A stretch of 64,000 nucleotides of DNA from Modestobacter sp. DSM 44400 (GTDB taxonomy: Bacteria > Actinomycetota > Actinomycetes > Mycobacteriales > Geodermatophilaceae). The position numbers and the translations under genes were made by a program. Under the pieces are notes generated by a model, which saw only the letters and a program-made list of their open reading frames with translations, was not told where the DNA came from and made no database searches. The stretch is from contig NZ_FNOZ01000002.1 in the NCBI RefSeq assembly GCF_900107175.1, positions 124,001 to 188,000 of the forward strand. The letters are read 5' to 3'. Below are positions 1 through 64,000 of the stretch, in pieces (position 1 is the first letter of the stretch; each line of letters begins with the position of its first letter).

Positions 1-734
1 CGGCCGCCGCCGGACCCGCCGTCGTGGTGGTCGTCGAAGTGGTCGTCGTCGAGGTAGTCGTCGGCGGCGATGACCTCGAGCCCCCCGGTCTCGTCGAAGA
101 CAGGGTGGCCGTCGTCGTGCAGGTCGGCAGCGTGCTCGTCGTCGTGGACCGGATGCCCGTCGGGCTCGTCGGCCGGCAGGTGGTGCCGGGAGTACACCGC
201 GGTGACCAGCCCGTGGGCGGCCGCCAGCTCGTCGTTCCGGTGACCGACGAGGAGGTCGCCGGAGGGCAGCTCGGCCTCGCGCAGGTCATCGTCCCGGCCG
301 GCCGACGCACGGTCTGCGGCGCGGCGTCCACCCAGCCGGGGGCGGGAGGCGCCGGAGGAGCGGCCGGGCTGGGTCTCGGCGTCGGCGTGCCCGTCGAGGT
401 GCGCCGGCGCGGCAGCCGGCTCATCGAGGAGGGGCCGGCCGGAAGGCACGCGCGGGAAGATCGCCGGCATGGCGGCGGTGCGGGGTGCGGGGGCGACGGA
501 GCGCCGGGCCGGAACGGCCGGGACGCCGGCGTCGGTCTCCAGGGCGGAGCGCCGGCCGCGGAGGGTGCCGCCCTTCAGCCCCTCGTCGGGGCGCTGGCCG
601 GCGCGCGGCTCGGCGACCACGGTCGTGCCGGCGCCGGCCCACGCGGCCAGCAGCTCGGCGGCCGACCGGCCCGCGCCCGTGCCGGACTCGGGGCTGGCGT
701 GCCGGCCGGAGCGCGGCTCGATGGGGCGGCTCAC
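1..734 (-). CDS. mltG: Probable MltG endolytic transglycosylase, N-terminal part only (cut by window edge)
   Basis: An open frame of about 244 codons starts at GTG 734 and runs off the left edge. The start overlaps the ruvX stop by 4 nt (GTGA), so the two are translationally coupled. No catalytic domain is visible: the portion seen is low-complexity and probably disordered, rich in Arg/Gly/Ala at first and then strikingly Asp/His-rich over the last 60 residues (runs such as DDDHFDDHHDGG). Actinobacterial MltG proteins carry a long cytoplasmic N-terminal extension before one membrane helix, and mltG normally follows alaS-ruvX. The name therefore rests on position, not on domain evidence. MltG cleaves nascent peptidoglycan strands at the membrane. 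Confidence 0.5.
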   Translation of the reverse strand, partial: MSRPIEPRSGRHASPESGTGAGRSAAELLAAWAGAGTTVVAEPRAGQRPDEGLKGGTLRGRRSALETDAGVPAVPARRSVAPAPRTAAMPAIFPRVPSGRPLLDEPAAAPAHLDGHADAETQPGRSSGASRPRLGGRRAADRASAGRDDDLREAELPSGDLLVGHRNDELAAAHGLVTAVYSRHHLPADEPDGHPVHDDEHAADLHDDGHPVFDETGGLEVIAADDYLDDDHFDDHHDGGSGGG

Positions 735-1399
735 AAGTGGCGCCCACCGGAGGCGCGAACTGTGTCGAGGTGCGTCTGCAGGATGACCACGGCAGCCGCC
801 TGGTCGATCACCGACCGCTGCCGACGACTGGGAATGCCGCCTGCGCGCAGGTGACTGGCTGCGGTCACGGTGGAGAGCCTTTCGTCGACGAGGTGCACCG
901 GGACGTCCCCGATGCGGCTGGTCAGTGACAAAGCGTAGGTGCTGGCATCTTGTGCCGACGCGCCCGACGCACCGGACAGGTGCCTTGGCAACCCCACAAC
1001 AACCCCGACCACATCATGTGTCACAACCAGCTCAGCCAGCCGGTCGAGATCGCTCTCGTCCTTGGCCCGGCGAAGGGTCTCCAGCGGGCTGGCGAGCATG
1101 CCCGTGGGGTCGGACATGGCGACGCCGACGCGCACCGTGCCCACGTCGATCCCCAGCCAGCGTCCCCGGCGGGGACCTTCGCCGGGACCATCGTGCCCCG
1201 GGCCGGCGTATTGTGCACCCCCAGCGATGGGCCCTGCTGCCCGGGTGGGGCCGCCCGGCACCACCGGCGGATGACCGCTGAGGTCCAGCCGGCCGGCCTC
1301 GTCCCGCGCCGGCGCGGACGGTGCCGGCAGCGGGACGGGCACCCGCTCGGTGTGGTGCTTGCCCCCGCCGGCGTCCGCCCCGCCGAGCCGCTCGCTCAC
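731..1399 (-). CDS. ruvX: RuvX/YqgF family Holliday junction resolvase-like nuclease
   Basis: The RNase H-like fold is recognisable from LGIDVGTVRVGVAMSDP at about residues 82-98, HLVDERLST later, and the closing VIDQAAAVVILQTHLD. The core is about 140 residues, the usual size. RuvX proteins are implicated in pre-16S rRNA 5' end maturation and were first proposed as Holliday junction resolvases. The start is uncertain: GTG 1399 gives 222 aa with an 80-residue Pro/Gly-rich leader, and no in-frame start lies close to the core. It follows alaS by 76 nt and is coupled to the mltG candidate through a GTGA overlap. The function call is firm; the leader may be disordered or the true start may differ. 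Confidence 0.88.
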   Translation of the reverse strand: MSERLGGADAGGGKHHTERVPVPLPAPSAPARDEAGRLDLSGHPPVVPGGPTRAAGPIAGGAQYAGPGHDGPGEGPRRGRWLGIDVGTVRVGVAMSDPTGMLASPLETLRRAKDESDLDRLAELVVTHDVVGVVVGLPRHLSGASGASAQDASTYALSLTSRIGDVPVHLVDERLSTVTAASHLRAGGIPSRRQRSVIDQAAAVVILQTHLDTVRASGGRHL

Positions 1400-1419
1400 A
1401 GCCAGGTCACGGCCTCTCG

Positions 1420-1480
1420 TCGCTGACGCTCGTCGGACCGGGGTGCGCCGTCCATGCGTGACCTCGCACGCTCGGTCACG
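1420..1480. repeat. Dispersed CGCTGACGCTCG-type spacer repeat, copy 1
   Basis: The ruvX/alaS spacer contains TCGCTGACGCTCGTCGG (1420..1436), identical over 17 nt to 25606..25622. It also contains CTCGCACGCTCGGTCAC (1463..1479), close to CTCGCACGCTCGCTCAC at 25657..25673. It runs a few bases into the end of alaS. Related GAGCGAGC-rich spacers occur at 11395, 24741 and 55120. Function unknown. Confidence 0.5.
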
Positions 1481-4184
1481 TCCTCGCCGCGACGACGGCC
1501 TGCTCGGCGGCCGCCAACGCCGCGGGGATCCCCTCGGAATCCGTGCCACCGCCCTGTGCTACGTCGGGCTTGCCGCCACCGCGACCGCCCACCGGGACCG
1601 CCGCGGCACGCAGCAGGTCGTTGGCCGACAGCCCGGCCTGCTGGGCCGCGGGGTTGACCGTGGCGACCAGCGCCACCTTGCCCTCGGCCGCCGACGCCAA
1701 CACGACCGCGGCCGGGCGCTCGCCGAGCCGCCCCCGGACGTCGAGGGCGAGACCGCGCAGGTCGCCGCCGGTCAGCCCGTCCGGCGACCCGGTGACCAGC
1801 GCGATGCCGCCGACGTCGCGGGCCGCGCCGGCCAGGTCCCCGGCCGCGGCCAGGGTCTGCTGGCCGCGCAGGTCGGCCAGCTCACGATCGGCGTCGCGCA
1901 GCCGGCCGAGGATGCCGGCGACCCGCTCGACGATCCCGTCCTGCGGGGTCTTGAGCAGGTCGGCGAGCTGGCGGACCAGGTCGCGCTCGCGCGCCAGGTA
2001 GCGGAAACCCTCCAGGCCGACGGCGGCCTCGACCCGGCGCGAGCCGGAACCGACCGAGCTCTCCGCGGTCAGCGCCAGGGTGCCGATCTGCGCGCTGCCG
2101 CGCACGTGGGTGCCACCGCAGAGCTCGCGCGACCACTCGCCGCCGATCTCGACGACGCGGACCTGCTCGCCGTAGGTCTCGCCGAACAGCGCGATGGCGC
2201 CGAACTCGCGGGCCTCGGGCAGCGTCATGGTCAGCGCCCGCACCCCGTGGTCGGCGCGGACTGCGGCGTTGGCGACGTCCTCGATGTCGGTGCGCTGCTG
2301 CTGCGACAGCGCCCCCTGCCAGGCGAAGTCCAGCCGCAGGTACCCGGGCCGGTTGTAGGAGCCGGACTGCAGCGCCTGCGGGCCGAGGACCTGGCGCAGT
2401 GCGGCGTGCACGACGTGCGTGCCCGAGTGCGCCTGGCAGGCGGACAGCCGCCACTCGTGGTCGACCTGGGCGACCAGTTCGGTGCCGGCCCGCAGCTCTC
2501 CTTCCAGCACCCGCACCTGGTGGGCGACCAGGCCCTTGACCGGGCGCTGCACGTCGAGAACCTCGGCGCGGCCGCCGTCCCAGGTCAGCTCGCCGGCGTC
2601 GGCGACCTGACCGCCGGACTCGGCGTAGAACGGCGTGCGGTCCAGCACCAGCCGGGTGATCTCCCCCGGGCCGACCACCGGCTCGCCGTCCCCGTCCTCG
2701 CCCTCGTCGACGACGCCGAGGACCCGGGAGTCGGTGCGCAGGGTGTCGTAGGCCCGCCAGTCGGTCGGCCCGAACTCCGACAGCAGCCGGCGATAGGCCA
2801 GCACGTCGACCGAGCCGGTGCGCTTGGCGCGGGCGTCGGCCCGGGCCCGTTCCCGCTGCTCGGTCATCAGCGCGCGGAAGCCCGCCTCGTCGACGCTGAC
2901 GCCCTGCTCGGCGGCCATCTCGAGGGTGACGTCGATCGGGAAGCCGTAGGTGTCGTGCAGCGAGAAGGCCTGCGCACCCGACAGCGCCGGGGCGGCGCCG
3001 GGTTCGCTGGCCGCCACCGCGCCGACCGCGGACTCCGCCTGCGCCACCGCGGTGTCGAACAGCGCCGTCCCGGCGGTGAGGGTGCGCCGGAACGCCTCCT
3101 CCTCGGCGTAGGCGATCCCGGAAATCCGGGCGAAGTCGGTGGCCAGCTCCGGATAACTGCCGCTCATCGCGTCCCGGGAGACCGGCAACAGCTCGGGGAG
3201 GCTGGCGTCCTCCACGCCCAGGAGCTTCATCGACCGCACGGCGCGGCGCAGCAGCCGGCGCAGCACGTAACCGGCGCCCTCGTTGCCCGGGGTGACCTCG
3301 TCGCCGATCAGCATCAGGCCGCTGCGCACGTGGTCGGCGACCACCCGCAGCCGGACGTCGGCCTCGTGGTCGGCGCCGTAGCGGATGCCGGCCAGCTCCG
3401 CCGCGCGGTGCAGCACCGGGGCGACCTGATCGATCTCGTACAGGTTGTCGACGCCCTGCAGCAGGTAGGCCACCCGCTCCAGGCCCATGCCGGTGTCGAT
3501 GTTCTTCTTCGGCAGGTCGCCGAGGATCGGGTAGTCCTTGCCCTCCCCCGGGCCCCGCTCGTACTGCATGAAGACCAGGTTCCAGATCTCCAGGAACCGG
3601 TCGCCCCCCTCGTCGACGGCCGGGCCGCCGTCCGGGCCGAACTCCCGGCCCCGGTCGAAGAAGATCTCCGAGCACGGGCCGGCCGGGCCGGGCGCGCCGG
3701 TGTCCCAATAGTTCGAGCCCTTGCCCAGCCGCTGGATGCGCTCCTTCGGCAGCCCGGCGATCCGGTGCCAGGCGTCGGCGGCCTCCTCGTCATCGAGGTA
3801 GACGGTGACCCAGATCCGGTCGGGGTCGAAGCCCAGCCCACCGTCGGCGACCGGGTTGGTGATCAGCTCCCAGGCGTACTGGACGGCCTCGGCTTTGAAG
3901 TAGTCGCCGAAGGAGAAGTTGCCGTTCATCTGGAAGAACGTGCCGTGCCGGGTCGTCTTGCCCACCTCCTCGATGTCGAGGGTGCGCACACACTTCTGCA
4001 CGCTGGTGGCCCGCGGGTAGGGGGCGGGCTCCCGACCGGTCAGGTACGGGATGAACGGCACCATCCCGGCGACGGTGAACAGCAGCGACGGGTCCGGGGA
4101 CACCAGCGAGGCGCTGGGGACGACGGTGTGGCCACGGGACTCGAAGTGGTCCAGGAAACGGCGGCGGATCTCAGCGGTCTGCAT
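1476..4184 (-). CDS. alaS: Alanine--tRNA ligase
   Basis: This 902-aa class II synthetase charges tRNA-Ala in the cytoplasm. The N-terminal catalytic domain opens with MQTAEIRRRFLDHFESRGHT and contains GKTTRHGTFFQMNGNFSFGD (motif 2 region). The editing domain carries the zinc-binding HSGTH and CGGTH motifs, and a C-terminal C-Ala domain with a glycine-rich GGRGGGKPDVAQGG stretch completes the protein. Length is normal for the family (about 880). The ATG start gives the conserved N-terminus. Two small membrane-associated genes lie upstream and ruvX-mltG downstream on the same strand, the usual actinobacterial order. Confidence 0.98.
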   Translation of the reverse strand: MQTAEIRRRFLDHFESRGHTVVPSASLVSPDPSLLFTVAGMVPFIPYLTGREPAPYPRATSVQKCVRTLDIEEVGKTTRHGTFFQMNGNFSFGDYFKAEAVQYAWELITNPVADGGLGFDPDRIWVTVYLDDEEAADAWHRIAGLPKERIQRLGKGSNYWDTGAPGPAGPCSEIFFDRGREFGPDGGPAVDEGGDRFLEIWNLVFMQYERGPGEGKDYPILGDLPKKNIDTGMGLERVAYLLQGVDNLYEIDQVAPVLHRAAELAGIRYGADHEADVRLRVVADHVRSGLMLIGDEVTPGNEGAGYVLRRLLRRAVRSMKLLGVEDASLPELLPVSRDAMSGSYPELATDFARISGIAYAEEEAFRRTLTAGTALFDTAVAQAESAVGAVAASEPGAAPALSGAQAFSLHDTYGFPIDVTLEMAAEQGVSVDEAGFRALMTEQRERARADARAKRTGSVDVLAYRRLLSEFGPTDWRAYDTLRTDSRVLGVVDEGEDGDGEPVVGPGEITRLVLDRTPFYAESGGQVADAGELTWDGGRAEVLDVQRPVKGLVAHQVRVLEGELRAGTELVAQVDHEWRLSACQAHSGTHVVHAALRQVLGPQALQSGSYNRPGYLRLDFAWQGALSQQQRTDIEDVANAAVRADHGVRALTMTLPEAREFGAIALFGETYGEQVRVVEIGGEWSRELCGGTHVRGSAQIGTLALTAESSVGSGSRRVEAAVGLEGFRYLARERDLVRQLADLLKTPQDGIVERVAGILGRLRDADRELADLRGQQTLAAAGDLAGAARDVGGIALVTGSPDGLTGGDLRGLALDVRGRLGERPAAVVLASAAEGKVALVATVNPAAQQAGLSANDLLRAAAVPVGGRGGGKPDVAQGGGTDSEGIPAALAAAEQAVVAART

Positions 4185-4268
4185 CAGGCTCGGTCTCGAC
4201 TCAGGCGGGCGCTGCGGCAGGCTGGCGGGTGTCGGGTCCTGCCCGCGGCGCGGGGTGGGTGGTCGGGC

Positions 4269-4559
4269 TCAGCTGTCCGCTGCGTGGGCACCGCGGCGGC
4301 CGGGCAGGGCGGCTGCCTCCGAGCGGGTGGGCAGGGGGGCATCCAGGCCGGTGCCGGCGCGCAGCTCGCCCTCCCGCGCGGACGCGGCAGCGCGGACGTC
4401 GGCTCCGAAGTCGCCGATCGCGTCGGCCAGGTCGCGCAGGCCGTCGGCCAGCTGGCCGGCGATCCCCTGCGGGGTGAGCTTCTCGACGGCACGGCTCAGC
4501 TTGCGGACGACGAGCACCCCGATGGTGATGCCCATGGCCAGCCAGAACAGGCGGCGCAT
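4269..4559 (-). CDS. Small membrane-anchored protein, DUF6167-like
   Basis: The 96-aa protein has one N-terminal membrane segment (LFWLAMGITIGVLVVRKL, about residues 4-21) followed by a short amphipathic, Ala-rich cytoplasmic part. Small proteins of this shape between a DUF948 gene and alaS are conserved in actinobacteria and fall in DUF6167; the assignment is from memory of that context. Its ATG overlaps the stop of the upstream DUF948 gene by one base (TGATG), so the two are co-translated. No enzymatic function is suggested; a role at the membrane or cell envelope is inference only. Confidence 0.75.
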   Translation of the reverse strand: MRRLFWLAMGITIGVLVVRKLSRAVEKLTPQGIAGQLADGLRDLADAIGDFGADVRAAASAREGELRAGTGLDAPLPTRSEAAALPGRRGAHAADS

Positions 4560-4984
4560 CAGCGGGCCCGCCGGTTCTCGCGACGGGCCCGGCGATCGGC
4601 GTTGGCGTTGGCGTTGGCGTCGGCCACGGCCTGACCCTCCCGCTTCTTCTTCGCGGCGCTGCGCACGCCGTAGCTGAAGGCGGCGACCTTGATCAGCGGG
4701 CTGCCCACGGTGGCGGCGACCACGGAGGTCAGCGCGGCGACGTTGCTGGAGACGTTGGCGGCGTTGCCGGTGATGTCGTCGACGCGCTCCAGGTTGGAGT
4801 TCACGTGGGTGACCGTTGTAGACGCCTGGGACAGGATCGGCTGGGTCTGCTCACGCACCTGACGGACGGTCAGGGTCGTCTCGTCGAGGGTGCGCCCCAG
4901 CTTGAGCAGCGGAACGGCGAGCAGCACCACCAGTACCGCCAAGGCGATGGCTGCGATCAGCCCGGCCCACTCTCCTGCGGACAC
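4559..4984 (-). CDS. DUF948 domain-containing membrane protein
   Basis: The 141-aa protein has an N-terminal membrane helix (LIAAIALAVLVVLLAVPLLKL) followed by a helical, probably coiled-coil stretch (LDETTLTVRQVREQTQPIL and following), the pattern of DUF948 proteins. The C-terminus is basic and contains a short tandem ANANANAD segment encoded by hexamer repeats around 4603-4620. The GTG start is preceded by AGAGGAG, a good ribosome-binding site about 8 nt away. It is the first gene of a pair with the DUF6167-like gene, upstream of alaS. The function is unknown. Confidence 0.85.
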   Translation of the reverse strand: MSAGEWAGLIAAIALAVLVVLLAVPLLKLGRTLDETTLTVRQVREQTQPILSQASTTVTHVNSNLERVDDITGNAANVSSNVAALTSVVAATVGSPLIKVAAFSYGVRSAAKKKREGQAVADANANANADRRARRENRRAR

Positions 4985-5108
4985 GCGTGTGCTCCTCTGC
5001 TTCGACTTGCGGCGTTCGACTGCTCCGGCAGGGGCCCCGCCGGTGAGGCAACACTAGCGGCGGGGGCCGACGGTCGTCGTCCGCGATGCCCGCCGCGCTG
5101 CCCCCGGG

Positions 5109-6461
5109 TCAGCGACGGCGGCGCACGATCGCCCGCAGCTTGACCAGCCGCGCGGCGAGCTGGCCCTCGACGCCGCGGTTGGTGGGCCGGTAGTAGTCCC
5201 GGCCGACGAGGGCGTCCGGGGGGTACTGCTGGGGCAGCACCCCGTCCGGATGGTCGTGCGGATAGGCATACGTGGTGCCGTGGCCCAGCTTCTTGGACCC
5301 GGCGTAGTGGGCGTCGCGCAGCCCCGGCGGAACGGGGCCGGCCAGACCGGCGTGCACGTCGGCGATCGCCTCGTTGATGCCGGTGTAGGCGGCGTTCGAC
5401 TTCGGCGCCGTGGCCAGGTGGACGACGGCCTGGGCCAGCGGAATGCGGCCCTCGGGCATGCCGATGAAGGCGACGGCGTCGGCGGCGGCGACCGCGGTGA
5501 GCAGCGCCGTCGGGTCGGCCATGCCGATGTCCTCGCTGGCCGAGATGACCAGCCGGCGGGCGATGAACCGGGCATCCTCCCCCGCCTCCACCATCCGGGC
5601 CAGGTAGTGCAGCGCCGCGTCGACGTCGCTGCCGCGGATGGACTTGATCAGCGCGCTGGCCACGTCGTAGTGCTGGTCGCCCTGCCGGTCGTAGCGGACC
5701 GCGGCCTGGGCCACCGCCGTCTCCAGGGTGGCCAGGTCCAGCACCGTGCTCCCCGCAGCCCGGGCGGCCCCGGCGCCGGACTCGAGCGCGGTCAAGGCCT
5801 TACGGGCGTCGCCGCCGGCCACCCGGAGCAGGTGCTCCTCGGCCTCTCCGGTGAGCGTCACGGCGCCGTCCAGGCCCCGGTCGCTGGTCAGTGCGCGGCG
5901 CAGCACCGCCCGCACGTCGTCGTCGCTCAGTGGTTGCAGCGCCAGTACCAGGCTCCGCGACAGCAGCGGGCTGACGACGGAGAAGAACGGGTTCTCGGTG
6001 GTGGCGGCGATGAGGCTGACGATCCGGTCCTCGACCGCGGACAGCAGCGAGTCCTGCTGGGTCTTGGAGAACCGGTGCACCTCGTCGATGAACAGCACGG
6101 TGCGGCGGCCGGCGGAGGTGAGCTCGCGCTTGGCGGTGGCGATGACCGCGCGCACCTCCTTGACCCCGGCATCGAGCGCGGAGAGCTGCACGAAGGACCG
6201 CTTGGTGGCCAGCGAGATGACGTGGGCGAGGGTCGTCTTCCCGGTGCCGGGCGGGCCGTAGAGCACCAGCGACATCGGCTCGTCGGCCTCGACCAGCCGG
6301 CGCAGCGGGGCGCGGGGACCGAGCAGGTGCTGCTGGCCGACGACCTCGTCGAGGGACCGGGGGCGCATGCGTACCGCCAGCGGCGCGCCCGGGTCGACCG
6401 ACGGCGCCGCCGGGTCGCCCTCCGGGGACCCGTCGAACAGGGTGGTCCCTTCCGCCGTCAC
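5109..6461 (-). CDS. rarA: Replication-associated recombination protein A (RarA/MgsA, AAA+ ATPase)
   Basis: The 450-aa protein contains [21 protein letters not shown], here in two parts: [14 protein letters not shown] then GQQHLLG. Walker A ([13 protein letters not shown]) and Walker B ([12 protein letters not shown]) follow, then a sensor-1 ATTENP motif, and the C-terminal tetramerisation region includes [14 protein letters not shown]. These identify RarA, which acts at stalled replication forks. The GTG at 6461 fits the family N-terminus and has no Shine-Dalgarno; a TAGCGT hexamer ends 7 nt before it, suggesting a leaderless mRNA. It is divergent from the aldo/keto reductase gene. Confidence 0.95.
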
Positions 6462-6468
6462 GGTTGCG

Positions 6469-6474
6469 ACGCTA
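6469..6474 (-). promoter_or_regulatory. Candidate -10 element for a leaderless rarA transcript
   Basis: TAGCGT on the minus strand ends 7 nt before the GTG of rarA, and no ribosome-binding site lies between. With transcription starting 6-8 nt downstream of the -10 hexamer, the mRNA would begin at or next to the start codon. No clear -35 was found. Confidence 0.4.
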
Positions 6475-6524
6475 CCCGCGGGGCACGACGGTCCCGTCAT
6501 CGTCCGACCACCCGGAGGTACCCC

Positions 6525-7400
6525 GTGCAGCAGCGCACCATCGGCAACGACACCGTCGGCCGGATCGAGGTGGGCGCGGTCGGGCTCGGCGCCATGCCGC
6601 TGTCGTCGAAGGAGGACCGACCCTCCCCCGACGACGCGGTCGCCGTCGTGCACGCCGCGCTGGACGCCGGGGTCACCCTGATCGACACCGCCGACGCCTA
6701 CGCCCACTCGGAGGTCGAGTTCGGGCACAACGAGTCGATCGTCGCCCGGGCGCTGGCGTCCTACGGCGGGAACACCTCCGGCGTGCTGGTGGCCACCAAG
6801 GGCGGGCACACCCGCTCCGGGAAGGACTGGGGCCTCGACGGGACGGCGGACTACCTGCGCCGGGCCTGCGAGGGGTCGCTGCGCCGGCTCGGGGTACAGG
6901 CGATCGGGCTCTACCAGTTCCACCGCCCCGACCCGGCGACGCCGTGGGACGAGTCGATGGGCGCGCTGCGGTCGCTGGTCGACGCCGGCCTCATCCGGAT
7001 GGCCGGCATCTCCAACGCCGACGTCGGCCAAATCGACGCGGCCCGGGCCATCGTGGGCGACGCGCTGGTGAGCGTGCAGAACGAGTTCTCGCCCAGCTTC
7101 CGGTCCTCGGCCGGGGAGTTGGCGCACTGTGCGCAGCACGGGCTGGCGTTCCTGCCGTGGAGCCCGTTCGGCGGCATCCCGGCCGCCAAGTCGCTGGACG
7201 CCACCGCTGCCGGGTTCGCCGCCGTGGCCGCGGAGCTGGGGGTGTCGGTGTACCGGGTGACGGTCGCCTGGCACCTGGCCCAGGCCGACGTCGTCCTGCC
7301 CATCCCGGGAGCCTCGCGGCCGCAGTCGATCGAGGACTCCGCGCGCGGGGCCGACCTGCAGCTCACGCCAGACCAGCTGAGCCGGCTGAACGCCGCCTGA
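6525..7400 (+). CDS. Aldo/keto reductase family oxidoreductase
   Basis: The 291-aa protein has the AKR (beta/alpha)8-barrel signatures. The catalytic tetrad is visible as Asp54 and Tyr59 (IDTADAY), Lys92 (VATKGG) and His133 (YQFHRPD). The C-terminal [14 protein letters not shown] forms the NADPH-binding region. GTG 6525 is supported by GGAGG six bases upstream. It would reduce an aldehyde or ketone with NADPH; the substrate cannot be predicted. It is transcribed divergently from rarA and ends just before a palindromic repeat. Confidence 0.92.
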
Positions 7401-7414
7401 GACGCCCTTCTGGC

Positions 7415-7477
7415 GTTGATCATCGGCGGGTGGCTGCCCTCGCCGGCGTGTCCGGGAGCCAGCCGCCGATGATCAAC
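7415..7477. repeat. 21-bp-arm palindromic repeat, copy A
   Basis: The left arm starts GTTGATCATCGGCGG (7415..7435) and pairs with 7457..7477 with a single mismatch across a 21-nt loop. A second copy with the same arms lies at 8446..8508, so the two frame the DUF559-like gene. The transcript could fold as a terminator after the aldo/keto reductase gene, but no T-run follows. The conserved arm sequence is more than a terminator would need. Confidence 0.8.
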
Positions 7478-7577
7478 TCGGGTGAGGGTGGGCTGGCGCG
7501 TCGTCCACAGTCACCGCCCTGTCCACAGATGTGCCGGAGCCGTCGTCCCGGGCCCCGGCTGGCCACACCGTGGCGAG

Positions 7578-8450
7578 ATGGCACCACCCCAGCTGTTCAC
7601 TACAGCCACTGCACGATCGGTCGGCCTGAGCCGGGGTCAACTCCGCGGGCCCGGCTTCCTCCGGCTGGCCCACGACCTCGTCGTCCGGCTGGACGACGCG
7701 ATCGACACCACCGAGCGCCTGCGACTGCTCGCCACCGTCCTGCCTGTCGATGCGGCGTTCAGCCACGCCACTGCGGCGTCGCTGCTCGGCGCGCCGGTCG
7801 ACGCGCCTCCTCGTGCGCACGTCGTCCTGACCCCACGACGGGTGCTGCCCCAGCGGGGCGAGCTGGTCGTCCACGAGCGTCAGCTGGCTACCGCGGACAT
7901 CGTCGGCCACCGAGGGCTGCAGGTGACCTCCGGGCCGCAGACATTCCTGGACGTCTCGTCGACGGTGCCACCCGAGGAGTTGGTCGCCATCGGGGACGCC
8001 CTGATGCGGGGCGGCCACCTGGACTGCGAGCGGCTTGCCGAGCGGCTGGGACGAGCTGACAGGGTTCGCGGTGTGGTGCGTGCACGCGCTTGCGCGCCGC
8101 TGCTGAGCCCGCTGGCGCAGTCGCGCCCGGAGAGCCTCCTGCGCTACTGGCTGACCGCGAGCGACCTGCCCGTACCCGAGCTCCAGGTGCCCGTCACGGA
8201 CAGACGGGGCCGGATCGTGGCCCACGGCGATCTCGGATACAGCCGCTGGAATGTCTTGCTCGAGTACGAGGGGCGGCAGCACGCCGACCCCGAGCAGTTC
8301 GACCGGGACGTCGACCGCTACTCGCTGATGGCTGCCGGCGGCTGGTTGGTGCTGCGCTTCGCCCGGCGCCACCTGGGTGGGCCGTCGCCGGTGGTCGACC
8401 GGACGCTCGCGGCGCTGATCAGCCGAGGGTGGCGCCCCGGCCAGGGTTGA
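7578..8450 (+). CDS. DUF559-type protein with AbiEi-like N-terminal winged helix
   Basis: The 290-aa protein opens with LFTTATARSVGLSRGQL, the winged-helix start typical of AbiEi-type antitoxin domains. Its C-terminus (NVLLEYEGRQHADPEQFDRD followed by GGWLVLRFARRHL) matches the Vsr/PD-(D/E)XK-like DUF559 fold, with Glu and Asp in plausible active-site places. Such genes occur as scattered single copies in actinobacterial genomes, and no toxin partner is adjacent here. The ATG at 7578 starts exactly at the conserved N-terminus. The last codons lie inside the left arm of palindrome copy B. Role unknown: either a DNA-binding regulator or a nuclease-fold protein. Confidence 0.8.
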   Translation: MAPPQLFTTATARSVGLSRGQLRGPGFLRLAHDLVVRLDDAIDTTERLRLLATVLPVDAAFSHATAASLLGAPVDAPPRAHVVLTPRRVLPQRGELVVHERQLATADIVGHRGLQVTSGPQTFLDVSSTVPPEELVAIGDALMRGGHLDCERLAERLGRADRVRGVVRARACAPLLSPLAQSRPESLLRYWLTASDLPVPELQVPVTDRRGRIVAHGDLGYSRWNVLLEYEGRQHADPEQFDRDVDRYSLMAAGGWLVLRFARRHLGGPSPVVDRTLAALISRGWRPGQG

Positions 8451-8508
8451 TCATCGGCGACTGGCGGCCCGACACGCCGTCAGGCGCAGCCACCCGCCGA
8501 TGATCAAC
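8446..8508. repeat. 21-bp-arm palindromic repeat, copy B
   Basis: The right arm (8488..8508) is the exact reverse complement of the left arm of copy A. The left arm (8446..8466) differs at three positions from the perfect match. The DUF559-like stop codon TGA (8448..8450) is part of the left arm. It sits between convergent genes, 15 nt before the aspS stop, so it could serve as a two-way terminator. Confidence 0.8.
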
Positions 8509-8522
8509 TGCAGGGAGCGCGG

Positions 8523-10298
8523 TCAGGCGATGGGATCCGTCGGCCCCGGGGCCCCCGGCTCGCCGGGCAGCGGCTTGGCCTCGGGCACGACGTCGATGCC
8601 GGCCTCCTTGCGCTGCGCCGCGGAGATCGGCGTCGGCGCACCGGTCAGCGGGTCGTAGCCCGCCCCGGTCTTGGGGAAGGCGATGACCTCGCGGATCGAC
8701 TCCACCCCGGCGAGCAGCGCGGTGAGCCGATCCCAGCCGATCGCGGCACCGGCGTGCGGCGGCGGGCCGTAGGCGAAGGCCTCCAGGAAGAACCCGAACC
8801 GCTCCCGGGCCTCCTCCCGCGACATGCCCAGCGTCTCGAACACCCGCTCCTGCAGGTCCGCGTCGTGGATGCGGACCGAGCCGCTCATCAGCTCGTTGCC
8901 GTTGACGACGAGGTCGTAGGCGTCCGACAGCGCCGCGCCCCTGTCCTCGGTGAACGTCTCCCGCCACTCCGGGGTCGGCGAGGTGAAGGGGTGGTGCATG
9001 AAGGTCCAGTCGCCGTCCTCGGTCTCCTCGAACATCGGGAAGTCCACGACGAACAGGAACGACCAGGAGCCGGCGGGGATCAACTCCAGCCGCTTGGCCA
9101 CCTCGTTGCGCGCGGCGCCCAGCAGTTCCTGCGAGGGACGGCGGGCGCCCGCGGCGAAGAACACGCAGTCCCCCGGCTGCGCACCGACGGCCTCGACCAG
9201 GCCGGCCCGCTCGGACTCGGAGATGTTCTTGGCCACCGGGCCGCCGAGGGTGCCGTCTTCGGCAATGGTCACGTAGGCCAGGCCCTTGGCCCCGCGCGAG
9301 CGCGCCCAGTCCTGCCAGGCATCGAAGGCCCGCCGCGGCTGCGACCCGCCGTCGGGCATCACGATCGCGCCGACGTAGGGCGACTGGAACACCCGGAAAG
9401 GCGTCTCGACGAAGTAGGACGTCAGCTCGGTCAGCTCGAGGCCGAACCGCAGGTCGGGCTTGTCAGAGCCGAACCGGTCCATCGCCTCGCGGTAGGTCAT
9501 CCGCGGGACCTTCGGCACGTCGTAGGAGGCCAGCTCCCGCCACAGCTCCCGGACGACGTCCTCGGCGACGGCGAGCACGTCATCCCGGTCGACGAAGCTC
9601 ATCTCGAAGTCCAGCTGGGTGAACTCCGGCTGCCGGTCGGCGCGGAAGTCCTCGTCCCGGAAGCAGCGGGCGATCTGGTAATACCGCTCCAGCCCGCCGA
9701 TCATCAGCAGCTGCTTGAACAGCTGCGGCGACTGCGGCAGGGCGTACCAGTGCCCGGGCTGCAGACGCACCGGGACGACGAAGTCCCGGGCGCCCTCGGG
9801 CGTTGAGCGGGTCAGGTTCGGGGTCTCCACCTCGGTGAACCCGTGCCGGGCCATCACCCCGCGGGCCACCCGGTTGATCTCCGAGCGCACCCGCAGCACC
9901 GACGCCGGGCCCTGGCGGCGCAGGTCGAGGTAGCGGTAGGTGTACCGGACGTCGTCCCCGGCGGCCTGGGCCGTCTCGATCGGGAAGGGCAGCGGCGCCG
10001 AGGCCGACAACACCTGCAGCGTCGAGGCCACGACCTCGATCTCCCCGGTCGGCAGCTCCGGGTTCTCGTTGCCGGCCGGACGGCGCTGCACCTCGCCGGT
10101 CACGAGCACGCAGTACTCGTTGCGCAGTGCGTGCGCCTCCTCCTCCCGGACGACGACCTGGGCGTAGCCGGAGGCGTCGCGCAGGTCGAGGAAGACGACC
10201 CCGCCGTGGTCGCGCCGGCGGGCGACCCAGCCGGCGAGGGTGACCGTGGAACCGGCGTCGGTCGCGCGCAGCGTGCCGGCGTCGTGGGTGCGGAGCAA
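8523..10298 (-). CDS. aspS: Aspartate--tRNA(Asp/Asn) ligase
   Basis: The 591-aa protein has the bacterial AspRS layout: an N-terminal OB-fold anticodon domain ([19 protein letters not shown]), a class II catalytic core with motif 2 [18 protein letters not shown], a GAD insertion domain in the middle, and the final motif 3 region GAAIGWDRL. It attaches Asp to tRNA. In organisms without AsnRS it can also charge tRNA-Asn, which cannot be judged here. The start is TTG 10298, supported by GAAAGG seven bases upstream and by the family N-terminus ([10 protein letters not shown]). The C-terminus is slightly extended and Pro-rich. Confidence 0.97.
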
Positions 10299-10332
10299 GG
10301 GAGTGCCTTTCGGAGAGGGGCAGCGGAGGAGG

Positions 10333-11346
10333 TCACCAGCGGTCGTGCACGTGGGCGCGGATGCGCTCGTCGTACACCCGCTCGAGGTCGGCGAGCTGGC
10401 CGGCGGTGAGGGACGGGATGCTGGCGGCGGCCACGTTGCCCAGCGCCTGCTCGACGTTCCGCGCGCCGGGGATGACCGTGGTGACGCCGGGCTGGTCGAT
10501 CACCCAGCGGAGCGCGAAGGCCGCCGTGGTCACGTCGGGGCCGGCGATCTCGGCCACCTCCTGGGCTGCGGCGACGCCGACCTCGAACGGCACCCCGGCG
10601 AAGGTCTCGCCCACGTCGAACGCCTCGCCGTTGCGGTTGAAGCTGCGGTGATCGTCGGCGGCGAAGGTGGTGTCGGTGGAGTACTTCCCCGACAGCAGGC
10701 CACTGGCCAGCGGCACCCGGGCCAGGATGCCGACCTCGGCCCGCTGAGCGGCTGGCAGAAGTTCTTCCAGCGGCTTGCGCCGGAAGACGTTGAGGATCAC
10801 CTGGATGGACTGCACGCCAGGGTGCTGCAGCGCGGTCAGGCCCTCGGCGACGGTCTCCACCGAGACGCCGTAGGCCGCGATCGCGTGCTCCTCGACGAGC
10901 GCGTCGAGGGTCTCGTAGACCCGCTCGTCGGAGTAGACGGCCGGCGGCGGGCAGTGCAGCTGCACCAGGTCCAGGGTGCCGACGCCGAGGTTGCGGCGGG
11001 ACCGGTCGATCCAGGCCCGCAGGTTCTCGGGGGTGTACTGCTCGGCGGTGAACGGGTCGGCGCGGCGGCCGGCCTTGGTGGCCACGAAGGGGCGCTCCCC
11101 GCGGGCGGCCAGCGCCTTGCGGATCCGCTCCTCGGAGCGGCCGTCGCCGTAGACATCGGCGGTGTCCAGCAGGGTGACACCGGCGTCCAGGGCGGCGTCG
11201 AGCACGGCGCCGGCGGTGTCCTCGGACACGTCGCCCCAGTCGCCGCCCAGCTGCCAGGTGCCCAGGCCGACCACCGATACGTCGGCACCGGTCCGGCCCA
11301 GCGGCCGGGTCTCCAGGGTGGTGCTCGAGTCCACGCCATCGCTCAT
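10333..11346 (-). CDS. Aldo/keto reductase family oxidoreductase
   Basis: The 337-aa protein is a second, distinct AKR. The tetrad is visible as Asp61 and Tyr66 (DTADVY), Lys91 (VATKAGRR) and His131 (VQLHCPP), with the cofactor motif [14 protein letters not shown] near the C-terminus. ATG 11346 gives the family N-terminus ([17 protein letters not shown]). The upstream GAGCGAGC-rich repeat could be read in frame but is not typical protein sequence. It lies between hisS and aspS on the same strand. Substrate unknown. Confidence 0.9.
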
Positions 11347-11394
11347 GCTCACGGTGCAGCCGTCCGTTCGACTCCGTACTCGTTCCGCTCCTCG

Positions 11395-11430
11395 GTCGCT
11401 GTCGCTCCCTGCGATGCTCGCTCGCACGTC
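11395..11430. repeat. Dispersed GAGCGAGCATCGCAG spacer repeat, copy 2
   Basis: On the minus strand the spacer reads GCGAGCGAGCATCGCAGGGA, closely matching GGGAGTGAGCATCGCAGTGA in the spacer at 24741..24815. It separates hisS from the aldo/keto reductase gene and can be mistaken for extra N-terminal codons of the latter. Confidence 0.5.
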
Positions 11431-11434
11431 ATCT

Positions 11435-12700
11435 TCACCGAGTCACCGTCGCACGTACCTGGTCGAACAGCTCGCCCAGGGGGACGGCGGTCTGCTCCTG
11501 CGTGCGCAGGTCCTTGAGCTGGGCCACGCCCTCGGCGAGGTCCCGGTCCCCCAGGACGACGGCGTGCGTCGCGCCGGAGCGGTCGGCGGCCTTCATCGCG
11601 CCTTTGAGCCCGCGGTCGCCGTAAACGGTGTCGGCCGAAATGCCGGCCTGCCGCAGCTGCCCGACCAGCCGGACGGCGAGCTTCTTGGCCTCGGCACCCA
11701 GCGGGACGACGAACGCCTGCACCCCCGCGTAGGCCGCCACATCGAGCCCCTCGGCCTGCACGGCGAGCAGCGTGCGGTCCACGCCGACCGCGTATCCGAT
11801 GCCGGACACGTCAGGGCCGCCGAGCGCCGCGGACAGCCCGTCGTAGCGCCCGCCGCCACCGATCGCGGACTGCGCGCCGAGACCGGAGTGGACGACCTCG
11901 AACGTCGTCTTCGTGTAGTAGTCCAGGCCGCGCACCAGCTTGGGTGCCTCGGTCCACGTCACGCCCAGGTCGCTCAGGTGCTCCCGCACGGCGTCGTAGT
12001 GGGCCTGGGTGGAGTCCGAGAGGTGGTCGACCATCAGCGGGGCGTCGTCCAGTTGCGCCTGCACCTCGGGCCGCTTGTCGTCCAGCACGCGCAGCGGGTT
12101 GATCTCCGCCCGGCGCCGGGTGTCCTCGTCCAGGTCCAGCTTCGCCAGGAAGTCGACCAACAGCTCCCGGTACTGCGGGCGGCAGGTCGCGTCGCCGAGC
12201 GAGGTCAGCAGCAGCTCGAAGTCGGTGAGCCCGAGGTCGCGGAACCCCTGCACCGCCAGCGCCACCACCTCGGCGTCCAGCGCCGGGTCGTCGATGCCGA
12301 AGGCCTCGCAGTCGACCTGGGTGAAGTGCCGGTACCGGCCGGCCTGCGGACGTTCGTAGCGGAACGCCGACCCGACGCTCCACAGCTTCACCGGCAGCGC
12401 GCCACCGTAGAGGCGGTGCTCGATGAAAGCCCGCATCAGCCCGGCAGTGAGCTCCGGGCGCAGCGTGAGCGACCGGCCACCACGGTCGTCGAACGTGTAC
12501 ATCTCCTTGGAGACGACGTCGGTGGACTCCCCCACCCCGCGGGCGAACACGGCGGTGTCCTCGAACACCGGCGTCTCCACGTAGCCGTACCCGGCCCGGC
12601 GCAGCGGCGCGGTCAGCGTGTCGCGGACGGCGAGGAACTGCGCCGACGCGGGCGGCAGCGTGTCGAAGGTGCCCTTGGGTGCCTGCAGGTCAGCACTCAC
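11435..12700 (-). CDS. hisS: Histidine--tRNA ligase
   Basis: The 421-aa class II synthetase begins with [11 protein letters not shown] and carries motif 2 ([20 protein letters not shown]), the histidine-specific [14 protein letters not shown] and GGGGRYDGL signatures, and a C-terminal anticodon-binding domain. GTG 12700 overlaps the stop of the metallo-hydrolase gene by 4 nt (GTGA), indicating coupled translation. The hydrolase-hisS pair is conserved in actinobacteria. Confidence 0.97.
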
Positions 12701-13380
12701 AGCCCGCGCCCCTTCGGCGCGGCGGCCGCCTCGGCCAGATAGGGGTTGGTCGCCCGCTCGCGGCCGATGGTGGTCGCTGCGCCGTGGCCGGGCAACACCA
12801 CCGTCTCGTCGGCCATCGGCAGGACGACGTCGCGCAGCGAGGCGAGCATCGACTCCCAGGACCCGCCGGGCAGGTCGACCCGGCCCACGGACCCGGCGAA
12901 CAGCACGTCGCCGGCCAGCAGTGCGGGCGCCTCACCGGCGTCGAAGGAGAACACGACCGAGCCCTCCGTGTGCCCTGGGGCGTGCCGGACGGTCAGGTCG
13001 ACGCCGGCCAGCGAGAGGGTCGCCCCGTCGGCCAGCGGCAGCACGTCGGCCGGGTCGGGCAGCGCCACCTGGCCGACCAGCGGCGCGAGGGCCGGACCGT
13101 GCCAGCGCATCGGGTCCGACAGCATGCCGCCGTCGGCGGGGTGCAGGTAGGCGGGGATGTCGTAGCCGTCGCAGACCGGCAGCACGGAGAACGTGTGGTC
13201 GAGGTGCCCGTGGGTGAGCACGACGGCGACCGGCTTGAGCTTCGCGTCGGCCAGCATCCGGGCGAGCGGTTCGACGGCGTCCATGCCAGGGTCGACCACG
13301 ACGCACTCGGCGTTCGGCCCGGAGGCGACGGCGTAGCAGTTGGTGCCGAACGCGCCGGCGGGGAACGAGCGGATGAGCAC
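12697..13380 (-). CDS. MBL-fold metallo-hydrolase, glyoxalase II-like
   Basis: The 227-aa protein contains the zinc-binding THGHLDH motif, the second metal ligands HAPGHTEGS and LAGDVLF, and the last ligand LPGHG, so the binuclear site looks complete. Short proteins of this type resemble hydroxyacylglutathione hydrolases without the C-terminal substrate domain; the true substrate is unknown and actinobacteria lack glutathione. GTG 13380 is preceded by TAACCT at 6 nt and no ribosome-binding site. It is the first gene of a two-gene unit with hisS and is divergent from the peptidyl-prolyl isomerase gene. Confidence 0.9.
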
Positions 13381-13386
13381 CCGTGC

Positions 13387-13392
13387 AGGTTA
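13387..13392 (-). promoter_or_regulatory. Candidate -10 element for a leaderless metallo-hydrolase/hisS transcript
   Basis: TAACCT on the minus strand ends 6 nt before GTG 13380, with no Shine-Dalgarno between. The spacing equals that of the other TANNNT-start codon pairs listed in this window. Confidence 0.35.
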
Positions 13393-13540
13393 CGCGGGGA
13401 CGATCACCAGCTGGCGTCGCTGCCAGGGAGCCGACAGGTGCCCCACCTAGACTCCCTCCTCGAGACCGCCGGGTGTGTGGCCAGAGCCGGGAGGTGCGGC
13501 CGCCCCCGAGAGAGCGCCAATGCCCGAGGAGCCGAGAAGA

Positions 13541-14404
13541 GTGCCGACCAACAAGCAGCGCCGTGAGGCGGCCCAGCGACGTCTGCAGCGCCAGCTCGAA
13601 CGGCGTGGGGAGCTCGCCCGCAAGCGCCGGCGCAACCTGCTGGCCGGGGTGGCGGTGATCGCCGTCCTGGTCGTCGTGGGTGCGGCCTTCCTCATCACCA
13701 ACGTGATCGGCGGCAACGACGACGCCGCGGCCAGCGGCTCGACCGCGGCCAGCAGTTCGACCGCGGCCAGCAACAGCGCCGCGGCCACCACCGCCGCCGC
13801 CGCGGCGACGAACGCCGACGGCACCGTGGCCTGCGACTACCAGCCGGACACCTCCGGCAACACCAACCTCAAGGACGTCGGCACGCCGCCGAACCCGGCA
13901 GCGACGCTGACCCAGGGCACCAGCACGCTGCTGATGAGCACCGGCCAGGGCGACCTGACCCTGACCCTGGACCGGGCGAAGGCCCCGTGCGCGGCGGCCA
14001 GCTTCACCTACCTGGCCCAACAGGGCTTCTTCGACGGCAGCCCCTGCCACCGCGAGGTCAACCAGGACACCTTCGGTGTGCTGCAGTGCGGTGACCCGAG
14101 CGGCACCGGCTCCGGCGGCCCGAGCTACAAGTACGCCGAGGAGGTCAGCGCCACCACGACCTACCCGCGCGGCACCATCGCCATGGCCAAGACCAACCAG
14201 CCGAACACCACCGGCAGCCAGTTCTTCCTCTGCTTCGTTGACACGAACCTGCCGCCGCAGTACACCGTCGTCGGGACCGTCGACGAGGCCGGCCTGGGCG
14301 TCCTGGACGAGATTGCCGCTGCGGGCAACAACGGGGTCAACGGCGCCGGCGACGGCGCGCCGAACGTGCCGGTGACGATCACGAAGATGACCGTCCTCCA
14401 GTGA
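13541..14404 (+). CDS. Membrane-anchored cyclophilin-type peptidyl-prolyl cis-trans isomerase
   Basis: The 287-aa protein has a basic cytoplasmic N-terminus, one membrane helix (about residues 33-57), a Ser/Thr/Ala-rich linker and an extracytoplasmic cyclophilin domain. Cyclophilin landmarks include FFDGSPCHREV, GTIAMAK and GSQFFLCF. The catalytic Arg of the canonical FHR motif appears as CHR. It would speed proline isomerisation in secreted proteins. GTG 13541 gives the usual VPTNKQRREAA start and follows GAGGAG; an upstream in-frame ATG at 13520 is less likely. A TAGACT hexamer at 13448..13453 may be its -10. A metallo-hydrolase-hisS unit is divergent. Confidence 0.9.
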   Translation: MPTNKQRREAAQRRLQRQLERRGELARKRRRNLLAGVAVIAVLVVVGAAFLITNVIGGNDDAAASGSTAASSSTAASNSAAATTAAAAATNADGTVACDYQPDTSGNTNLKDVGTPPNPAATLTQGTSTLLMSTGQGDLTLTLDRAKAPCAAASFTYLAQQGFFDGSPCHREVNQDTFGVLQCGDPSGTGSGGPSYKYAEEVSATTTYPRGTIAMAKTNQPNTTGSQFFLCFVDTNLPPQYTVVGTVDEAGLGVLDEIAAAGNNGVNGAGDGAPNVPVTITKMTVLQ

Positions 14405-14967
14405 CCCCGCGCGGGGCGGTGGGTGGCCCTCGCGGCGCCCACCGCCCTGGCGCTCGCCGGTTGCACGTCGCTGGTCGAGGGGCAGGCGACGCCGGCTCCG
14501 GTGACGCTGGCCGGCACACTGGTGGCCGACCGGTGGGGCAGCTGTACAGCACAACCGCCGTCGACTACTCCGAGACCCCACCGGTCGGCGGGCAGCGCGA
14601 CCCGGTGTGGGCCGACTGCACCGGCACCGTCTACGCCGCGCTCATCCGGCCGGAGAACGCCGTCCACTCGCTGGAGCACGGCGTCCGTGTGGATCACCTG
14701 CGACCCGGCGATGGCCATGGTCGCCGACGTCCGGGAGCTCACCGACTGGTCGCCGGCCGGCCCGGCCTGATGCTCTCGCCCTACCAGGGCCAGGGGGCGG
14801 CGATCTCGCTCCAGGCGTGGGACCACCAGCTCAGGGTGCGCAGCGCCGCCGACCCGAAGCTGGCGCAGTTCGCCTACCTGCTGGCCTTCAACCCCGACTC
14901 GACACCGGAGCCGGGCGCGACCTGCGAGAGCCCAGGCTTCCTGCTGGGCCCACCGCCAGTGGACTGA
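14405..14967 (+). pseudogene. Broken DUF3105 lipoprotein gene (three frameshifts)
   Basis: Pieces of one DUF3105-type lipoprotein are spread over two frames. The lipobox ALALAGC and following residues (from about 14423) are in the first frame. TPPVGGQRDPVWADCTGTVY to NAVHSLEHG is in a second frame. VWITCDPAMAMVADVRELTD is back in the first, and LMLSPYQGQGAAISLQAWDH to the stop at 14967 is in the second. The shifts lie near 14520-14545, 14680 and 14760. Read together they reproduce the family order, but no intact protein can be made. The start codon is also unclear. Residual high third-position GC suggests recent decay or poor sequence quality. Confidence 0.8.
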
Positions 14968-15024
14968 AGAAGAACTCCTCCCGGGTCCCTCGCAGCCCGG
15001 GGACGCCAAGGAGAAGCCGGTGAA

Positions 15025-17433
15025 CTAGGCGGTGACCCGCTCGACGTCGAACACCCCGTCCACGTTCCGCACGGTCTGCAGCACCGCCCCCAGGTGCGCT
15101 GGGTCGGCGAGCTCGAAGGTGAAGCGGCTGATCGCCACCCGGTCGCGGCTGGTCTGCACCGACGCGGACAGGATGTTGACTCGCTCGTCGGCCAGCGCCT
15201 TGGTGACGTCGGACAGCAGCCGGTGCCGGTCCAGCGCCTCGACCTGGATGGCCACCAGGAACACCGCGCCCGGCTGCGATGCCCACTCGACCTCGACCAG
15301 CCGTTCGGGCGTGCGCTGCAGGTCCGCGGCGTTGGTGCAGTCGGTGCGGTGCACGCTGACCCCGCCGCCCCGGGTGACGAACCCCAGCACGTCGTCGCCG
15401 GGCACCGGGGTGCAGCACTTGGCGAGCTTGGCCCACACGTCGGTCATGCCGTGCACGACGATGCCCGGGTCGCCGCTGGCGCTGCGGACGACGGTGCGCT
15501 TGGTGGGGATCGCCGTCTCGGCGATGTCCTCGGCCGCACCCTCGGCGCCGCCCAGGGCGGTGAGCAGCTTCTCCACCAGCGAGGCGGCCGAGACCTGGTG
15601 CTCGCCCACCGCGGCGTACAGGGCGCTCACGTCCGGGTAGTGCAGGTCGGCGGCCAGCGTGGCCAGGGCCTCGCCGCCGAGCAGTCGCTGCAGCGGGAGC
15701 CCGGCCTTGCGCATCGCCTTGGTCAGCGCGTCCTTGCCGTCCTCGACGGCGTCCTCGCGGCGCTCCTTGGTGAACCACTGCCGGATCTTGGTGCGCGCCC
15801 GGGAGGACCCGACGAAGGACAGCCAGTCCTTGGAGGGCCCGGCCGTGGGCGAGCGGGAGGTGAATATCTCGACCACGTCGCCGTTGGACAGCTTGCTCTC
15901 CAGCGAGACCAGGCTGCCGTTGACGCGGGCGCCGATGCAGCGGTGGCCGACCTCGGTGTGCACTGCGTAGGCGAAGTCGACCGAGGTGGACTCTCCCGGC
16001 AGGCTGATCACGTCGCCCTTGGGCGTGAAGACGAAGACCTCCTGCGGACCGAGGTCGTAGCGCAACGTCTCCAGGAACTCGCCGGGCTCCTGCGCCTCGC
16101 GCTGCCAGTCCAGCAACTGCCGCAGCCACAGCATGTCGTCGCCGGCCGGGGACGGCGTCGGCGGAGCACCCGCTGCGCGTGCCTTCTCCTTGTACTTCCA
16201 GTGCGCCGCGATGCCGTACTCGGCGGTGCGGTGCATCTCGTGGGTACGGATCTGCAGCTCGACGGGCTTGCCCTGCGGGCCGATCACCGTGGTGTGCAGC
16301 GACTGGTACATGTTGAACTTCGGCATGGCCACGAAGTCCTTGAAGCGGCCGGGCACCGGCTGCCAGTGCGCGTGCATGATGCCCAGCGCCGCGTAGACGT
16401 CGCGCACCGACTCGACCAGCACGCGAATCCCGACCAGGTCCCAGATGTCGGTGAAGTCGCGGCCGCGGACGATCATCTTCTGGTAGATCGAGTAGTAGTG
16501 CTTGGGCCGGCCGGTGACGACGGCTTCGATCTTGGCCGCCTTGAGCTGCTCGGTGACCGCTGAGGCGACCTCGGTCAGGTAGGTGTCCCGCGAGGGGGCG
16601 CGCTCGGCGACCAGCCGGACGATCTCGTCGTAACGCTTGGGGTACAGCGTGGCGAACGCGAGGTCCTCAAGCTCCCATTTGATGGTGTTCATGCCCAGCC
16701 GGTGGGCCAGCGGGGCGAGGATCTCCAGCGTCTCGCGCGCCTTCTTCTCCTGCTTCTCCGGCGGGAGGAAGCGCAGCGTGCGCATGTTGTGCAGCCGGTC
16801 GGCCAGCTTGATGACCAGCACCCGGGGGTCGCGGGCCATCGCCACGATCATCTTGCGGATCGTCTCGGCCTGGGCCGCGTCGCCGTACTTGACCTTGTCG
16901 ATCTTGGTGACGCCGTCGACCAGATAGGCGACCTCGGAACCGAAGTCGGCGGTGATCGACTCCAGCGTCGCGCCGGTGTCCTCCACCGTGTCGTGCAGCA
17001 GCGCCGCCACCAGCGTGGTGGTGTCCATGCCCAGCCCGGCCAGCACGGTGGCCACGGCCAGCGGGTGGGTGATGTAGGGGTCGCCGCTCTTGCGCTTCTG
17101 GTCGGCGTGCGCGGCCTCGGCGACGTCGTAGGCACGTTGCAGCAGGACCAGGTCGGCCTTGGGGTGACTCTGCCGATGCAGCGCCGCCAGCGGCTCGAGC
17201 ACCGGCCGGATGTCGGTGGAGCGCTGCCCGGCCACGATGCGGCGGGCCAGCCGGTCGCGCACCCGGCGTCGGGGGGCGGCGTCCCGGTCGCCACTGCCGA
17301 CGGGCTCGGGCGCTACGTCGTCGGGACGGCGGACGGCGGGCCGCTCGGGCAGTGCGGCCCGGGCTGCGACGGCGGCGTCCGCATCGACGGCGGGCGCGCC
17401 CGACGTGGACGGAACGGCGACGTCCGAGGCCAC
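15025..17433 (-). CDS. relA: Bifunctional (p)ppGpp synthetase/hydrolase RelA/SpoT (Rel)
   Basis: The 802-aa protein has the full long RSH layout: the HD hydrolase domain ([35 protein letters not shown]), the synthetase domain ([38 protein letters not shown]), a TGS domain ([19 protein letters not shown]), a conserved-Cys region ([20 protein letters not shown]) and a C-terminal ACT domain. Both active sites look intact, so it should make and degrade the stringent-response alarmone. GTG 17433 is preceded by AGGAG at 5 nt; TAGCAT at 17473..17478 on the minus strand is a possible -10. It lies downstream of apt on the same strand. Confidence 0.97.
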
Positions 17434-17530
17434 GGCTGCTCCTGCGCTGTTGAGGAGGATGGGACCCTCCCCATGCTAGCCGGGTCTCAGCGCAGCCCGC
17501 CGCAGGTGGTCACCAGGGGTGGTGGGTCGC

Positions 17531-18133
17531 TCAGGTGGCCCAGAGGGCGTGTACCGGGTGGGGCGCGATCCGTTGCCGGCCGCCGAGGGCGACCAGCTCG
17601 ACGACCACGGAGAGGCCGGTGACGATCCCGCCCAGCTGTTCGACGAGCGCGATGGCGGCCTGCAGCGTGCCGCCGGTGGCCAGCACATCGTCGACCAGCA
17701 GCACCCGCTGCCCCGGCCGGATCGAGTCGGTGTGCAGCTCGAGTGTGGCGGTGCCGTACTCCAGCGCGTACTCCGCCGACACCCGCTCCCGGGGCAGTTT
17801 GCCGGCCTTGCGCACCGGGACGACGCCGGTGCCGGCGGCCAGCGCCACGGCGGCGGCCAGCAGGAAGCCCCGCGCCTCCACGCCGGCGACGACGTCGAAG
17901 CCCAGCCCGCCGGACCGACCGTCGGCGCCGCTGATCGCCGCTGCCCGCGGGTCGACGACGGCCGGCTCGGCCAGCCCGTCGACGACCCGGCGGAAGGCGT
18001 GACCGTCGGCGAACACCGGGGTCAGGTCACGGAAGACGACCCCGGCCTCGGGAAAGTCCGGAACGTCGACGGTGAGCGAGGCGATCAGCTCGTCGACCGG
18101 CATGCCCCCCGGTTCAGCGGCGGCGGAGGTCAC
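17531..18133 (-). CDS. apt: Adenine phosphoribosyltransferase
   Basis: The 200-aa protein carries the PRPP-binding motif VLLVDDVLATGGT and the APRT features FPEAGVVFRDLTPVF and GVEARGFLLAAAVA. It salvages adenine to AMP. A small Gly/Ala-rich insertion (about residues 62-77) is added before the GFDVVAGVEARGF region. GTG 18133 overlaps the secF stop by 4 nt (GTGA), so apt is coupled to the secDF genes; relA follows. The secD-secF-apt-relA order is standard in actinobacteria. Confidence 0.95.
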   Translation of the reverse strand: MTSAAAEPGGMPVDELIASLTVDVPDFPEAGVVFRDLTPVFADGHAFRRVVDGLAEPAVVDPRAAAISGADGRSGGLGFDVVAGVEARGFLLAAAVALAAGTGVVPVRKAGKLPRERVSAEYALEYGTATLELHTDSIRPGQRVLLVDDVLATGGTLQAAIALVEQLGGIVTGLSVVVELVALGGRQRIAPHPVHALWAT

Positions 18134-19506
18134 CGGCGCTTCTTGCCCGGCCCACGCCCACCGGGCCGCTGCGGCCGCTGTCCCGGGCGCGGCGACGTCG
18201 TCCCGCCGGCCGTCGGACGGGTGGGCCGCACGGAATCCGGGGACTCGACCGGCACGTCCACGTCGGGACGCGACGGCAGGTCCGCCGGCCGCTCGACAAC
18301 CGCGACGGCGGTGGCGCCGGTCGACCCGCCCGCGCCGCGGGCCCGACGGGCCGAGGCGACGGGTGCGTCGGCCCGCGCGGAGACGCCCTGGCGCGCCTCG
18401 GCCGACCGGCGGGCCAGCACGCGCTTGCGCAGCGCCTGCTGCTCGGGGTCGCGCTCCTTGAGAGAGACCAGCACCGGCGTCGCCAGGAAGATCGAGCTGT
18501 AGGCACCCGCGGCCAGACCGACGAAGAGCACCAGCGCGAGGTCCTTGAGGGTTCCCACGCCCAGCAGGCCGGCGCCGACGAACAGCAGCCCGGCGACCGG
18601 GAGCAGCGCGATCACCGAGGTGTTGATCGAGCGCATGAGGGTCTGGTTGACCGCGAGGTTCGCCGCCTCACCATAGGTCATCCGCGCACTCTTGGTCAGG
18701 TCCTTGGTGTTCTCGTCGACCTTGTCGAAGACGACGACGGTGTCGTAGAGGGAGAAGCCCAGGATGGTCAGCAGGCCGATCACCGTGGACGGCGAGACCT
18801 CGAAGCCGACCAGCGCGTAGATGCCGGCGGTGATCAGGAGGTCGTGCAGCAGCGCGACGATCGCCGCGATGGCCATCTTGGGCTGGAAGCGGATGGCCAG
18901 GAAGAGCATGACCGCGACCAGGAAGACGACCAGGGCGATCAGCGCCTGGTCGGTGACGTCACGGCCCCAGTCGGCGCTCACCGACTGCGGGCTGACCTCG
19001 CTGGGGTCGACCCCGGCGGTGTCGGCGACCGCGGCGACGACGGCGTTCTCGCTGTCGTTGTCCAGCTCCGAGGTGCGCAGCAGCACGGAGCTGCCGCCGA
19101 CGACCTGCGCGCTGGCCACCTCGGCCCCGGCGTCCTCGGCCGCGGTGCGGATGTCGGCCAGCTGAGAGCTGGAGGCCGGCACCCGGATGCTGTTGCCGCC
19201 GGCGAAGTCGATGCCGAAGTTGAACCCGCGGAACAGCATGGAGGCCAGGCACAGCAGCACCACCACGGCGGTGACCCGGTACCAGAACGTCCGCCGTCCG
19301 ACGACGTCCAGGCCCGCCTCGCCGTTGTAGAGGCGGTGGGCCAGCGAGGACCGGGCCGGCCGGGGCGCGGGCTCCCCCTCGGTCGGCAGACCGGCATCGG
19401 CGAGCGCGGTGTCGTCGGCCGAGGCGGCTGCGTCCTCGCGGACGGTGCCCTCGACGACGCTCTCGTCGGCGGTGTCCTCCACCGGGGGGCGAGGCGTGCC
19501 GGTCAT
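18130..19506 (-). CDS. secF: Protein translocase subunit SecF
   Basis: The 458-aa membrane protein has the SecF pattern: a first transmembrane helix followed by FNFGIDFAGGNSIRVP, then five clustered helices including FSLYDTVVVFDKVDENTKDL and the SINTSVIALLPVAGLLFVG segment. Long hydrophilic, charged extensions precede and follow the core; the C-terminal one of about 110 residues is Arg/Pro/Gly-rich. SecF joins SecD to drive late steps of Sec export with the proton gradient. ATG 19506 overlaps the secD stop (ATGA). Confidence 0.96.
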   Translation of the reverse strand: MTGTPRPPVEDTADESVVEGTVREDAAASADDTALADAGLPTEGEPAPRPARSSLAHRLYNGEAGLDVVGRRTFWYRVTAVVVLLCLASMLFRGFNFGIDFAGGNSIRVPASSSQLADIRTAAEDAGAEVASAQVVGGSSVLLRTSELDNDSENAVVAAVADTAGVDPSEVSPQSVSADWGRDVTDQALIALVVFLVAVMLFLAIRFQPKMAIAAIVALLHDLLITAGIYALVGFEVSPSTVIGLLTILGFSLYDTVVVFDKVDENTKDLTKSARMTYGEAANLAVNQTLMRSINTSVIALLPVAGLLFVGAGLLGVGTLKDLALVLFVGLAAGAYSSIFLATPVLVSLKERDPEQQALRKRVLARRSAEARQGVSARADAPVASARRARGAGGSTGATAVAVVERPADLPSRPDVDVPVESPDSVRPTRPTAGGTTSPRPGQRPQRPGGRGPGKKRR

Positions 19507-21182
19507 CGGGTGCTCCTGTCACTGCTCGTGCTGCCGGCGCCGACGAGCTCCTTGGCGGGGGAGCCGGTCGGGCGGCGGGCGGCGTGGTCGACCTGACCGA
19601 GGCCGGAGAACCGATTGCTGCCGAAGCCCTTGACCCGGCTGAGGACGGCGAGCAGCGGGTGGGTGAAGAGGAAGACGACGACCAGGTCCAGCACCGTCGA
19701 CATGCCCAGGGTGAACGCGAAGCCCTTCACGTCGCCGATGGCCAGCACGTAGAGGATCGCGGCGGCCAGGAAGCTGACCGCGTCGGCGGACAGGATCGTC
19801 CGGCGGGCGCGCACCCACGCCCGCGGGGTGGCGCTGCGCAGCGTGCGGCCCTCCCGCACCTCGTCCTTGAGCCGTTCGAAGTAGACGACGAAGGAGTCGG
19901 CGGTGATGCCGATCGACACGATGAACCCGGCGATGCCGGCCAGGCTCAGCGCGAAGCCGATCTCCCGGCCCAGCAGCACCAGCGTCGCGTAGACGACCGC
20001 CGCGGACAGCAGCAGGCTGGCGATCATCACCAGGCCGAGCAGTCGGTAGTAGAACAGCGCGTACACGAAGACCAGCACGATGCCCAGGCCGCCGGCGATC
20101 AGTCCGGCGCGCAGCTGCTCGCTGCCCAGTTCGGTGGAGACCGACTGCGCGTTGGCCTGGCTGAAGGTCAGCGGGAGCGCGCCGTACTTGAGCTGGTTGG
20201 CCAGGTCCGTGGCCGAGGTCTGGTCGAAGCTGCCGGTGATCTGGGTGCTGCCGCCGTTGATGGCGCCGTTGATGTTCGGCGCGGAGACCACCCGGTTGTC
20301 CAGGGTGATGGCGACCTGGTTGCCCACGTTGGCCGCGGTGTAGGTGGCCCAGGTGGCCGACCCGGAGCTGTTGAAGTCCAGGTTGACGACCCACTCGCCG
20401 GTGGTCGCCATCGTGCCGGCCGAGGCGTCGGTGACAGCGGTGCCCTCGATGACGGCCGGCCCGAGCAGGTACTTGACGGTGCCGTCGGTGGAGCAGGCGG
20501 CCACGTAGTCAGCGGAACGGTCCACCGCACCGGGGGCTGCCGCATCGTTGCTGCTGCACGTCAGCGTGGCGAACTCGGCCGTCGCCTGGTCCTGGGTCAC
20601 GCCCGGCCGGTTCGGGTCCGGCGCCGTGGTGTCCGTCGCGGCGGTGTCACCGGCAGGAGCGGTGGTGGGCGTCGCGGCATCCGTCGGCGTCGCGGCGTCC
20701 GTCGGCGTCGCGGCGTCCGTCGGCGTCGCGGCGTCCGTCGGGGTGGCGCCGTCCGTCGGCGTCGCGCTGCCGTCGGTCGGCGTGGCCGATCCGGTCGCGG
20801 CCGGGGCGGCGGCCGCGGCCTGCAGCACCGGACGGAACCGCAGTTGCGCCGTGGCACCCAGCTCGCGGGCCCGCTCCCCGTTGTCGCCGGGGACGGAGAT
20901 GACGATGTTGCTGTCGCCCTCGGTGACCACCTCGGCCTCGGCGACGCCGAGGCCGTTCACCCGCTGCTCGATGATCTGGCGCGCCAGCTCGAGGTCCGCG
21001 CGGTCGGGGGCCTGGCCGCCGGGAGTGCGCGCGGTCAGCGTGACCGTCGTACCGCCCTGTAGGTCGAGGCCCAGCTGCGGGGTGCGCCGGTCACCGGTGA
21101 AGAAGATCAGGGCGTACATCACCACGATGATCAGCGCGAAGACGCCGAAGTACCGGCGTGCGGGGAGTTGACGGGCAGCCAT
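19503..21182 (-). CDS. secD: Protein translocase subunit SecD
   Basis: The 559-aa protein has a first membrane helix, LGLDLQGGTTVTLTA, a large extracytoplasmic P1 domain, and the conserved membrane block with SLAGIAGFIVSIGITADSFV and YFERLKDEVREGR. The P1 domain is interrupted at about residues 140-190 by a Thr/Pro/Asp/Ala low-complexity insert built from 18-bp DNA repeats. SecD acts with SecF in protein export. ATG 21182 gives the expected N-terminus. yajC lies 15 nt upstream and secF overlaps downstream. Confidence 0.96.
   Translation of the reverse strand: MAARQLPARRYFGVFALIIVVMYALIFFTGDRRTPQLGLDLQGGTTVTLTARTPGGQAPDRADLELARQIIEQRVNGLGVAEAEVVTEGDSNIVISVPGDNGERARELGATAQLRFRPVLQAAAAAPAATGSATPTDGSATPTDGATPTDAATPTDAATPTDAATPTDAATPTTAPAGDTAATDTTAPDPNRPGVTQDQATAEFATLTCSSNDAAAPGAVDRSADYVAACSTDGTVKYLLGPAVIEGTAVTDASAGTMATTGEWVVNLDFNSSGSATWATYTAANVGNQVAITLDNRVVSAPNINGAINGGSTQITGSFDQTSATDLANQLKYGALPLTFSQANAQSVSTELGSEQLRAGLIAGGLGIVLVFVYALFYYRLLGLVMIASLLLSAAVVYATLVLLGREIGFALSLAGIAGFIVSIGITADSFVVYFERLKDEVREGRTLRSATPRAWVRARRTILSADAVSFLAAAILYVLAIGDVKGFAFTLGMSTVLDLVVVFLFTHPLLAVLSRVKGFGSNRFSGLGQVDHAARRPTGSPAKELVGAGSTSSDRSTR
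20668..20757. repeat. Five 18-bp tandem repeats inside secD
   Basis: Five head-to-tail units of 18 bp (consensus GGCGTCGCGGCGTCCGTC on the plus strand); the middle three are identical. On the coding strand each unit encodes a TPTDAA-type hexapeptide, so changes in copy number keep the reading frame. More degenerate units follow to about 20790. Confidence 0.9.
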
Positions 21183-21197
21183 GACGGATGTCCCGGG

Positions 21198-21566
21198 TCA
21201 GCGGGTGCGGTCGGTGGGGTCGCCGTCGCCGTCGACGTACCCGGTCGCACCGGTCGAGCCGCCCAGGGCGCCGGGGGTGTCGTCGGGAGCGACGACGTCC
21301 GGACCGGCGGGACGGCGGATCTCCATGATCGCCGGACGGGCGAAGGTGGCCACGACGCCCGGGGAGATCTCGATGTCGACGGTGCCGTCGCCGAGGGCGG
21401 CGACGGTGCCGTGCATGCCACTGGTGAGCATCACCGGCGTGCCGATGGTGAGGGACTCCTGCATGGCCACCGCCTTGGCCTGCATGCGCTTGCGCTGCCG
21501 CGCGGGCAGCACGATGAGCACGACGAGTGCGATGGCGAGCAGGAAGAACGGGAAGAGCTGTTCCAC
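21198..21566 (-). CDS. yajC: Preprotein translocase accessory subunit YajC
   Basis: The 122-aa protein has the YajC layout: one N-terminal membrane helix (FPFFLLAIALVVLIVLPARQ), the RQRKRMQ basic stretch, and a small soluble domain with GTPVMLTSGMHGTVAALGDG. The C-terminal tail is acidic and disordered. It associates with SecDF. GTG 21566 places the helix at the very N-terminus as expected. It is first in the yajC-secD-secF-apt-relA run. Confidence 0.93.
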   Translation of the reverse strand: MEQLFPFFLLAIALVVLIVLPARQRKRMQAKAVAMQESLTIGTPVMLTSGMHGTVAALGDGTVDIEISPGVVATFARPAIMEIRRPAGPDVVAPDDTPGALGGSTGATGYVDGDGDPTDRTR

Positions 21567-21728
21567 GACTGGTGAGCCTCTCTACCGCGGCAGCATCGCG
21601 CGGTCGGTGCGGCCCGGGTGTCGGGCCGCTCGGGTGCATCGGCGCCGGCGCACTCCTGCGCATGGAGCGACCCCGGGGCGTGACGCGACCCGGGACGCAG
21701 CTCCAGTTGCGCGCCAGCGGAGGTGAGT

Positions 21729-22871
21729 CTAGGCGTCGAACAGTGTCTGTGACGAAGGCCCGGGGGCCGGCGGGTCGGCTGTGCCCCCACTGAGGGGGAG
21801 GCCGCCGCGCGGTACCGCGTGCCCCAGGTGGCGGAAGGCGGCCTCGGTCGCGACCCGCCCGCGCGGGGTCCGGGCCAGCAGCCCGGCCCGCACGAGAAAC
21901 GGCTCGCACACCTCCTCGACGGTGTGCGACTCCTCCCCCACCGCCACGGCCAGCGTCGCCACGCCGACCGGACCGCCGCCGAACCGGCTGACCAGCGCCT
22001 CGAGGACGGCGCGGTCGAGCCGGTCCAGGCCCAGGTCGTCGACGTCGTAGAGAGCCAGCGCGGCCTGGGCCACCTCCCGGGTGACCCGGCCGTCGGCCCG
22101 CACCTCGGCGTAGTCGCGAACCCGGCGCAGCAGCCGGTTGGCGATCCGGGGGGTGCCCCGCGACCGGCAGGCGATCTCGGCCGACCCGTCGTCGGTGAGC
22201 TCCACGCCGAGCAGGCCGGCGCTGCGGGTGAGCACCCGCTGCAGGTCGGCCGGCTCGTAGAACTCCATCTGGCCGACGAAGCCGAACCGGTCGCGCAACG
22301 GCCCGGTGAGCAGCCCGGCCCGGGTGGTGGCGCCGACAAGGGTGAAGGGGTTGATCTCCAGCGGGATGGCCGTGGCACCGGGGCCCTTGCCGACGACGAC
22401 GTCGACCCGGAAGTCCTCCATCGCCATGTAGAGCAGTTCCTCGGCCGGCCGGGCGATGCGGTGGATCTCGTCGATGAAGAGCACGTCGCCGTGGCTGAGG
22501 TTGGACAGCATCGCCGCCAGGTCGCCGGATCGCTCGATCGCCGGACCCGACGTGATCTTGACGCCGGTACCGAGCTCCGAGCCGATGATGAGTGCCAGGC
22601 TGGTCTTGCCCAGGCCGGGCGGCCCGGACAGCAGCACGTGGTCCGGCGGCCGGCCGCGCCGCTTCGCACCCTCCAGCACCAGATCCAGCTGGCGGGCCAC
22701 CTTGGGCTGGCCGATGAACTCCGACAGCGAGTGCGGGCGCAGCGCCGACTCGACGACCCGCTCCTCGTCGCCGACCTGAGCCGACACCGCGTCCTCCCGG
22801 CCGGGACCCGGTGCGGGGACGTCGCTCTCGCCGAAGGCACCCAGCAGCGGCCGGTCGAACGGGCTGCCCAT
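21729..22871 (-). CDS. ruvB: Holliday junction branch migration ATPase RuvB
   Basis: The 380-aa AAA+ protein carries Walker A ([13 protein letters not shown]), Walker B (VLFIDEIHR), sensor 1 ([10 protein letters not shown]) and the C-terminal winged helix ([17 protein letters not shown]). RuvB hexamers drive branch migration with RuvA. ATG 22871 overlaps the ruvA stop by one base (TGATG). The C-terminus ends in a Pro/Gly-rich tail with SQTLFDA. It is the last gene of ruvC-ruvA-ruvB under the SOS box at 24097. Confidence 0.97.
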
Positions 22872-23515
22872 CACGGCCTGCCCAGCAGCTGCAGCGCCTG
22901 CCGGAGCAGAACGGCGACGTCGACGCGGCCGGTGGCGGCCTGCTGCTCCTCGGCGACCGAGTCCAAGGTGGTGAGCACCGGGTCGGCCTCCCGGTTGCTC
23001 CAGCCCAGCTGCAGCAGCGCTGCGGCGAGCTGGTCGCGCCACGGCGCGACCGCGGTGATCGGCCCGAGGCCCGCGGGCAGCGCCGTCCCGCCGTCCAGGG
23101 ACGTGTCGCTCGTGGTCACGCCCAGCCGGTCGCGCAGCTCCAGGACCAACCGCTCGGCGCCCTTCTTGCCGATCCCGGGCACCTGCATGAGCGCCTTGAG
23201 ATCGCCCATCGACACCGCACGGCGGACCTCCCGGGGCGGGTGGATGGCCAGCACCGCTTGCGCCAGCCGCGGGCCCACGCCGTTGGCGGTCTGCAGCAGC
23301 TCGAACAGCTGGCGCTCGTCGTCGTCGGCGAAGCCGTAGAGAGTCAGGGAGTCCTCGCGCACCACCAGGCTGGTGGCCAGCCGCGCCTGCTCCCCCACCT
23401 GCAGTCGGGCGATGGTGCCGGGGGTGCACTGCACCGACAGGCCGATGCCGCCGACCTCGACCACGGCGCCGTCGGGGGCCACGGCGGCGACCCGGCCGCT
23501 GATACTGGCGATCAC
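22871..23515 (-). CDS. ruvA: Holliday junction branch migration complex subunit RuvA
   Basis: The 214-aa protein starts [12 protein letters not shown] (GTG codon) and contains the OB-fold [11 protein letters not shown], the helix-hairpin-helix regions [16 protein letters not shown] and [19 protein letters not shown], and the flexible domain III that contacts RuvB. It binds four-way junctions. GTG 23515 overlaps the ruvC stop by 4 nt (GTGA) and the gene end overlaps ruvB, so the three genes are tightly coupled. Confidence 0.96.
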
Positions 23516-24078
23516 CGCGACACGCCCGTCCAGCGCGGCAGCGTGGTGGACCGCACGGGCGCACCGATGCCGCCGGCGAGTGCGGCGATCCGCAGCCGAT
23601 CCTGGGCCGGGCCGCGCCACACGTGGCAGACGGCCAGCGCGAGGGCGTCGGCGGCATCCGCGGGCTTGGGCGGGGTGGCGAGGCCCAGGACGCGGGTCAC
23701 CATCAGGGTGACCTGGTCCTTGTCGGCCCGGCCGCTGCCGGAGATGGCGGCCTTGACCTCGCTGGGGGTGTGCCAGGCGACGGGCAGGTCGGCCTGCGCG
23801 GCGGCGAGGGCGGCGACCCCGGCGGCCTGGGCGGTGCCCATCGCCGTCCCCTTGTTGTTCTGGGAGAAGACCCGCTCGATCGCGACGGCGGCCGGCCGGT
23901 GCGCGCGGATCAGCGCGGTCACGGCGGTGTGCACCTCCAGCAGGCGGAGCTCGAGGTCCAGCTCCGGTGAGGTCCGGACGACGCCCACCCCCAGCGCCGT
24001 CGGCCGGGCACCCGGACGCCCCTCGACCACACCCCAGCCGCACCGGGTGAGACCGGGGTCGATGCCCAGCACCCGCAT
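23512..24078 (-). CDS. ruvC: Crossover junction endodeoxyribonuclease RuvC
   Basis: The 188-aa nuclease begins [16 protein letters not shown] (Asp7 catalytic) and has the later acidic residues in [19 protein letters not shown] and [15 protein letters not shown]. It cuts Holliday junctions. The ATG has a strong AGGAGG site and lies 18 nt from the perfect SOS palindrome at 24097..24110. It heads ruvCAB. The C-terminal 25 residues are an extra, family-variable tail. Confidence 0.96.
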
Positions 24079-24096
24079 GGTGCCTCCTCCATCGGA

Positions 24097-24110
24097 CGAA
24101 CACGTGTTCG
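24097..24110. promoter_or_regulatory. LexA SOS box upstream of ruvCAB
   Basis: CGAACACGTGTTCG is a perfect 14-bp palindrome matching the actinobacterial LexA consensus (CGAAC-N4-GTTCG). It lies 18 nt before ruvC. A TAGCGT -10 hexamer (24115..24120, minus strand) sits 4 bp away, so LexA bound here would cover the transcription start. Induction of ruvCAB by DNA damage follows from this. Confidence 0.85.
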
Positions 24111-24183
24111 AGCCACGCTAACCGGCCGCCACGACCGGATGCGCGTTGCGACACGCCCGCACAGGAGTCTGCCGTCTCCGCGG

Positions 24184-24618
24184 TCAGCGCACCCCGATGG
24201 CGATGACCGGGGTGGCTGCGGGGTCCAGCCAGCGCAGCAGGATCTGCAGGCTCCCCCGGTCGACCGCCACGCAGCCGGCGGTCGGGGCGCCGTTGGCGAT
24301 GTGCAGGAAGTACGCCGATCAGGCACCCGGCGTCCCGCCGCGGTTGTAGTCGATGACCACCGCGTGGTCGTAGACCGGGCCGGCGGCGTACAGGTCCTCC
24401 CCCGCCGCCTCGGAGCAGGGACAGGTGCCGGGCAGGCACTGCGCGTAGGAGTTGTAGAGCTCACTGGCCGGGTCCGCGACCCACCAGTCGTCGCCGTCGA
24501 CCACCCGGTAGGGCAGCGCGGTGCCCGGGTCGGCGGCGTGTGTCGCATGACCACCCCCGCGATCGCGGCCGCGTCCGGTGCCCGGCCGCTGGCAGGCTGG
24601 GCAGCAGGGCCGGGGCAA
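24184..24618 (-). pseudogene. L,D-transpeptidase (YkuD-like) remnant with internal stop
   Basis: The frame reads DPGTALPYRVVDGDDWWVAD, then NSYAQCLPGTC, then YDHAVVIDYNRGGTPGA, and meets TGA at 24321..24319. After that stop the same frame continues with SAYFLHIANGAPTAGCVAV, including the catalytic Cys, and ends RWLDPAATPVIAIGVR at 24184. This is the C-terminal two-thirds of the secreted YkuD-like L,D-transpeptidases common in actinobacteria. The N-terminal signal peptide and first half are missing. Both the truncation and the stop argue for a pseudogene. The His of the active site is probably FLHI. Confidence 0.75.
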
Positions 24619-24740
24619 CCGAGGGACCTCGAGCGTGTCCCGGTGCCCGTGGGACGAGTGGTACGACTGAGGCGCGGAGCGGCGATCGGCCGCCCGCGAC
24701 CGTCAGGCGTCGAGCACACCGGACGCCTTCCGGCCCCGGT

Positions 24741-24815
24741 CCGCTCGCTGGCGCTCGCTCAGCAGATCGGTCGCTCGCTGGTGCTCGCTGGTGCTCACTG
24801 CGATGCTCACTCCCT
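24741..24815. repeat. Dispersed GCTCGCT-rich spacer repeat, copy 3
   Basis: The spacer downstream of yebC is built from degenerate GCTCGCTGGTGCTCGCTGGT units and ends with CTCACTGCGATGCTCACTCC. On the minus strand the GAGTGAGCATCGCAGTGAGC segment closely matches copy 2 (11395..11430). There is no coding potential. The rest of 24619..24843 shows nothing recognisable. Confidence 0.5.
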
Positions 24816-24843
24816 GTCGGCCCCCGGGATGCTCCCGGCACCG

Positions 24844-25596
24844 TCAGGCGTCGATCTTCTCCATGATTTCGTCGGACACGTCGTAGTTCGCGTACACGTT
24901 CTGCACGTCGTCGCAGTCCTCGAGGGCGTCGATGAGCCGGAAGACCTTGCCCGCGGACTCCTCGTCCAGCTCCACCTGCACGCTGGGCACGAACCCGGCC
25001 TCGGCCGAGTCGTAGTCGATGCCGGCCTCCTGCAGCGCGGTGCGGACGGCGACCAGATCGCCCGGCTCGCACACCACCTCGAAGGTGTCCCCGAGGTCGC
25101 GCACCTCCTCGGCACCGGCGTCGAGCACGGCCATCAGCACGTCGTCCTCGGTGGTGCCGGCCGCCGGGACCTCGACGACGCCCTTGCGGGAGAACAGGTA
25201 GGACACCGAGCCCGGGTCGGCCATGTTCCCGCCGTTGCGGGTCATCGCCGTGCGGACCTCCATGGCCGACCGGTTCTTGTTGTCGGTGAGGCACTCGATG
25301 AGGACGGCGACCCCGGCGGGGGCGTACCCCTCGTAGGTGATGTTCTGCCAGTCGACCCCGCCGGCCTCCAGGCCAGCGCCGCGCTTGACCGCCCGGTCGA
25401 TGTTGTCATTGGGCACCGAGGCCTTCTTCGCCCGCGTGACCGCGTCGAAGAGGGTCGGGTTGCCATTGATGTCCCCGCCGCCCGTGCGCGCCGCGACCTC
25501 GATGTTCTTGATCAGCTTGGCGAAGAGCTTGCCGCGCTTGGCGTCGATCCCGGCCTTCTTGTGCTTGGTCGTCGCCCACTTGGAATGGCCGCTCAC
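24844..25596 (-). CDS. yebC: YebC/PmpR family DNA-binding regulatory protein (TACO1-like)
   Basis: The 250-aa protein starts with the hallmark [20 protein letters not shown] and contains [20 protein letters not shown] and [20 protein letters not shown], the three-domain YebC fold at the normal length. The family includes transcription regulators and factors that relieve ribosome stalling; which applies here is open. GTG 25596 follows a strong AGGAGG site. It sits downstream of pdxS-pdxT, the conserved actinobacterial order, and upstream of ruvC. Confidence 0.95.
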
Positions 25597-25605
25597 GAGT
25601 CCTCC

Positions 25606-25680
25606 TCGCTGACGCTCGTCGGCCCCCTTCGGGCTGCCGCTGTGCTCGTTGGTGAGCTCGCACGCTCGCTCACTGCCGCT
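25606..25680. repeat. Dispersed CGCTGACGCTCG-type spacer repeat, copy 4
   Basis: The yebC/pdxT spacer holds TCGCTGACGCTCGTCGG, identical to 1420..1436, and GTGAGCTCGCACGCTCGCTC (25652..25671). It reaches into the last codons of pdxT. The ribosome-binding site of yebC lies at its edge. Confidence 0.5.
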
Positions 25681-26353
25681 TACCTCCCTCATCGACGGCG
25701 CCTGCGTCGGCGCCGTCTGTACCTACGTTCTGGGACCGGGCAGCCCGCACCAGGTCCACGAACAGTGCGTGCACCCGGGTGTCCCCGGTGAGCTCCGGGT
25801 GGAAGCTGGTGGCCACCAGCCTCCCCTGCCGGACCGCGACGATCTTACCGTCGGCCGGCCCGCCGACGACCCGGCCGAGCACCTCGACGTCCGGGCCGGC
25901 CTGCTCCACCCACGGCGCACGGATGAAGACCGCGTGCAGCGGGCCGCCGGTCACCCCGGCGACGGCCACGTCGGCCTCGAAGGAGTCGACCTGCCGGCCG
26001 AAGGCGTTGCGCCGGACGGTCACGTCCAGCCCGCCCACGGTCTGCTGATCGTCCGGCGCGTCGAGGAGGCGGTCGGCCAGCAGGATCATCCCGGCGCAGG
26101 AGCCGTACACCGGCAGCCCGCCGCGCACAGCGGCCCGCAATGGCTCGAGCAGCCCGAACCGGTCGGCCAGCTTCCCCATGGTCGTCGACTCCCCGCCCGG
26201 GACGACGAGGCCGTCGACGGCCGCGAGCTCCTCGGGGCGGCGCACCGTCACCGCCTCGGCGCCCTCACCGCGCAGCACGGCGACGTGCTCGCGTACGTCG
26301 CCCTGCAACGCGAGCACCCCGATCACCGGGGCGGTCCTGGTGGGGCAGCTCAC
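25670..26353 (-). CDS. pdxT: Pyridoxal 5'-phosphate synthase glutaminase subunit PdxT
   Basis: The 227-aa class I glutamine amidotransferase contains [13 protein letters not shown], the [13 protein letters not shown] oxyanion region, the catalytic Cys in [14 protein letters not shown], and the His-x-Glu pair in [11 protein letters not shown]. It supplies ammonia to PdxS for PLP synthesis. GTG 26353 overlaps the pdxS stop by 4 nt (GTGA), consistent with a 1:1 complex. A hydrophilic C-terminal tail extends into the spacer repeat. Confidence 0.96.
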
Positions 26354-27252
26354 CAGCCGCGCGTCGCGTAGCGCTCGCTGTCGGGCAGGGTGCTCACGTT
26401 GATGCCGACCATCGGCTCGCCGAGGCCGCGGGAGACCTTGGCGACCACGTCGGCGTCGTCGTGGAACGTGGTGGCCTGCACGATCGCGGCCGCACGCAGC
26501 GCCGGGTCACCGGACTTGAAGATGCCCGAGCCGACGAACACGCCCTCGGCGCCCAGCTGCATCATCATCGCCGCGTCGGCCGGGGTGGCGATGCCGCCGG
26601 CGGTGAACAGCACGACCGGCAGCTTGCCCAGCCGGGCGACCTCGCGGACCAGGTCGATCGGGGCCCGCAGCTCCTTGGCCGCCACGAACAGCTCGGTCTC
26701 GTCCAGGGTGGCCAGCCGGCGGATGCCGGCCCGGATGCTGCGCATGTGCCGGGTGGCCTCCACGACGTTGCCAGTGCCGGCCTCGCCCTTGGAGCGGATC
26801 ATCGCCGCACCCTCGGAGATGCGCCGCAGCGCCTCACCCAGATCGGTGGCCCCGCAGACGAACGGCACGGTGAACTCGCTCTTGGCGATGTGGTGTGCCT
26901 CGTCGGCGGGGGTCAGCACCTCGGACTCGTCGATGTAGTCGACCCCGAGGGCCTGCAGCACCTGCGCCTCGACGAAGTGGCCGATGCGCGCCTTGGCCAT
27001 GACCGGGATCGAGACCGCGCTGATGATGCCGTCGATCATGTCCGGGTCGCTCATCCGGGCGATGCCGCCCTGGGCGCGGATGTCGGCGGGCACTCGCTCC
27101 AGCGCCATGACGGCCACCGCGCCGGCGTCCTCGGCGATCTTCGCCTGCTCCGGGGTGACGACGTCCATGATGACGCCGCCCTTGAGCTGCTCGGCCATGC
27201 CGCGCTTGACGAGCTCGGTGCCGGTACTGGGGGTGTCGGGGTGCAGTGCCAC
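26350..27252 (-). CDS. pdxS: Pyridoxal 5'-phosphate synthase lyase subunit PdxS
   Basis: The 300-aa (beta/alpha)8 protein has the signature segments [60 protein letters not shown] and the phosphate site [16 protein letters not shown]. It condenses ribose 5-phosphate, glyceraldehyde 3-phosphate and ammonia to PLP. Catalytic lysines are in place. GTG 27252 gives the family length; a GAGG stretch lies about 9 nt before it. It heads pdxS-pdxT-yebC. Confidence 0.97.
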
Positions 27253-27305
27253 GGTTTGCTGCCTCACGGGGAGAGTCGATTGCGGTCGGTCAATCGTACG
27301 GCCGG

Positions 27306-27839
27306 TCAGCCGGCCGGCCGGCCATCGCCCGCGTGCGCACCCACCACGGCGTCCTGACCGTCGTCGATGTCGAAGTAGCGCGGCCACGGGCGGCGCGCGT
27401 GCAGCCGCAGCAGCCGGGACAGCCGGCGACGGCGCAGCGCGCGGGTGTCCCGGACCGCGTCGTTGTAGAACCGCCGCGCCAGCCCCACCCGAACGTCGGC
27501 GTCCTCGGCCCCGGACGGGAGCATCGCGTTCGGTACCCGGCGCAACTCCCGGCCCAGCGCGTTCTCCGCCGCCTCCCGGTCGCCGGCGGCCGGCGAGCGG
27601 GCACCGGCGGCGGCCGCGGCCAGGTCGTCGGCGGCAGGGCGGCCCAACTCGGCGGCACAGGTGGCGGCGATCGCGACGGCCAGTTCGGCCCGGCGCAGCA
27701 GGGCCGCGTCGAGCACGACCCAGGCGCGCCGGACCCGGCCGGCCAGCCGGCGCAGTCGGGTCAGCGTCCAGGCGGTCCAGCCCAGCGAGAACATCAGCAG
27801 GACACCGGCCGTCAGCAGCAGCCAGGATCCGGTGGTCAC
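27306..27839 (-). CDS. LemA-like membrane-anchored helical protein
   Basis: The 177-aa protein has one N-terminal membrane helix ([20 protein letters not shown]) followed by long helices ([39 protein letters not shown]), similar in layout to LemA proteins, with a final RYFDIDD motif. The match is by pattern and neighbourhood (genes of this type follow pimA in actinobacteria), not by a diagnostic motif. GTG 27839 lies 11 nt after the pimA stop. Function unknown. Confidence 0.7.
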
Positions 27840-27850
27840 GGAAGACAAGG

Positions 27851-29074
27851 TTAGCGGCGTACCCGGCGGCGGAAGGGCCCCGACGTCGCGTCGTCCCGCT
27901 GGGCCGACGGGGTCGGGCCCAGCAGCGCGCCGTTCTCGTCGGTGCTGGCAGTGACCGCTCCCCCGCCGGGCAGGGCCACGGTTTCGTAGACGGCGAGGAT
28001 CCGCCGGGCGACCACCGACCAGTCGTAGCCGGCGGCGACGCGGGCGCCGACGGCGGACAGCCCGGCGCGCCGGTCCGGGTCGGCCAGCAGCGCCGACAGC
28101 CCCGTCGCGAGGTCGGCGGGGTCGCCCCGACGCACCAGCAGCCCGGCGGCGCCGTCCTCCAGGACCCGGGTGAAGGCGTCCAGGTCGCTGGCCACCACCG
28201 GCGCCCCGGCGGCCATGGCCTCGACCAGCACCACGCCGAAGCTCTCGCCCATCAGGTTCGGAGCGCAGTAGACGTCGACCGACCGCAGGAAGGCGGTCTT
28301 GTCGGCCTCGGTGAGCTCGCCGAGCAGGGTGACGTGCGGGCGCAGGTCCTCCCCCACCAGTGCCTCGAGTTCGTCGGGGTCGCCCCGTCCGGCGACCAGC
28401 AGCTGGACGGTGGGATGGTCGGCGACGACGGACCGCATCGCATCCAGCAGCACCGGCAGGCCCTTGCGTGGCTCGTCGTAGCGCCCCAGGAAGCCGATGG
28501 TGGGCGCCTGCGCGCCGCGGCGGTGGCCGGGCAGGGAGGGGCCGGTCGCGAAGGCCGGCACGTGCACGCCGTTGGGGATGACGACCGCGTCGCCGCCGAG
28601 GTGCTCGACCTGGACCCGGCGGGCGAAGTCGGAGACCGCGATCCGCCCGTTGATGCGCTCCAGCCACGGTCTTGCCCAGGGGCCGAGGGCGGCGAGCACC
28701 TTCGACCGGGTGGTGGCCGCGTGGAAGGTCGCCACGATCGGTCCGCGGGCGATCATGCACACCAGCAGCGAGAGCGATACCGACGCCGGCTCGTGCACGT
28801 GGACGACGTCGAAGTGCCCCTCGCGCAGCCAGCGGCGGGCCCGGGCGGCGGAGACCAGGCCGAACTGCACCCCGGCCATCGACCCGTTGTAGGGCACCGG
28901 CACCGCCCGTCCGGAGAAGGTGACGTGTTCCGGCAGGAACTCCTCGCGCTCGGCCGGGGTGAGCACCTCGACGTGGTGATCCATGCCGCGCAGCGTCTCG
29001 GCCAGGTCGCGCACGTGGTACTGGACGCCGCCGGGGACGTCCCACCGGTAGGGGCAGACCAGTCCGATCCTCAT
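27851..29074 (-). CDS. pimA: Phosphatidyl-myo-inositol mannosyltransferase PimA (GT4 family)
   Basis: The 407-aa glycosyltransferase has a GT-B fold with [20 protein letters not shown] at the N-terminus, [15 protein letters not shown], the donor-site segment [16 protein letters not shown], and the EX7E-type motif [14 protein letters not shown]. PimA adds the first mannose from GDP-mannose to phosphatidylinositol at the inner membrane face. It follows the acyltransferase and pgsA genes, which act in the same pathway. ATG 29074 yields the canonical start. The C-terminus has a disordered basic tail. Confidence 0.95.
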
Positions 29075-29090
29075 CGTGGGCCGATGCGCA

Positions 29091-30023
29091 TCAGGCGCCG
29101 TCGCCACGCGCCGGGCCGGGGCCCACGTCGGCCCAGATCCCGCCCAGCACGTGCCAGTCCTCGGGCCGGGTGGCGATGCTGGCGGCAAACGCGTCGGCGA
29201 CCTGCTGCATCCCACCGGTCACCCGGTCCCGCAGCCGTCCCGGGCCGGCGACGTCCACCGGCGGGTGGACGACGAACCGCCAGCCGGCGCCGTCGAACTG
29301 GCACACCGCCGGCAGCAGCACCGCACCGGTCTGCGCAGCCAGCAGGGCGGGGCCGCCGGGCATCGTGGTCGGCCGGCCGAACAGCTGCACCGGCACCCCG
29401 CCGCTGGACAGGTCGCGGTCGACGAGCAGGCAGGTCGTGCCGCCGCCGGACAGCCACTCGCGCAGCACGACCGAGCAGGGCCGTTCCCCACCGGTCAGTG
29501 GGACGACCCGCATCCCCAGGCCCTCCCGGTACTCCAGGAAACGCCGGTAGAGGGACTCGGGCTGCAGCCGCTCGGCCACGGTCACGAACGGCCCGCCCAG
29601 CCAGTCGATGAGCCAGACCCCGGCGACGTCCCAGTTCCCGCTGTGCGGCAGGGCCAGCACCATGCCCCGCCCGGCCGCACGGGCCGCCTCCAGGTGCTCC
29701 CGCCCGGACAGCGAGCACTCTGCCACCAGCCGCGCCGGGTCCATGGTGGGCAGCCGGAAGGCCTCCTGCCAGTACCGGGCGTAGGAGCGCATCGCCCGTC
29801 GGGTGAGGGCGTCCAGAGCGTCGCCGTCCAGGCGCCCGCCGGTGGCCACCGCGAGGTTCGCCCGCAGTTGCCGGACGCCGCGACCGCCCTGCCGGGCGGC
29901 CAGTCCGCCACCGGCGGCGAAGGCGCCGCGGGCCACCGGCTCGGGCAGCAGCTTCACCGCGCCCCACCCGGCCGCGTACCCGGCGTCGGCGAGCCGCTCC
30001 TGCAGGTCGCCGGCCCGGCTCAT
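29091..30023 (-). CDS. patA: Phosphatidylinositol mannoside acyltransferase (LpxL/HtrB family)
   Basis: The 310-aa protein shows the LPLAT HX4D motif as HSGNWD (about residues 126-131) and further family segments TCLLVDRDLSSGGVPVQLFG and DWHVLGGIWADVG. By context between pgsA and pimA it corresponds to mycobacterial PatA, which acylates the mannose of PIM. ATG 30023 overlaps the pgsA stop (ATGA). A C-terminal Gly-rich tail ends 16 nt before pimA. Confidence 0.92.
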   Translation of the reverse strand: MSRAGDLQERLADAGYAAGWGAVKLLPEPVARGAFAAGGGLAARQGGRGVRQLRANLAVATGGRLDGDALDALTRRAMRSYARYWQEAFRLPTMDPARLVAECSLSGREHLEAARAAGRGMVLALPHSGNWDVAGVWLIDWLGGPFVTVAERLQPESLYRRFLEYREGLGMRVVPLTGGERPCSVVLREWLSGGGTTCLLVDRDLSSGGVPVQLFGRPTTMPGGPALLAAQTGAVLLPAVCQFDGAGWRFVVHPPVDVAGPGRLRDRVTGGMQQVADAFAASIATRPEDWHVLGGIWADVGPGPARGDGA

Positions 30024-30667
30024 GGCGCCGACGGCCCCGAGGGGGCCGGTGTCTCCGGCAGGCGCCGACCGGCGGAACCGCGGCGCACGGCGACGACGCG
30101 CTGCGCGACGGTCACGGTGCTGCCGGCCAGCAGCAGCCACAGCGCCACGTGCAGCGCGTAGGGGATGCCCAGGCCGGTGAACCCGGTACCGACCAGGACA
30201 AGGATCAGCCGCTCGGTCCGCTCGACGACCCCGACGTCGGCCGTGAGGCCCACGCCCTCGGCGCGGGCCTTCACGTAGGAAGTCAGCACGCCGAGCACCA
30301 GGCACAGCAGGGCCAGCAACACGATCAGCCGGTTGTCACCGGCCCCGGAGAACCACCAGGCCAGGGCGGCGAAGATAGCCGCGTCGGCGGCCCGGTCACC
30401 GGTGGAGTCCAGGACCGCGCCATACAGCGAGCCGCCGCCGCGGGCGCGGGCCAGCGCTCCGTCGAGCATGTCCAGCAGCACGAAGACGGTGACGGCGAAG
30501 GCGCCCCAGAACAACCATCCGTTGCCGATGAGGAACACCGCGGAGGCGACCGCTCCCAGGGTGCCGGTAAGGGTCACCGCGTCCGCGGTCACCCCGGCGC
30601 GAAGCAGCCCGGCCACCACCGGCGCCCAGAAGCGGCCGACGGCAGGGCGGAGGTTGACGCCGAGCAC
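30020..30667 (-). CDS. pgsA: Phosphatidylinositol phosphate synthase (CDP-alcohol phosphatidyltransferase)
   Basis: The 215-aa membrane protein has the CDP-alcohol transferase motif: DMLDGALARA, then GAVLDSTGD, supplying the conserved Asp residues for metal and CDP binding. About six membrane segments are present. In this operon context it would make phosphatidylinositol phosphate from CDP-diacylglycerol and inositol phosphate, the precursor for PIMs. GTG 30667 directly abuts the stop of the HIT gene. The C-terminus is Pro-rich. Confidence 0.93.
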   Translation of the reverse strand: MLGVNLRPAVGRFWAPVVAGLLRAGVTADAVTLTGTLGAVASAVFLIGNGWLFWGAFAVTVFVLLDMLDGALARARGGGSLYGAVLDSTGDRAADAAIFAALAWWFSGAGDNRLIVLLALLCLVLGVLTSYVKARAEGVGLTADVGVVERTERLILVLVGTGFTGLGIPYALHVALWLLLAGSTVTVAQRVVAVRRGSAGRRLPETPAPSGPSAP

Positions 30668-31249
30668 TCAGGCCTCCCGCGGGGCGGCCGCGAGTCCGGC
30701 CCAGGCGGCGGCCAGCAGGTCCCGGGTCTCGGCCAGCACCTGCGGCAGCACCCGGGTGAGCCCGACGACCGGCATGAAGTTGGTGTCCCCGCCCCAGCGG
30801 GGAACGGTGTGCTGGTGCAGGTGGTCGGCGATGCCGGCACCGGCGACCGAGCCCTGGTTCATCCCGATGTTGAACCCGTGCGCGCCGCTGATCGTGCGGA
30901 CCGCCCGCATCGCGGTCTGGGTGAAGGCGCCCAGCTCGGCGACCTCCGCGACGGTCAGATCCGTGTAGTCGGGCACGTGCCGGTACGGGACCACCATCAG
31001 GTGCCCGGCGTTGTACGGGTACAGGTTCAGGACGGCGAACACCGACTCCCCGCGGGCAACGATGAGCCCGTCCTCGTCGCTCATCGCTGGGATGAGGCAG
31101 AACGGGCAGTCGTGGTCGCCGGTCGGCTTGCCGGCACCGCGGATGTAGGCCATCCGGTAGGGCGTCCACAGGTGCTCGAAGACCGAGGTCGGCCCGTTCT
31201 CGTCGGCCGAGACCGCGACCTGGTGCAGCTGTGGCGACTCCTCGCTCAT
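30668..31249 (-). CDS. HIT domain protein (Fhit/Ap4A phosphorylase-like)
   Basis: The 193-aa protein has CPFC zinc-type Cys residues near residue 48, a [16 protein letters not shown] core, and the histidine triad HLHQH in [15 protein letters not shown] proteins of this group hydrolyse or phosphorolyse dinucleoside polyphosphates; the mycobacterial homologue in the same position is an Ap4A phosphorylase. ATG 31249 overlaps the thrS stop (ATGA). It lies between thrS and pgsA, a conserved arrangement. Confidence 0.93.
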
Positions 31250-33294
31250 CCGGCCACCAGCGGGGTGTCGCCCGGGCCCTCGGCCGGCTCGGCGGTCGGG
31301 TCGGCGTTGTACCGGGCGGCCACCCATGCGACGACCTGCTCCACGGCATCGTCGACCGGCACGCCGTTGCGCTGCGAGCCGTCGCGGTATCGGAAGGAGA
31401 CCGCGCCGGCCTCGGCGTCGGTGGCCCCGGCGATGAGCACGAAGGGCACCTTCTGCTTGCTGGCGGTGCGGATCTTCTTCTGCATCCGGTCGTCGGAGTC
31501 GTCGATCTCCACCCGGATGCCGCGCCGGCGCAGCTGCTGGGCGACGTCGGTCAGGTAGGGCACCTGCTCGTCGGTGATCGGGATGCCGACGACCTGCACC
31601 GGGGCGAGCCAGGCCGGGAAGGCGCCGGCGTAGTGCTCGGTGAGCACGCCGAAGAACCGCTCGATCGACCCGAACTTGGCCGAATGGATCATCACCGGCT
31701 GCTTGCGGGTGCCGTCGGCCGCGCTGTACTCCAGCCCGAATCGCGCCGGCTGGTTGAAGTCGTACTGGATGGTCGACATCTGCCAGGTGCGGCCGATCGC
31801 GTCCCGGGCCTGGACGGAGATCTTCGGGCCGTAGTAGGCGGCCCCGCCCGGGTCGGGCACCAGCTCCAGGCCGGTCTCCCGCGACGCCTCCTCCAGCACC
31901 GCCGTGGCCAACGCCCACTCCTCGTCGGACCCGATGAACTTGTCCGAGTCGCCGCGGGTGGACAGCTCCAGGTAGTAGTCGTCGAGGCCGAAGTCCCGCA
32001 GCAGGCCGAGCACGAAGGCCAGCAGGTGCCGGACCTCGCCCGGCGCCTGCTCGGGGGTGACGTAGCTGTGCGAGTCGTCCTGGGTCAGCCCGCGCACCCG
32101 GGTGAGGCCGTGGACGACGCCGGACTTCTCGTACCGGTAGACCGAGCCGAACTCGAAGAACCGCAGCGGGAGCTCGCGGTAGGACCGTCCACGCGACCGG
32201 AAGATCAGGTTGTGCATCGGGCAGTTCATGGCCTTGAGGAAGTACTCGCTGTTCTCCAGCTCCATGGCTGGGAACATCGTGTCCTCGTAGTACGGCAGGT
32301 GTCCGGAGGTCTCGAACAGCCCGCGCTTGCTGATGTGCGGGGTGCCGACGTAGTCGAAGCCCTCCTCGAGGTGCCGGCGACGGACGTAGTCCTCCATCTC
32401 CCGCTTGACCACCCCGCCCTTGGGGTGGAAGACCGCCAGACCGGAGCCGATCTCGTCGGGAAAGCTGAACAGGTCCAGCTCCGCCCCCAGCCGGCGGTGG
32501 TCGCGCCGCTCGGCCTCGGCCAGCTGCTCCAGGTACGCCTTCTGCGCGTCCTTGCTCTCCCAGGCGGTGCCGTAGACCCGCTGCAGCTGCGGGTTCTTCT
32601 CACTCCCCCGCCAGTAGGCGGCCGCGCTCCGGGTCAGTGCGAAGGCCGGGATGTTCGACGTCCGCGGCAGGTGCGGGCCGCGGCACAGGTCGGTCCAGAG
32701 TCGGTCCCCGGTGCGCGGGTCGAGGTTGTCGTACATGGTCAGGCCACCGGACCCGACCTCGACGTCGGCACCCTCACCGGCCTCCCCGGCGCTGGACTTC
32801 AGCCCGATCAGCTCCAGCTTGTACGGCTCGTGCGCCAGCTCTGTGCGCGCCTCGTCGTCGTCGATCTCCCGACGGGCGAAGTTCTGCCCCTGCTTGGCGA
32901 TGGCCTGCATGCGCTTCTCCAGCGCCTGCAGGTCCTCGGGGGTGAAGGGCCGCTCGGGGTCGAAGTCGTAGTAGAAGCCGTTCTCCACCGGCGGGCCGAT
33001 GCCCAGCCGGGTGCCCGGAAAGAGGTCCTGTACCGCTTGGGCCAGCACGTGCGCGGTCGAGTGCCGGATCACCGCGCGGCCCTCGTCGCTGGCGGCCACC
33101 ACCGGCTCGACCTCGGCGTCGGCGTCCGGGGTCCAGGCCAGGTCCTTCAGGTCACCGGTGACCAGCTCCCGGACGACGACGGCGCCGTCGGGCCCCTTGA
33201 GCGGCACACCGGCGTCCTTGAGCGCCTGCTGGGCCGTCGTCCCGGCCGGCACCCGGATCGGGGCGGCGGCAAGGGGCGAGGGCGCGCTGGACAC
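31246..33294 (-). CDS. thrS: Threonine--tRNA ligase
   Basis: The 682-aa protein has an N-terminal TGS-like domain, the zinc-dependent editing domain ([11 protein letters not shown]), the catalytic core with [10 protein letters not shown], motif 2 in [20 protein letters not shown] and the zinc ligands, and the C-terminal anticodon domain ([20 protein letters not shown]). It attaches Thr to tRNA-Thr. GTG 33294 is preceded by AGGAG at 6 nt; the site sits in a small AAGGAGCTCCTT palindrome. It heads the thrS-HIT-pgsA-patA-pimA run. Confidence 0.97.
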
Positions 33295-33372
33295 AAGGAG
33301 CTCCTGACATTCGGGGCGGTCGGACGACCGGCCGGAGCCGGTGAGGGAAAGGGTAGTGCCCGGACGCGGCGG

Positions 33373-33948
33373 TCAGTCCGCGATCGCGGCGAGCAGCACC
33401 GGGTCGCCGGCGGCGACCCGGCCGGGGACGCGCACCTCGGCGTAGACGCCCAGACAGTGCTTCGGCGTCCGGACGACGTCCAGCACGACCTCGCCGACCT
33501 GGACCCGGCGGCCGACCCAGGTCCGCTCGTCGACGCCGGCGGGCAGGTCCAACAGCAGGTTGGCGCGCGGGTCCTCCGCCGAACAGCCCTCGGGCACCTC
33601 GCCCTCGGCGGCCCGGTCGATCGCCTGCCGCGACACCAGGTGCACCGCGGCGGCATCGACCTGCCGGCCGGCGGCGGCGGCCATCCAAACCGGTCGGCCG
33701 AGCACGGCGGCGAGGGTGACCGCGTCCGCCTCGGCGTCCCCGGTGGCCACGACCTCCCGCAGCTGCGGAGTCGTCTTGACCGTGACCCGCTCGCCGGTGG
33801 TGGCGTCCACGACCGAGTAGGCGCGGTCGCCGGCGAGACCGGCCGGGCCGACCTCGACGGCGTCCTGGGTGCGGCCGGCGAGGGACTTGACCGGGTATAC
33901 CGAGATCTGCCGCACGGTGCCGACGGGCTGGGCCTGGGGACTCGTCAC
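33373..33948 (-). CDS. MOSC domain-containing protein
   Basis: The 191-aa protein starts with the MOSC N-terminal beta-barrel signature ISVYPVKSLAGRTQDAVEVG and GDRAYSVVD. A MOSC-like core follows, with SAEDPRANLLLDLP and a Cys in RTPKHCLGVYAEVRVPG. Related proteins handle sulfur from the molybdenum cofactor sulfurase system or act as molybdenum-dependent reductases (YcbX/mARC-like). It is shorter than those enzymes (about 270 aa), so the substrate is open. GTG 33948 gives the expected N-terminus. HNH gene 11 nt upstream. Confidence 0.85.
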   Translation of the reverse strand: MTSPQAQPVGTVRQISVYPVKSLAGRTQDAVEVGPAGLAGDRAYSVVDATTGERVTVKTTPQLREVVATGDAEADAVTLAAVLGRPVWMAAAAGRQVDAAAVHLVSRQAIDRAAEGEVPEGCSAEDPRANLLLDLPAGVDERTWVGRRVQVGEVVLDVVRTPKHCLGVYAEVRVPGRVAAGDPVLLAAIAD

Positions 33949-33959
33949 GCCCGGCGAGG

Positions 33960-34424
33960 CTACGCGCGGCGGCGGCCCGGCCCGGCGGCGGAGCCGGGAT
34001 CGCCGGCCGGCGTCGAGCGGCGCAGCCGGCGCAGCTGGGCGTCCAGGTAGGGGCGGGCCCGGCGCTGCCCTCCCCGGCACGCGATGGCGGCGGCCAGCGA
34101 CTCCAGCGCCCTGGTCAGCCGGGACTCGTCGGGTATCCAGCCCCGGCCGCGGCACTCGGCCAACCACTGGACCGGGCCGGTGTGCCCCCGGGCGGCGTTG
34201 CAGCGGCGACAGGCGGCGACCTCGTTCTCCGGCCACGAGGGGCCGCCCTTGACCCGGGGCACCACGTGCTCGGTCGTCGGGGCGACCAGTCCGGTCAGCT
34301 CCCGACCGCACCAGATACAGGTCGGGCCGTCCCGTTCGACGGCCAGGGTCAGCCGCGCCGCCCGGTCGGGGGCGCGCTGGCCCCGCGCCGGCTCGTCGGC
34401 CGGAACGGCGCGGGGACGGGACAT
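33960..34424 (-). CDS. HNH endonuclease domain protein
   Basis: The 154-aa protein has the McrA-type HNH layout: CIWCG and ACRRCNAARG zinc knuckles flanking EHVVPRVKGGPSWPENEV with the catalytic His. A basic helical C-terminus follows. Such proteins cut DNA nonspecifically or with loose specificity; stand-alone copies are common in actinobacteria. ATG 34424 is the first start after the terminator/tRNA region. It lies at the boundary between two conserved chromosomal blocks. Confidence 0.88.
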   Translation of the reverse strand: MSRPRAVPADEPARGQRAPDRAARLTLAVERDGPTCIWCGRELTGLVAPTTEHVVPRVKGGPSWPENEVAACRRCNAARGHTGPVQWLAECRGRGWIPDESRLTRALESLAAAIACRGGQRRARPYLDAQLRRLRRSTPAGDPGSAAGPGRRRA

Positions 34425-34466
34425 CGCCGTCCATGATGCGCCGGTCCGCCCAGGCTCCGCACACGC

Positions 34467-34502
34467 GGAAGGCCCCCGACCGCTGGGGATCGGGGGCCTT
34501 CC
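34467..34502. terminator. Hairpin terminator after tRNA-Val(CAC)
   Basis: GGAAGGCCCCCGA pairs perfectly with TCGGGGGCCTTCC across a 10-nt loop. It starts 6 nt past the tRNA 3' end on the minus strand. No T-run is present, as usual at this GC content. Confidence 0.8.
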
Positions 34503-34507
34503 GGGAG

Positions 34508-34579
34508 TGGGCGATACTGGGATCGAACCAGTGACCTCTTCGGTGTGAACGAAGCGCTCTACCGCTGAGCCAATCGCCC
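34508..34579 (-). tRNA. tRNA-Val (anticodon CAC)
   Basis: The 72-nt cloverleaf has acceptor GGGCGAT/ATCGCCC, anticodon loop TTCACAC within stem CTTCG/CGAAG, and T-arm CTGGTTCGATCCCAG. The discriminator is A and CCA is not encoded. Its 3' half is identical over about 35 nt to tRNA-Val(GAC) at 37631, which is in the opposite orientation. Confidence 0.95.
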
Positions 34580-34605
34580 GTGCCGTGGATGAGTCTGCCA
34601 GACGC

Positions 34606-35121
34606 TCAGCGCCACAGCGGCACCCACCCCGGCACCCAATGCGGCGCGCCCAGCACGCGCAGTGTCAGTACGAGCACGCCGTAGACGAACGCCGCAGTCA
34701 GCAGGGTCACGCCCAGGCGCACGACCACCGACTGGCGGCCCAGCCACTGGGTCCAGCCCTCGACGCGCTGGCGGGTGTACTGGAGGAGGCGCTCGGCCCA
34801 GGCGAACTCGGTGGCGAGCAGGAACAGCCCCGCGATGACGGTCAGCCAGCCGGGACCGGGCAGCGGGATGGTGACGATGCCGAACGCAACCACCAGGCCG
34901 CCGACCGCCCCGACACCCACCCGGTAGGCGGTGTCCAGCGGACGGTGGGCGGCCAGCCGGCGGCGCCAGCGCGCCTCGGCCACCCGTTCCCGCAGACTGT
35001 GGGACTCCTCGGCGTCGTAGCGCGCCCGGCGGGCGTTCTCGGGCTCCGCCGGCACTGGACGCGCGGAACCAGGCGCCGGGAGGAACTCCCCCGGCGCCGT
35101 GACTGTGTCCTGGTCGCTCAG
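34606..35121 (-). CDS. PGPGW-motif (TIGR02611-type) transmembrane protein
   Basis: The protein contains the signature PLPGPGWLTVIAGLFLLATE, flanked by a membrane helix before it and another near the C-terminus (VTLLTAAFVYGVLVLTLRVL). The start is unusual: no ATG, GTG or TTG lies at a sensible place upstream. CTG 35121 overlaps the anti-sigma stop as CTGA and gives 171 aa starting LSDQD, the style seen in relatives. A conservative alternative is GTG 34983 (125 aa, still including all membrane parts). It closes the sigma/anti-sigma operon. Function unknown. Confidence 0.8.
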   Translation of the reverse strand: MSDQDTVTAPGEFLPAPGSARPVPAEPENARRARYDAEESHSLRERVAEARWRRRLAAHRPLDTAYRVGVGAVGGLVVAFGIVTIPLPGPGWLTVIAGLFLLATEFAWAERLLQYTRQRVEGWTQWLGRQSVVVRLGVTLLTAAFVYGVLVLTLRVLGAPHWVPGWVPLWR

Positions 35122-36014
35122 CTGGCCACCTCCCCCCTCGCGACGACGTCCGTCGGGTATGACGGAGCCTGCCGACCGGGCTCGATGCTGATGGCATAGC
35201 TGGCGTAGTCGTCCAGCCCGGTCGGCGTGGAGCCTACGGTCCGCAGCTGCCTCTCCGGAGAGACCACGTCGAAAGTCCCGAGGGCTTCCGGGACACCGTT
35301 GCGCATCCCCCACACGACGTAGGTGGTGTCCTGCGTGTCGTTGACCGGTAGTCCGGCGGCGACGACCTGGACCTCGTCGGGGCGGGCCACGACGGTGGCC
35401 ACCGCACGACCCTGGTCGGTGAGCGGCGCGATCGTCGCCCGGCCGGAGGTGAGCAACGCGTCGAGCATCTCCGACTGCTCGGCCGCGGTCGCCCGGATGG
35501 CGTCCCGGTCGCCGGCCAGGACCACGTTCCAGGCACCCAGCGCCAGGACGGCGGCGACGGCCGCTGCGACCAGCGCGTGCGGCACGATCCGCCGCCACGC
35601 CGGCCGGGGGTCAGGAACCCGTGTCGAGCGGGGCGGGTGGAGCTCGTCGAAGACAGCCGGGCGCACCCCGCCGGCGGGGTGCCGGGCAGCAGCTCGCTCG
35701 ACCGGGCGGACGGGAGACACCTCCCGCCGGGGCAGCTCGGGCGACACGGCAGCGGACGGCAGCTGCTCGGTTTTCTCGACCGCGGCCCGCAGCCGGTCAC
35801 GCAGCCCCTCCGACGGCTCCGCCAGCGGCAAGTCCGCGGCCAGCGCGGCCATCACGTCGTGGGTCTCGGCGACCGTGCGGGCACACCGGTCGCAGCGGGC
35901 GAGGTGCGCGGCGAAGGCATCCTCGTCCTCGGGCTCGAGGGCATGCAGTGCCCAGCCCACGGCCAGCTCGTCGAAGGCCTCGTGGTCGTCGTGCCTCCGC
36001 GTGTGGCCGGTCAT
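35118..36014 (-). CDS. Anti-sigma factor, RskA-like
   Basis: The 298-aa protein has an N-terminal zinc anti-sigma domain (HLARCDRCARTVAETHDVMA), one membrane helix at about residues 145-165 (VAAAVAAVLALGAWNVVLAG) and an extracytoplasmic RskA-type domain (VVWGMRNGVPEALGTF, SIEPGRQAP). It would hold the adjacent ECF sigma factor at the membrane until regulated proteolysis. ATG 36014 overlaps the sigma stop (ATGA). Confidence 0.92.
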   Translation of the reverse strand: MTGHTRRHDDHEAFDELAVGWALHALEPEDEDAFAAHLARCDRCARTVAETHDVMAALAADLPLAEPSEGLRDRLRAAVEKTEQLPSAAVSPELPRREVSPVRPVERAAARHPAGGVRPAVFDELHPPRSTRVPDPRPAWRRIVPHALVAAAVAAVLALGAWNVVLAGDRDAIRATAAEQSEMLDALLTSGRATIAPLTDQGRAVATVVARPDEVQVVAAGLPVNDTQDTTYVVWGMRNGVPEALGTFDVVSPERQLRTVGSTPTGLDDYASYAISIEPGRQAPSYPTDVVARGEVAS

Positions 36015-36643
36015 CGCGCGCCCCCGTCCCCGAAGGATGCGCCACCGGGAACCGCGGTGCCCAGGCTGTCCTTCAGCCGTCGCATGCCCGCCAGCATCCT
36101 CGTCTTCACCGTGCCCAACGGGGTGCCGGTCAACGCGGCCACCTCCCGTTGGGTGTAGCCGCCGTAGTAGGCCAGGGTCAGCGCCTCACGCTGGGCCTCT
36201 GGCAGCGCCCCGAGGGCGGCCCGGACGCGGTCGGCGACGATGCCCGCCCACGCCTGGTCCTCGACGTCGTCGCCCTGGATCGGTGCGGTGAGCGCCAGGT
36301 CGTCCTCCGCGCGGACCTGGCGGCGCCGGTGCGATTCCTCGCGGCGGACGGCGTCGACGGCCTTGTGGTGCACCAGGGTCAACAGCCAGGTGGAGACGCT
36401 GCCCCGGGCGCCGTCGAAGCCGGCCGGGTTGCGCCAGACGGTGAGGAAGACGTCCTGCAGCACGTCCTCGGCGAGTGAGTCGTCGGCGAGCACGCGTCGG
36501 GCGAGCGCGAAGGCGGGACGGCGGAACCGCTCGTACAGGTCGTCGATGGCGCCGCGGTCACCCGCTGCCACACGCCGGAGCAGCTCCGCGTCGGCAGCGC
36601 TGTCCTCCTCCGGACGCCGGGCTGGTCGGCTCACGAGTCCCAT
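36011..36643 (-). CDS. ECF-family RNA polymerase sigma factor (SigK-like group)
   Basis: The 210-aa protein has region 2 (DDLYERFRRPAFALARRVLA, LAEDVLQDVFLTVWRN, STWLLTLVHHKAVDAVRREE) and region 4 (LPEAQREALTLAYYGGYTQR, GTPLGTVKTRMLAGM). Coupling to an RskA-like anti-sigma gene supports the ECF/SigK group. ATG 36643 gives a normal length; GTG 36631-36634 is an alternative. It is divergent from the SsgA-like gene. The regulon cannot be read from the sequence. Confidence 0.93.
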   Translation of the reverse strand: MGLVSRPARRPEEDSAADAELLRRVAAGDRGAIDDLYERFRRPAFALARRVLADDSLAEDVLQDVFLTVWRNPAGFDGARGSVSTWLLTLVHHKAVDAVRREESHRRRQVRAEDDLALTAPIQGDDVEDQAWAGIVADRVRAALGALPEAQREALTLAYYGGYTQREVAALTGTPLGTVKTRMLAGMRRLKDSLGTAVPGGASFGDGGAR

Positions 36644-36803
36644 GGTCACACGGGGTCTTCGCAGAACCCAGCCCCAGCGGTTCAGCGCGCCCGGCAGACC
36701 CCATCCATGGGACGCAATGGTGCGCGTGTGACCGGTGGGACGAGAAGTCCGCGACACGCCGGAGGGGGAGTCACTTCCGCACCCCTGCGTCGTTGCAGGG
36801 GGC

Positions 36804-37277
36804 ATGGCGTGCTCTCCGAGGTCGGGCTGTACCGCTCGCACCACCCTCCACCTGGTCGGCCCCCAGTCCTGGACTGCGGTCCCGGCCGCCCTGGTCTACG
36901 AGTCAGCCGACCCCTACGCCGTCCGGGTCATGTTCGGCGACGCCGGCGAGGACGTCGTGGCGGCCGACGCCGACCCGGACGACGAGGGGGTGGAGTGGCT
37001 GCTCAGCCGTGAGCTGCTGCGCGCCGGCCTGTCCTTCCCGGCCGGCGACGGCGACGTGCGCATCTGGCCGGCCCGGGCCGCGCTCGACGTGCTCTTCCTG
37101 CAGCTGCGAGCCCCGTCGGGCGAGGCGCTGTTCGAGCTGTCAGCCGCGGTGGTGGGTGACTTCCTACGGGAGACCGAACTCCTGGTCCCGGCCGGACAGG
37201 AGAGCGGCCTGCTGCAGGTGGACGACGAGCTCTCGGCACTCCTGCAGGGCGGCTCGGACAACCCCACCGCCCCCTGA
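36804..37277 (+). CDS. SsgA-like sporulation/cell-division regulator
   Basis: The 157-aa protein shows the SsgA-like core ALVYESADPYAVRVMFGDAG, the RELLRAGLSFPAGDGDVRIW segment and LRAPSGEALFELSA, matching SALP proteins, which help position FtsZ and control septation in morphologically complex actinobacteria. ATG 36804 is the best start near the conserved region but its ribosome-binding site (AGGGGG) is too close; an earlier GTG at 36735 would add 23 atypical residues. It is monocistronic, between the sigma factor gene and a tRNA cluster. Confidence 0.85.
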   Translation: MACSPRSGCTARTTLHLVGPQSWTAVPAALVYESADPYAVRVMFGDAGEDVVAADADPDDEGVEWLLSRELLRAGLSFPAGDGDVRIWPARAALDVLFLQLRAPSGEALFELSAAVVGDFLRETELLVPAGQESGLLQVDDELSALLQGGSDNPTAP

Positions 37278-37393
37278 GGCCTCGGGATCATTCCTGGACG
37301 GGGCACTGACCTGCGAAGACGGCCACCGGAGGGTGGTCGGAACCCCCCGGGTCCGGCGGTCAGAACGGGGTCGGTTAGAGTTCAACACGCACT

Positions 37394-37466
37394 GCGGACG
37401 TGGCTCAGTTGGTAGAGCATCACCTTGCCAAGGTGAGGGTCGCGGGTTCGAATCCCGTCGTCCGCT
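37394..37466 (+). tRNA. tRNA-Gly (anticodon GCC)
   Basis: The 73-nt cloverleaf has acceptor GCGGACG/CGTCCGC, anticodon loop TTGCCAA within TCACC/GGTGA, and T-arm CGGGTTCGAATCCCG. Discriminator T; CCA not encoded. It is the first of three tandem tRNA genes. Confidence 0.96.
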
Positions 37467-37507
37467 CGGAATCCCGGGCGCTGGTCGCGAGACCGGCGCC
37501 CGTGTGC

Positions 37508-37578
37508 GGTGGAGTGGCCGAGAGGCGAGGCAACGGCCTGCAAAGCCGTCTACACGGGTTCAAATCCCGTCTCCACCT
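37508..37578 (+). tRNA. tRNA-Cys (anticodon GCA)
   Basis: The 71-nt cloverleaf has acceptor GGTGGAG/CTCCACC, anticodon loop CTGCAAA within ACGGC/GCCGT, and T-arm CGGGTTCAAATCCCG. Discriminator T. Second gene of the tRNA cluster. Confidence 0.95.
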
Positions 37579-37630
37579 CGTCCTCCTCGGAGCACGAGCG
37601 CGGAGGTGGGGCCGACTGTGAAGTCGGGAC

Positions 37631-37702
37631 GGGCGATTGGCGCAGCGGTAGCGCGCTTCCCTGACACGGAAGAGGTCACTGGTTCGATCCCAGTATCGCC
37701 CA
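37631..37702 (+). tRNA. tRNA-Val (anticodon GAC)
   Basis: The 72-nt cloverleaf has acceptor GGGCGAT/ATCGCCC, anticodon loop CTGACAC within CTTCC/GGAAG, and T-arm CTGGTTCGATCCCAG. Third gene of the cluster, followed directly by a strong hairpin. Its 3' half duplicates that of tRNA-Val(CAC) at 34508. Confidence 0.96.
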
Positions 37703-37703
37703 C

Positions 37704-37756
37704 AACACGACGAGGACCCCGGGACCGGAGACGGGCACCTGGGGTCCTTTCGTGTT
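37704..37756. terminator. Terminator hairpin after the tRNA cluster
   Basis: The inner stem AGGACCCC/GGGGTCCT (37713..37720 with 37741..37748) is extended by an outer AACACGA/TCGTGTT stem. A short TTT follows the inner stem. It separates the tRNA genes from convergent coaE. Confidence 0.8.
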
Positions 37757-37785
37757 CCCGGGCGCGCTCCCAGCCCCACCCCCGG

Positions 37786-38385
37786 TCAGCCCCCGACCGC
37801 GGGCCCCACGTGCTCGGCCCAGAACCGGTCGACCTGTGCGGCGAGCTCATCTCGGCCGTCGTCGTTGTGCAGGACGACGTCGGCGACGGCGGCCCGCTCC
37901 TCGTCGGAGGCCTGGCTGGCGATCCGCGCCCGGGCGTCGTCCGCATCGAGGCCGCGGCCGACCAGCCGGCGCACCCGCTCCTCACCGTCGGTCTGCACGA
38001 CCAGCACCAGGTCGTAGGAGCCCGCCTGCCCTGTCTCCACGAGCAGGGGGACGTCCTGGACCACGACGGCCTCCCGCGGGGCCGCAGCGAGCGCCTCAGC
38101 AGCCCGGGCGCGCACCAACGGGTGGACGATGGCGTCGAGCCGGGCTCGGGCAGCCGGGTCGCTGAAGACCACCGCGGCCAGCGCCGGGCGGTCCAGCGAA
38201 CCGTTGGCGGCCAGCACCTGCTCACCGAATTCGGCGACGACCGCGGCGAGGCCCGGAGTGCCGGGCGCCACGACGTCCCGGGCGATCCGGTCGGCGTCGA
38301 CCACCAGCGCACCGCGCTCGGTCAGCAGCGCCGCGACCGTGCTCTTGCCCGATCCGATCCCCCCGGTGAGCCCGATCCTCAGCAC
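37786..38385 (-). CDS. coaE: Dephospho-CoA kinase
   Basis: The 199-aa P-loop kinase starts MLRIGLTGGIGSGKSTVA (Walker A) and has VVDADRIARDVVAPGTPGL, IVHPLVRARA and VQDVPLLVETGQAGSYDLVL. It phosphorylates dephospho-CoA in the last step of CoA synthesis. GTG 38385 gives the P-loop at residue 8. It is monocistronic here, without the C-terminal UPF0157/GrpB fusion seen in mycobacterial CoaE. Confidence 0.96.
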   Translation of the reverse strand: MLRIGLTGGIGSGKSTVAALLTERGALVVDADRIARDVVAPGTPGLAAVVAEFGEQVLAANGSLDRPALAAVVFSDPAARARLDAIVHPLVRARAAEALAAAPREAVVVQDVPLLVETGQAGSYDLVLVVQTDGEERVRRLVGRGLDADDARARIASQASDEERAAVADVVLHNDDGRDELAAQVDRFWAEHVGPAVGG

Positions 38386-38547
38386 GGACGCACTCCGCTG
38401 GCCACTGGGGTCGCCACCGCGCCGCGGTAGGTCTCAGCCCGGTCACGGCCGCGTGTCGCCCGGCGCGTCGGTCCAGTCACAGCTGTCACACGACTTACCT
38501 TTCGTCCCGGTGGACTTCCCCCGCCACAGCAGAGAGGTGCAACGATC

Positions 38548-38808
38548 ATGTCCGCATCAGGGCTCGCCGGTCCAGCGTCGGTCACCGACGGTCAGCGTCG
38601 CGGTCGGCATCGAATGGACCGACCCTCGGGCGTGCGCTGTGCCGACCTGCCGGCGGTGCGCGAGCGGCTGCAGCCCAGCCGCCGAGGGCTCGCGGCCCTG
38701 TTCCACGCTCTGTTCCCCACCGTGACCGGCGGTCGGCACACCTGGGACTTCCTCGCCAACGCCGGCGGCCGTCCCCGTACCGCGTTCGCGATCATCCTCA
38801 GCCTCTGA
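38548..38808 (+). CDS. Possible small protein of unknown function
   Basis: An 86-codon frame starts with ATG 38548, has GAGAGGTG about 7-10 nt upstream, a TACCTT hexamer at 38496..38501 that might serve as -10, and ends two bases before a perfect 12-bp hairpin. The second half (ALFPTVTGGRHTWDFLANAG) has the GC-rich third positions of real genes; the first half less so. No family is recognised. It could be chance, but the flanking signals make it worth keeping. Confidence 0.4.
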   Translation: MSASGLAGPASVTDGQRRGRHRMDRPSGVRCADLPAVRERLQPSRRGLAALFHALFPTVTGGRHTWDFLANAGGRPRTAFAIILSL

Positions 38809-38809
38809 C

Positions 38810-38836
38810 GTCCGGGGCAGCGCGGCTGCCCCGGAC
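38810..38836. terminator. Hairpin after the small reading frame
   Basis: GTCCGGGGCAGC pairs perfectly with GCTGCCCCGGAC around a 3-nt loop. It starts directly behind the stop codon at 38806..38808. The following 38837..38942 shows nothing else recognisable. Confidence 0.75.
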
Positions 38837-38942
38837 CCGCCTGCCGCACCCCGGCGCCCCGTCGGCCAGCCACTGGCCGGCGGGGCGGTCGTCGTCCCGT
38901 AGCGGTTTCGACGTCGACGCAAGCTGCTCCACCCCCACCAAC

Positions 38943-38984
38943 GACAGTGCGCCGCCCACCGCGAACGGTGGACGGCGCACTGTC
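38943..38984. terminator. rpsA terminator hairpin
   Basis: Two 19-nt arms (GACAGTGCGCCGCCCACCG and its near-complement) pair with one mismatch around a CGAA tetraloop. It lies 26 nt past the rpsA stop. It is the strongest hairpin in the spacer. Confidence 0.85.
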
Positions 38985-39010
38985 AGGTGCTGCTCAGCAG
39001 AGCTGCGAGG

Positions 39011-40477
39011 TCATTCGCCGCCGGCGAGCTTGGCGCGTAGCGCGGCCAGCGCCTCGTCCGAGGCGAGGGTGCCACCGGTCGACGGCGCGTCCGGGGTGGC
39101 CTCCGGCTCGCTGGAGTAGCTGCCACCGGCCGCAGCCTCGGCGTCGGCCTCCTTGGCCGCCGCGATCTGCTTCTGGTGCGCCTCGAAGCGGGTCTGGGCC
39201 TCGGCGTACTGCCGCTCCCACTCCTCGCGCGCGGTGTCGAAGCCCTCGCGCCACTCGCCCGTGTCGGAGTCGAAGCCCTCCGGGTAGACGTAGTTGCCCT
39301 GCTCGTCGTAGGCCGCGGCCATGCCGTAGGCGGCCGGGTCGAACTGCTCGTCGTCGCCGACCGTGCCCTCGTTGGCCTGCTTGAGGGACAGCGAGATCCG
39401 GCGGCGGTCCAGGTCGATGTCGATGACCTTGACCAGGATCTCGTCGCCGACCTGCACGACCTGCTCGGGGATCTCCACGTGGCGCTCGGCCAGCTCGGAG
39501 ATGTGCACCAAGCCCTCGATGCCCTCGTCGACGCGCACGAACGCACCGAAGGGAACCAGCTTGGTGACCTTGCCGGGGACGACCTGCCCGATCTGGTGCG
39601 TGCGGGCGAACTGACGCCACGGATCCTCCTGCGTCGCCTTCAGCGACAGGGAGACCCGCTCACGGTCCAGGTCGACGTCGAGGACCTCGACGGTGACCTC
39701 CTGGCCCACCTCGACGACCTCGGACGGGTGGTCGATGTGCTTCCAGGACAGCTCGGAGACGTGCACCAGGCCGTCGACGCCACCCAGGTCCACGAAGGCA
39801 CCGAAGTTGACGATCGAGGAGACGACGCCGGTGCGGACCTGGCCCTTGGCGAGCTTGTTGAGGAACTCGCTGCGGACCTCGGACTGGGTCTGCTCCAGCC
39901 ACTGGCGGCGGGACAGGACCACGTTGTTGCGGTTCTTGTCCAGCTCGATGATCTTCGCCTCGAGCTCACGGCCCACGTAGGGCTGCAGGTCGCGGACGCG
40001 TCGCATCTCGACCAGCGACGCGGGGAGGAACCCGCGCAGGCCGATGTCGAGGATCAGGCCGCCCTTGACGACCTCGATGACCGTACCGACGACGACCTCG
40101 TCGGCCTCCTTCTTGGCCTCGATCGTGCCCCAGGCGCGCTCGTACTGTGCGCGCTTCTTGGACAGGATCAGACGCCCTTCCTTGTCCTCCTTCTGGAGAA
40201 CCAGGGCTTCCACCTCGTCGCCGACCTTGACGACCTCGGTGGGGTCGACGTCGTGCTTGATGGACAGCTCACGCGAGGGAATGACGCCCTCGGTCTTGTA
40301 GCCGATGTCCAGCAGCACCTCGTCCCGGTCGACCTTGACGATGATGCCTTCGACGATGTCGCCATCGTTGAAGTACTTGATCGTCTGGTCGATCGCGGCG
40401 AGGAAGTCCTCGGCGGTGCCGATGTCGTTCACCGCGATCTGGGGGGTGCTGTCAGGACGGACCTGGGTGGAGGTCAT
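39011..40477 (-). CDS. rpsA: 30S ribosomal protein S1
   Basis: The 488-aa protein has four S1 RNA-binding repeats, for example [40 protein letters not shown] and [20 protein letters not shown]. It ends in an acidic/Ala-rich tail with [20 protein letters not shown], the actinobacterial C-terminus. It helps load structured mRNA on the ribosome. ATG 40477 matches relatives (MTSTQV); a GGAG lies about 11 nt upstream. It has its own long leader and terminator, as a highly expressed single gene. Confidence 0.97.
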
Positions 40478-40660
40478 GTGGTCGAGTGCTCCGGACGGGG
40501 GGTGCGCAGGGACAGGACAGGGTCCACGACCGGGCCGGCCGTGGGGAGGTGCACGGGAGAGGCGGCGAGAGACGTCCTCCGCGGGTTCAGTGCGGAGGAC
40601 AGCACCACAGACCTCTGGCGCACTCACTATGGTACGGACGTCAGGGGGCTCCGGTCCACC
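40478..40660 (-). promoter_or_regulatory. rpsA 5' leader with hairpin and candidate promoter
   Basis: TACCAT (40629..40634, minus strand) is a plausible -10 with a weak TGGACC -35 about 19 nt before it. That gives a leader of roughly 145 nt. Inside it GTCCTCCGC and GCGGAGGAC (40574..40600) form a perfect 9-bp stem with a 9-nt loop. The function is unknown; autogenous control of S1 synthesis is possible by analogy only. Confidence 0.4.
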
Positions 40661-40710
40661 TGGGTCGGCAGTGGGCCTCCGGACGTGCCGCCGTGTCACC
40701 ATCGGCCGCC

Positions 40711-41592
40711 ATGACCCTGTCACCCCGCCCCGCGACGGACCCTCCGGCGATCTCCTCCCCCGGGCTACCACTGGCCCCCGACGGCTACCCGGCGGCCGGC
40801 GGGGTGGCCCGGCGGGCGACGGGCCAGGCGGCGTCCGCACGGGCGAACCGGGAGTGGTGGGACGCGGCGGCGCCCGCCTACCTGTCCGAGCACGGCAGCG
40901 ACCTGGGCGACGTGGACTTCCTGTGGTGCCCCGAGGGGCTGCGCGAGGCCGACGCGCACCTACTGGGGGACGTCGCCGGCCGGCGGGTGCTGGAGATCGG
41001 CTGCGGCTCGGCGCCCTGCGCGCGGTGGCTGGCCCGGGCCGGAGCGGACGTGCTCGCACTCGACGTTTCCGGCGGCATGCTGGCCCGCGCCGCGGAGCTG
41101 AACCGGTCCACCGGGATCGCGGTTCCTCTCCTGCAGGCCGACGCCGGTGCCCTGCCACTGGCCGACGCCGCCGTCGACGTGGCGTGCTCGGCCTTCGGCG
41201 GGCTGCCCTTCGTCGCCGACGCGCAGGCGGCGCTGACCGAGGTGCGGCGGGTGCTGCGTCCGGGCGGCCGGTTCGTCGCCTCGGTGAACCACCCGATGCG
41301 CTGGCCGATGCCGGACTCCCCCGACCCCGACGACCTGCAGGTGACCTCGTCCTACTTCGACCGCCGGCCCTACGTGGAGACCGACGGGGCGGGCCGAACG
41401 GTGTACGTCGAGCACCACCGCACGATCGGCGACTGGGTGCGCGCCATCGTCGGGGCTGGCTTCGTGCTCGCCGACCTGCTGGAGCCGGAGTGGACGAAGG
41501 GGCGCACCCAGACGTGGGGCCAGTGGTCACCCGAGCGCGGCGCACTGATGCCGGGCACGCTGGTCCTGGTCTGCAACAAGCCGTCGGCCTGA
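40711..41592 (+). CDS. Class I SAM-dependent methyltransferase
   Basis: The 293-aa protein has motif [17 protein letters not shown], acidic loop [32 protein letters not shown], and the post-motif [20 protein letters not shown] typical of the Methyltransf_11 group. The substrate is not predictable; proteins of this exact type sit beside rpsA or polA in many actinobacteria. ATG 40711 is the clear start. It is divergent from rpsA. Confidence 0.9.
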
Positions 41593-41629
41593 GCAGCGTG
41601 CCGGACCGAGGACTGCCAGGCTTGGCCAG

Positions 41630-41996
41630 GTGCTGACCGTCGGGGTGGTGGCGTCGCGGACGTAGAGCGCGCCGCGACCTTCTGGCGCCGTGCTCGGACA
41701 CCAGGTGCGGCGGGACGGCATCGGTGGGTGGAAGACGGTGCTGGTGCCCCCCGCACGGCGGCGCGGGCACCAAGATCGCACTGCAGCGGCACGAGACGAC
41801 GCCCCAGGAGCATCCACGTCTGCACCTGGACCTGCACGTGGTGGACGCGGCCGAGCAGGAGTTCCGGACGGCGCGCCTGATCGCCCTCGGCGCCGAGCGC
41901 GTCGACTGGGACAGCTACCCGGACGACCCGGACCTCGTCGTCCTCGCAGACCCCGACGGCAATCGTTTCTGCATCGTCGACCTCAGCCACGGCTGA
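41630..41996 (+). pseudogene. Broken VOC/glyoxalase-like gene
   Basis: Fragments of one VOC-fold protein lie in different frames: LTVGVV from 41630, [13 protein letters not shown] shifted by one base, [20 protein letters not shown] shifted again, and [19 protein letters not shown] to VLADPDGNRFCIVDLSHG at the end. At least three frameshifts occur within 370 bp. The metal-ligand-bearing C-terminal part is intact but a full protein cannot be made. An in-frame GTG/ATG at 41724 could only give a 90-aa fragment. Confidence 0.75.
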
Positions 41997-42145
41997 GCGC
42001 TACGGCTCCGCGACGGTCGGAAACGGCACCCGGCCGGGTGGACCGGTCGCGGGGGCCGGAGGCTCCCCGACCGGGACACGGGCAGCGGCTCCGCGCAACC
42101 GGGGGCCACGTGGCCGCGGTGCGATCCGTGAGGATCGCAATGCGC

Positions 42146-44917
42146 TCAGTGCGCGGCGTCGTCCCAGCTGGCGCCGAACCCGACGGAGACCTCGAGCGCC
42201 ACCGACAGCTGCGCCGCCCCGGCCATCTCCCGGCGTACGAGCGCCTCCAGCTGCTCCCGCTCCCCCGGTGCCACCTCGAGCACGAGTTCGTCGTGCACCT
42301 GCAGGAGCATCCGCGAGTTCAGCCCCTCGGCGGCGATCGCCTTCTCCACGTTGAGCATGGCCACCTTGATGACGTCGGCTGCGGAGCCCTGGATGGGGGC
42401 GTTGAGCGCCATCCGCTCGGCCATCTCCCGGCGCTGCCGGTTGTCGCTGGTCAGGTCGGGCAGGTAGCGCCGCCGGCCCAGCGTCGTCTCGGTGTAGCCG
42501 CACTGCCGGGCGTCCTCGACCACGCCGTCGAGGTAGTCGCGGGTCCCGCCGAAGCGCTCGAAGTAGGCGTGCATCTGCCCGCGCGCCTCTTCCGGGGTGA
42601 TCCGCAGCTGCTGGGCCAGACCGTAGGCGGACAGCCCGTAGGCCAGCCCGTAGCTCATCGCCTTGATCCGGCGGCGCATCTCCGGGTCGACCTGCTCGAT
42701 GGGGATGCCGAAGGCCCGGGAGGCGACGAAGGAGTGCAGGTCCTCCCCCGAGGTGAAGGCCTCGATCAGCCCGGCGTCCTCGGACAGGTGCGCCATGATC
42801 CGCATCTCGATCTGGCTGTAGTCGGCGGTCATCAGCGACTCGTGGCCCGAGCCGACCACGAACGCCTGCCGGATCCGGCGCCCCTCGGCGGACCGGATCG
42901 GGATGTTCTGCAGGTTCGGGTCGGTCGAGGACAGCCGGCCGGTGGCCGCGATCGTCTGCTGGAACGTGGTGTGGATGCGCCCGGCGTCGTCGACCATCGG
43001 GATCAGGCCGTCGATGACGGTGCGCAGCCGCGTCACGTCGCGGTGCCGGAGCAGGTGCTCGAGGAACGGGTGGCCTGTCGAGGCCAGCAGGGCGGTCAGC
43101 GCGTCGGCGTCGGTGGTGTAGCCGGTCTTGTTCTTCTTCGTCTTCGGCAGGCCCAGCTCGTCGAACAGCACCGCCTGCAGCTGTTTGGGCGAGCCGAGGT
43201 TGATCTCCTTACCGATCACCGAGTAGCACTCCTGCGCGGCGTCGGCGACGCCGGCGGCGAACTCCTTCTGCAGCTCGTGCAGGAAGTCCAGGTCCGCGGC
43301 GATGCCCCGTCCCTCCATCGCGGCCAGCACGTGGGTCAGCGGCAGCTCGATCTCGCCGAGCAGGTGGTCACCACCGCGCTGGCCGAGCACCTGCTCGAGG
43401 GCGTCGGACAGGTCGTTGACCGCCACGGCCTTGAGGACGTCGGCGTGCCGTGCCTCGGCAGCGACGTCGTCCTCGCTGGGGCCCAGGCCGTCCAGGGTGA
43501 GCTGGGCCTCGGGTGCGGCGTCGTCCTTGAGCTCGCGCTTGAGGTAGCGCACCGCGAGGTCGCCCAGGTCGAAGGACCGCTGGCCCGGCATCGCCAGGTA
43601 CGCGGCCAGCGCGGTGTCGCTGACCACGCCGGCAAGCTCCCAGCCGCGGGCGGCGACGGCCAGCAGCGGGCCCTTGACGTCATGCACCACCTTGGCGGCG
43701 TGCGGGTCGGCCAGCCAGGCGGCCAGCGCCTGCTCGTCCGCGGCGTCCAGGGCAGGGCCGAGGTCGACGAAGGTGGCGTGGTCGTTGGCCGCGGCCAGCG
43801 CCAGGCCGGTCAGCTCACCGGTGCCGCGGCCCCAGGTGCCGCGGAACACCACGCCGGTGTGCCCGGTGCGGGCGTGTGCGGCCAGCCAGTCGGCCAGGCC
43901 GCCGGCCGCGACGTCGTCCTGGGCCACGTCGAAGCCACCCTCGACCTCGGGTTCGGCGCTGGTGAGCGTGGCGAACAGCCGGTCCCGCAGCACCCGGAAC
44001 TGCAGGTTGTCGAAGAGGGTGTGCACCTCGTTGCGGTCCCAGGCCTGGACGGCGAGCTGCGTGGGCTCCAATGGCAGCGGGACGGCGCGGTCGAGCTCGG
44101 TGAGCCGGCGGTTCTGCAGCACCGAGGACAGGTGCTCGCGCAGCTTCTCCCCGACCTTGCCCTTGACGGTGTCGACCTGGTCGACCAGCGCGTCCAGCGA
44201 GCCGTACTCCCGGACCCACTTGGCGGCGGTCTTCTCCCCCACGCTCGGGATGCTCGGCAGGTTGTCGCTGGGGTCGCCCCGCAGCGCCGCGAAGTCGGGG
44301 TACTGGGCGGGGGTCAACCCGTACTTGGTCTCCACCTCCTCGGGCGTGAACCGGGTGAGGTCGGAGACGCCCTTGCGCGGATAGAGCACCGTGACGTGCG
44401 GGTTGACCAGCTGCAGCGCATCGCGGTCACCGGTGCATATCAGCACGTCCATGCCGGCCTCGACGGCCTGCACGGTCAGGGTGGCGATGACGTCGTCGGC
44501 CTCGTAGCCCTCGGCGGTGAGCACCGGCACGTGCAGGGCGGCCAGCACCTCCTGGATGAGGCTGACCTGGCCGCGGAAGTCGGTCGGGCTCTCGGACCGG
44601 TTGGCCTTGTACTCGGCGTAGATCTCGCTGCGGAACGTCTTGCGCCCGACGTCGAAGGCGACGGCCAGGTGCGTGGGCTGCTCGTCGCGCAGCACGTTGA
44701 TCAGCATCGAGGTGAAGCCGTACACCGCGTTGGTGGGCTGCCCGGTCGTCGTGGAGAAGTTCTCCACGGGGAGGGCGAAGAAGGCGCGGTAGGCCAGCGA
44801 GTGGCCGTCGAGCAACAGCAACCGCGGCCGCGGGCCGGCGGGGACGGCCGCCGGGTCGGCGGCAGGTTCGACCGCGGTGGCGGGGACGGGGGCGGGGGTG
44901 CTGACCGGAGCTGACAT
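42146..44917 (-). CDS. polA: DNA polymerase I
   Basis: The 923-aa protein has an N-terminal 5' nuclease domain (LLLLDGHSLAYRAFFALP, AEGYEADDVIATL, LRGDPSDNLPSIPSVGEKTA), a central 3'-5' exonuclease-like domain, and a polymerase domain with DYSQIEMRIMAHLSEDA (motif A), RRRIKAMSYGLAYGLSAYG (motif B) and LLQVHDELVLEV (motif C). The exonuclease DxE is absent (VVFRGTWGRG in its place), so proofreading is probably lost, as in other actinobacteria. ATG 44917 or GTG 44920; a TAGGAT hexamer 8 nt upstream suggests a leaderless mRNA. Confidence 0.97.
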   Translation of the reverse strand: MSAPVSTPAPVPATAVEPAADPAAVPAGPRPRLLLLDGHSLAYRAFFALPVENFSTTTGQPTNAVYGFTSMLINVLRDEQPTHLAVAFDVGRKTFRSEIYAEYKANRSESPTDFRGQVSLIQEVLAALHVPVLTAEGYEADDVIATLTVQAVEAGMDVLICTGDRDALQLVNPHVTVLYPRKGVSDLTRFTPEEVETKYGLTPAQYPDFAALRGDPSDNLPSIPSVGEKTAAKWVREYGSLDALVDQVDTVKGKVGEKLREHLSSVLQNRRLTELDRAVPLPLEPTQLAVQAWDRNEVHTLFDNLQFRVLRDRLFATLTSAEPEVEGGFDVAQDDVAAGGLADWLAAHARTGHTGVVFRGTWGRGTGELTGLALAAANDHATFVDLGPALDAADEQALAAWLADPHAAKVVHDVKGPLLAVAARGWELAGVVSDTALAAYLAMPGQRSFDLGDLAVRYLKRELKDDAAPEAQLTLDGLGPSEDDVAAEARHADVLKAVAVNDLSDALEQVLGQRGGDHLLGEIELPLTHVLAAMEGRGIAADLDFLHELQKEFAAGVADAAQECYSVIGKEINLGSPKQLQAVLFDELGLPKTKKNKTGYTTDADALTALLASTGHPFLEHLLRHRDVTRLRTVIDGLIPMVDDAGRIHTTFQQTIAATGRLSSTDPNLQNIPIRSAEGRRIRQAFVVGSGHESLMTADYSQIEMRIMAHLSEDAGLIEAFTSGEDLHSFVASRAFGIPIEQVDPEMRRRIKAMSYGLAYGLSAYGLAQQLRITPEEARGQMHAYFERFGGTRDYLDGVVEDARQCGYTETTLGRRRYLPDLTSDNRQRREMAERMALNAPIQGSAADVIKVAMLNVEKAIAAEGLNSRMLLQVHDELVLEVAPGEREQLEALVRREMAGAAQLSVALEVSVGFGASWDDAAH

Positions 44918-44925
44918 CACCGGCG

Positions 44926-44931
44926 ATCCTA
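44926..44931 (-). promoter_or_regulatory. Candidate -10 element for a leaderless polA transcript
   Basis: TAGGAT on the minus strand ends 8 nt before ATG 44917 (5 nt before GTG 44920). No Shine-Dalgarno is present. Confidence 0.4.
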
Positions 44932-45047
44932 GGTGCGGGCACCGACGAACCCGGTGGCTACCGTGCCGTCCGTGACCGAGCTCGCGAGGTCACGCGAAGA
45001 CACAGCACCCTGGGCGCGTGCCCGACGAGCGCGAGCGAGAAGGACAC

Positions 45048-45456
45048 GTGACCAGCACCCGACCGGACTGGCTGCCGGCCGACGCGTTGAGCCCACTGGA
45101 CGACAAGCTCGGCATCCGGATCACCGACTTCGATGCCGACCGGTTGGTCGCGACCATGCCCGTCGCCGGCAACGAACAGCCCTTCGGCCCGCTGCACGGC
45201 GGCGCGACCTGCGCGCTGGTCGAGACCATCGGCTCCTGGGCGGCGATGCTGCACGCCGGACCGGGGGGGTTCGGTCGTGGGCATCGAGCTGAACGCCAGC
45301 TACCTGCGCGCCGCGACCACCGGGGTGGTCACCGCGGTGTGCACCCCCGCCCGCCGGGGCCGGACGCTGGCCGCCTTCCACGTGGAGGTCAGCGACGAGC
45401 AGGGCCGGGCCACCGCCACCGCCCGGCCGACCTGCATGCTGCGCCGCGCCCGCTGA
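45048..45456 (+). pseudogene. PaaI-type (hotdog) thioesterase gene with a frameshift
   Basis: The first frame encodes DKLGIRITDFDADRLVATMP and GPLHGGATCALVETIGSWAA, the hotdog core with the HGG motif. After a run of seven G at 45263..45269 followed by TT, the family sequence resumes one base later as VVGIELNASYLRAATTGVVT to TCMLRRAR, stopping at 45456. Removing a single T restores a 135-aa protein. GTG 45048 has AAGGA at a good distance. So this is a single-base frameshift next to a homopolymer: recent mutation, sequencing error or, less likely, programmed slippage. Divergent from polA. Confidence 0.8.
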
Positions 45457-45665
45457 ACCGGAGCCTGCCGGTCGTCGGGCCGGAGGTCGCCGGGCTGAAG
45501 GTCGCCGGGCTGGACTGCGCGCCGCCCCTGGCGGCGCGCCGGGACCGTCCGTCGTCGCCGGTTCACACCGGCGTGTCGCAGATGGGTCACGGTGTGTTCT
45601 TCACGGCCCGCTGTCGTCGGCACCGTGGGTTACTGTCCCGGCTCAACCAACGGCTGGGAGGTCGA

Positions 45666-47039
45666 GTGACCCACGCGCCACACCGTGCCCGTCGGCATGG
45701 TCGACGCACCACGACCGGGCAGCTGCTCGCGGCTGACCGGCCGGCTCCCGGCCGGTCGGGCCGCCGGCGCACCGGTCGGCGTCCGCTCGTCCTCAGCCTG
45801 CTCCTCGCCGCCTTCGCCATCGCCCTGGCCACCCTCGTCCCCGGCGTCGCCAACGCCGCTGGGGAGTCGGTCACCGGAACGCTGCAGACCAGCCGCAGCG
45901 GTCCGATCGAGGGCGTCCAGGTGACGGTGGAGACCGCCGCCGGCGCCGAGGTCGACTCGGCCGAGACCGACGCGGACGGACGCTTCGCCATCGACGTCCC
46001 GGGCCCCGGTGAGTACACCGTCACACTCAATGCCGGCGACCTGCCCGACGCCGTCCAGCTCGGGACCAACGGTGACACGGTCACCGTGACGGTCGGCCCG
46101 GGCCGGACCCAGCCGGTGCTCTTCGGCCTGGTCGACGGCAGCGCCAACTCCGGTGGCGGCACCATTCGAGCGGTCCAGCTGCTCGTCGACGGACTGCGGT
46201 TCGGGTTGCTGATAGCGATCTCCGCGGTCGGCCTGTCGTTGATCTTCGGCACCACCGGCCTGGTGAACTTCGCGCACGGCGAGCTGGTCACCATCGGCGC
46301 CATCATCGCGTGGTACGTCAACGTCCGCCTCGGAGTTCCGCTGATCCCGGCCGCGATCATCGCCATGGTCGGCGGAGGAGTGGTCGGTGCGCTCAACGAG
46401 CTGGGCATCTGGCGGCCGCTGCGTCGCCGCGGCACCGGCCTGGTCGCCGCGCTGGTCGTGTCCATCGGCCTCTCGCTGGTACTGCGGTACGGCATTCAGA
46501 TCGTCTACGGCGGGTCGTCCAACCCTTACGGCGACTACCAGAGCCAGCGGGCGGTCTCCTACGGGGTCTTCACGATGACCAACCGGTCGCTGGCCTCGAT
46601 CATCATCTCGATCGTCGTGCTGCTGCTGGTCGCACTCATGCTGCAGCGGACCAGGATCGGCAAGGCGATGCGCGCGGTGTCGGACAACCGGGACCTGGCC
46701 GCCTCTTCGGGCATCGACGTCAACCGGGTCATCCTGTTCGTCTGGGTGATGGGCGGGGCGCTGGCCACCCTGGGCGGCGTCCTGCTCGGCCTGTCGGACC
46801 AGGTGCAGTGGGACATGGGATTCCGGCTGCTCCTGCTGATGTTCGCCGGGGTCACCCTGGGCGGTCTCGGCACCGCCTATGGGGCCCTGGTCGGCAGCGT
46901 CATCGTCGGTGTGTTCGTCCAGATGTCGACGCTCGTCATTCCGGACGACATGAAGTACGTCGGAGGGCTGTTCCTCTTGATCGTCATCCTCGTCATCCGC
47001 CCCCAGGGGATCCTGGGCAGCCGGGCCCGGATCGGCTGA
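45666..47039 (+). CDS. livH: Branched-chain amino-acid ABC permease LivH with an N-terminal secreted beta-sandwich domain
   Basis: The 457-aa protein has a signal-like hydrophobic segment (residues about 37-63), then a carboxypeptidase-regulatory/Ig-like domain (ESVTGTLQTSRSGPIEGVQV, TDADGRFAIDVPGPGEYTVT) of about 90 residues, then the LivH permease with GLSLIFGTTGLVNFAHGELV and LAASSGIDVNRVILFVWVMG. Ordinary LivH proteins (about 290-300 aa) lack the first 150 residues. GTG 45666 is supported by GGGAGG 4 nt upstream. It heads livHMGF. A 209-nt spacer precedes it. The thioesterase frameshift leaves no stop between the genes, but the two are not one protein. Confidence 0.9.
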   Translation: MTHAPHRARRHGRRTTTGQLLAADRPAPGRSGRRRTGRRPLVLSLLLAAFAIALATLVPGVANAAGESVTGTLQTSRSGPIEGVQVTVETAAGAEVDSAETDADGRFAIDVPGPGEYTVTLNAGDLPDAVQLGTNGDTVTVTVGPGRTQPVLFGLVDGSANSGGGTIRAVQLLVDGLRFGLLIAISAVGLSLIFGTTGLVNFAHGELVTIGAIIAWYVNVRLGVPLIPAAIIAMVGGGVVGALNELGIWRPLRRRGTGLVAALVVSIGLSLVLRYGIQIVYGGSSNPYGDYQSQRAVSYGVFTMTNRSLASIIISIVVLLLVALMLQRTRIGKAMRAVSDNRDLAASSGIDVNRVILFVWVMGGALATLGGVLLGLSDQVQWDMGFRLLLLMFAGVTLGGLGTAYGALVGSVIVGVFVQMSTLVIPDDMKYVGGLFLLIVILVIRPQGILGSRARIG

Positions 47040-47044
47040 CCGCG

Positions 47045-48043
47045 ATGTCGGACCTCCTCAACGCGTTCGCGATCGCCGGAAAGGCGTTCTTCGGTTTCCA
47101 GGCGATCTTCTTCGCACTCCTCGCCGTCGGCCTCAACGTCCACTTCGGCTACACGGGCCTGCTGAACTTCGGGCAGATCGCCTTCGCCATGGTGGGCGGG
47201 TTCGGCATCGCCATCTCGGTGAGCCAGTGGGGATTGCCGTTCTGGGTCGGCGTGCTGGTCGGCATCCTGGCCGCCGTCGTCCTGGCCCTGCTGCTGGGCC
47301 TGCCCACGCTGCGGCTGCGCGCCGACTACCTGGCGATCGTCACTATCGCCATGTCCGAGGGACTGCGCCTGGTCTTCCGGTCGGTGTCGGCAACGCCGGT
47401 CACCGGCGGCACCCGTGGGCTGTCGGCGTTCAACGGCGACTTCATCGCACTGGCACCCTGGGACACCCAGCACCGCTACCACATCCTGGGCACGACGTGG
47501 AGCGGCGGAGAGCTGTGGGTGGCGCTGGTCGGCTGGGTGCTGGTGACGCTGTTCAGCCTGCTCGTCTGGCAGCTCATGCGCAGTCCCTGGGGCCGGGTGG
47601 TCAAGGCCATCCGGGAGGACGAGGACGCGGTCCGCGCGCTGGGCAAGAACGTCTACGCCTACAAGATGCAGGCGCTGGTGCTGGGTGGAGTGATCGGCGC
47701 CTTCGGAGGCATGGTCTACGCGGTCAACACCGGCTCGGCCATCCCGGACCAGTACCAGAGCGCCAACACCTTCCTGGCCTACGCCGCACTCATCCTCGGC
47801 GGAGCCGCCCGGGTGCTCGGCCCGGTCATCGGATCGATGATCCTGCTGTTCATCCTCCAGTTCGCCGACACCGGTCTGCGAGCGATGATCTCCAACGGCG
47901 TGATCCCGTCGGAACTGCTGTCCTCGACCGACGTGGCGCAGATCCGCTTCGTCCTCGTCGGGATCGGGCTCATGCTGTTGCTGGTCTTCCGGCCCCAGGG
48001 GATCTTCGGTGACCGACGAGAGGTGATGCTCGATGCCCGCTGA
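47045..48043 (+). CDS. livM: Branched-chain amino-acid ABC permease LivM
   Basis: The 332-aa membrane protein has the LivM signature LNVHFGYTGLLNFGQIAFAM, GLPTLRLRADYLAIVTIAMS, and the EAA-like loop RSPWGRVVKAIREDEDAVRA for contact with the ATPases. About eight membrane helices are present. It pairs with LivH to form the channel. ATG 47045 lies 5 nt after the livH stop. The 3' end overlaps livG by 11 nt. Confidence 0.95.
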   Translation: MSDLLNAFAIAGKAFFGFQAIFFALLAVGLNVHFGYTGLLNFGQIAFAMVGGFGIAISVSQWGLPFWVGVLVGILAAVVLALLLGLPTLRLRADYLAIVTIAMSEGLRLVFRSVSATPVTGGTRGLSAFNGDFIALAPWDTQHRYHILGTTWSGGELWVALVGWVLVTLFSLLVWQLMRSPWGRVVKAIREDEDAVRALGKNVYAYKMQALVLGGVIGAFGGMVYAVNTGSAIPDQYQSANTFLAYAALILGGAARVLGPVIGSMILLFILQFADTGLRAMISNGVIPSELLSSTDVAQIRFVLVGIGLMLLLVFRPQGIFGDRREVMLDAR

Positions 48044-49082
48044 GCCCGCGGCCCATGGCGCGCACGCGGCACGGCCCGACGAACCGCCCGCCGGCTCCGC
48101 ACCGGCTTCCGCCGGTACGGAGAAAGCCGCTCCGCGGCGGCTGGCGCAGGCAGCCCTGCGCGACCTTCCCTGGGAGATCGGGGTCGCCAAGCCCGACCCG
48201 ACGGTCGTCGTCGACGGGGTCACCCGCACCTTCGGTGGTCTGACCGCCGTGTCGGTCGACCACCTGGAGATCCAGCGCGGCGGCATCACCGGGCTGATCG
48301 GGCCCAACGGCGCCGGCAAGACCACGTTGTTCAACCTGCTCACCGGTTTCGACCAGCCCGACACCGGCACCTGGTCGTTCGACGGCCGGTCACTGGGCAA
48401 GCTGTCGCCGCACCAGGTGGCCCGGCTCGGGGTCGTGCGCACCTTCCAGCTCACCAAGGCGCTGTCCCGGCTCACCGTGCTGCAGAACATGCTGCTGGGC
48501 GCTCAGGGACAGCGGGGCGAGAGCTTCCTGCGCGCACTGGTCCCCGGTACCTGGCGACGCCAGGAGACCGAGAACACCGAGAAGGCGATGGAGCTGCTAC
48601 AGCGCTTCAAGCTGGATGCCAAGTCGGACGACTTCGCCGGCATTCTCTCCGGTGGTCAGCGCAAGCTGCTGGAGATGGCCCGGGCCCTGATGAGCGACCC
48701 GCAGGTCGTCATGCTCGACGAGCCGATGGCCGGGGTCAACCCTGCGCTGACGCAGAGCCTGCTCGGGCACGTCAAGGACCTCCGTGAGGAGGGCATGACG
48801 GTGATCTTCGTCGAGCACGACATGGACGTCGTGCGCGACATCAGCGACTGGGTCGTGGTCATGGCCGCCGGCCGGATCATCGCCGAGGGGCCGCCGGAAT
48901 CGATCAGCCAGAACAAGGCGGTCGTCGACGCCTATCTCGGCGCCCACCACGACGCGCCGCTGACGGTCGACGACGAGGACCGGGTGCTCGCCGAGGCCGA
49001 GGCCTCGATCGCCCGCGAGGGCCACCCGGACCAGGGCGTCATCAGCTCCGACCGACCCCATCCGAGAAGGACGGACCGATGA
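48033..49082 (+). CDS. livG: Branched-chain amino-acid ABC ATP-binding protein LivG
   Basis: The 349-aa ATPase has Walker A (LIGPNGAGKTTLFNLLTG), the signature loop LSGGQRKLLEMARAL, Walker B (QVVMLDEPMAGVNP) and the switch His in VIFVEHDMD. An N-terminal extension of about 60 residues, Ala/Pro-rich, and a C-terminal acidic tail make it longer than usual LivG (about 255). ATG 48033 overlaps livM by 11 nt; GAGGTG lies 7 nt upstream. Confidence 0.95.
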   Translation: MPAEPAAHGAHAARPDEPPAGSAPASAGTEKAAPRRLAQAALRDLPWEIGVAKPDPTVVVDGVTRTFGGLTAVSVDHLEIQRGGITGLIGPNGAGKTTLFNLLTGFDQPDTGTWSFDGRSLGKLSPHQVARLGVVRTFQLTKALSRLTVLQNMLLGAQGQRGESFLRALVPGTWRRQETENTEKAMELLQRFKLDAKSDDFAGILSGGQRKLLEMARALMSDPQVVMLDEPMAGVNPALTQSLLGHVKDLREEGMTVIFVEHDMDVVRDISDWVVVMAAGRIIAEGPPESISQNKAVVDAYLGAHHDAPLTVDDEDRVLAEAEASIAREGHPDQGVISSDRPHPRRTDR

Positions 49083-49957
49083 GCACTCTGGACGACCCGG
49101 CCAGCGAAGACCCCATGTTCCAGCGGGACTCCGGGCAGGGTCCGGCGACGGAAGGCGGCCCGGCAGAGCCGGCCGCCGAGCTCTCCCCCGCCGAGAAGGC
49201 AGCCACCCGCCAGGAGCACGTCCGCCTCGCCGAGGGCGCGCTGGTGCGTGCCGATGACCTGGTCGCCGGCTACGTGCCCGGGGTCGACATCCTGCGCGGA
49301 TGTGACTTCTACCTGCAGGACGGCGAGCTGGTCGGGATCATCGGCCCCAATGGGGCCGGCAAGTCCACCCTGCTCAAGGCGCTGTTCGGGCTCATCCCGG
49401 TGCGCTCCGGTGCGGTGACGCTGCGCGGGGAGGACATCACCTCTGCGCCGGCGCACCGACTGGTCTCTCTGGGCGTCGGGTACGTGCCGCAGAACAACAA
49501 CGTGTTCCCCTCCCTCACCATCGAGGAGAACATGCAGATGGGGGTCTACCTGCGGCCCAAGACGTTCAAGGAGCGCTTCGACTACGTCATCGACCTCTTC
49601 CCGCTGTTGGGGGAACGCCGCAAGGGTAAGGCCGGGTCGCTCTCCGGCGGCGAGCGGCAGATGGTGGCGATGGGTCGGGCCCTGATGATGGAGCCGTCGG
49701 TGCTGCTCCTCGACGAGCCGTCCGCGGGCCTGTCGCCGGCCTATCAGGACGAGGTGTTCATCCGTTGCCGCCGGATCAACGCCACAGGGGTCTCGATCAT
49801 CATGGTGGAGCAGAACGCCCGCCGGTGCCTGCAGATCTGCGACCGGGGTTATGTGCTCGACCAGGGCCGCAACGCTTACACCGACACCGGCCGGTCGCTC
49901 ATGAACGACCCGAAGGTCATCGAGCTCTATCTGGGCACGCTGGCGAAGGCGCAGTAA
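49079..49957 (+). CDS. livF: Branched-chain amino-acid ABC ATP-binding protein LivF
   Basis: The 292-aa ATPase has Walker A (IIGPNGAGKSTLLKALFG), YVPQNNNVFPSLTIEENMQM, signature LSGGERQMVAMGRAL and Walker B (VLLLDEPSAGLSP). An N-terminal extension of about 50 residues is acidic and Pro/Ala-rich. ATG 49079 overlaps the livG stop (ATGA). It is the last gene of the operon and faces the binding-protein gene across a shared terminator. Confidence 0.95.
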   Translation: MSTLDDPASEDPMFQRDSGQGPATEGGPAEPAAELSPAEKAATRQEHVRLAEGALVRADDLVAGYVPGVDILRGCDFYLQDGELVGIIGPNGAGKSTLLKALFGLIPVRSGAVTLRGEDITSAPAHRLVSLGVGYVPQNNNVFPSLTIEENMQMGVYLRPKTFKERFDYVIDLFPLLGERRKGKAGSLSGGERQMVAMGRALMMEPSVLLLDEPSAGLSPAYQDEVFIRCRRINATGVSIIMVEQNARRCLQICDRGYVLDQGRNAYTDTGRSLMNDPKVIELYLGTLAKAQ

Positions 49958-49976
49958 CCCGGTTCGCCCGGCGCAA

Positions 49977-50025
49977 CGACACCGCGGCCCGGCCTCCCCG
50001 ACGGGGAGACCGGGCCGCGGTGTCG
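49977..50025. terminator. Bidirectional terminator between livF and the binding-protein gene
   Basis: CGACACCGCGGCCCGG pairs perfectly with CCGGGCCGCGGTGTCG, and an inner CTCCCC/GGGGAG stem extends it. It starts 20 nt past livF and ends 33 nt past the convergent gene, so it can serve both. Confidence 0.85.
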
Positions 50026-50057
50026 GAACGGGTCTGCTCAGGCAGGATCTCAGCGCA

Positions 50058-51395
50058 TCAGCGCTGGGGGCCGACTCCCTGTGCGTTGAGGCTCTGGATG
50101 ATCCGCGAGGACTCCTCGAAACCGATGACCACGATGGCGTCCGGGTTGAACTGGGCCATCTGCTGCACCTCGGAGTCGAAGTTGGCCGCCTGCGGGTCGT
50201 AGATCACGGTCTTCACCGACTCCTCGGGCAGACCGTCGGCGACCAGGTTGTTCTTGAGGTTCTCGGCCAGCCCGGTGCCGTAGGGGTCGTTGAGCGCCAG
50301 GATCCCGACGGTGTTGTTGCCGTCCTGCTCGATGAGGTCGGCCAGTGCCCGGGCCTGCAGGACGTCCGGGGGCGCGGTGCGGAAGTACAGCCCCTTGTCG
50401 TCGTAGGTCGTGAACTGGTCGGAGGTGTTTGCCGGGGAGAACTCCAGGACACCGGCGCCGGTGATCTTGTTGATCACGGTCAGGCTCACCCCGGAGGACG
50501 CCGCACCGATGATCGCGTTCACCCCCTGCTGCAGCTCACGGTCGACCGTCTGGCTGGCGGTGTCGGTGGAGGCGTCGCCGGAGTCACCCTCGACCAGCTG
50601 CACCGGGTTGCCCAGCACTCCACCGGCGGCGTTGATGTCCTGGATGGCCAGCTGGGACCCGGCGACCTCGGGTGGGCCGAGGAAGGCCAGGTTGCCGGTC
50701 AGCGGCAGCAGCGTCCCGATCACCAACGGCGCGCCCGTCGTCCCGGGGGCGGCCGGCGCCGGACCCTCGTTGCTGGCCGCGTTCGCCTCGTCCCCGGCGA
50801 TGACGAACTCGGTCTTCGAGTCGTCGATCGTGTTGTCCATGCCGAACTGCTCGATGCCGAAGCTCGCCTGCGCCGGCTCGCCCGGCTCCGAGAAGCTCAG
50901 CGGACCGCTGACGCCGTCGTAGTCCGGGTTCCCCCCGTTCGCGATGATCTTCATGCAATCGGCGAAGCTCGTGCAGGTCTCGCCGCCGAAGGTCACGCCA
51001 TTGACGTAAGGCCCGAAGACGGTGGCCTGGTTGCTGCCGGCCAGCTGAGCGGCGAGTGCCGTCGTGACGATCGCGTCGTACGTCTCACCGGCGTAGTTGA
51101 AGTCCTTCAACTCGGGGTTGATCGTCTTCAGGCGGTCCTTGAAGTCGCCCGACAGGTCGGTGAGCGGCAGCGTGCCCTTCATGCCGGCGAGCGAGCCCTG
51201 CTGGTCGAAGTCCTCGCCGAGCGCGTTGCCCATGTTCCCGTCGACGCCGTAGACGTTGACCTGCTTCTCAGCGCTCGCGTCGCTGCTGCTGCTGCTGCCG
51301 GCGTCGCTGCCCGAGTCGCTGCCGCCGCAGGCGGTCAGCGCGAGCAGGGCGGTCCCGGAGACTGCGACCGCGCGGGCGAAGGTGCCATTGCGCAT
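50058..51395 (-). CDS. livJ: Branched-chain amino-acid ABC substrate-binding lipoprotein, apparently circularly permuted
   Basis: The 445-aa protein has a lipoprotein signal (ALLALTAC, Cys23) and a Ser/Gly/Asp linker. Residues about 45-202 (VNVYGVDGNMGNALGEDFDQ, GETYDAIVTTALAAQLAGSN, DYDGVSGPLSFSEPGEPAQA) correspond to the C-terminal half of LivJ-type proteins. A linker (about 203-222) leads to residues 223-445, which are the normal N-terminal half (LVIGTLLPLTGNLAFLGPPE, INAAGGVLGNPVQLVEGD, YFRTAPPDVLQARALADLIE), ending SLNAQGVGPQR exactly where the first segment would continue. So all parts are present but in swapped order. ATG 51395 has GGGAG at 7 nt. Its position facing livHMGF makes it the likely partner. 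The order is seen directly; that the protein folds normally is inference. Confidence 0.88.
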   Translation of the reverse strand: MRNGTFARAVAVSGTALLALTACGGSDSGSDAGSSSSSDASAEKQVNVYGVDGNMGNALGEDFDQQGSLAGMKGTLPLTDLSGDFKDRLKTINPELKDFNYAGETYDAIVTTALAAQLAGSNQATVFGPYVNGVTFGGETCTSFADCMKIIANGGNPDYDGVSGPLSFSEPGEPAQASFGIEQFGMDNTIDDSKTEFVIAGDEANAASNEGPAPAAPGTTGAPLVIGTLLPLTGNLAFLGPPEVAGSQLAIQDINAAGGVLGNPVQLVEGDSGDASTDTASQTVDRELQQGVNAIIGAASSGVSLTVINKITGAGVLEFSPANTSDQFTTYDDKGLYFRTAPPDVLQARALADLIEQDGNNTVGILALNDPYGTGLAENLKNNLVADGLPEESVKTVIYDPQAANFDSEVQQMAQFNPDAIVVIGFEESSRIIQSLNAQGVGPQR

Positions 51396-51416
51396 AAAGT
51401 GACTCCCAGTGTGGAT

Positions 51417-51444
51417 TGCGTAGCCACCAGCCACCGGCAGACAA
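51417..51444 (-). promoter_or_regulatory. Candidate promoter of the binding-protein gene
   Basis: TTGTCT (51439..51444) and TACGCA (51417..51422) on the minus strand are separated by 16 bp. They would start a leader of about 15 nt that includes the GGGAG ribosome-binding site. The remaining spacer to 51656 holds no gene that I can recognise. Confidence 0.35.
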
Positions 51445-51656
51445 CACCGCCGGTCGGGTGGCCGATCAGTGCCAGGAACCTAACCGTTGGGTCGAAGGCC
51501 CGGCCCACCCTCGGGTGCACCGTGATGAGGTCGTGACCAACGCGAACCCACCTCCGGTGCAGGAGCGGAACGGCTACGTCGTGCTGACAAGCACAGGGAA
51601 GTTGGCCTTCGGCCCCCTCCGACGGATGGCTCCGCGATTCGTCGGCGGGCCTCTGC

Positions 51657-52244
51657 CTACGAGTCGGCGGTCTGGGTGTCCAGGATCGCCTGGGCCAGTG
51701 CCTTCATCGACGTCCGCTCGTTCATCGCGGTGCGCTGGATCCAGCGGAACGCCTCGGCCTCGGTCATGCCCCGCTCGCTCATCAGCCGGCCCTTGGCCTG
51801 TTCGACGACCTTGCGGGCATCCAGGCGCTCCTTGAGGTCGCCGACCTCCGCGTCCAGCGCGGTCATCTCCAGGAACCGGCCGCGGGCCACCTCGATGGCG
51901 GGCACCAGGTCGTTCTTGGAGAACGGCTTGACCAGGTAGGCCATCGCCCCGGCGTCGCGGGCCCGCTCGACCAGCTCACGCTGGCTGAAGGCGGTCAGCA
52001 CGATCACCGGCGCGATGCGCGCGGCGGCGATCTGCTCGGCGGCGGAGATGCCGTCGAGGACCGGCATCTGGACGTCGAGGATGACGAGGTCCGGGCGCAG
52101 CGCCGTCGCCTGCTCGACGGCGGCCTGACCGTCGCCGACCTCGGCCACGACGACGTACCCCTCCTCCTCCAGCATCTCCTTGAGGTCGAGGCGGATGAGA
52201 GCCTCGTCTTCGGCGATGAGAACACGGATCGGCTCGCTGCTCAC
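51657..52244 (-). CDS. pdtaR: ANTAR-domain response regulator PdtaR
   Basis: The 195-aa protein has a receiver domain (IRVLIAEDEALIRLDLKEML, phospho-acceptor Asp in VILDVQMPVLDG, Lys in YLVKPFSKND) followed by a coiled coil and an ANTAR RNA-binding domain (EQAKGRLMSERGMTEAEAFR). It corresponds to mycobacterial Rv1626, which acts in transcription antitermination. Its kinase PdtaS is not in the window. GTG 52244 follows TAGGCT by 7 nt without a ribosome-binding site. Divergent from a tRNA gene. Confidence 0.94.
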   Translation of the reverse strand: MSSEPIRVLIAEDEALIRLDLKEMLEEEGYVVVAEVGDGQAAVEQATALRPDLVILDVQMPVLDGISAAEQIAAARIAPVIVLTAFSQRELVERARDAGAMAYLVKPFSKNDLVPAIEVARGRFLEMTALDAEVGDLKERLDARKVVEQAKGRLMSERGMTEAEAFRWIQRTAMNERTSMKALAQAILDTQTADS

Positions 52245-52251
52245 GGGGCAG

Positions 52252-52257
52252 AGCCTA
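52252..52257 (-). promoter_or_regulatory. Candidate -10 element for a leaderless pdtaR transcript
   Basis: TAGGCT on the minus strand ends 7 nt before GTG 52244; no Shine-Dalgarno is present in between. Confidence 0.4.
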
Positions 52258-52301
52258 GCGACTGAAGGGCGCGGCCCACCTGCCGATAGTCTGACCGGCG
52301 A

Positions 52302-52375
52302 GCCCCCGTACCCCAATCGGCAGAGGGAGCGGATTCAAAACCCGCGCAGTGTGCGTTCGAGTCGCACCGGGGGCA
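52302..52375 (+). tRNA. tRNA with anticodon CAA (nominally Leu), short variable arm
   Basis: The 74-nt fold has acceptor GCCCCCG/CGGGGGC, D-arm CCC/GGG, anticodon loop TTCAAAA within GCGGA/CCCGC (the last pair is an A-C mismatch), a 5-nt variable region GCAGT and T-arm GTGCG/CGCAC with TTCGAGT. Discriminator A; CCA not encoded. Bacterial tRNA-Leu normally has a long variable arm, which is missing here, so the amino-acid identity is inferred from the anticodon only. Confidence 0.85.
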
Positions 52376-52502
52376 CGACGACATCGCGATCCTGCGGACC
52401 GCACCGCGGCCAGGTGTCGTCCCCCGGTCACGCGGAGCCGCTGCGTCGCGGCTGCGCGGGACCCTCCGGGCCCCACTCGCCACGACAGGACCTGGCAGTC
52501 AA

Positions 52503-52508
52503 TACGGT
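52503..52508 (+). promoter_or_regulatory. Candidate -10 element for a leaderless decarboxylase transcript
   Basis: TACGGT ends 6 nt before GTG 52515 and no ribosome-binding site lies between. Confidence 0.35.
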
Positions 52509-52514
52509 GGCCTC

Positions 52515-54260
52515 GTGACCGGCCACATGACCCCCGACCAGTTCCGGCAGCACGGCCACGAGGTCGTCGACTGGATCGCCGACTACTGGGCCCGGGTCGG
52601 GACCCTCCCCGTCCGCTCCCAGGTCTCCCCCGGCGACGTCCGCGCCGCACTGCCGCCCGAGGCCCCGGAGCAGGGCGAGCCGTTCTCCGCCGTCCTGGCC
52701 GACCTGGACCGGGTCGTGCTGCCCGGGGTGACCCACTGGCAGCACCCGGGCTTCTTCGGCTACTTCCCGGCCAACACCTCCGGCCCGTCGGTGCTCGGCG
52801 ACCTGGTCTCCGCCGGCCTCGGCGTGCAGGGCATGTCCTGGGTCACCAGCCCGGCGGCGACCGAGCTCGAGCAGCACGTGCTGGACTGGTTCGCCAACCT
52901 GCTCGGCCTGCCCGCGGCGTTCCGATCCACGGGCACCGGCGGCGGCGTCGTCCAGGACTCGAGCTCCGGGGCGAACCTGGTGGCACTCCTCGCGGCGCTG
53001 CACCGGGCCAGCCGCGGAGCGACGGTGCGCGGCGGCGTCCGCCCGGACGAGTACACGGTGTACGTCTCCGCCGAGACCCACTCCTCGATGGAGAAGGCGG
53101 TGCGGATCGCCGGCCTGGGCAGCGACGCGGTGCGCATCGTCGAGGTGGACGGCGACCTGGCCATGCGCCCGAGCGCGCTCGCCGCCCGGCTGGAGCGCGA
53201 CGTCGACCGCGGTTTCGTTCCGGTGCTGGTGTGCGCCACGGTCGGGACGACGTCGACCACGGCCGTGGACCCGCTGGCCGAGCTCGGACCCATCTGCCAG
53301 CGGTACGGCGTGTGGCTGCACGTGGACGCTGCCTACGCCGGGGTGAGCGCCGTCGTCCCGGAGCTTCGGCCGCTACAGGGGGGCGTGGAGTGGGCGGACA
53401 GCTACACCACCGACGCCCACAAGTGGCTGCTCACCGGGTTCGACGCCACGCTCTTCTGGGTCGCGGACCGGGCCGCGCTCACCGGGGCCCTGGCCATCCT
53501 GCCCGAGTACCTGCGCAACTCAGCCACCGATGCCGGTGCAGTGGTCGACTACCGCGACTGGCAGATCGAGCTCGGCCGCCGCTTCCGCGCGCTGAAGCTG
53601 TGGTTCGTCGTCCGCTGGTACGGCGCCGAGGGGCTGCGCGAGCACGTCCGCAGCGGTGTCGCGCTGGCCCAGGAGCTGGCCGGCTGGGCCGCGGCCGACG
53701 ACCGGTTCGACGTCGTCACCCCGCACCCGCTGTCACTGGTCTGCCTGAAGCCCCGCTGGGCCACGGAGGTGGACGCCGACGTCGCCACGATGACCCTGCT
53801 CGAGCGGCTCAACGACGGCGGTGAGGTCTTCCTCACCCACACGACGGTCGGCGGCTCGACGGTCCTGCGAGTCGCGGTGGGCACGCCCACGACCACCCGC
53901 GAGCACGTGGCGCGGCTCTGGACTCTGCTGCGCGAGGCGCACGACTGGCTGGCCAACGACTTCGCCGAGCAGCTGGTGGAGCGCAAGGCCGCCGAGCAGG
54001 CCGCACAGGCGGCCGCGGAAGCGAAGGCCGAGGAAGCGGAGGCGGCCAAGGCAGCGAAAGCGGCCGCAGCCGAGGCTGCCGCGGCGGTCGCCCTGGTGGC
54101 CGAAGCCGAGGCCACCGAGGAAGCCGCCGCGGAGGACGTCGTCGCCGAGGACCCGACGGGCGCCGGGCCCCGGCAGGCCGAGCCCGGCGACGAGCCCACG
54201 GCCGACGAAGCGGCCGGGTCCGCAGCTGCCGAGGAGCCGGAGCGCTCAGTCGCCGAGTGA
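52515..54260 (+). CDS. PLP-dependent aromatic-L-amino-acid decarboxylase-like protein with Ala/Glu-rich tail
   Basis: The 581-aa protein has a group II decarboxylase domain: THWQHPGFFGYFPANTSGPS, the cofactor region DSSSGANLVALLAAL, VDAAYAGVSAVVPE and the PLP lysine in SYTTDAHKWLLTGFD. It would decarboxylate an aromatic amino acid such as Trp, Tyr or DOPA. The last 95 residues (from about 485) are an Ala/Glu/Lys repeat-like tail that is not part of the enzyme family. GTG 52515 or ATG 52527 both fit. Its 3' end overlaps the convergent tesB by 15 nt. Confidence 0.9.
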   Translation: MTGHMTPDQFRQHGHEVVDWIADYWARVGTLPVRSQVSPGDVRAALPPEAPEQGEPFSAVLADLDRVVLPGVTHWQHPGFFGYFPANTSGPSVLGDLVSAGLGVQGMSWVTSPAATELEQHVLDWFANLLGLPAAFRSTGTGGGVVQDSSSGANLVALLAALHRASRGATVRGGVRPDEYTVYVSAETHSSMEKAVRIAGLGSDAVRIVEVDGDLAMRPSALAARLERDVDRGFVPVLVCATVGTTSTTAVDPLAELGPICQRYGVWLHVDAAYAGVSAVVPELRPLQGGVEWADSYTTDAHKWLLTGFDATLFWVADRAALTGALAILPEYLRNSATDAGAVVDYRDWQIELGRRFRALKLWFVVRWYGAEGLREHVRSGVALAQELAGWAAADDRFDVVTPHPLSLVCLKPRWATEVDADVATMTLLERLNDGGEVFLTHTTVGGSTVLRVAVGTPTTTREHVARLWTLLREAHDWLANDFAEQLVERKAAEQAAQAAAEAKAEEAEAAKAAKAAAAEAAAAVALVAEAEATEEAAAEDVVAEDPTGAGPRQAEPGDEPTADEAAGSAAAEEPERSVAE

Positions 54261-55142
54261 TCGGAGGAGCCCCTCCTGGGCCGTCGTCGCCACGTGCGTG
54301 CCGTCGGCGGCCCACACCTGGCCGAAGCACAGCGCCCGCCCACTGGCCGCCGCCGGGCTGTCGGTCTCGTAGAGGAACCACTCGTCGGCCCGAACCGGCC
54401 GGTGGAACCACACCGTGTGGTCCAGGCTGGCGCCCACCGTGCCCCCGCCCCAGCCGCCGCCCATCCGGGCCAGCCCGGCCGAGAGCAACGTCAGGTCGCT
54501 GACGAATGTGAGCGCCGCGGCGTGCACGGCGTCGTCGTCGGGCAGCCGGCCGGCGACCCGGAACCAGCCGCGCGAGGAGGTGTCCGGCGGCACCCGCGGC
54601 TCGGGGTCGAAGGGGTCGGACAGGTACCGCTGCTCGACCACCCGCCGCATCACCCGCATGCCGTTGCTGGCCCCGGGGTGCGCGGCGACGACTTCGCCCA
54701 GGCCGGGCAGCCCCTCCGGGCCGGGCACGTCGGGCATCGGCAGGGAGTGCTCGACGACGGCGCGCTCGCCGGCATGGAAGTCCGCGGTCAGTGCGAAGAT
54801 CGCGACGTCCTCCCCCAGGCGGGTCTGGTGCGCCAGCACCCGCCGGGTGCTGAACGACCGCCCCTCCCGGATCCGCTCCACCTGGTAGCGGATCTCCTCG
54901 TGCGGGTCACCGGGGCGCAGGAAGTAGGAGTGCAGCGAGTGCACCGCCCGCTCCAGTGTCACGGTCGCGCTGGCCGCGGTGAGGGCCTGCGCGGCGACCT
55001 GCCCGCCGAAGATCCGCTGTTGCGGCGTCGTGGGCGTGGTCCCGACGAACAGGTCCGGCGCTCGCTCCTCCAGTTCCAGGACGTTCAGCAGCTCCGCGGC
55101 CGGGGACCCGGGGAACCCTCGTGAGCTCGCAGGCCCGCTCAC
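54246..55142 (-). CDS. tesB: Acyl-CoA thioesterase II (TesB)
   Basis: The 298-aa double-hotdog protein has QRIFGGQVAAQALTAASATV, HSLHSYFLRPGDPHEEIRYQ, GRSFSTRRVLAHQ, and the second half with LDHTVWFHRPVRADEWFLYE. It hydrolyses medium/long acyl-CoA. GTG 55142 overlaps the pyk stop by 4 nt (GTGA), the pyk-tesB order known from mycobacteria. The 3' end overlaps the decarboxylase gene. A GTGAGCTCGCA repeat piece lies at its 5' end. Confidence 0.94.
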   Translation of the reverse strand: MSGPASSRGFPGSPAAELLNVLELEERAPDLFVGTTPTTPQQRIFGGQVAAQALTAASATVTLERAVHSLHSYFLRPGDPHEEIRYQVERIREGRSFSTRRVLAHQTRLGEDVAIFALTADFHAGERAVVEHSLPMPDVPGPEGLPGLGEVVAAHPGASNGMRVMRRVVEQRYLSDPFDPEPRVPPDTSSRGWFRVAGRLPDDDAVHAAALTFVSDLTLLSAGLARMGGGWGGGTVGASLDHTVWFHRPVRADEWFLYETDSPAAASGRALCFGQVWAADGTHVATTAQEGLLRSLGD

Positions 55143-56557
55143 GCGTCGGTGCCCACCTCGTGGACCCGCACCAGGTTGGTCGAGCCGGCCGTGTTGGGCG
55201 GGCTGCCGGCGACGACGACGACCCGGTCGCCCTCCTTGAGCCGCCCGATGGAAAGCAGCGAGAAGTCGACCTGCCGGACCATGTCGTCGGTGTGCGTCAC
55301 CTCGGGGACGATGAAGGTCTCCACGCCCCAGGACAGCGCCAGCCGGCTGCGCACCCGGGCGTCGGTGGTGAACGCCAGGATCGGCAGCCGGGTGTGCAGC
55401 GAGGCCAGCCGCTGGGCGGTGGTCCCGGTCGAGGTGAACGCGGCCAGTGCGGCGACGCTCTCCATCTGCTCGCCGATCTCCTTGGCCGCCCGGACGATCG
55501 CCCCGGAGCGCGAGCGGGAGGCCCGCTTGATCTCGGGAACACGGACCTCGTCGGACTCGACGGCGTCGATGATCCGCTCCATGGTGCGCACCGCCGCGAT
55601 CGGGAACTTCCCGACCGAGGTCTCCCCCGACAGCATGACCGCGTCCGCGCCGTCCAGGACGGCGTTGGCCACGTCGGAGGCCTCGGCCCGGGTGGGCCGG
55701 GAGGCCTCGATCATCGACTCGAGCATCTGGGTGGCCACGATGACGGGCTTGTTGCGCTCGCGGGCGGCCTGCACGGCCCGCTTCTGCACCAGCGGCACCT
55801 GCTCCAGCGGCAACTCCACCCCGAGATCGCCACGGGCGACCATGATCCCGTCGAAGGCCTCCACGATGGCCTCCAGGTTCTCCACCGCCTCGGGCTTCTC
55901 CAGCTTGGCGATGACCGGGACCTCGACGTCCTCCTGGCGCATGATCTCCCGCACCAGGCCGGCGTCGCGGGGGTGCCGGACGAACGAGAGCGCCACGAAG
56001 TCGACCGACAGCGACAGCGCGAAGCGCAGGTCCGCGGCGTCCTTCTCCGACAGGGCCGGCACGCTGACGGCGACGCCGGGCAGCGAGAGCCCCTTGTTGT
56101 TGGACACCTGACCGCCCTCGAGCACCAGGCACCAGACGTTCGGGCCCTCGACGTCGACGACGGTCAGCGCCAGCTTGCCGTCGTCGACCAGCAGCCGGTC
56201 ACCGACGCGGACGTCGTTGGCGAGGTCCTTGTAGGTCGTGGACACCCGCTCGGCCGTGCCCTCGACGTCCTCGACGGTGACGCACACCCGGCTGCCGGTG
56301 GCCCAGGTGACCGGCCCGTCAGCGAACGTGCCGAGCCGGATTTTGGGGCCCTGGAGGTCGGCCAGCACGGCCACAGCCCGACCGACCTTGTCCGAGGCCT
56401 CACGAACCATGCGGTAGGCGGCCTCGTGGTCGGCATGCTTTCCGTGGCTGAAGTTGAGCCGGGCGACGTCCATCCCGGACTCGACCAGGGCGGTGATCTG
56501 CTCCAGAGAGCCGGTCGCCGGCCCCAACGTGCATACGATCTTGGCGCGGCGAGACAT
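55139..56557 (-). CDS. pyk: Pyruvate kinase
   Basis: The 472-aa enzyme begins MSRRAKIVCTLGPATGS and includes ESGMDVARLNFSHG, the active-site VIAKLEKPEAVENLE, GIMVARGDLGVELPLEQVP and ATQMLESMIEASRPTRAE. It makes pyruvate and ATP from phosphoenolpyruvate. A TAGGTT hexamer lies 7 nt before ATG 56557 without a ribosome-binding site. It is coupled to tesB and follows gltD by 24 nt. Confidence 0.97.
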   Translation of the reverse strand: MSRRAKIVCTLGPATGSLEQITALVESGMDVARLNFSHGKHADHEAAYRMVREASDKVGRAVAVLADLQGPKIRLGTFADGPVTWATGSRVCVTVEDVEGTAERVSTTYKDLANDVRVGDRLLVDDGKLALTVVDVEGPNVWCLVLEGGQVSNNKGLSLPGVAVSVPALSEKDAADLRFALSLSVDFVALSFVRHPRDAGLVREIMRQEDVEVPVIAKLEKPEAVENLEAIVEAFDGIMVARGDLGVELPLEQVPLVQKRAVQAARERNKPVIVATQMLESMIEASRPTRAEASDVANAVLDGADAVMLSGETSVGKFPIAAVRTMERIIDAVESDEVRVPEIKRASRSRSGAIVRAAKEIGEQMESVAALAAFTSTGTTAQRLASLHTRLPILAFTTDARVRSRLALSWGVETFIVPEVTHTDDMVRQVDFSLLSIGRLKEGDRVVVVAGSPPNTAGSTNLVRVHEVGTDA

Positions 56558-56564
56558 GGGGATG

Positions 56565-56570
56565 AACCTA
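56565..56570 (-). promoter_or_regulatory. Candidate -10 element for a leaderless pyk transcript
   Basis: TAGGTT on the minus strand ends 7 nt before ATG 56557. It lies in the 24-nt gltD-pyk gap, so pyk may have its own promoter. Confidence 0.4.
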
Positions 56571-56581
56571 TCGGGTGCGGC

Positions 56582-58069
56582 TCAGCGCAGCGGCACGGCT
56601 GTGGGCGTCACCGGCCGGGGCAGCATCGAGTTGCCGGTCAGCCAGTTGTCGACCGCGCCGGCCGCGGCACGCCCCTCCGAGATCGCCCACACGATGAGCG
56701 ACTGGCCACGCCCCATGTCGCCGCTCACGAAGACGCCGGGCACGGTGGTCATGAACTCCGCGTCGCGGACGACGTTGCCGCGCCCGTCGACCTCGGTCCC
56801 CAGCCCGTCGACCAGACCCTCGCGCTGCGCGCCGGTGAAGCCCATGGCCAGCAGCACCAGGTCGGCCGGCAGCTCGCGGTCGGTGCCCTCGACCTTCTGG
56901 AACCGCCCGTCGACCATCTCCACGTCGTGCACCAGCAGCGCCCGGACGTTGCCGTCCTCGTCGCCGAGGAAGCGTTCGGTGTTGATCGAGTACAGGCGCT
57001 CGCCGCCCTCCTCGTGGGCACTGGAGACCCGCAGGATCATCGGATAGGTCGGCCACGGATTGCGCTCACCGCGCGTGTCCGGCGGCACCGGCATGATCTC
57101 CAGCTGCGCGACCGAGGCCGCGCCCTGCCGGTGCGAGGTGCCCAGGCAGTCCGCGCCGGTGTCGCCGCCGCCGATGATCACCACGTGCTTGCCCGCCGCG
57201 CTGATCGGGGGATCGTCGAGCTGGCCGAGGGCCTGCAGGTTGCCGTAGGGCAGGAACTCCATGGCCAGGTGGACGCCGCCCAGCTCCCGGCCGGGGACGG
57301 TGAGGTCCCGGCCGACGGTCGCGCCGCCGGCGAGGACGACGGCGTCAAAGCCGCCGCGCAGCTGCTCGACCGACAGGTCGTCGGGCCCGGAGCCACCGAC
57401 CTCGACACCGGAAACGAACCGGGTGCCCTCGGCGCGCATCTGGTCCAGGCGTCGGTCCAGGTAGCGCTTCTCCATCTTGAACTCGGGGATGCCGTAGCGG
57501 AGCAGCCCGCCGATGGCATCGGCGCGCTCGTAGACGGTCACCTCGTGCCCGGCCCGGGTCAGCTGCTGGGCAGCGGCCAGCCCGGCCGGCCCGGAGCCGA
57601 CGACGGAGACCTTCTTGCCGGTGAGCTCCTGGGGCGGCTGCGGGGTGACCCAGCCGTTGGCGAATGCCTGGTCGATGATCTCGAACTCGATCTGCTTGAT
57701 GGTGACCGGCGCGTCCTGCAGGTTCAGCACGCAGGCGCCCTCGCACGGCGCCGGGCACAGTTTCCCGGTGAACTCGGGGAAGTTGTTGGTCGCGTGCAGC
57801 CGCTCGATGGCCTCCCGCCAGTCGTCGCGGCGCGCCAGGTCGTTCCACTCGGGGATCAGGTTGCCCAGCGGGCAGCCGTGGTGGCAGAACGGGATCCCGC
57901 AGTCCATGCAGCGGGCCGCCTGCTCCCGCACCGCGGCGACCGGGAAGACGGCGTCCTCGCCGTTCTCGCGGTCGAGGTAGACGTCCTTCCAGTCCAGCAG
58001 CCGCAGATCTACCGGCCGCCGCGGCGGCATCTGGCGGTCGTACTTCAAGAATCCGGTGGAGTCAGCCAC
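56582..58069 (-). CDS. gltD: Glutamate synthase small (NADPH) subunit
   Basis: The 495-aa flavoprotein has N-terminal iron-sulfur Cys motifs (CMDCGIPFCHHGCPLGNLIP, CPAPCEGAC), the FAD site VVGSGPAGLAAAQQL, the NADPH site VIIGGGDTGADCLG and the C-terminal GVFVSGDMGRGQSLIVWAI. It passes electrons from NADPH to GltB. GTG 58069 follows GGAGG by 6 nt. It lies 47 nt downstream of gltB. Confidence 0.97.
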   Translation of the reverse strand: MADSTGFLKYDRQMPPRRPVDLRLLDWKDVYLDRENGEDAVFPVAAVREQAARCMDCGIPFCHHGCPLGNLIPEWNDLARRDDWREAIERLHATNNFPEFTGKLCPAPCEGACVLNLQDAPVTIKQIEFEIIDQAFANGWVTPQPPQELTGKKVSVVGSGPAGLAAAQQLTRAGHEVTVYERADAIGGLLRYGIPEFKMEKRYLDRRLDQMRAEGTRFVSGVEVGGSGPDDLSVEQLRGGFDAVVLAGGATVGRDLTVPGRELGGVHLAMEFLPYGNLQALGQLDDPPISAAGKHVVIIGGGDTGADCLGTSHRQGAASVAQLEIMPVPPDTRGERNPWPTYPMILRVSSAHEEGGERLYSINTERFLGDEDGNVRALLVHDVEMVDGRFQKVEGTDRELPADLVLLAMGFTGAQREGLVDGLGTEVDGRGNVVRDAEFMTTVPGVFVSGDMGRGQSLIVWAISEGRAAAGAVDNWLTGNSMLPRPVTPTAVPLR

Positions 58070-58116
58070 GGAAGGCCTCCTTCATGTGCGGAGCGGGACG
58101 GGGCACGACCGTGCGC

Positions 58117-62811
<4,695 letters not shown>

Positions 62812-63222
62812 GTCACTCCCGTCGTCGGCTGGCCGCGGCGTCCGCTCGCCGGCCCCGCGTCGGGGGCTGAGAGGGCCGCTGGTGCGGGGGGCGTGCGCCC
62901 CGCCGGGTGGTCGAAGTGGTGCAGGGTGTTCGGGACCGATTCTCAGGACCGGATGAGGTCCGACGGGTCGGGCAACGCGCGGCCGGCGGCACGTCCGTCC
63001 CGGCCTGATTCCGATTCCGCGCCCCGCGCGAGCGGGTGGCCGCGGGGCTGGTCGTGCGCGGGGCGTCACTGGCCCGGTCCGATGTCGCCGGCCGGCCCAG
63101 GATCACTGGTCGGCCGCGATGAGCGTACACAGACCGCCACCTCCGCGACATGTCCACGTGGTGTCGCGCGCGTCTCGCTCAGTGGACTCGCGGCCCCTCC
63201 CCCGGTGCTCCCGGATCGGTGT
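62812..63222 (-). promoter_or_regulatory. 411-nt gltB upstream region with a weak promoter candidate
   Basis: No gene is recognisable here. TACGCT (63122..63127, minus strand), with TGTCGC 17 bp upstream of it, is a weak promoter candidate; it would give a leader of about 300 nt. I see no known riboswitch. The region near 62881-62910 is G/C-rich with short inverted repeats. Confidence 0.3.
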
Positions 63223-64000
63223 TCAGTCCGCCGGACGGGACCGGCGAGCTGGGTCACCGGCGTCCTCACCGGCCGAGGTCCCCGGTGACGTGTCGTCCAG
63301 GGCGGGAGTGGCGTCCAGGGCGGGAGTGGCGTCCGGAGCGGGAGTGGCGTCCGGAGCGGGAGTGGTGGCTGGCGCCGCCCCCGGCGTCCCCGTCCGGGCC
63401 GCCGCCGCACCGCGGGTGATCACCTCGCGGGGCCGCCCGCGCTGCCAGAACAGGGCGGCGACGGCGGCCAGGCCGACCACGATCGAGGTGAACACGTTCA
63501 GCCGCAGCCCCAGGAAGTGCTCGGCGGTGTCGATGCGCAGCATTTCGATCCACACCCGGCCGGCGCAGTAGGCGGCGACGTAGAGGGCGAAGGCCCGGCC
63601 GTGGGACAGCCGGAAGCGGCGGTCGGCCCAGACCACCAGCGCCGCGACCCCGAGGTCCCACAGCAGCTCGTAGAGGAAGGTGGGGTGGAAGGTGCCCAGC
63701 ACCAGGGCGACGCCGTTCTCGTCGGTCAGCGCCCGCCCGGCCGAGGCGTCCCACCGGTGCACGGTCAGTGCCCACGGCAGGTCGGTGGCCCGGCCGTAGA
63801 GCTCGTTGTTGAACCAGTTGCCCAGCCGGCCGACCGCCTGGGCGACGACGATGCCGGGAGCGATGGCATCGGCGTAGGCCGGCAGCGGGATGCCCCGGCG
63901 CCGGCAGGCGATCCAGGCCCCCACCGCCCCCAGCGCGATGGCGCCCCAGATGCCCAGGCCGCCCTCCCAGATGGCGAAGGCCCGCAGCGGGTCACCGTTC
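63223..64000 (-). CDS. lgt: Prolipoprotein diacylglyceryl transferase Lgt (5' end outside window)
   Basis: About 259 C-terminal codons are present; the gene enters from the right edge. Membrane segments and motifs fit Lgt: FAIWEGGLGIWGAIALGA, the signature GRLGNWFNNELYGRATDLPW, HPTFLYELLWDLGVAALVVW and GRVWIEMLRIDTAE. Lgt adds diacylglycerol to lipobox cysteines. The last 60 residues form a hydrophilic tail with a DATPAP-type repeat encoded by 18-bp units. Confidence 0.93.
   Translation of the reverse strand, partial: NGDPLRAFAIWEGGLGIWGAIALGAVGAWIACRRRGIPLPAYADAIAPGIVVAQAVGRLGNWFNNELYGRATDLPWALTVHRWDASAGRALTDENGVALVLGTFHPTFLYELLWDLGVAALVVWADRRFRLSHGRAFALYVAAYCAGRVWIEMLRIDTAEHFLGLRLNVFTSIVVGLAAVAALFWQRGRPREVITRGAAAARTGTPGAAPATTPAPDATPAPDATPALDATPALDDTSPGTSAGEDAGDPARRSRPAD
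63301..63372. repeat. Four 18-bp tandem repeats in the lgt tail
   Basis: Four units of 18 bp (GGCGGGAGTGGCGTCCAG and variants; the last is degenerate) encode DATPAL/DATPAP hexapeptides on the minus strand. Unit length equals that of the secD repeats, but the sequence is different. Confidence 0.85.

Follow-up and report, generated by a model that had tools for sequence, protein, structure and literature searches.

A naturally permuted type I binding lipoprotein with a solved structure is Tp0684 (TpMglB-2) of Treponema pallidum (PMC4990184). The first three strands of its N-lobe stand at the C-terminus, the hinge is crossed a fourth time, and there is a large insertion; its authors proposed a type Ic, or cluster Bc, and considered that the topology might be connected with membrane anchoring (PMC4990184). 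The moved part has an identity of 13% only, and the authors allow for its origin in another gene (PMC4990184).

Here we analyse a window of 64,000 nucleotides (by window we mean the whole stretch of DNA) which contains a livK gene with a comparable, but differently placed, permutation. We consider it highly probable that this gene encodes the permuted binding lipoprotein of the adjacent LivHMGF-type importer, and that the permutation arose via duplication, with three or more lineages having acquired it separately and a fourth very probably as well. Genomes, contigs, loci, genera and families are referred to by our own handles (G, C, L, g and f with a number).

Segment order and structure of the permuted LivK

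The original prediction placed the gene at 50058..51395, which is right; it lies on the minus strand, with the ATG start at 51395 and the TGA stop at 50060-50058. A GTG 13 codons 5' of the ATG is likewise open and gives a 458-residue reading. The gene and its parts are as follows.

50058..51395, minus strand: permuted livK, circularly permuted solute-binding lipoprotein of 445 residues (reading frame, Pfam, family search)
51327..51395, minus strand: signal peptide with lipobox L-T-A-C, Cys23 (inspection of the sequence)
51264..51326, minus strand: Ser/Gly/Asp-rich spacer, residues 24-44 (sequence; model pLDDT <50 over residues 1-42)
50790..51263, minus strand: half B, residues 45-202, the counterpart of normal LivK's C-terminal half (matches to normal-order homologues)
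50730..50789, minus strand: linker, residues 203-222, between the former C- and N-termini (alignment and linker comparison)
50058..50729, minus strand: half A, residues 223-445 and stop, equivalent to the N-terminal half of normal LivK (Pfam, homologues, structure match)

The product is predicted to be exported and lipid-anchored, as judged from the lipobox and from its cysteine, which is unchanged in six out of six rows of the alignment. The folded part of half B opens at Q45-V46 (QVNVYGVDGN).

In native order the Pfam profile Peripla_BP_6 is matched with 116.9 bits (cut-off 31.7), which argues for a LivJ-type (HAAT) solute-binding protein. This match is confined to residues 224-443 (237-456 in the 458-residue reading) and to profile positions 2-217 of 343, so that half A alone matches in native order. 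Half B on its own gave no significant Pfam match (best E 0.071). In an NCBIfam scan all matches were far under the cut-offs, the best one with 61 of 477 bits. Native-order domain searches detect only half of such permuted proteins.

If the protein is rotated to normal order, it covers profile positions 2-299 with 127.8 bits, and its best PDB sequence match is 4gnr, a LivJ-type structure, where query residues 5-298 align to chain residues 10-300 and the match spans the rejoined point. A normal-order paralogue from the same genome matches the permuted LivK in swapped order (residues 218-457, then 59-198). The same was found for all five normal-order loci (L043-L047) among the ten loci examined, the other five (L038-L042) being permuted; the best E-values per half were 2e-85 and 9e-45. 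Profile, rotation, 4gnr, paralogue and normal-order loci all bear out the predicted swap of the halves, and it is confirmed that the usual HAAT order (N-terminal half first) is reversed in the permuted LivK. Among the 60 of 111 PDB matches listed, none runs from half A through the linker to half B.

The original prediction had further stated that nothing is missing and that the lipoprotein signal is kept, which holds, as does the 20-residue linker between the old termini. It had also described a gapless GPQ-x-VY join between the end of half A and the start of half B. This detail is imprecise: the normal relatives read that have the GP turn show 4-5 residues, not two, before (V/L)Y.

Purifying selection acts on both halves and on the linker. 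Over nine comparisons the dN/dS ranged from 0.24 to 0.40 in half A, from 0.24 to 0.62 in half B and from 0.19 to 1.16 in signal and spacer. The linker gave 0.12-0.25 in eight out of the nine (the ninth has saturated synonymous sites), a rough value given that it comprises 20 codons only; such a low dN/dS makes it unlike a free tether.

A structural view arises from AlphaFold2. From six close rows alone the model reached a pLDDT of 37 and was discarded, and with half-segments of L043-L047 added a confident model of residues 43-445 was obtained. The ranges given by Foldseek and VIA-align cover the second part alone (model residues 219-445), of which residues 222-444 match LivJ structures; Tp0684 is not among the structures listed, which carries no weight. 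The confidence of the model speaks for a kept fold, with structure matches on the half A side only; the two-lobed fold and the ligand cleft would be retained in the permuted LivK.

The cut aligns at LIVBP residues 222/223. The new termini fall into a helix-strand loop, in agreement with the predicted surface loop, while the assignment of this loop to lobe 2 follows from that alignment and from the LIVBP domain limits, which we take to place the cut in lobe 2. The HMMER alignment sets Tyr49, not D52, opposite Glu226 of LIVBP, presumably a contact to the ligand ammonium. By a three-residue shift of this alignment D52 could be the equivalent of Glu226, and the lipid anchor would now sit on lobe 2, near D52.

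Neighbouring genes and distribution of the permuted order

The genes around livK are listed below.

45018..47039, plus strand: frame with livH, a permease (residues 389-657; true start inside the frame; Pfam)
within 45018..47039, plus strand: CarboxypepD_reg-like domain before livH, frame residues 284-360 (Pfam, E 2.6e-9)
46310..48043, plus strand: frame with livM, a permease (residues 263-523; true start inside the frame; Pfam)
48033..49082, plus strand: livG, an ABC ATPase with a BCA_ABC_TP_C tail (Pfam)
49079..49957, plus strand: livF, an ABC ATPase, convergent with livK (Pfam)
51657..52316, minus strand: pdtaR-like response regulator (receiver and ANTAR), upstream of livK (Pfam)

The convergent livK and livF are separated by ~100 bases, and the receiver-ANTAR regulator is one which we take to be pdtaR-like. 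The arrangement of pdtaR, livK and convergent livF-livG-livM-livH, often with pyk farther upstream, occurs in many actinobacterial families, with permuted and normal livK alike; for f39, f81 and f122 the convergent livF is present, and no pdtaR turned up in the stretch that was read. The permuted livK thus takes the place of the normal gene. Within the window family, 31 out of 36 permuted loci have both pdtaR and the convergent livF, four have pdtaR alone and one has neither; in a second set of five loci, four have both genes and one has pdtaR alone (the two sets may overlap, and the locus counts include some genomes twice). The locus with neither gene is most likely L072, a second copy.

Judged by its sequence and neighbours, the permuted livK most likely encodes the binding protein, tethered by its lipid anchor, that serves the neighbouring LivHMGF importer in the uptake of branched-chain amino acids or similar ones, and it would still feed LivHM. 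At the 26 loci where the LivH frame was read, its upstream segment resembles the CarboxypepD_reg-like domain by eye, be the livK normal or permuted, and this segment is a candidate docking part. The permuted LivK is not always tied to an adjacent importer, since nine permuted loci read in f16 (L053-L061) have no liv genes nearby; there, it may have another partner. At three of these (L054, L055, L056) a gene resembling valine/leucine dehydrogenases by eye lies inside the 15 kb, and at L058 a thioesterase-like gene adjoins the permuted livK. In the window itself, a gene resembling hotdog thioesterases by eye (Pfam weak, E 0.09-0.1) lies upstream of livH at ~45018-45456 on the plus strand; with an apparent frame change near 45280, it starts in the ORF 45018-47039 and ends in the ORF 45133-45456, which is either an error or a real break.

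To follow up the suggestion that the same order be sought in other Geodermatophilaceae, 112 genomes of the window family were searched, 99 of which gave a match at 1e-10. An uninterrupted full-length permuted match was found in 92 of them, while three held fragments, four distant matches only and 13 none; the best full-length identities, own genome excluded, were 59-82%. A second, diverged full-length permuted copy occurs in G076, G079, G083 and G084 (genus g9), with 64-71% identity, and also in G034 and G069; the one second copy of g9 that was read (L072) has no livF nearby and no same-direction pdtaR upstream. The window genome also holds a normal-order livK paralogue on contig C150 (L071, half identities 46% and 40%), which has a separate livHMGF set upstream that reads the same way.

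In the order search 178 out of 397 genomes matched at 1e-40. In f16 a single full-length (permuted) match was present in 67 out of 77 matching genomes, as in one f13 genome; of the remaining ten f16 genomes, the three that were read show the normal order, and all seven loci fetched from f8 are normal. One match running through the linker was found in 11 out of 40 matching genomes of the class search and in 6 out of 19 of the phylum search. In f41 67 out of 130 genomes match, nine of them permuted, and in f81 87 out of 150, 51 of which have one match through the linker. In f49 65 out of 85 genomes match and 11 are permuted, all from genus g168 and one truncated by a contig end; a twelfth genome (G1356) has half A only. 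In f68, finally, 20 out of 35 genomes match, two of them permuted. Both orders are present within f16, f41, f49, f68 and f81. The permuted livK is thus found in several actinobacterial lineages, mostly in one place, convergent with livFGMH, and with normal-order relatives between. A search of a plasmid collection gave three records.

Number of origins and route of the permutation

For the trees the permuted genes were arranged in groups P1 (window family, f13, f16), P2 (f49, f39), P3 (f41), P4 (f81, f122) and P5 (f68). P1-P3 have a common cut, after a turn of mostly G-h-G-P and before h-Y-h-x-D-G-N. The P4 and P5 proteins have their end ~22 residues later, e.g. VYGVDGNIGNALGENFDAGK, and the folded part opens near L-x-G-M/V-K/R-G-T. 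The linkers are similar within P1 and different between groups.

All proteins were rotated to normal order before tree building. L003-L008 and L093-L116, which are duplicates or distant paralogues, were removed ahead of trees and counts, as was L002 (the same gene as L071); the first trees contained 11 window-family rows only. The long branches L071 and L134 were left out from the 73-row tree onward. The 89-row set was made without L085, L137, L162, L167, L180 and L195 and with the window family, f16, f41 and f81 subsampled, and loci fetched after its tree are absent from it. The groups for the AU tests were chosen after the trees had been seen.

Counting as an order change either a gain or a reversal, the 73-row tree has six changes, of which starred branches force four, while five are needed with 89 rows, all of them forced; a 75-row quick tree that included L071 and L134 has five, three of them forced. 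A single origin occurred in 0 out of 200 bootstrap trees, both for the 73-row and the 89-row set, and all permuted genes as one clade were rejected by the AU test (p 0.0002 for 73 rows, p 2e-10 in a later test). In the 89-row set P1+P2 (p 2.5e-13) and P1+P3 (p 4e-5) were rejected. P2+P3 was rejected with 89 rows, which include nine P3 rows and normal f41 rows (p 5.9e-5), and not rejected with 73 rows and one P3 row (p 0.22). P1+P4+P5 was rejected (0.007 with 73 rows, 0.02 in the later test). P4+P5 is borderline (0.033 with 73 rows, 0.28 with 89 rows), and P5 gets no separate origin count because this clade was not rejected in the 89-row set. P1 as one clade, uniting the long branch of f16 with the window clade, was not rejected (0.27 with 73 rows, 0.56). 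P1+P4 was not rejected either (p 0.061), and the only further argument that holds P4 apart from P1 is the different cut site.

A further hint arises from trees of the single halves. In both half A and half B trees, P3 lies inside the main normal clade of f41 (support 100/99 and 98/88), while the normal f41 gene L081 stands outside it in both; with half B, two normal genes are intermingled with P3. One ancient permutation, followed by horizontal transfer or by retention beside normal copies with patchy loss, would fit the patchy distribution, the families holding both orders, and the two clades P1+P4 and, in the smaller set, P2+P3 that were not rejected. We nevertheless regard it as unlikely, given the rejection of the all-permuted clade and, in the 89-row set, of each pair among P1, P2 and P3, the nesting of both P3 halves in f41, and the existence of two cut sites. 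We rather conclude that the trees point to at least three independent origins that share one cut, just ahead of the VDGN strand, and very probably to a fourth origin with the second cut.

Regarding the route, tandem normal copies and one permuted/normal pair at the locus in relatives support the original prediction of a tandem duplication in which the outer halves were then lost. Head-to-tail normal livK copies occur at the locus in G1125 (f41, genus g183), in G555 and G718 (f31) and in G1377 and G1373 (f49), the tandem loci being L198, L199, L200, L243 and L246; genus g183 also has three permuted genomes. In one draft genome, G1352 (f49, genus g168), pdtaR is followed first by a permuted copy (B before A) and next by a normal one (A before B), after which comes the convergent livF. 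Within the same genus, G1353 has the normal copy alone at the locus and others, e.g. G1357, the permuted copy alone. The permuted copy of G1352 is very divergent and forms a long branch. In an unrooted combined tree of 33 rows it is split together with three permuted g168 genes from the other 29 rows (96/95). The same split of four genes is found with half A (90/80), and half B also joins the four (88/48). In this 33-row tree the f39 and f49 permuted genes stand apart, whereas the 73- and 89-row trees unite them. Judged by eye and in low-complexity sequence, several f41 permuted linkers end with GDG followed by LTVG, as do f41 normal spacers, and the linker of G161 resembles an f15 spacer. At L197 (G1184, f81) two permuted livK genes lie in tandem, ~200 bases apart.

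On these comparisons the best-supported origin is a route by duplication. A tandem pair of livK genes would have formed at this locus and been joined into one, after which the first copy would have lost its A half and the second its B half, leaving signal peptide, B, linker and A. Tandem, permuted-beside-normal and permuted-alone loci are the states expected, as the process passes through them. A fused A-B-A-B intermediate was not seen in an unsystematic look at relatives. While one must keep in mind that G1352 is one draft genome, so that the series of states is suggestive and not a pedigree, it is in agreement with the proposed steps.

The pair in G1352 also demonstrates that permuted and normal copies can adjoin, which would permit that the permuted architecture was transferred and then underwent gene conversion with a local normal copy. 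Both halves would need a near-complete conversion while the group-specific linkers stay, and we therefore judge this to be quite improbable. A fusion of two different genes, each giving half a binding protein, could be suspected because the two halves are not equally similar to a given relative (65% and 53% identity with L043). However, both halves match the same normal-order genes, the half trees agree for f41, for which they were made, and half A is also the more conserved one within the permuted window family (e.g. 86% vs 70% for L038), so that half B is simply faster-changing; a fusion appears very improbable. A misjoin during assembly or an annotation artefact confined to a single genome, conceivable for a draft of 182 contigs, has a negligible chance, since independent family assemblies (the 92 genomes, and L038-L042) agree in the same uninterrupted order and exclude an assembly error.

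Implications and comparison with known systems

Circular permutation in nature is usually traced back to one old event of which no intermediate steps survive. Here, one orthologous gene at one locus is found in normal, tandem, permuted-beside-normal and permuted-alone states, some of them within one genus. With these states surviving and the same cut apparently reached at least three times, both the duplication route and the question of neutral versus selected change become directly testable. The recurrence at one cut suggests a tolerant or favoured cut site. The move of the anchor from the first strand to lobe 2 would alter how LivK hangs from the membrane. Tentatively, and with somewhat more doubt than confidence, we propose that the livK-livFGMH locus of Actinomycetota could be a hot spot with at least four separate permutations in two neighbouring loops flanking the strand of the ligand-clamping acidic residue, with precursors and transition states still living, and that selection might favour an anchor on lobe 2 over one on lobe 1, for instance if an exported domain of LivH docks LivK. 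Apart from this, natural permuted binding proteins are on offer for sensor design.

Like LivJ and LivK of E. coli (LIVBP) and other HAAT proteins, the permuted LivK has homology in both halves once it is rotated, a lipoprotein signal and livHMGF neighbours; unlike LIVBP, it has the order of its halves swapped and its anchor at another place of the fold. Several independent circular permutations within one family are a feature of the DNA methyltransferases, which are soluble enzymes of an unrelated fold. Among the literature matches listed, in which coverage of subscription journals is thin, no report of a permuted LivK was found. MglB is absent among the 60 of 111 PDB matches listed for LivK, and the rotated protein reaches 17.2 bits with Peripla_BP_4 (cut-off 35.1).

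With Tp0684 the permuted LivK shares the permuted topology and the lipid anchor, and Tp0684 still binds its ligand and changes conformation (PMC4990184). Unlike Tp0684, which belongs to the glucose/galactose family (PMC4990184), the permuted LivK is of the LivJ type, is cut elsewhere and has two clearly homologous halves. Its permutation is not the move of three strands described there: the cut lies at LIVBP 222/223, far from those strands, and the whole N-terminal half stands at the C-terminus. A further difference is that the LivK permutation seems to recur, with probable intermediates. A natural permuted binding protein is thus already known in Tp0684, and it is the recurrence, with probable surviving intermediates, that is the surprising part.
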